A stretch of DNA of 12,156 nt, from NCBI GenBank assembly GCA_013140465.1, contig JABFST010000102.1, positions 1 to 12,156 on the forward strand, written 5' to 3'. This document shows, piece by piece, positions 1-12,156 of this stretch. The first letter of the stretch is position 1. Each line of letters begins with the position of its first letter. The notes below the pieces were generated by a model. The model was not told the origin of the DNA. It saw only the letters and a list, made by a program, of their open reading frames with translations, and made no database searches. The translations under genes and the position numbers were made by a program. This stretch comes from Methylococcaceae bacterium. Its GTDB lineage: Bacteria; Pseudomonadota; Gammaproteobacteria; Methylococcales; Methylomonadaceae.

Positions 1-1464
1 GCCTACCCCCGCAGTCAAAGTGACTAACAGCCACTGGCCTTCGGAGATATTAGGCTGCATCGTCAGCACCGACAGCATAATAGTACCGTTATCGACAAAA
101 GCCGAAGCCACACCAACCAAAATATTGGCCACGGTAGGGTCTATGCCGCCATAAAGATGATGCGAAGCCACGGTCAGATAACCGATAAAACTCAGGCCAC
201 CCACACCAACCATCACGCCATAAAAAAACAGCAAGGTGTCCCATTCTAAATTGGCAACTTTTTGAAAAATGTCAAAAGGCAATTCTTCGGCAACCACTTT
301 GTTTTTTTCCACTTGTGGGCTGTTCATATATTTCATCGGCGCAAAATAGTCGATTTTAACGTCCGTCAAATCGACAGGCGTTAAAACCGGGTGCGCATCC
401 CTAGTTTTTTGTAAGTAATAGCTAAAAAACTTCAGATAGGTCAAGCCCATCATCATCCCCGCCGCAGGGGGCAAGTTTAAAAAGTTTTCAAAGCACGCCG
501 AGGTGATAATCGTCATTACAAACAAAAAGATAATCGTGCCCGCACCGCGTTTCATCGCTTGCGCTTCCATCACCGCAGCGGGACGCTCTTTGGGGATGAA
601 AAAGTGCATGATCGCCGCAGGAATGCCGAAATTGATCAAAGCGGGTATCAGCAAGGTAAAAAAATCCATAAACGGCACTACGCCTTTTTGCCACACCAAC
701 AGCGTCGTAATATCGCCAAACGGGCTGAACGACCCTCCGGCATTAGACGCCACCACCACATTGATGCACGATAAGGTGACGAATCGCGGGCTACCCTTGC
801 CCATCGCCAAAATGACCGAACCCATCAATAAGGCCGTGGTGAGGTTGTTACAGCCAGACGAAATAAAAAACGACTGCAAGCCCGTAATCCAAAACAATTG
901 CCGATAGCTAAAGTTTTTGCTTAACAACCATACGCGCAAGCTATCAAAAACGCCCCGGTCTTCCATTGCATTCAAATAAGTCATGGACACCATGATGAAC
1001 AAAAACAGTTCGCCATAACCTTCCAAGGTATTGCGGAAGGCGATGCCCGCCTGTTCGCTCAAGCCGTCTTTGGCGTAAAATGCAGCGATAAATATCCAGA
1101 TTAAGCTCGCCGCAAACACCATAGGCTTGGATTTTTTTAATTCCGTGACTTCTTCGGTCATGGCTAAAATATAGGCCAGCGCAAACACCGACAACGCCAA
1201 ATAACCGGCCCAATGTTGCGTCAAGTCTAAGGGTGGTGCATTCGCCACCAGCTCTTCCGCCCACGCCCAGCGGGGCATTAACAGCGACATGCCCAGCACG
1301 CCCACTGTGGGCCTTAATTTCAACACCAATAAGGGGACTGCACGCAGCCAGCGGGCTACTTTTAACGCATAAGCAAAAAATAAGTGCGTTTTATCCCCAC
1401 ACATTAGCGTACCCAATAAAATCGACACCAAAGTAAAAACAGATAACAGCACAACAAGATTCAT
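1..1464 (-). CDS. nhaD: NhaD-family Na+/H+ antiporter (C-terminus beyond the window)
   Basis: Inner-membrane antiporter of the NhaD/ion-transporter superfamily, expected to exchange cytoplasmic Na+ (or Li+) for external H+. The reading frame is open from ATG at 1464 to the left edge: 488 residues, no stop, so the last part of the protein is missing. Hydrophobic segments alternate with short loops throughout. The family signature NAGGSFSPFGDITT lies at residues 241-254 and a second conserved helix begins DNGTIMLSVL near residue 458. A GAGAG ribosome site lies 6 nt before the ATG. The first 70 residues hold an extra hydrophobic stretch ending PRWAWAEE that resembles a signal-peptide end; a later start at Met59 would also give a plausible protein. 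Family assignment is firm; ion specificity is inferred from the family. Confidence 0.9.
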   Translation of the reverse strand, partial: MNLVVLLSVFTLVSILLGTLMCGDKTHLFFAYALKVARWLRAVPLLVLKLRPTVGVLGMSLLMPRWAWAEELVANAPPLDLTQHWAGYLALSVFALAYILAMTEEVTELKKSKPMVFAASLIWIFIAAFYAKDGLSEQAGIAFRNTLEGYGELFLFIMVSMTYLNAMEDRGVFDSLRVWLLSKNFSYRQLFWITGLQSFFISSGCNNLTTALLMGSVILAMGKGSPRFVTLSCINVVVASNAGGSFSPFGDITTLLVWQKGVVPFMDFFTLLIPALINFGIPAAIMHFFIPKERPAAVMEAQAMKRGAGTIIFLFVMTIITSACFENFLNLPPAAGMMMGLTYLKFFSYYLQKTRDAHPVLTPVDLTDVKIDYFAPMKYMNSPQVEKNKVVAEELPFDIFQKVANLEWDTLLFFYGVMVGVGGLSFIGYLTVASHHLYGGIDPTVANILVGVASAFVDNGTIMLSVLTMQPNISEGQWLLVTLTAGVG

Positions 1465-1643
1465 TTGCGACTCTCAAAATAGACAAGGTTAGTGGGAGGA
1501 AACAATTTCAGACTAATCCAGCTAGCATTGTATTGGAAACAGGCCAATAATGCCCAATAAATACATGGCTTAACGGCTGCTTTGAGGGATTTTAGGAAGA
1601 ATACCCAGCACCAAGGAAAGAAGGCTGTCAGAGGTGATATGCA

Positions 1644-1668
1644 CCGCCGGATGGCTGGCATCCGGCGG
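1644..1668. repeat. Perfect hairpin in the nhaD upstream region
   Basis: A 10-bp perfect stem (1644-1653 with 1659-1668) encloses a 5-nt loop. It is GC-rich with a CCGGATG/CATCCGG core. No T-run follows on either strand, so it is not a standard intrinsic terminator. It lies just beyond the DUF2235 terminator and inside the nhaD leader region. It could be a REP-like unit or a transcript-stability hairpin. Confidence 0.5.
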
Positions 1669-1670
1669 GG

Positions 1671-1734
1671 AAAAACGTTGCTTCTGATTAGCGGCAGGTC
1701 TGCTGCTATTGCCTGCAACTAATGAGAAGTTACG
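1671..1734 (-). terminator. Intrinsic terminator of the DUF2235 gene, built from a palindromic repeat
   Basis: Read on the minus strand, the arms 1734-1712 and 1698-1676 pair at 18 of 23 positions around a 13-nt loop. Five T residues (1675-1671) follow immediately. It begins 19 nt after the DUF2235 stop codon, the right place for a rho-independent terminator. The same sequence recurs at 2957-3042, so the terminator appears to have been supplied by a dispersed repeat. Confidence 0.6.
1676..1734. repeat. Palindromic dispersed repeat, copy A
   Basis: This copy shares two blocks with copy B at 2957-3042. A 12-nt left block (1687-1698) is identical to 2962-2973. A 29-nt right block (1705-1733) matches 3014-3042 at 26 of 29 positions. 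The two arms are imperfect inverted repeats of each other. The order of blocks is the same in both copies, so the copies are direct repeats flanking the DUF2235 gene. It may be a small non-autonomous element or a REP-like unit. Confidence 0.6.
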
Positions 1735-1752
1735 GAAAAACGTTACAACTGC

Positions 1753-2715
1753 TTAATCCACTTCGACATAGCTTGTGGGCAATTTGGGCTGGTAGCTGGA
1801 TAAAGCCTTGCTCCGCAGAAAAACGCTACGGTGAATTTTGGCCCCTTCGGGGACTTTGCGCGAAACAGGCCGCCAAAGCTTCCAGAGTTTGCAATACGAC
1901 TCGTGCATGATGCCCGCCGGATTCGTGTTTAGGCGTTCACGCCAACCTTCTTTCAGCCTTAATCCTCGCTGTTCGGCTTTATCCAACATCCAAATCAGGC
2001 AAATATTGGATAAGTCACGCTCCTTATAAGATCCACCCACATCGCAATGCACGCCTGCAAACCATACTTGTTCCACCCACTGACCTTCTGCCAGCTGGGT
2101 TTCATCCCACAGGCTCACCGGAAATTTTTTGCGTTTTTCATCAATCGCCATCGCATGATAGGCATAAGTGACATCATTATTGAGGCGGTCGTCAAAAAAC
2201 TCCCGCCCCAACCATAAGCCCAATGAGCCGACGGTATCCCATACCCCAATAAAATAAGGCTTGCACTCATGGCAATAGGTCTTTTTAAAACCTTCGGCAA
2301 TCTCGTGATTATTACGCGTATTGTAAATCTCACTGGCATAAGCAATCAGATTATTGCTGCCTTTTTGCAACAAGCCCACTTTATGCAACATACCCGCCAA
2401 CGCCCTTACGGTAAACGCCCCCCGGCTAAAACCGAATAAAAACACCTTGTCACCTGGCTCGTAACGGTTCATCAGATACAAATAAGCATCTTCAATATTT
2501 TCGGTGATGCCATACCCAAAACCCATGCCCATCAAGATGCCTATTTTTTTGCCTAATATGCGCCCAAACACGCTAAACGTGCCTACACCCGGATCGTAAT
2601 AGGTCACTTGCCCTTTGTCGCGCACCACAGGCTCGTACATACCCACGACATTGGTGTTGTTCTCCCCATATTCATTACCCGTGCCATCACAGCAAACCAC
2701 TATATTTTTAGCCAT
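1753..2715 (-). CDS. DUF2235 domain protein, alpha/beta-hydrolase (Tle1-like phospholipase family)
   Basis: Predicted hydrolase of 320 residues from the DUF2235 family, which includes the Tle1 phospholipase effectors of type VI secretion. The N-terminal motif NIVVCCDGTGN (4-14) is the family hallmark. The nucleophile elbow GFSRG (95-99) places the catalytic serine at 97. Asp160 in GVWDTVGS and His223 in WFAGVHCDVGG complete a likely Ser-Asp-His triad. No signal peptide or membrane segment is seen, so it is probably cytoplasmic unless exported by a secretion system. ATG at 2715 is preceded by a GAGGGTGG ribosome site. It is a single-gene unit with its own likely promoter and terminator and is flanked by two copies of one repeat. 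No VgrG, PAAR or immunity gene is visible next to it, so an effector role is not supported here; substrate unknown. Confidence 0.85.
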   Translation of the reverse strand: MAKNIVVCCDGTGNEYGENNTNVVGMYEPVVRDKGQVTYYDPGVGTFSVFGRILGKKIGILMGMGFGYGITENIEDAYLYLMNRYEPGDKVFLFGFSRGAFTVRALAGMLHKVGLLQKGSNNLIAYASEIYNTRNNHEIAEGFKKTYCHECKPYFIGVWDTVGSLGLWLGREFFDDRLNNDVTYAYHAMAIDEKRKKFPVSLWDETQLAEGQWVEQVWFAGVHCDVGGSYKERDLSNICLIWMLDKAEQRGLRLKEGWRERLNTNPAGIMHESYCKLWKLWRPVSRKVPEGAKIHRSVFLRSKALSSYQPKLPTSYVEVD

Positions 2716-2750
2716 CGTGCCACCCTCATCATTACCGTTTGATTAGCGGC

Positions 2751-2779
2751 TTGTAGCGGGGTTTACGCCCCGTCAACAA
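2751..2779. repeat. Hairpin in the DUF2235 5' leader
   Basis: A CGGGG/CCCCG stem (2757-2761 with 2768-2772) with a 6-nt loop is extended by TTGT/ACAA (2751-2754 with 2776-2779). It is preceded by an 11-nt sequence, TGATTAGCGGC (2740-2750), also present in repeat copy A. It would lie in the transcript leader about 35 nt before the start codon. It may be a relic of the same repeat family or affect translation. Confidence 0.4.
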
Positions 2780-2882
2780 ACCATAAAGCGGCAATGCGGC
2801 ACACTCTCTTGCGCATCCAAACACAACGGCAATTTTGCCCATTACCTGCTAAGCCATTGTTATGGAACAGGCAACAAAAATC

Positions 2883-2910
2883 AATATGCACTAAAACCTT
2901 GCCTTGTCAA
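2883..2910 (-). promoter_or_regulatory. Candidate sigma70 promoter of the DUF2235 gene
   Basis: On the minus strand a consensus -35 hexamer TTGACA (2910-2905) is followed after 16 nt by CATATT (2888-2883). Spacing and -35 are good; the -10 matches at 4 of 6 positions. Transcription would give a leader of roughly 160 nt containing the hairpin at 2751-2779. Confidence 0.4.
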
Positions 2911-2956
2911 ACATAAAGTGCTTACAACATACCGCCTTAGGGTTTAAAAATGTAAG

Positions 2957-3042
2957 GTCTCATTAGCGGCAGGATAAAGACCTGCGAGGTTTATAAAACC
3001 TCGCAGGTCTAACGCTATTGCCTACAACTAATGAAAAGCTAC
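2957..3042. repeat. Palindromic dispersed repeat, copy B
   Basis: Second copy of the repeat at 1676-1734, with the same left block (2962-2973) and right block (3014-3042). Unlike copy A, the interval between the blocks carries a separate 33-bp palindrome (2978-3010). It lies between the divergent DUF2235 gene and argC. The difference in core content suggests that the palindrome was inserted into, or lost from, an ancestral copy. Confidence 0.6.
2978..3010. repeat. Perfect 15-bp-arm palindrome nested in repeat copy B
   Basis: Arms 2978-2992 and 2996-3010 are exact reverse complements with a 3-nt loop (ATA). The arm contains ACCTGCGAGG. There is no adjacent T-run, so it is unlikely to be a terminator. 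Such long perfect hairpins are typical of mobile REP-like or IS200/IS605-related repeats; no transposase is present in the window. Confidence 0.65.
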
Positions 3043-3191
3043 TAAAAAATCCGCCTAGCTACAGCAAGCCATTAGCCGTTATATTTAGTTCATCCGTGCC
3101 AACCAACACAGCCAGACAATGGCAATCACCACGCCGTTCCATTATCATAGCCGCTGGTTATTTTTATCACTATGGCGGTAGGACAAAACAA

Positions 3192-4226
3192 ATGATTCGT
3201 GCAGGAATTGTCGGCGGGACAGGTTATACAGGCGTTGAGCTATTACGGATTTTGTCCGTGCATCCTGACGTGGAGGTCGCGGCAGTCACATCGCGTGCCG
3301 ACGTGGGTTTGCGCGTAGATGCCTTGTATCCTAGCTTACGCGGTTATTGCAATGCAGTTTTTGTTGCCCCGACCGTAGAAAATTTAAGCGCGTGTAACGT
3401 GGTGTTTTTTGCCACGCCGAATGGTACGGCAATGCTGATGGCAGCCGAGTTATTGGCTCTTGGCATTAAAGTCATCGACTTGTCCGCCGACTTTAGGCTT
3501 AAGGATGTAGCCGAATGGGAGCATTGGTATGGCATGAAGCACGCCAGCCCCGCACTTATCGACGCTGCGGTTTATGGCTTGCCGGAAATCAACCGCGCAG
3601 CAATTCGGTCTGCGCAATTAATCGCCTGTCCGGGCTGTTATCCAACTGCCGTGCAACTGGGTTTTTTACCGTTAATTGAACAGGGCTTGGTCGATGTCAG
3701 ACATTTGATTGCCGATGTCAAATCGGGGGTCAGCGGTGCAGGGCGTAAAGCCGAACTCGCCACTTTAATGAGTGAAACTGGCGAAAGCTTTAAAGCCTAT
3801 GCCGCCAGCGGACATAGGCATTTGCCGGAAATCCGCCAAGGTTTGGCAATCATAGCCCAACAAAGCGTGGGACTGACGTTTGTACCCCATTTAACGCCAA
3901 TGATCCGTGGCATTCATGCAACCCTGTATGGGCAGTTGGGGGACGCGCAATTAGCGGATATTCAGGCCGTGTTTGAACAGCGTTATGCCGACGAGCCGTT
4001 TGTTGAGGTATTGCCCAGTGCGGCCCATCCCGACACGCGCAATGTGCGCGGCAGCAACCACTGCCACATTGCCCTGCACCAACCGCAAGGCCAAAACACT
4101 ATCGTGGTGTTGTCGGTGATAGACAATCTGGTTAAGGGTGCGGCAGGACAAGCCGTGCAGAATATGAACCTGATGTTTGGCCTAGCGGAAGAGACAGGTT
4201 TAAGGCAGGTTGCACTCTACCCATAA
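3192..4226 (+). CDS. argC: N-acetyl-gamma-glutamyl-phosphate reductase
   Basis: Third enzyme of arginine biosynthesis: NADPH-dependent reduction of N-acetyl-glutamyl-phosphate to the semialdehyde, in the cytoplasm. The protein has 344 residues, normal for the family. The Rossmann motif [10 protein letters not shown] is at residues 5-14. The catalytic cysteine is Cys149 in [10 protein letters not shown], and the active-site histidine region SGHRHLPEI begins at residue 207. The glycine-rich KSGVSGAGR segment (177-185) is also typical. ATG at 3192 is chosen because the conserved fold starts there and AGGA (3180-3183) is 8 nt upstream. The longer TTG-initiated frame adds 58 unrelated residues. 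erpA follows after 64 nt with its own promoter, so the two need not form an operon. Confidence 0.97.
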
Positions 4227-4229
4227 TTC

Positions 4230-4258
4230 TTGACTATAATGCTAGGTATAGTCATAAT
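4230..4258 (+). promoter_or_regulatory. sigma70 promoter of erpA
   Basis: TTGACT (4230-4235), a 17-nt spacer and CATAAT (4253-4258): five of six matches in each hexamer with optimal spacing. Predicted transcription start is near 4265, leaving a leader of about 26 nt before the erpA ATG. It lies immediately after the argC stop codon. Confidence 0.7.
4231..4254. promoter_or_regulatory. Inverted repeat over the erpA promoter, possible IscR-type operator
   Basis: TGACTATA (4231-4238) and TATAGTCA (4247-4254) are perfect 8-bp inverted repeats with an 8-nt spacer. They span almost the whole -35 to -10 interval. The stretch TTGACTATAATGCTAGGTAT (4230-4249) also resembles type 1 IscR boxes (a TTGAC half followed by a GG-TAT half). 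IscR control of A-type Fe-S carrier genes is known in other gammaproteobacteria; binding here is inference. Confidence 0.45.
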
Positions 4259-4290
4259 CCGTGCAACATTAATCTATAGCAGGTTTTGAT

Positions 4291-4623
4291 ATGGCTAATC
4301 CAATTGTTTTTACTGACAGCGCCGCCGCCAAGGTTGGCGAACTGATTGCCGAAGAAGGCAACGACAACCTAAAGCTGCGCGTCTATGTGTCCGGCGGTGG
4401 TTGCTCGGGCTTTCAATATGGCTTTACTTTTGACGAAGAAGTCAACGAAGATGACACCCAAGTTGAAAACGGCGGTGTCACGGTACTGATTGATGCGATG
4501 AGCATCCAATATTTGTCAGGGGCAGAAGTCGATTACAAAGACGACTTGTCGGGTGCGCAGTTTGTCATCCGCAACCCCAATGCTAAAACCACTTGTGGTT
4601 GTGGCTCCTCGTTTTCCACCTGA
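4291..4623 (+). CDS. erpA: Iron-sulfur cluster insertion protein ErpA
   Basis: A-type carrier that receives Fe-S clusters from the assembly scaffold and delivers them to target enzymes in the cytoplasm, including isoprenoid-pathway proteins in E. coli. The 110-residue length is normal. The three cluster-ligand cysteines are present: Cys38 in [13 protein letters not shown] and Cys102/Cys104 in the C-terminal TCGCGSSF. The acidic middle section (48-60) is typical of ErpA rather than IscA. The start ATG has GCAGG 7 nt upstream. It has its own promoter overlapped by an inverted repeat and ends before a strong hairpin that separates it from the convergent STAS gene. ErpA is favoured over other A-type proteins by its sequence and its position next to argC. 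Confidence 0.95.
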
Positions 4624-4635
4624 GTTGTGCTTAGA

Positions 4636-4662
4636 CTAGCCGCCAAATCATCTGGCGGCTAG
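4636..4662. terminator. Hairpin between convergent erpA and the STAS gene
   Basis: A 10-bp perfect stem (4636-4645 with 4653-4662) with a 7-nt loop lies 12 nt after the erpA stop and 27 nt beyond the STAS gene stop. Neither side has a T-run, so it is not a textbook intrinsic terminator. Its position suggests a bidirectional barrier or 3'-end stabiliser. Confidence 0.5.
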
Positions 4663-4689
4663 CGATACGCCCTACCCTACCTGAATAGT

Positions 4690-6585
4690 TTAGGCCGCTG
4701 CATAGCGGTTAAACAGCATAAACAACATATCACATTCATCATGGCTGGGCTGGGCCCAACCGGGTATCCCCAAATCTGCCAACACTTGCCGCCCTTGGCT
4801 ATCCAAACTCATATCCAGCAATACCTTTGTTAGTGCTGCGCCCAATTCGGCGTGTTGCGGCGACACGCAAAACAAATGGAACGCAAACGCAGTGTCACTT
4901 TGCTCTATGACGCGTAGATTTTTTCGGGTTAAGCCCGACAAGCCGCGATAAGTGTCGCTTAGCACAAACAAAATATCAGCATCGCCTTTCAGCAACATTT
5001 GCAGGGCCTTGATGTCGTGACCGGAAAACAAGTAGCGCATATCCGCCATGCTGGCATTGTCTTCTTCCAACAAAAACCGACCCAGCAAATACACAAAATT
5101 GTCAGGGGCAGCGGTCACAACCGTACCCCCTTCAAACGCACCTAACGTAAGGCGTGGTTCATCCGCACGCACTAACAAGGTCACTTCATCCACCTGATCC
5201 AAAGGCCGCATCAGAGGCTTAAATTGATGCTGCAAGATCAAACGGGTCGCTTCAAACGGCTTGGTAAAAACAATATCCATGTCTTCTATTTTTTTGCGCC
5301 GCTCGCCCATCGCCCCGTGTATCAACTCCAAATGCACCTCGCGGCCCAAATGCCGTTGCAAATAGGTGTTAAAAAAATACCAGCCATTCATTTGCTGGCT
5401 GCTTTGCGCATTAATCCAGAGATTAAGCTTTTCGTGGCTAGCAACAACCGTCGTGTTGCTGCGACGTTCGGGCATATCCATGAGCGTATCAACAGCCACA
5501 TGGGCCACACGCGCACTCGCCGCTTGGTTTAATGTGCTTGTAGCGGGTAACGGGGCATCGGTTAAAAATCGGTTAAGCCCGGTCATTTTAAAAAGCACGC
5601 CAATCATCCGGTTGGTATCGGTGATGCGGATGGTGATGTGCTGTTGCTGCCAATGCTCAAACAACTTGAGCAACTGCGCCAAGCCCATTGAGTTGACGCG
5701 CGACACTAGTGCAAAATTGAGTTCCACCGCACACTGTGGCGGCAAGGTATACAAGGGTGCTAAGGGCTGGATGGCATCAACATCGACAATACCCGCCAAT
5801 TTAAAACATTGCTGCAAGGCAGTGGCTGAAGGTGATGGCGAAATCTGCAAGCCATTGGCAACAAGCACAGGATCAGACGGTATTTCGGGGCTAGCGGCTT
5901 TAGGCGTAGGCGCAAGTGCTGTTGCAGGTGCTTCTGATAAAAACCGTGTTAAGCCTGTCATCTTAAACAACACGGTAATCATACGGTTGACATTGACGAC
6001 ATGCACCTTAACCGAATTTTTTTGCCAGTGTTCAAACAATTTCAGCAACTGCGCCAAGCCCATAGAATTGACGCGGTCTACCTTAGCGAAATCCAATTCC
6101 ACTGTACACTGGGGCGGCAACACATATAACGGCATTAAAATGTCTACAGATTTAACGTCAATAATGCCGACTAAGCTAAAACGTTGCTCTAGCAATAGCG
6201 CAGAAGGCTGGGGCAATATCTCTAGGCTAGGCGGCTCTACAGCCACTTCGGGCAATACGGGCGCCGCTTCGGTATCGGGTGACAAAAACCGCGCCAGCCC
6301 CGATTTATTGAACAGTAACCAAACCATTTGATTGGCGCTGGTCACGCGGATGGTAATGTCTTTTTTTTGCAGATGGTCAAACAACTTGAGCAATTGCGCC
6401 AAACCCATCGAGTTGATTTGTTCCACCTTGGCAAAGTTGAGTTCAGCCGTGGCTTTGGCGGGCAAAATATAAAGCGACTCCAACACTTCGGCAGCATGGA
6501 TGTCCACCGCACCGACTAGCGCGAATTGTTGCCAAAGCGTTTCTGCACACGGTTGTTGTTGGATGCGTAATTTAGCGTGGGTCAT
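4690..6585 (-). CDS. Triple STAS-domain protein fused to a PhnD-like ligand-binding domain
   Basis: A 631-residue protein, probably the phospho-acceptor and sensor half of a partner-switching circuit with the overlapping upstream gene. Three STAS (SpoIIAA/RsbV-like) domains lie at about 5-105, 125-218 and 250-342, joined by Pro/Ala-rich linkers. Each holds the block NSMGLAQLLKLF, with Ser59, Ser174 and Ser299 at the position phosphorylated in SpoIIAA; the preceding Asp is replaced by Asn in all three. Residues ~380-615 resemble the PhnD/phosphonate-binding family of ABC solute-binding proteins: DMDIVFTKPFEA (435-446), LLKGDADILFVLSD (531-544) and the closing LADLGIPGW (602-610). There is no signal peptide or membrane helix, so it should be cytoplasmic. 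ATG at 6585 overlaps the upstream TGA, with GAGG 7 nt before it. Domain calls are strong; the signal and output are unknown. Confidence 0.85.
   Translation of the reverse strand: MTHAKLRIQQQPCAETLWQQFALVGAVDIHAAEVLESLYILPAKATAELNFAKVEQINSMGLAQLLKLFDHLQKKDITIRVTSANQMVWLLFNKSGLARFLSPDTEAAPVLPEVAVEPPSLEILPQPSALLLEQRFSLVGIIDVKSVDILMPLYVLPPQCTVELDFAKVDRVNSMGLAQLLKLFEHWQKNSVKVHVVNVNRMITVLFKMTGLTRFLSEAPATALAPTPKAASPEIPSDPVLVANGLQISPSPSATALQQCFKLAGIVDVDAIQPLAPLYTLPPQCAVELNFALVSRVNSMGLAQLLKLFEHWQQQHITIRITDTNRMIGVLFKMTGLNRFLTDAPLPATSTLNQAASARVAHVAVDTLMDMPERRSNTTVVASHEKLNLWINAQSSQQMNGWYFFNTYLQRHLGREVHLELIHGAMGERRKKIEDMDIVFTKPFEATRLILQHQFKPLMRPLDQVDEVTLLVRADEPRLTLGAFEGGTVVTAAPDNFVYLLGRFLLEEDNASMADMRYLFSGHDIKALQMLLKGDADILFVLSDTYRGLSGLTRKNLRVIEQSDTAFAFHLFCVSPQHAELGAALTKVLLDMSLDSQGRQVLADLGIPGWAQPSHDECDMLFMLFNRYAAA
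5560..6573 (-). repeat. Three tandem STAS-coding units within one gene
   Basis: The units cover about 6573-6271, 6213-5932 and 5838-5560. The phospho-site serines are 115 and 125 residues apart. DNA encoding the NSMGLAQLLKLF block is nearly identical in all three (around 6417-6380, 6072-6036 and 5696-5660). Units 2 and 3 are closer to each other (both VNSMGLAQLLKLFEHWQ and LFKMTGL) than to unit 1, suggesting that one of them arose by a later duplication. Confidence 0.8.
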
Positions 6586-8669
6586 GATTGGGCCTCGTAT
6601 AATTCGCTGTGATAAAGGAATTGAAAACCTTTATCGGCTTCGGGATCGAACGGGTTATTAAAATCCATAAATGCACAGACTTGGGTTTGCCGATTTGGGA
6701 ACACGCGCAGTTGCAGGTAGTCCGACATACGCCAAATCAAATACAGCCCACCACCGCCGACACCCGACTCCAAGCCCATACCCAACACATGGCGCGACAA
6801 TCGCCCTAAAAACACACTCGGCGTTAAAGTACCCCAACTATCGGTTAGCGATATGCCCAACAAACCGTTTTGGATAGAAATATCCAAGCGTAATGTTTCA
6901 TCGTCATCCAGGGCGCGTACCGTGCCTTTTGGATATAAAGGCCGTCCTTTACCGTCGCGCGGCGCCGCACACAAGCCATTTTCAATCAGCTCATCCAACA
7001 GAAAAATGGCGGCATCCACCCGCTCAGGATGAAGCAAATTAAGTTCTTGCAGCCAAGCATCCACTTCATTAATGATGAAAACTTTGTCTTCGGTATGAAA
7101 AAATTGGAATTCCCTGCGTTGCTCGGGTGCATCCAACAACACCGCCAAATCGTCATGGTGGCTGTGTTGGTGTTGGGATAACAACGCTTCCCAGCCCAAG
7201 CGCGAAGAAATCGCTTGATCTTTTAACAAAATGCGCCGCACGCCTTGGGAGGACAACTGCGGAATCAGCCCAGAAAAATTTTCTTCTGCCAAATACACCA
7301 CCACCTGCCGGGAAATGCGCGGGGAAATCGTGACGGGGTTGCTACGGTAATGCGCATCGTGGATGTGTTCGTGTTCAATGGCCTCGGGTAGGCTAGGCGC
7401 TTCGGCCTGAAACACGGCAAAATCGCTGGTTTTTTCCAGATATTCGACACAAAAAATAGTCACGTCATCCAGAAACTCCGAACGCCCCAAAAAGCCAGTC
7501 AAGGCGGTCAGCACCTTGTGGTTTAGGGTTTCGATATTGCTGTCACCTTGCGCCAGCAACAACGCTTCCAAGCGTTCATAACCAAAACACTCACCTGCTG
7601 CATTTTCTTCTTCAACAATACTATCGGTATAAAGGAACAGGCGGTCGCCCAAATCCATTTCGGTGCTGTGCTGTTCGTACTCGGTATGTTCGTTTTTGCC
7701 TAAAGGTAAACCACCCACTTCGAGACTATCTAACTGCTCCAACATAGAACGGTAAACGTAGGCAAACTGGTGGCCCGCATTCGCATAGCGCAACTCACCC
7801 GTGCGGGTGTCCAAACACACCGCAAACATAGTCATTAATAAGGCTTGGTGTGCCGTGTTAAAAATAATGTTGCTTAAGCGCGTGAGAATTTTTTGCGGCT
7901 CTTTTTCGTGTTCGGCCTCTAAAAAATTAACGCCCGCTTTCGCCGCGCACACAATCGTCCCTGCGGCTATCCCGTGTCCGCTGACATCGCCGACCAGCAT
8001 CACGACCCAACGCCCGTCTACCCGATAATAATCGTAAAAATCGCCACCGACTTCACTCGACGTCAGCATCGTCGAATACCCTTGTACACCCGCCATGTCG
8101 ATCCGCGCAGGGCGCAGCAAGTTACGCTGCAAGGCGGCGGCATTCGCCACTTCGGCATTCAGGCGCGTACTGAGCTGCTGCATGGTTTCAATAAGCTGGC
8201 CTTGCGATTGCGACAGCTTGAGCATCATGTCAGCCACTTTAACCACACCCAAAATACCTGCTGCGCCTATCACAGGCAAAGCTTCGTATTTGATGCTGGG
8301 ATCTATGCTTAAAAAATCGAGTATGACTTGATCTATGCGGTCATCGGCCTTGGCTATCAGCGGCACGATAAAAATGTCTTCATGCCCATCCAACAAAAAT
8401 TCCAGATTTTTGCGGGCATACAATTCACGCGCATAAGCACGCGTCATAAAATTAAGGAAGTTGCGCCGGGAAATAATGCCAAAATAGTCGCCGCTTAAAT
8501 CGATGACAGGTAAGGCGGACAGCTCGGCCTGGCTTTGAAAGTAGCCCAGCACATCGAGGATAGGCGTAGATAGCGGTATCGGGCTGACCGTTTGGGTCAT
8601 ATCACCCACAGTGGGGACAAAAAATGCCGTAGAGGCAATAGCGAGATGACTGGTGTTTTGCTCAGACAT
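6582..8669 (-). CDS. CBS-SpoIIE phosphatase-HATPase protein, RsbU/RsbW-like switch regulator
   Basis: A 695-residue cytoplasmic regulator combining opposing activities. Residues ~15-150 form a CBS pair, often a nucleotide sensor. A helical linker (~150-188) leads to a SpoIIE/PP2C phosphatase (~190-412) with its metal-binding acidic residues: Asp210 in EVGGDFYD, Asp228 in GDVSGHG, Asp401/402 in LDDVT. Residues ~530-670 look like a Bergerat ATPase of the SpoIIAB/RsbW type: N-box LLDELIENG (Glu560 as likely base, Asn564 as Mg ligand), DSWG (610-613) and the glycine loop GVGGGG (636-641). The middle (~430-520) is unassigned and has two His-rich patches. It would dephosphorylate and phosphorylate the STAS protein encoded by the overlapping downstream gene. 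ATG at 8669 is preferred over an in-frame TTG at 8681; neither has a clear ribosome site. The fusion resembles HsbR and SypE but has CBS domains instead of a receiver. Confidence 0.85.
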   Translation of the reverse strand: MSEQNTSHLAIASTAFFVPTVGDMTQTVSPIPLSTPILDVLGYFQSQAELSALPVIDLSGDYFGIISRRNFLNFMTRAYARELYARKNLEFLLDGHEDIFIVPLIAKADDRIDQVILDFLSIDPSIKYEALPVIGAAGILGVVKVADMMLKLSQSQGQLIETMQQLSTRLNAEVANAAALQRNLLRPARIDMAGVQGYSTMLTSSEVGGDFYDYYRVDGRWVVMLVGDVSGHGIAAGTIVCAAKAGVNFLEAEHEKEPQKILTRLSNIIFNTAHQALLMTMFAVCLDTRTGELRYANAGHQFAYVYRSMLEQLDSLEVGGLPLGKNEHTEYEQHSTEMDLGDRLFLYTDSIVEEENAAGECFGYERLEALLLAQGDSNIETLNHKVLTALTGFLGRSEFLDDVTIFCVEYLEKTSDFAVFQAEAPSLPEAIEHEHIHDAHYRSNPVTISPRISRQVVVYLAEENFSGLIPQLSSQGVRRILLKDQAISSRLGWEALLSQHQHSHHDDLAVLLDAPEQRREFQFFHTEDKVFIINEVDAWLQELNLLHPERVDAAIFLLDELIENGLCAAPRDGKGRPLYPKGTVRALDDDETLRLDISIQNGLLGISLTDSWGTLTPSVFLGRLSRHVLGMGLESGVGGGGLYLIWRMSDYLQLRVFPNRQTQVCAFMDFNNPFDPEADKGFQFLYHSELYEAQS
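6593..6596 (-). promoter_or_regulatory. Ribosome binding site of the STAS gene inside the phosphatase gene
   Basis: GAGG on the minus strand lies 7 nt before the STAS-gene ATG at 6585 and within the last codons of the phosphatase gene. With the ATGA stop/start overlap (6585-6582) it supports translational coupling and therefore matched expression of the two proteins. Confidence 0.6.
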
Positions 8670-8690
8670 AAGTAGCCGCAAGAAACTGTT

Positions 8691-8709
8691 TAAAAGCCGA
8701 CAATCGGCT
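8691..8709 (-). terminator. Weak terminator-like hairpin between gluQRS and the phosphatase gene
   Basis: Read on the minus strand, AGCCGA and TCGGCT (8709-8704 and 8700-8695) form a 6-bp stem with a 3-nt loop, followed by TTT and then AAAC. It lies about 90 nt after the gluQRS stop and 22 nt before the phosphatase start. It could end the dksA-gluQRS transcript or act in the leader of the phosphatase gene. The short stem and T-run keep confidence low. Confidence 0.3.
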
Positions 8710-8798
8710 AAATACCCTACGATTTTAGCGGCTGATGATGACAGCTTGATTACACCAAACAGCCTATCCTAGCCGTTACTAAAGAGGGCCTTGCGTAG

Positions 8799-9683
8799 TC
8801 ATGCGGGGAGGCTAATGGCGGGGCAAGCTTTTAATAAACGCGGATTCCAATGCGCAACCGCCCAACTTAACAGCTCAGTTACCGGAGCACCTTGCAAGGC
8901 TTGGGGCGGGTTTTGCCTTAATAAGCCCAACAACCCAAACAGCACGGCTGAAGCATGACGCACTTCGACGGCAGTCGCCAAGGTTTGCTTGCTAAGCTTA
9001 TAGCCTTGCCCATCAACAATAATTGGCACATGCAGATACTGGGGCGTAGACAAACCCAGTTGTTGCTGCAAAAAAATTTGCCTAGGCGTGCATTCCAGCA
9101 AGTCATAACCGCGCAACACATGGTTGACTTGTTGCAGCTCGTCATCCAACACCACAGCAAATTGGTAGGCAATAATCTGGTCTTTTCTTTGTAGGATAAA
9201 ATCGCCGTGTTCTGCCAGGTTTTGGCAGACAGTGCCTTGCAAGGCATCTTCAAAACACAGGGTGTGGGCATCGGTTTTGATGCGTAGGGCGTAAGGGGAT
9301 GTGGGCAAACACGTCTTGGTGCGGCAAGTGCCGGGATAAGGGCCAGCCAAATCTTTGCGGCTGCAAGTGCAGGGATAAACCCGTTGTTTTTGAGCCAATT
9401 GGTCTAGGGCTTGCTGATAATAATCCAACTGTTGGCTTTGGTGGGCCACCGCACCGTCCCAATGCAAGCCAAAGGCTTCCAGCGTTGTTAAGATGCTGTC
9501 TACAGCACCCGGCCTATTGCGCGGCGTGTCGAGGTCATCGATGCGCAGCCGCCATAAGCCTTGTTGTGAACGCGCCTGTAAAAAACTGGCTAAGGCGGTG
9601 TAGAGGGAACCTAGATGCAGGGGGCCGGTAGGCGAAGGCGCAAACCGACCAATATAAGGCTGAAGATCAGGCACTACTGCCAT
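8799..9683 (-). CDS. gluQRS: Glutamyl-Q tRNA(Asp) synthetase
   Basis: A truncated GluRS paralogue that activates glutamate and attaches it to the queuosine base at position 34 of tRNA(Asp). The 294-residue length fits the family, which lacks the anticodon-binding domain of GluRS. The class I signature is present: APSPTGPLHLGSL (15-27, HIGH-type) and YKLSKQ (228-233, KMSKS-type). Zinc-site residues are Cys105, Cys107, Tyr116 and Cys120, as in E. coli YadB. ATG at 9683 is chosen because the conserved IGRFAPSPTG follows directly; the upstream TTG at 9725 adds 14 residues that overlap dksA. The ATG shares one base with the dksA stop (TAATG) and has only a weak ribosome site, so translation is probably coupled to dksA. 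The dksA-gluQRS pairing is conserved in gammaproteobacteria. Confidence 0.96.
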   Translation of the reverse strand: MAVVPDLQPYIGRFAPSPTGPLHLGSLYTALASFLQARSQQGLWRLRIDDLDTPRNRPGAVDSILTTLEAFGLHWDGAVAHQSQQLDYYQQALDQLAQKQRVYPCTCSRKDLAGPYPGTCRTKTCLPTSPYALRIKTDAHTLCFEDALQGTVCQNLAEHGDFILQRKDQIIAYQFAVVLDDELQQVNHVLRGYDLLECTPRQIFLQQQLGLSTPQYLHVPIIVDGQGYKLSKQTLATAVEVRHASAVLFGLLGLLRQNPPQALQGAPVTELLSWAVAHWNPRLLKACPAISLPA

Positions 9684-10117
9684 TAACCCATTTGTTTTTC
9701 CCGAATTTCGTCCAGAGTTTTGCAATCAATACATAAAGTAGCAGTGGGTCTGGCTTCTAAGCGACGTATGCCGATTTCGATGCCGCAGGCTTCGCAAAAG
9801 CCATAATCGCCCGATTCGATTTCTTTAAGGGAGTCGTCAATTTTTTTAATGAGGCGGCGTTCCCGGTCACGCGTCCTTAATTCAAGGCTGAATTCGGATT
9901 CTTGCGTGGCGCGGTCGTTAGGGTCAGGAAAATTAGCGGCATCGTCCTGCATGTGATGCACAGTGCGGTCCACTTCGTGCATTAATTCGGCTTTCCAATT
10001 TTTTAGAATGGTCTCAAAGTGCTTCAGTTGAGATTCATTCATATATTCTTCGCCTTCTTCTTCTTTATAAGGCGCAAAACTGAAAGGTGAGGTCGTCGGT
10101 TTAGCACTCTCGGTCAT
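9683..10117 (-). CDS. dksA: RNA polymerase-binding transcription factor DksA
   Basis: Binds in the RNA polymerase secondary channel and, with ppGpp, represses rRNA promoters and activates amino-acid biosynthesis promoters in starvation. It has 144 residues (E. coli DksA has 151). The coiled-coil tip [11 protein letters not shown] carries Asp65, Asp68 and Ala70, matching the essential E. coli residues Asp71, Asp74 and Ala76. All four zinc cysteines are present: Cys108 and Cys111 (FCEACG), Cys129 and Cys132 (LCIDC), so it is the zinc-containing form. ATG at 10117 is preceded by AGGAG at 7 nt. A second ATG 4 nt upstream is out of frame and hits a stop within seven codons. It heads an operon with gluQRS and is divergent from the aminotransferase gene. 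Confidence 0.97.
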
Positions 10118-10155
10118 CCATTAACTCCTATAGACAGGATAAATAAAACTGCGCA

Positions 10156-10184
10156 TTTTTAGCAGAATAGTCGCCAGTTAGCAA
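10156..10184 (-). promoter_or_regulatory. Candidate dksA promoter
   Basis: On the minus strand TTGCTA (10184-10179), a 17-nt spacer and TAAAAA (10161-10156). Each hexamer matches the sigma70 consensus at 4 of 6 positions, with optimal spacing. The start would lie near 10149, about 30 nt before the dksA ATG. The -35 overlaps a dyad at 10179-10196. Confidence 0.4.
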
Positions 10185-10196
10185 GAATTATTGCTA
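10179..10196. promoter_or_regulatory. Dyad between divergent dksA and aminotransferase promoters
   Basis: TAGCAA (10179-10184) and TTGCTA (10191-10196) are perfect inverted repeats with a 6-nt AT-rich spacer. The dyad covers the candidate dksA -35 and abuts the extended -10 of the aminotransferase promoter. A dimeric regulator binding here could affect both genes. The regulator is not identifiable from the window. Confidence 0.35.
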
Positions 10197-10200
10197 TCAT
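10192..10200 (+). promoter_or_regulatory. Candidate extended -10 promoter of the aminotransferase gene
   Basis: TGC followed by TATCAT (10195-10200) is an extended -10 element with five of six hexamer matches. No good -35 is present, which is usual for this promoter class. The start would be near 10207, about 20 nt before the ATG. Confidence 0.4.
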
Positions 10201-10226
10201 GCACAATTTTTTAGGGTACAGCTCTT

Positions 10227-11399
10227 ATGCTTAAGCAATTAGCGGAGCGGACGACACACATTTCCTCGTTTTATGTGATGGAATTGTTACGCCTAGCCAA
10301 GCAATTGGAGGCACAAGGCCGTGACGTGATACACATGGAAATTGGCGAGCCTGATTTCCCGACCCCAGCGGCAATTTGTGCGGCGGCGGTAAGGCATATC
10401 CAAACTGGAGACGTTAAATACACCCCCGCCGCCGGATTGCCTGAACTGCGCCAAAAAATTGCCGATTTTTATCAGCAACGTTATCGCGTTTCGGTAGATG
10501 CACGGCGTATTTTTGTCACCCCAGGCGCGTCTGGGGCGTTTTTGTTGGCCTTAGGGGCCAGCTTAAACCCACACGACGAACTGTTGATGGCGGACCCCTG
10601 CTATCCTTGCAACAGCAATTTTGCGGCCTTGTTAGGCGGTGTTGCCAAAACCATCGCCGTGACCGCAGCTAACCAGTACCAACTGACCGCTACCGACATT
10701 AAAGCCCATTGGTCGGCACACACCAAGGGCGTATTAGTGGCTTCGCCGTCTAATCCGACTGGCACGCTGATCGCCCCGACAGCCTTACAACAGGCCATAC
10801 AAACCACCCAAGCACTAGGCGGCTATTTTTATTCGGATGAGATTTACCACGGCTTGGTTTACGGCACCGAAGCCACGACGGCCTTGGCTTTTAGCGATGA
10901 AGTGCTGGTCATCAACAGCTTTTCCAAATATTTTGGCATGACGGGCTGGCGTGTCGGTTGGCTGGTCGTGCCTGAGCATTTTGTCGAGGTAACGGAAAAA
11001 CTCGCCCAAAATATTTTCATTGCCACGGCAACACCGTCACAATACGCAGCCTTAGCTGCTTTTGATGACAGCACCTTAGCCGAATTGGAACAACGTCGGC
11101 TAGCGTTTGCCCAACGCCGCGACTTTCTCTACGCCGAATTGACGCGCCTAGGTTTTGACATTGCCGTCAAACCTGAAGGGGCGTTTTATATTTATGCCAA
11201 TTGCCAAAAATTGACTGATGACAGCCATCAGTTTGCCTTAGACTTTTTAGCCGCAGAAGCGGTTGCGATTACCCCCGGCATTGATTTTGGACACCATAAC
11301 GCCCAGCAGATGCTCCGCTTTGCCTACACCACCTCAATAGACCGCATCGGTGACGCGATGCAACGCCTAGAACGATTTATCAACCGAGAACGACCATGA
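10227..11399 (+). CDS. PLP-dependent class I/II aminotransferase
   Basis: Cytoplasmic fold-type I aminotransferase of 390 residues (aspartate/alanine aminotransferase superfamily, COG0436-like). Catalytic landmarks are all present: the N-terminal IGEPDFPTP (39-47), Tyr65 and Pro67 of KYTPAAG, Asn176 in SPSNPTG, Asp204 in SDEIY, the PLP-binding Lys234 in NSFSKYFGMTGWRVGW, and the carboxylate-binding Arg364 in LRFAY. Substrate cannot be fixed from sequence alone; alanine, aspartate or a broader amino-acid range are all possible, so no symbol is given. The ATG at 10227 has AGGG (10213-10216) upstream at a slightly long spacing. The stop codon overlaps the rhodanese start (ATGA, 11396-11399), which points to an operon and coupled translation. 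Confidence 0.93.
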   Translation: MLKQLAERTTHISSFYVMELLRLAKQLEAQGRDVIHMEIGEPDFPTPAAICAAAVRHIQTGDVKYTPAAGLPELRQKIADFYQQRYRVSVDARRIFVTPGASGAFLLALGASLNPHDELLMADPCYPCNSNFAALLGGVAKTIAVTAANQYQLTATDIKAHWSAHTKGVLVASPSNPTGTLIAPTALQQAIQTTQALGGYFYSDEIYHGLVYGTEATTALAFSDEVLVINSFSKYFGMTGWRVGWLVVPEHFVEVTEKLAQNIFIATATPSQYAALAAFDDSTLAELEQRRLAFAQRRDFLYAELTRLGFDIAVKPEGAFYIYANCQKLTDDSHQFALDFLAAEAVAITPGIDFGHHNAQQMLRFAYTTSIDRIGDAMQRLERFINRERP

Positions 11400-11719
11400 C
11401 CGTAAAACAACTGTCCGCCACCGACTTAAAAGCCCGCCTAGAAAATGAAGAAAACCTGTTTTTGTTGGATGTAAGAGAGCCTCATGAATACGCTTATGCC
11501 CATATCGCCAACAGCACGCTGATTCCGCTCAACCAAATCCCTGCCCGCATCAATGAGTTAGATGCCGCGCAAACCTTAGTCGTGATCTGCCATCATGGGA
11601 TGCGCAGCCAGCAAGCCGCCAATTATTTGGCCCATGCGGGTTTTCAGGATGTCAGCAATCTGACGGGCGGCATTGATGCTTGGTCGTGCCTCTGCGACAG
11701 TTCGGTGCGCCGCTATTGA
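11396..11719 (+). CDS. Single-domain rhodanese-like sulfurtransferase
   Basis: A 107-residue rhodanese, predicted to carry a persulfide on its active-site cysteine and pass sulfane sulfur to cyanide, thiols or a protein acceptor. DVREPHEY (25-32) is the conserved substrate-binding segment. The six-residue active loop CHHGMR (65-70) begins with catalytic Cys65. GGIDAW (91-96) and the terminal DSSVRRY fit short cytoplasmic rhodaneses of the GlpE type. Two further cysteines (98 and 100, CLC) lie near the C-terminus and are unusual. It starts within the aminotransferase stop codon. The link may be functional, for example cysteine-derived sulfur, or simply an operon of convenience; the physiological acceptor is unknown. 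Confidence 0.92.
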   Translation: MTVKQLSATDLKARLENEENLFLLDVREPHEYAYAHIANSTLIPLNQIPARINELDAAQTLVVICHHGMRSQQAANYLAHAGFQDVSNLTGGIDAWSCLCDSSVRRY

Positions 11720-11826
11720 ACCCAAGCCAGCCAGATTGGCAGGGGCAGCCATAAAAAACTACTCCTAAAACAAAAATGGCCTTATCCTAGCCGCCCAACC
11801 TAACCTAACAATTATGAGGTTTTACT

Positions 11827-12063
11827 ATGCCCTACACCCAAGACATTGTAGACGAACTGAACATTCTGGTCCGTTACAACCTAAGCACCACCCAAGAAGG
11901 GATTAAAGTACACAAAGTCGCCGCCCCTGAAGTGATCGCAGCCACCCAACGCTTATATAAAAAAGGCTTGGTCACCCAAGAAGACGGCGGTTATCTGACC
12001 AGCCTAGGCCATGAAGCGGCTGAACAGGCACAAACGGTGTTGAACTTGCTGAATCCGGCTTAA
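11827..12063 (+). CDS. TIGR02647 family small protein, possible DNA-binding
   Basis: A 78-residue protein recognised as the TIGR02647 conserved family of gammaproteobacteria, whose function is not established. The sequence opens with a helix (DIVDELNILVRYNL), followed by a segment where VAAPEVIAATQRLYKKGLVTQEDGGYLTSLG reads like a small winged-helix fold: recognition helix at ~33-46, then a hairpin at ~48-57. No membrane segment or signal peptide is seen. ATG at 11827 has a good GAGG (11816-11819) 7 nt upstream. It stands alone, 107 nt after the rhodanese gene, and no obvious promoter or terminator hairpin is seen around it. DNA binding is inferred from the predicted fold only. Confidence 0.8.
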   Translation: MPYTQDIVDELNILVRYNLSTTQEGIKVHKVAAPEVIAATQRLYKKGLVTQEDGGYLTSLGHEAAEQAQTVLNLLNPA

Positions 12064-12133
12064 CACCAAGATAAGTTTCTACCCCCCCCATTCACCTCAA
12101 GCATAAGTATCTACACAAGTCGTTAGCCCGTCA

Positions 12134-12153
12134 TTCCGGCATGGATGCCGGAA
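12134..12153. repeat. REP-like extragenic palindrome at the right edge
   Basis: Arms 12134-12142 and 12145-12153 (TTCCGGCAT and its complement) are perfect 9-bp inverted repeats with a 2-nt loop. Together with the flanking GTCA and ACCC this matches a type of extragenic palindrome dispersed in many proteobacterial genomes. The element may continue past the window, and further copies in tandem cannot be excluded. Confidence 0.6.
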
Positions 12154-12156
12154 CCC

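Follow-up and report, generated by a model that had tools for sequence, protein, structure and literature searches.

The systems closest to the gene pair analysed here place a serine kinase and a serine phosphatase on one polypeptide and have a STAS protein as partner. HsbR is reportedly such a dual serine kinase/phosphatase, with the STAS protein HsbA as substrate, and in the SypE/HsbR subfamily a receiver domain controls the kinase/phosphatase. Rv1364c has a PAS-RsbU-RsbW-RsbV layout in one chain. For SypE of Vibrio fischeri, passages of a published study describe a dual serine kinase/phosphatase acting on Ser56 of SypA, with the unphosphorylated STAS protein as the output (PMC8256260). Two further systems enter the comparison: AioX and its orthologues are described as periplasmic oxyanion binders (PMC5908839), and in the actinobacterial conservons (CvnA-D) a single operon is described that encodes a HATPase sensor, a Roadblock protein, a GTPase and one more small protein (PMC13343842).

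In a window of 12,156 nucleotides (the whole stretch of DNA that was analysed, on contig C197 of the genome of a methane-oxidising bacterium, which measures 3.6 Mb in 507 contigs and is rated 83% complete), two overlapping genes represent a real, conserved and apparently undescribed variant of partner switching (Table 1). As in SypE/SypA and HsbR/HsbA, phosphatase and presumed kinase lie on one polypeptide, there is one STAS partner protein, and its conserved serine is found at the same place. Unlike SypE and HsbR, the pair has no receiver domain and carries a CBS pair or, in other members, PAS with or without PilJ; the domain order, PP2C and then ATPase, also differs from that of SypE. The STAS partner, unlike SypA and HsbA, is fused to a PhnD-like fold and can have two to three STAS copies. 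The RsbU-RsbW order and the fold of the AF2 model of gene 1 are matched by Rv1364c (3ke6), in fold comparison lists that are dominated by the PhnD and PP2C parts, but the STAS part, contained in the same chain in Rv1364c, has its own overlapping gene here, occurs in several copies and is joined to the PhnD fold. The pair has these parts of an RsbU/RsbV/RsbW-type module: a PP2C/SpoIIE domain with its metal-binding Asp residues, a Bergerat-type domain (by fold only) and STAS domains with a conserved acceptor serine. On balance, we think it probable that the pair works as a partner switch based on serine phosphorylation, with an acceptor that carries the PhnD-like fold as its business end.

Table 1 Features of the gene pair in the window and of related loci elsewhere.
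Feature	Position	Strand	Basis
Gene 1 (P0001), 695 aa: CBS pair, PP2C/SpoIIE phosphatase, Bergerat-type ATPase	6582..8669	-	ORF, Pfam, AF2, fold match to Rv1364c (3ke6)
CBS pair, putative nucleotide-type sensor, residues 20-152	8214..8612	-	Pfam CBS 22-75; family profile
PP2C/SpoIIE phosphatase, residues 166-410; D210, D228, D349, D402	7440..8174	-	Pfam, 8e-37
Conserved stretch between phosphatase and ATPase, about residues 434-515 (~80 residues)	7125..7370	-	Alignments
Bergerat/HATPase_c_2-type ATPase, presumed serine kinase, residues 517-690	6600..7121	-	Relatives, conserved residues, fold
Gene 2 (P0002), 631 aa: STASx3-PhnD-like protein	4690..6585	-	ORF, Pfam, AF2 model
STAS 1, residues 5-102, Ser59 of NSMG	6280..6573	-	Pfam, alignment
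STAS 2, residues 121-219, Ser174 of NSMG	5929..6225	-	Pfam, alignment
STAS 3, residues 246-344, Ser299 of NSMG, adjoins PhnD fold	5554..5850	-	Pfam, alignment
Cytoplasmic PhnD-like domain (PF12974), residues 384-631	4693..5436	-	Pfam, AF2
Operon: 242-aa, 414-aa, Ras-like GTPase, 218-aa, Roadblock, PAS, PhnD	L035 3343-8168 (own genome, C95)
Ammonium transporter genes near the pair	L147 10158-11609; L149 4064-5491; L151 4299-6048; L124 10616-12025

Domains of gene 1 and setting of the pair

An earlier reading of the window from its letters alone (the sequence-only reading) had named the domains and the gene overlap, and both held up: Pfam matches CBS, SpoIIE/PP2C, STAS and PF12974, the ATPase is recovered via relatives and fold comparison, and the stop of gene 1 and the start of gene 2 share the bases ATGA. 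Upstream of the pair in the window, the same strand carries a tRNA-synthetase-family gene and dksA; downstream, the opposite strand carries an Fe-S assembly gene and a semialdehyde-dehydrogenase gene resembling argC. No recognised downstream target gene of the switch lies in the window. A Tle1-like catalytic domain (T6SS phospholipase-type, PF09994, 6.6e-75) is encoded at 1753-2715 (-), and no T6SS gene was found among the window genes scanned. The named relatives are Methylococcales, often Methylovulum.

From N- to C-terminus, the gene 1 product (AF2 model with a pLDDT of 83.7) consists of the CBS pair, a long helix, the PP2C/SpoIIE phosphatase, a conserved stretch that has no Pfam match, and the ATPase-like domain (Pfam, AF2). 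A family profile matches the CBS-pair structures 5awe and AcuB across residues 25/30-152. Among seven gene 1-type proteins without CBS that were scanned with Pfam, PAS was found in all seven and PilJ in five; neither these seven nor the window protein showed a receiver domain. The phosphatase part has a fold as in SiaA/RssB (AF2 model, fold comparison). Its four aspartates listed in Table 1, which we take to be those of the metal site, are kept in 75-76 of 76 aligned gene 1 proteins, a set defined by matches to both PP2C and ATPase and including the window copy.

The sequence-only reading also held the C-terminal domain to be a Bergerat ATPase, and here the outcome was divided. Taken alone, the window's own sequence does not bear this out: Pfam ATPase models were not matched, a C-terminal profile gave 0 matches to PDB chains up to E 5, and hhalign, run with an RsbW-like protein encoded in the same genome as a single template sequence, found nothing. 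The lack of a Bergerat profile match is what the sequence-only reading had named as refuting it, and for the window's sequence by itself this formally applies; we set it aside because the relatives and the fold comparison override it. HATPase_c_2 is matched by 18 of 34 relatives of the gene 1 product and by 8 of 9 C-terminal pieces of relatives (Pfam), and in the alignment of 76 proteins the N-box and G1 residues are present throughout, with one G2 position present in 74. In P0001, the boxes are E560xxxN564 (N-box), D610xxG613 (G1) and GxGGxG (G2). The window's domain is accordingly named here, by its fold only, as a Bergerat-type ATPase, and it is a presumed serine kinase. Two of the 34 aligned relatives, P0109 and P0121, have lost the Glu of the N-box together with a portion of the G2 box; their kinase is probably inactive and, since the N-box is changed in these two, some members of the family may have lost the kinase.

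Pairing, acceptor serine and STAS copy number

A scan of the genome contigs yielded 92 relatives, of which the best 80 STAS-PhnD loci were kept and named. In 78 of these 80 loci, mostly from methanotrophs, the STAS-PhnD gene is immediately preceded on its strand by an ORF with the ATPase. When the longest ORFs are used, the two overlap or are at most 20 bp apart in each of the 78. The phosphatase resides in the same ORF as the ATPase in 75 of the 78, the remaining three being short pieces, and the two loci that have no upstream ATPase gene (L110 and L140) both lie near contig ends. This is the co-occurrence that the sequence-only reading had proposed to look for, and its pairing of a kinase/phosphatase with a STAS substrate gains from it, as it does from the catalytic residues and the acceptor serine, which are conserved in the alignments. 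The distances of the two proteins correlate (r = 0.94, 76 loci), as co-inheritance alone would likewise give. Beyond the Methylococcales, hosts among the best 80 of the 92 relatives include Leucothrix, Sphaerotilus, Leptothrix and three Acidithiobacillus.

The own genome has a second pair on contig C70. Its first protein (900 aa) is of the PAS-SpoIIE-ATPase type and hydrophobic at the N-terminus, its second (373 aa) joins a single STAS domain to PhnD, and the genes overlap by four bases. In a tree built from 81 PhnD domains, one side of a branch (27 rows, 96/91) is made up of the CBS-type proteins, including that of the window; two loci that lack an upstream gene and one that has a fragment are also found there. 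The label 'TM' in this tree denotes merely that there is no CBS match; L139 is so labelled, although its upstream gene is a fragment. A separate, more classical set was seen on one contig in L173 (own genome, C329) and in L003, consisting of a SpoIIE protein whose N-terminus looks receiver-like by eye, a stand-alone STAS protein with a DSS motif and an RsbW-like ATPase.

The serine of the NSMG motif aligns with that of DSTG in RsbV of structure 6m36 (E 1e-5), in whose numbering the first Met is presumably missing, for which we allowed. This DSTG serine is taken to be Ser56 of RsbV, the phosphorylation site according to passages of a published paper (PMC11418112). The acceptor serine is invariant in 187 of 187 STAS domains from the 120 best of 369 homologues in a protein search; it is preceded by Asn here and by Asp in RsbV, a difference that counts against the switch. 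This count is free of the selection bias of a separate one, in which NSMGL was found in 103 of 103 domains but which is partly circular, as one of the two patterns used to pick the loci contained NSMGL.

The STAS domains are present once in 70, twice in 33 and three times in 17 of the same 120 best homologues. The single STAS is thus the commonest form, and two or three copies are expansions; the sequence-only reading had treated the three acceptors as defining the system, and the triple acceptor as its hallmark is ruled out by these counts. Within triple proteins, identity between STAS domains at the same position (67-70%) exceeds that between other positions (53-63%), which indicates that the triple was inherited and that the copies have since drifted apart, the first copy most. 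A quick tree needs at least nine copy-number changes; its starred branches force fewer, and with each copy-number group considered by itself these are 2 for one copy, 4 for two copies and 3 for three. Rows with one, two and three copies are nested among each other within the CBS branch, and a separate clade (P0172, P0191, P0235, P0237) has two or three. As this separate multi-copy clade exists, the expansion probably occurred more than once. L110 (149-1637, Methylocucumis oryzae) falls in the triple-STAS clade and has one STAS in the open frame near a contig end; this copy is perhaps truncated or frameshifted.

The matches of the STAS part also bear on two other roles for the pair. A match to TIGR00377 (anti-sigma factor antagonist, 1.7e-21) and to the RsbV profile is what one would expect if the ATPase also bound a sigma factor and the STAS-PhnD protein were an anti-anti-sigma factor with an added tail. 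Such classical sigma/anti-sigma switching is very unlikely in our view, since the kinase is fused to phosphatase and sensor in the fashion of SypE and no sigma gene is present among the window genes scanned, an absence that the sequence-only reading had also noted. The STAS domains further match NCBIfam MlaB (1e-14, 54.7 bits versus a cut-off of 90) and MlaB structures, and some homologues bear the source name 'Mla MlaB component', as if the STAS domains were scaffolds of a membrane transporter and the PhnD fold its binding protein. To this structural role we give hardly any credence: the PhnD fold lies behind the STAS domains and hence is not exported, the pairing with a phosphatase/ATPase bearing conserved catalytic residues is steady, and the window genes scanned include no ABC-transporter gene, the sole transporter being of the CitMHS type (1-1464).

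The PhnD-like domain and its possible inputs

With the PhnD fold beginning at residue 384, behind three STAS domains, there is no room for a signal peptide (AF2, sequence), and the gene 2 product does not have the character of an exported protein as a PhnD-type ABC transporter binding protein would. For comparison, inspection shows a hydrophobic leader in the PhnD-like protein L162 of the own genome. The best fold matches include the receptors XAC2383 (one entry with bound ATP), ArrX and AioX, with the transport protein PtxB close behind; the domain is a cytoplasmic version of a fold that serves in reception in XAC2383, ArrX and AioX and in transport in PtxB and PhnD. In contrast to XAC2383, ArrX and AioX, it is cytoplasmic, tied to STAS and devoid of the Ser-x-Ser motif. 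This oxyanion motif (AioX Ser161, Ser163) is replaced by DNF/DSF/DPDV in sequence alignments of low identity, and the His position varies. A stand-alone PhnD-only protein gave 0 phmmer matches to PDB up to E 1. In L159 (4906-6143) and L160 (5225-6517), cytoplasmic PhnD-like genes lie directly 3' of a gene for an SCP2 sterol-transfer-type protein.

Control by a small molecule, as put forward in the sequence-only reading, does not follow from this domain: the phosphate-binding Ser-x-Ser is absent and the domain is cytoplasmic. The domain could nevertheless be a cytoplasmic ligand sensor that is closed by a phosphate-like compound, a nucleotide or another metabolite and biases STAS phosphorylation, the STAS part then driving an unlinked target. 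The receptors among the best fold matches speak for it, though PtxB is close behind, and ammonium-transporter genes near the pair in four of the 80 clustered loci, three of them from Acidithiobacillus, hint at a metabolite input in some lineages. These genes adjoin the pair in L147, L149 and L151, where a P-II gene lies upstream in L151, and are close by on the other strand in L124. The replaced motif and the variable His position argue against a sensor, as does the occurrence of the PhnD fold as a separate protein in a Roadblock operon, which is what would be expected of an interaction module. We therefore regard a ligand sensor as doubtful, if possible.

Another conceivable output is cyclic-di-GMP, with the STAS-PhnD protein docking on a GGDEF/EAL enzyme as HsbA of Pseudomonas is said to do. 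One neighbour cluster occurs near the pair in six of the 80 loci (L116, L133, L144, L147, L148, L149), and GGDEF-EAL was found in both members scanned (L148 10086-12230; L149 5625-7430). Since GGDEF-EAL genes are numerous in such genomes, this adjacency is likely due to chance; the gene in L148 lies on the opposite strand, and none was seen beside the window pair. The best fold match of the PhnD-like domain, XAC2383, is by the title of its paper a periplasmic receptor paired with a diguanylate cyclase, which would agree with such an output, but we consider it very unlikely.

Clustering of neighbours in the 80 loci revealed no family beside the pair in most loci, and hence no conserved flanking target. 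The commonest neighbour family (10 loci) was rejected as a target, as it is confined to the Methylovulum-like CBS branch and resembles plain synteny. Because ammonium-transporter, P-II and GGDEF-EAL neighbours vary by lineage, input or output may differ between lineages.

The Roadblock/PAS/PhnD operon and the proposed switch

Stand-alone cytoplasmic relatives of the PhnD-like domain belong to a conserved Roadblock/PAS operon, usually with a Ras-like GTPase. Besides the copy in the own genome (Table 1), the operon was seen in L034, L107, L153, L154 and L158, and, with no GTPase detected, in L152 and L157. Its ~242-, ~414- and ~218-aa proteins have no Pfam match above the cut-off. Of six distant copies examined, which come from further genomes within the class, all contain the Roadblock, PhnD and 218-aa genes, five contain PAS and three (L153, L154, L158) the GTPase, which was not found in L152 and L157, while L161 ends at a contig edge.

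The pair itself is found beside genes of this operon in 4 of the 80 named loci, or 3 if the sisters L107 and L108 are counted once: GTPase and Roadblock genes adjoin it in L102 and L107, the GTPase in L108 and a Roadblock gene, just upstream, in L095. In L034/L102, the phosphatase/ATPase and STAS-PhnD genes lie inside the operon, between the 218-aa and Roadblock genes, and in L107 and L108 the pair is just upstream of it. Under a rough Poisson model (one 6-kb operon per 4-Mb genome, loci independent despite the sisters), about 0.28 adjacencies are expected, with a tail of 0.0002 for four loci and 0.003 for three. The operon genes were not seen beside the pair in 76 of the 80 loci, though just 54 loci are flanked by 2 kb of sequence on each side. 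Outside the Poisson set, L155, from another family, has a Roadblock gene (Pfam 9.5e-8) 3' of the pair; L094 and L124, where a relative of the operon's 414-aa protein lies nearby, were left out of the adjacency count. No GTPase or Roadblock gene is among the window genes scanned.

At the genome level, STAS-PhnD is present in 51 of 251 Methylococcales genomes, and 49 of these 51 have the GTPase compared to 59 of the 200 others (Fisher 2e-19, genomes treated without correction for ancestry; E cut 1e-60, with three of 111 GTPase rows above the cut). G866 and G941 have STAS-PhnD and no GTPase. From the window's genus, only G000 and G002 were matched in these counts, each with both genes. Since many genomes have the operon and no STAS-PhnD, the operon is able to function by itself, and the pair may serve it as an extra control. 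The sequence-only reading called the module self-contained; this description has to be given up, as the PhnD-like part has a stand-alone relative in the Roadblock/PAS/GTPase operon, which the pair sometimes adjoins. The neighbourhood is not described in passages of a survey of prokaryotic small GTPases (PMC4316618). The L034/L102 cluster resembles the conservons in its parts list only. Unlike in these, the window has no GTPase or Roadblock neighbour, PP2C, STAS and PhnD are outside the four core Cvn proteins, and the phylum is another.

For the partner switch that we favour, we infer the following course from the domains, the pairing and the conserved residues. Both opposing enzymes would reside on gene 1, the PP2C domain stripping phosphate from, and the Bergerat ATPase adding it to, the NSMG-loop serine of each of the STAS domains. 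The N-terminal sensor (a CBS pair in the window; in the scanned proteins of other branches PAS, which frequently comes with a PilJ-like part) would tune the balance of kinase and phosphatase, and the state of the STAS domains would then free or mask the acceptor protein, with the PhnD-like domain as business end. The likeliest partner of this end would be the Roadblock/PAS/PhnD system with its Ras-like GTPase, which is near-universal in the same genomes. We assign this output only tentatively and regard the GTPase step itself as doubtful, because L152 and L157 have no detectable GTPase and GGDEF-EAL recurs near the pair. One specific form, in which STAS-PhnD, once dephosphorylated, uses its PhnD-like domain to vie with free cytoplasmic PhnD for the Roadblock/PAS/GTPase complex and phosphorylation of one to three STAS domains sets the level of free competitor, is offered as a speculation that we think unlikely as it stands. 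The phosphorylation itself, the active state and the ligands of the CBS and PhnD parts are likewise put forward conditionally.

What is least special about the system is how many STAS domains it has, and the Roadblock/GTPase link is the part worth testing; the natural series, in which the same backbone bears one, two or three STAS domains, is a ready test of the effect of extra acceptors. In the open-licence literature, judged by titles and abstracts, we found no paper on a STAS-PhnD fusion or on Roadblock-GTPase partner switching. If the link is right, serine partner switching would be joined to MglA/Roadblock-type small GTPases, two systems unlinked in the literature searched, and a periplasmic-type binding fold would work inside the cell as a signalling part. 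Methanotrophs and their kin would then have a counterpart to the conservons of actinobacteria, with a nutrient-binding fold turned into an intracellular signalling adaptor.
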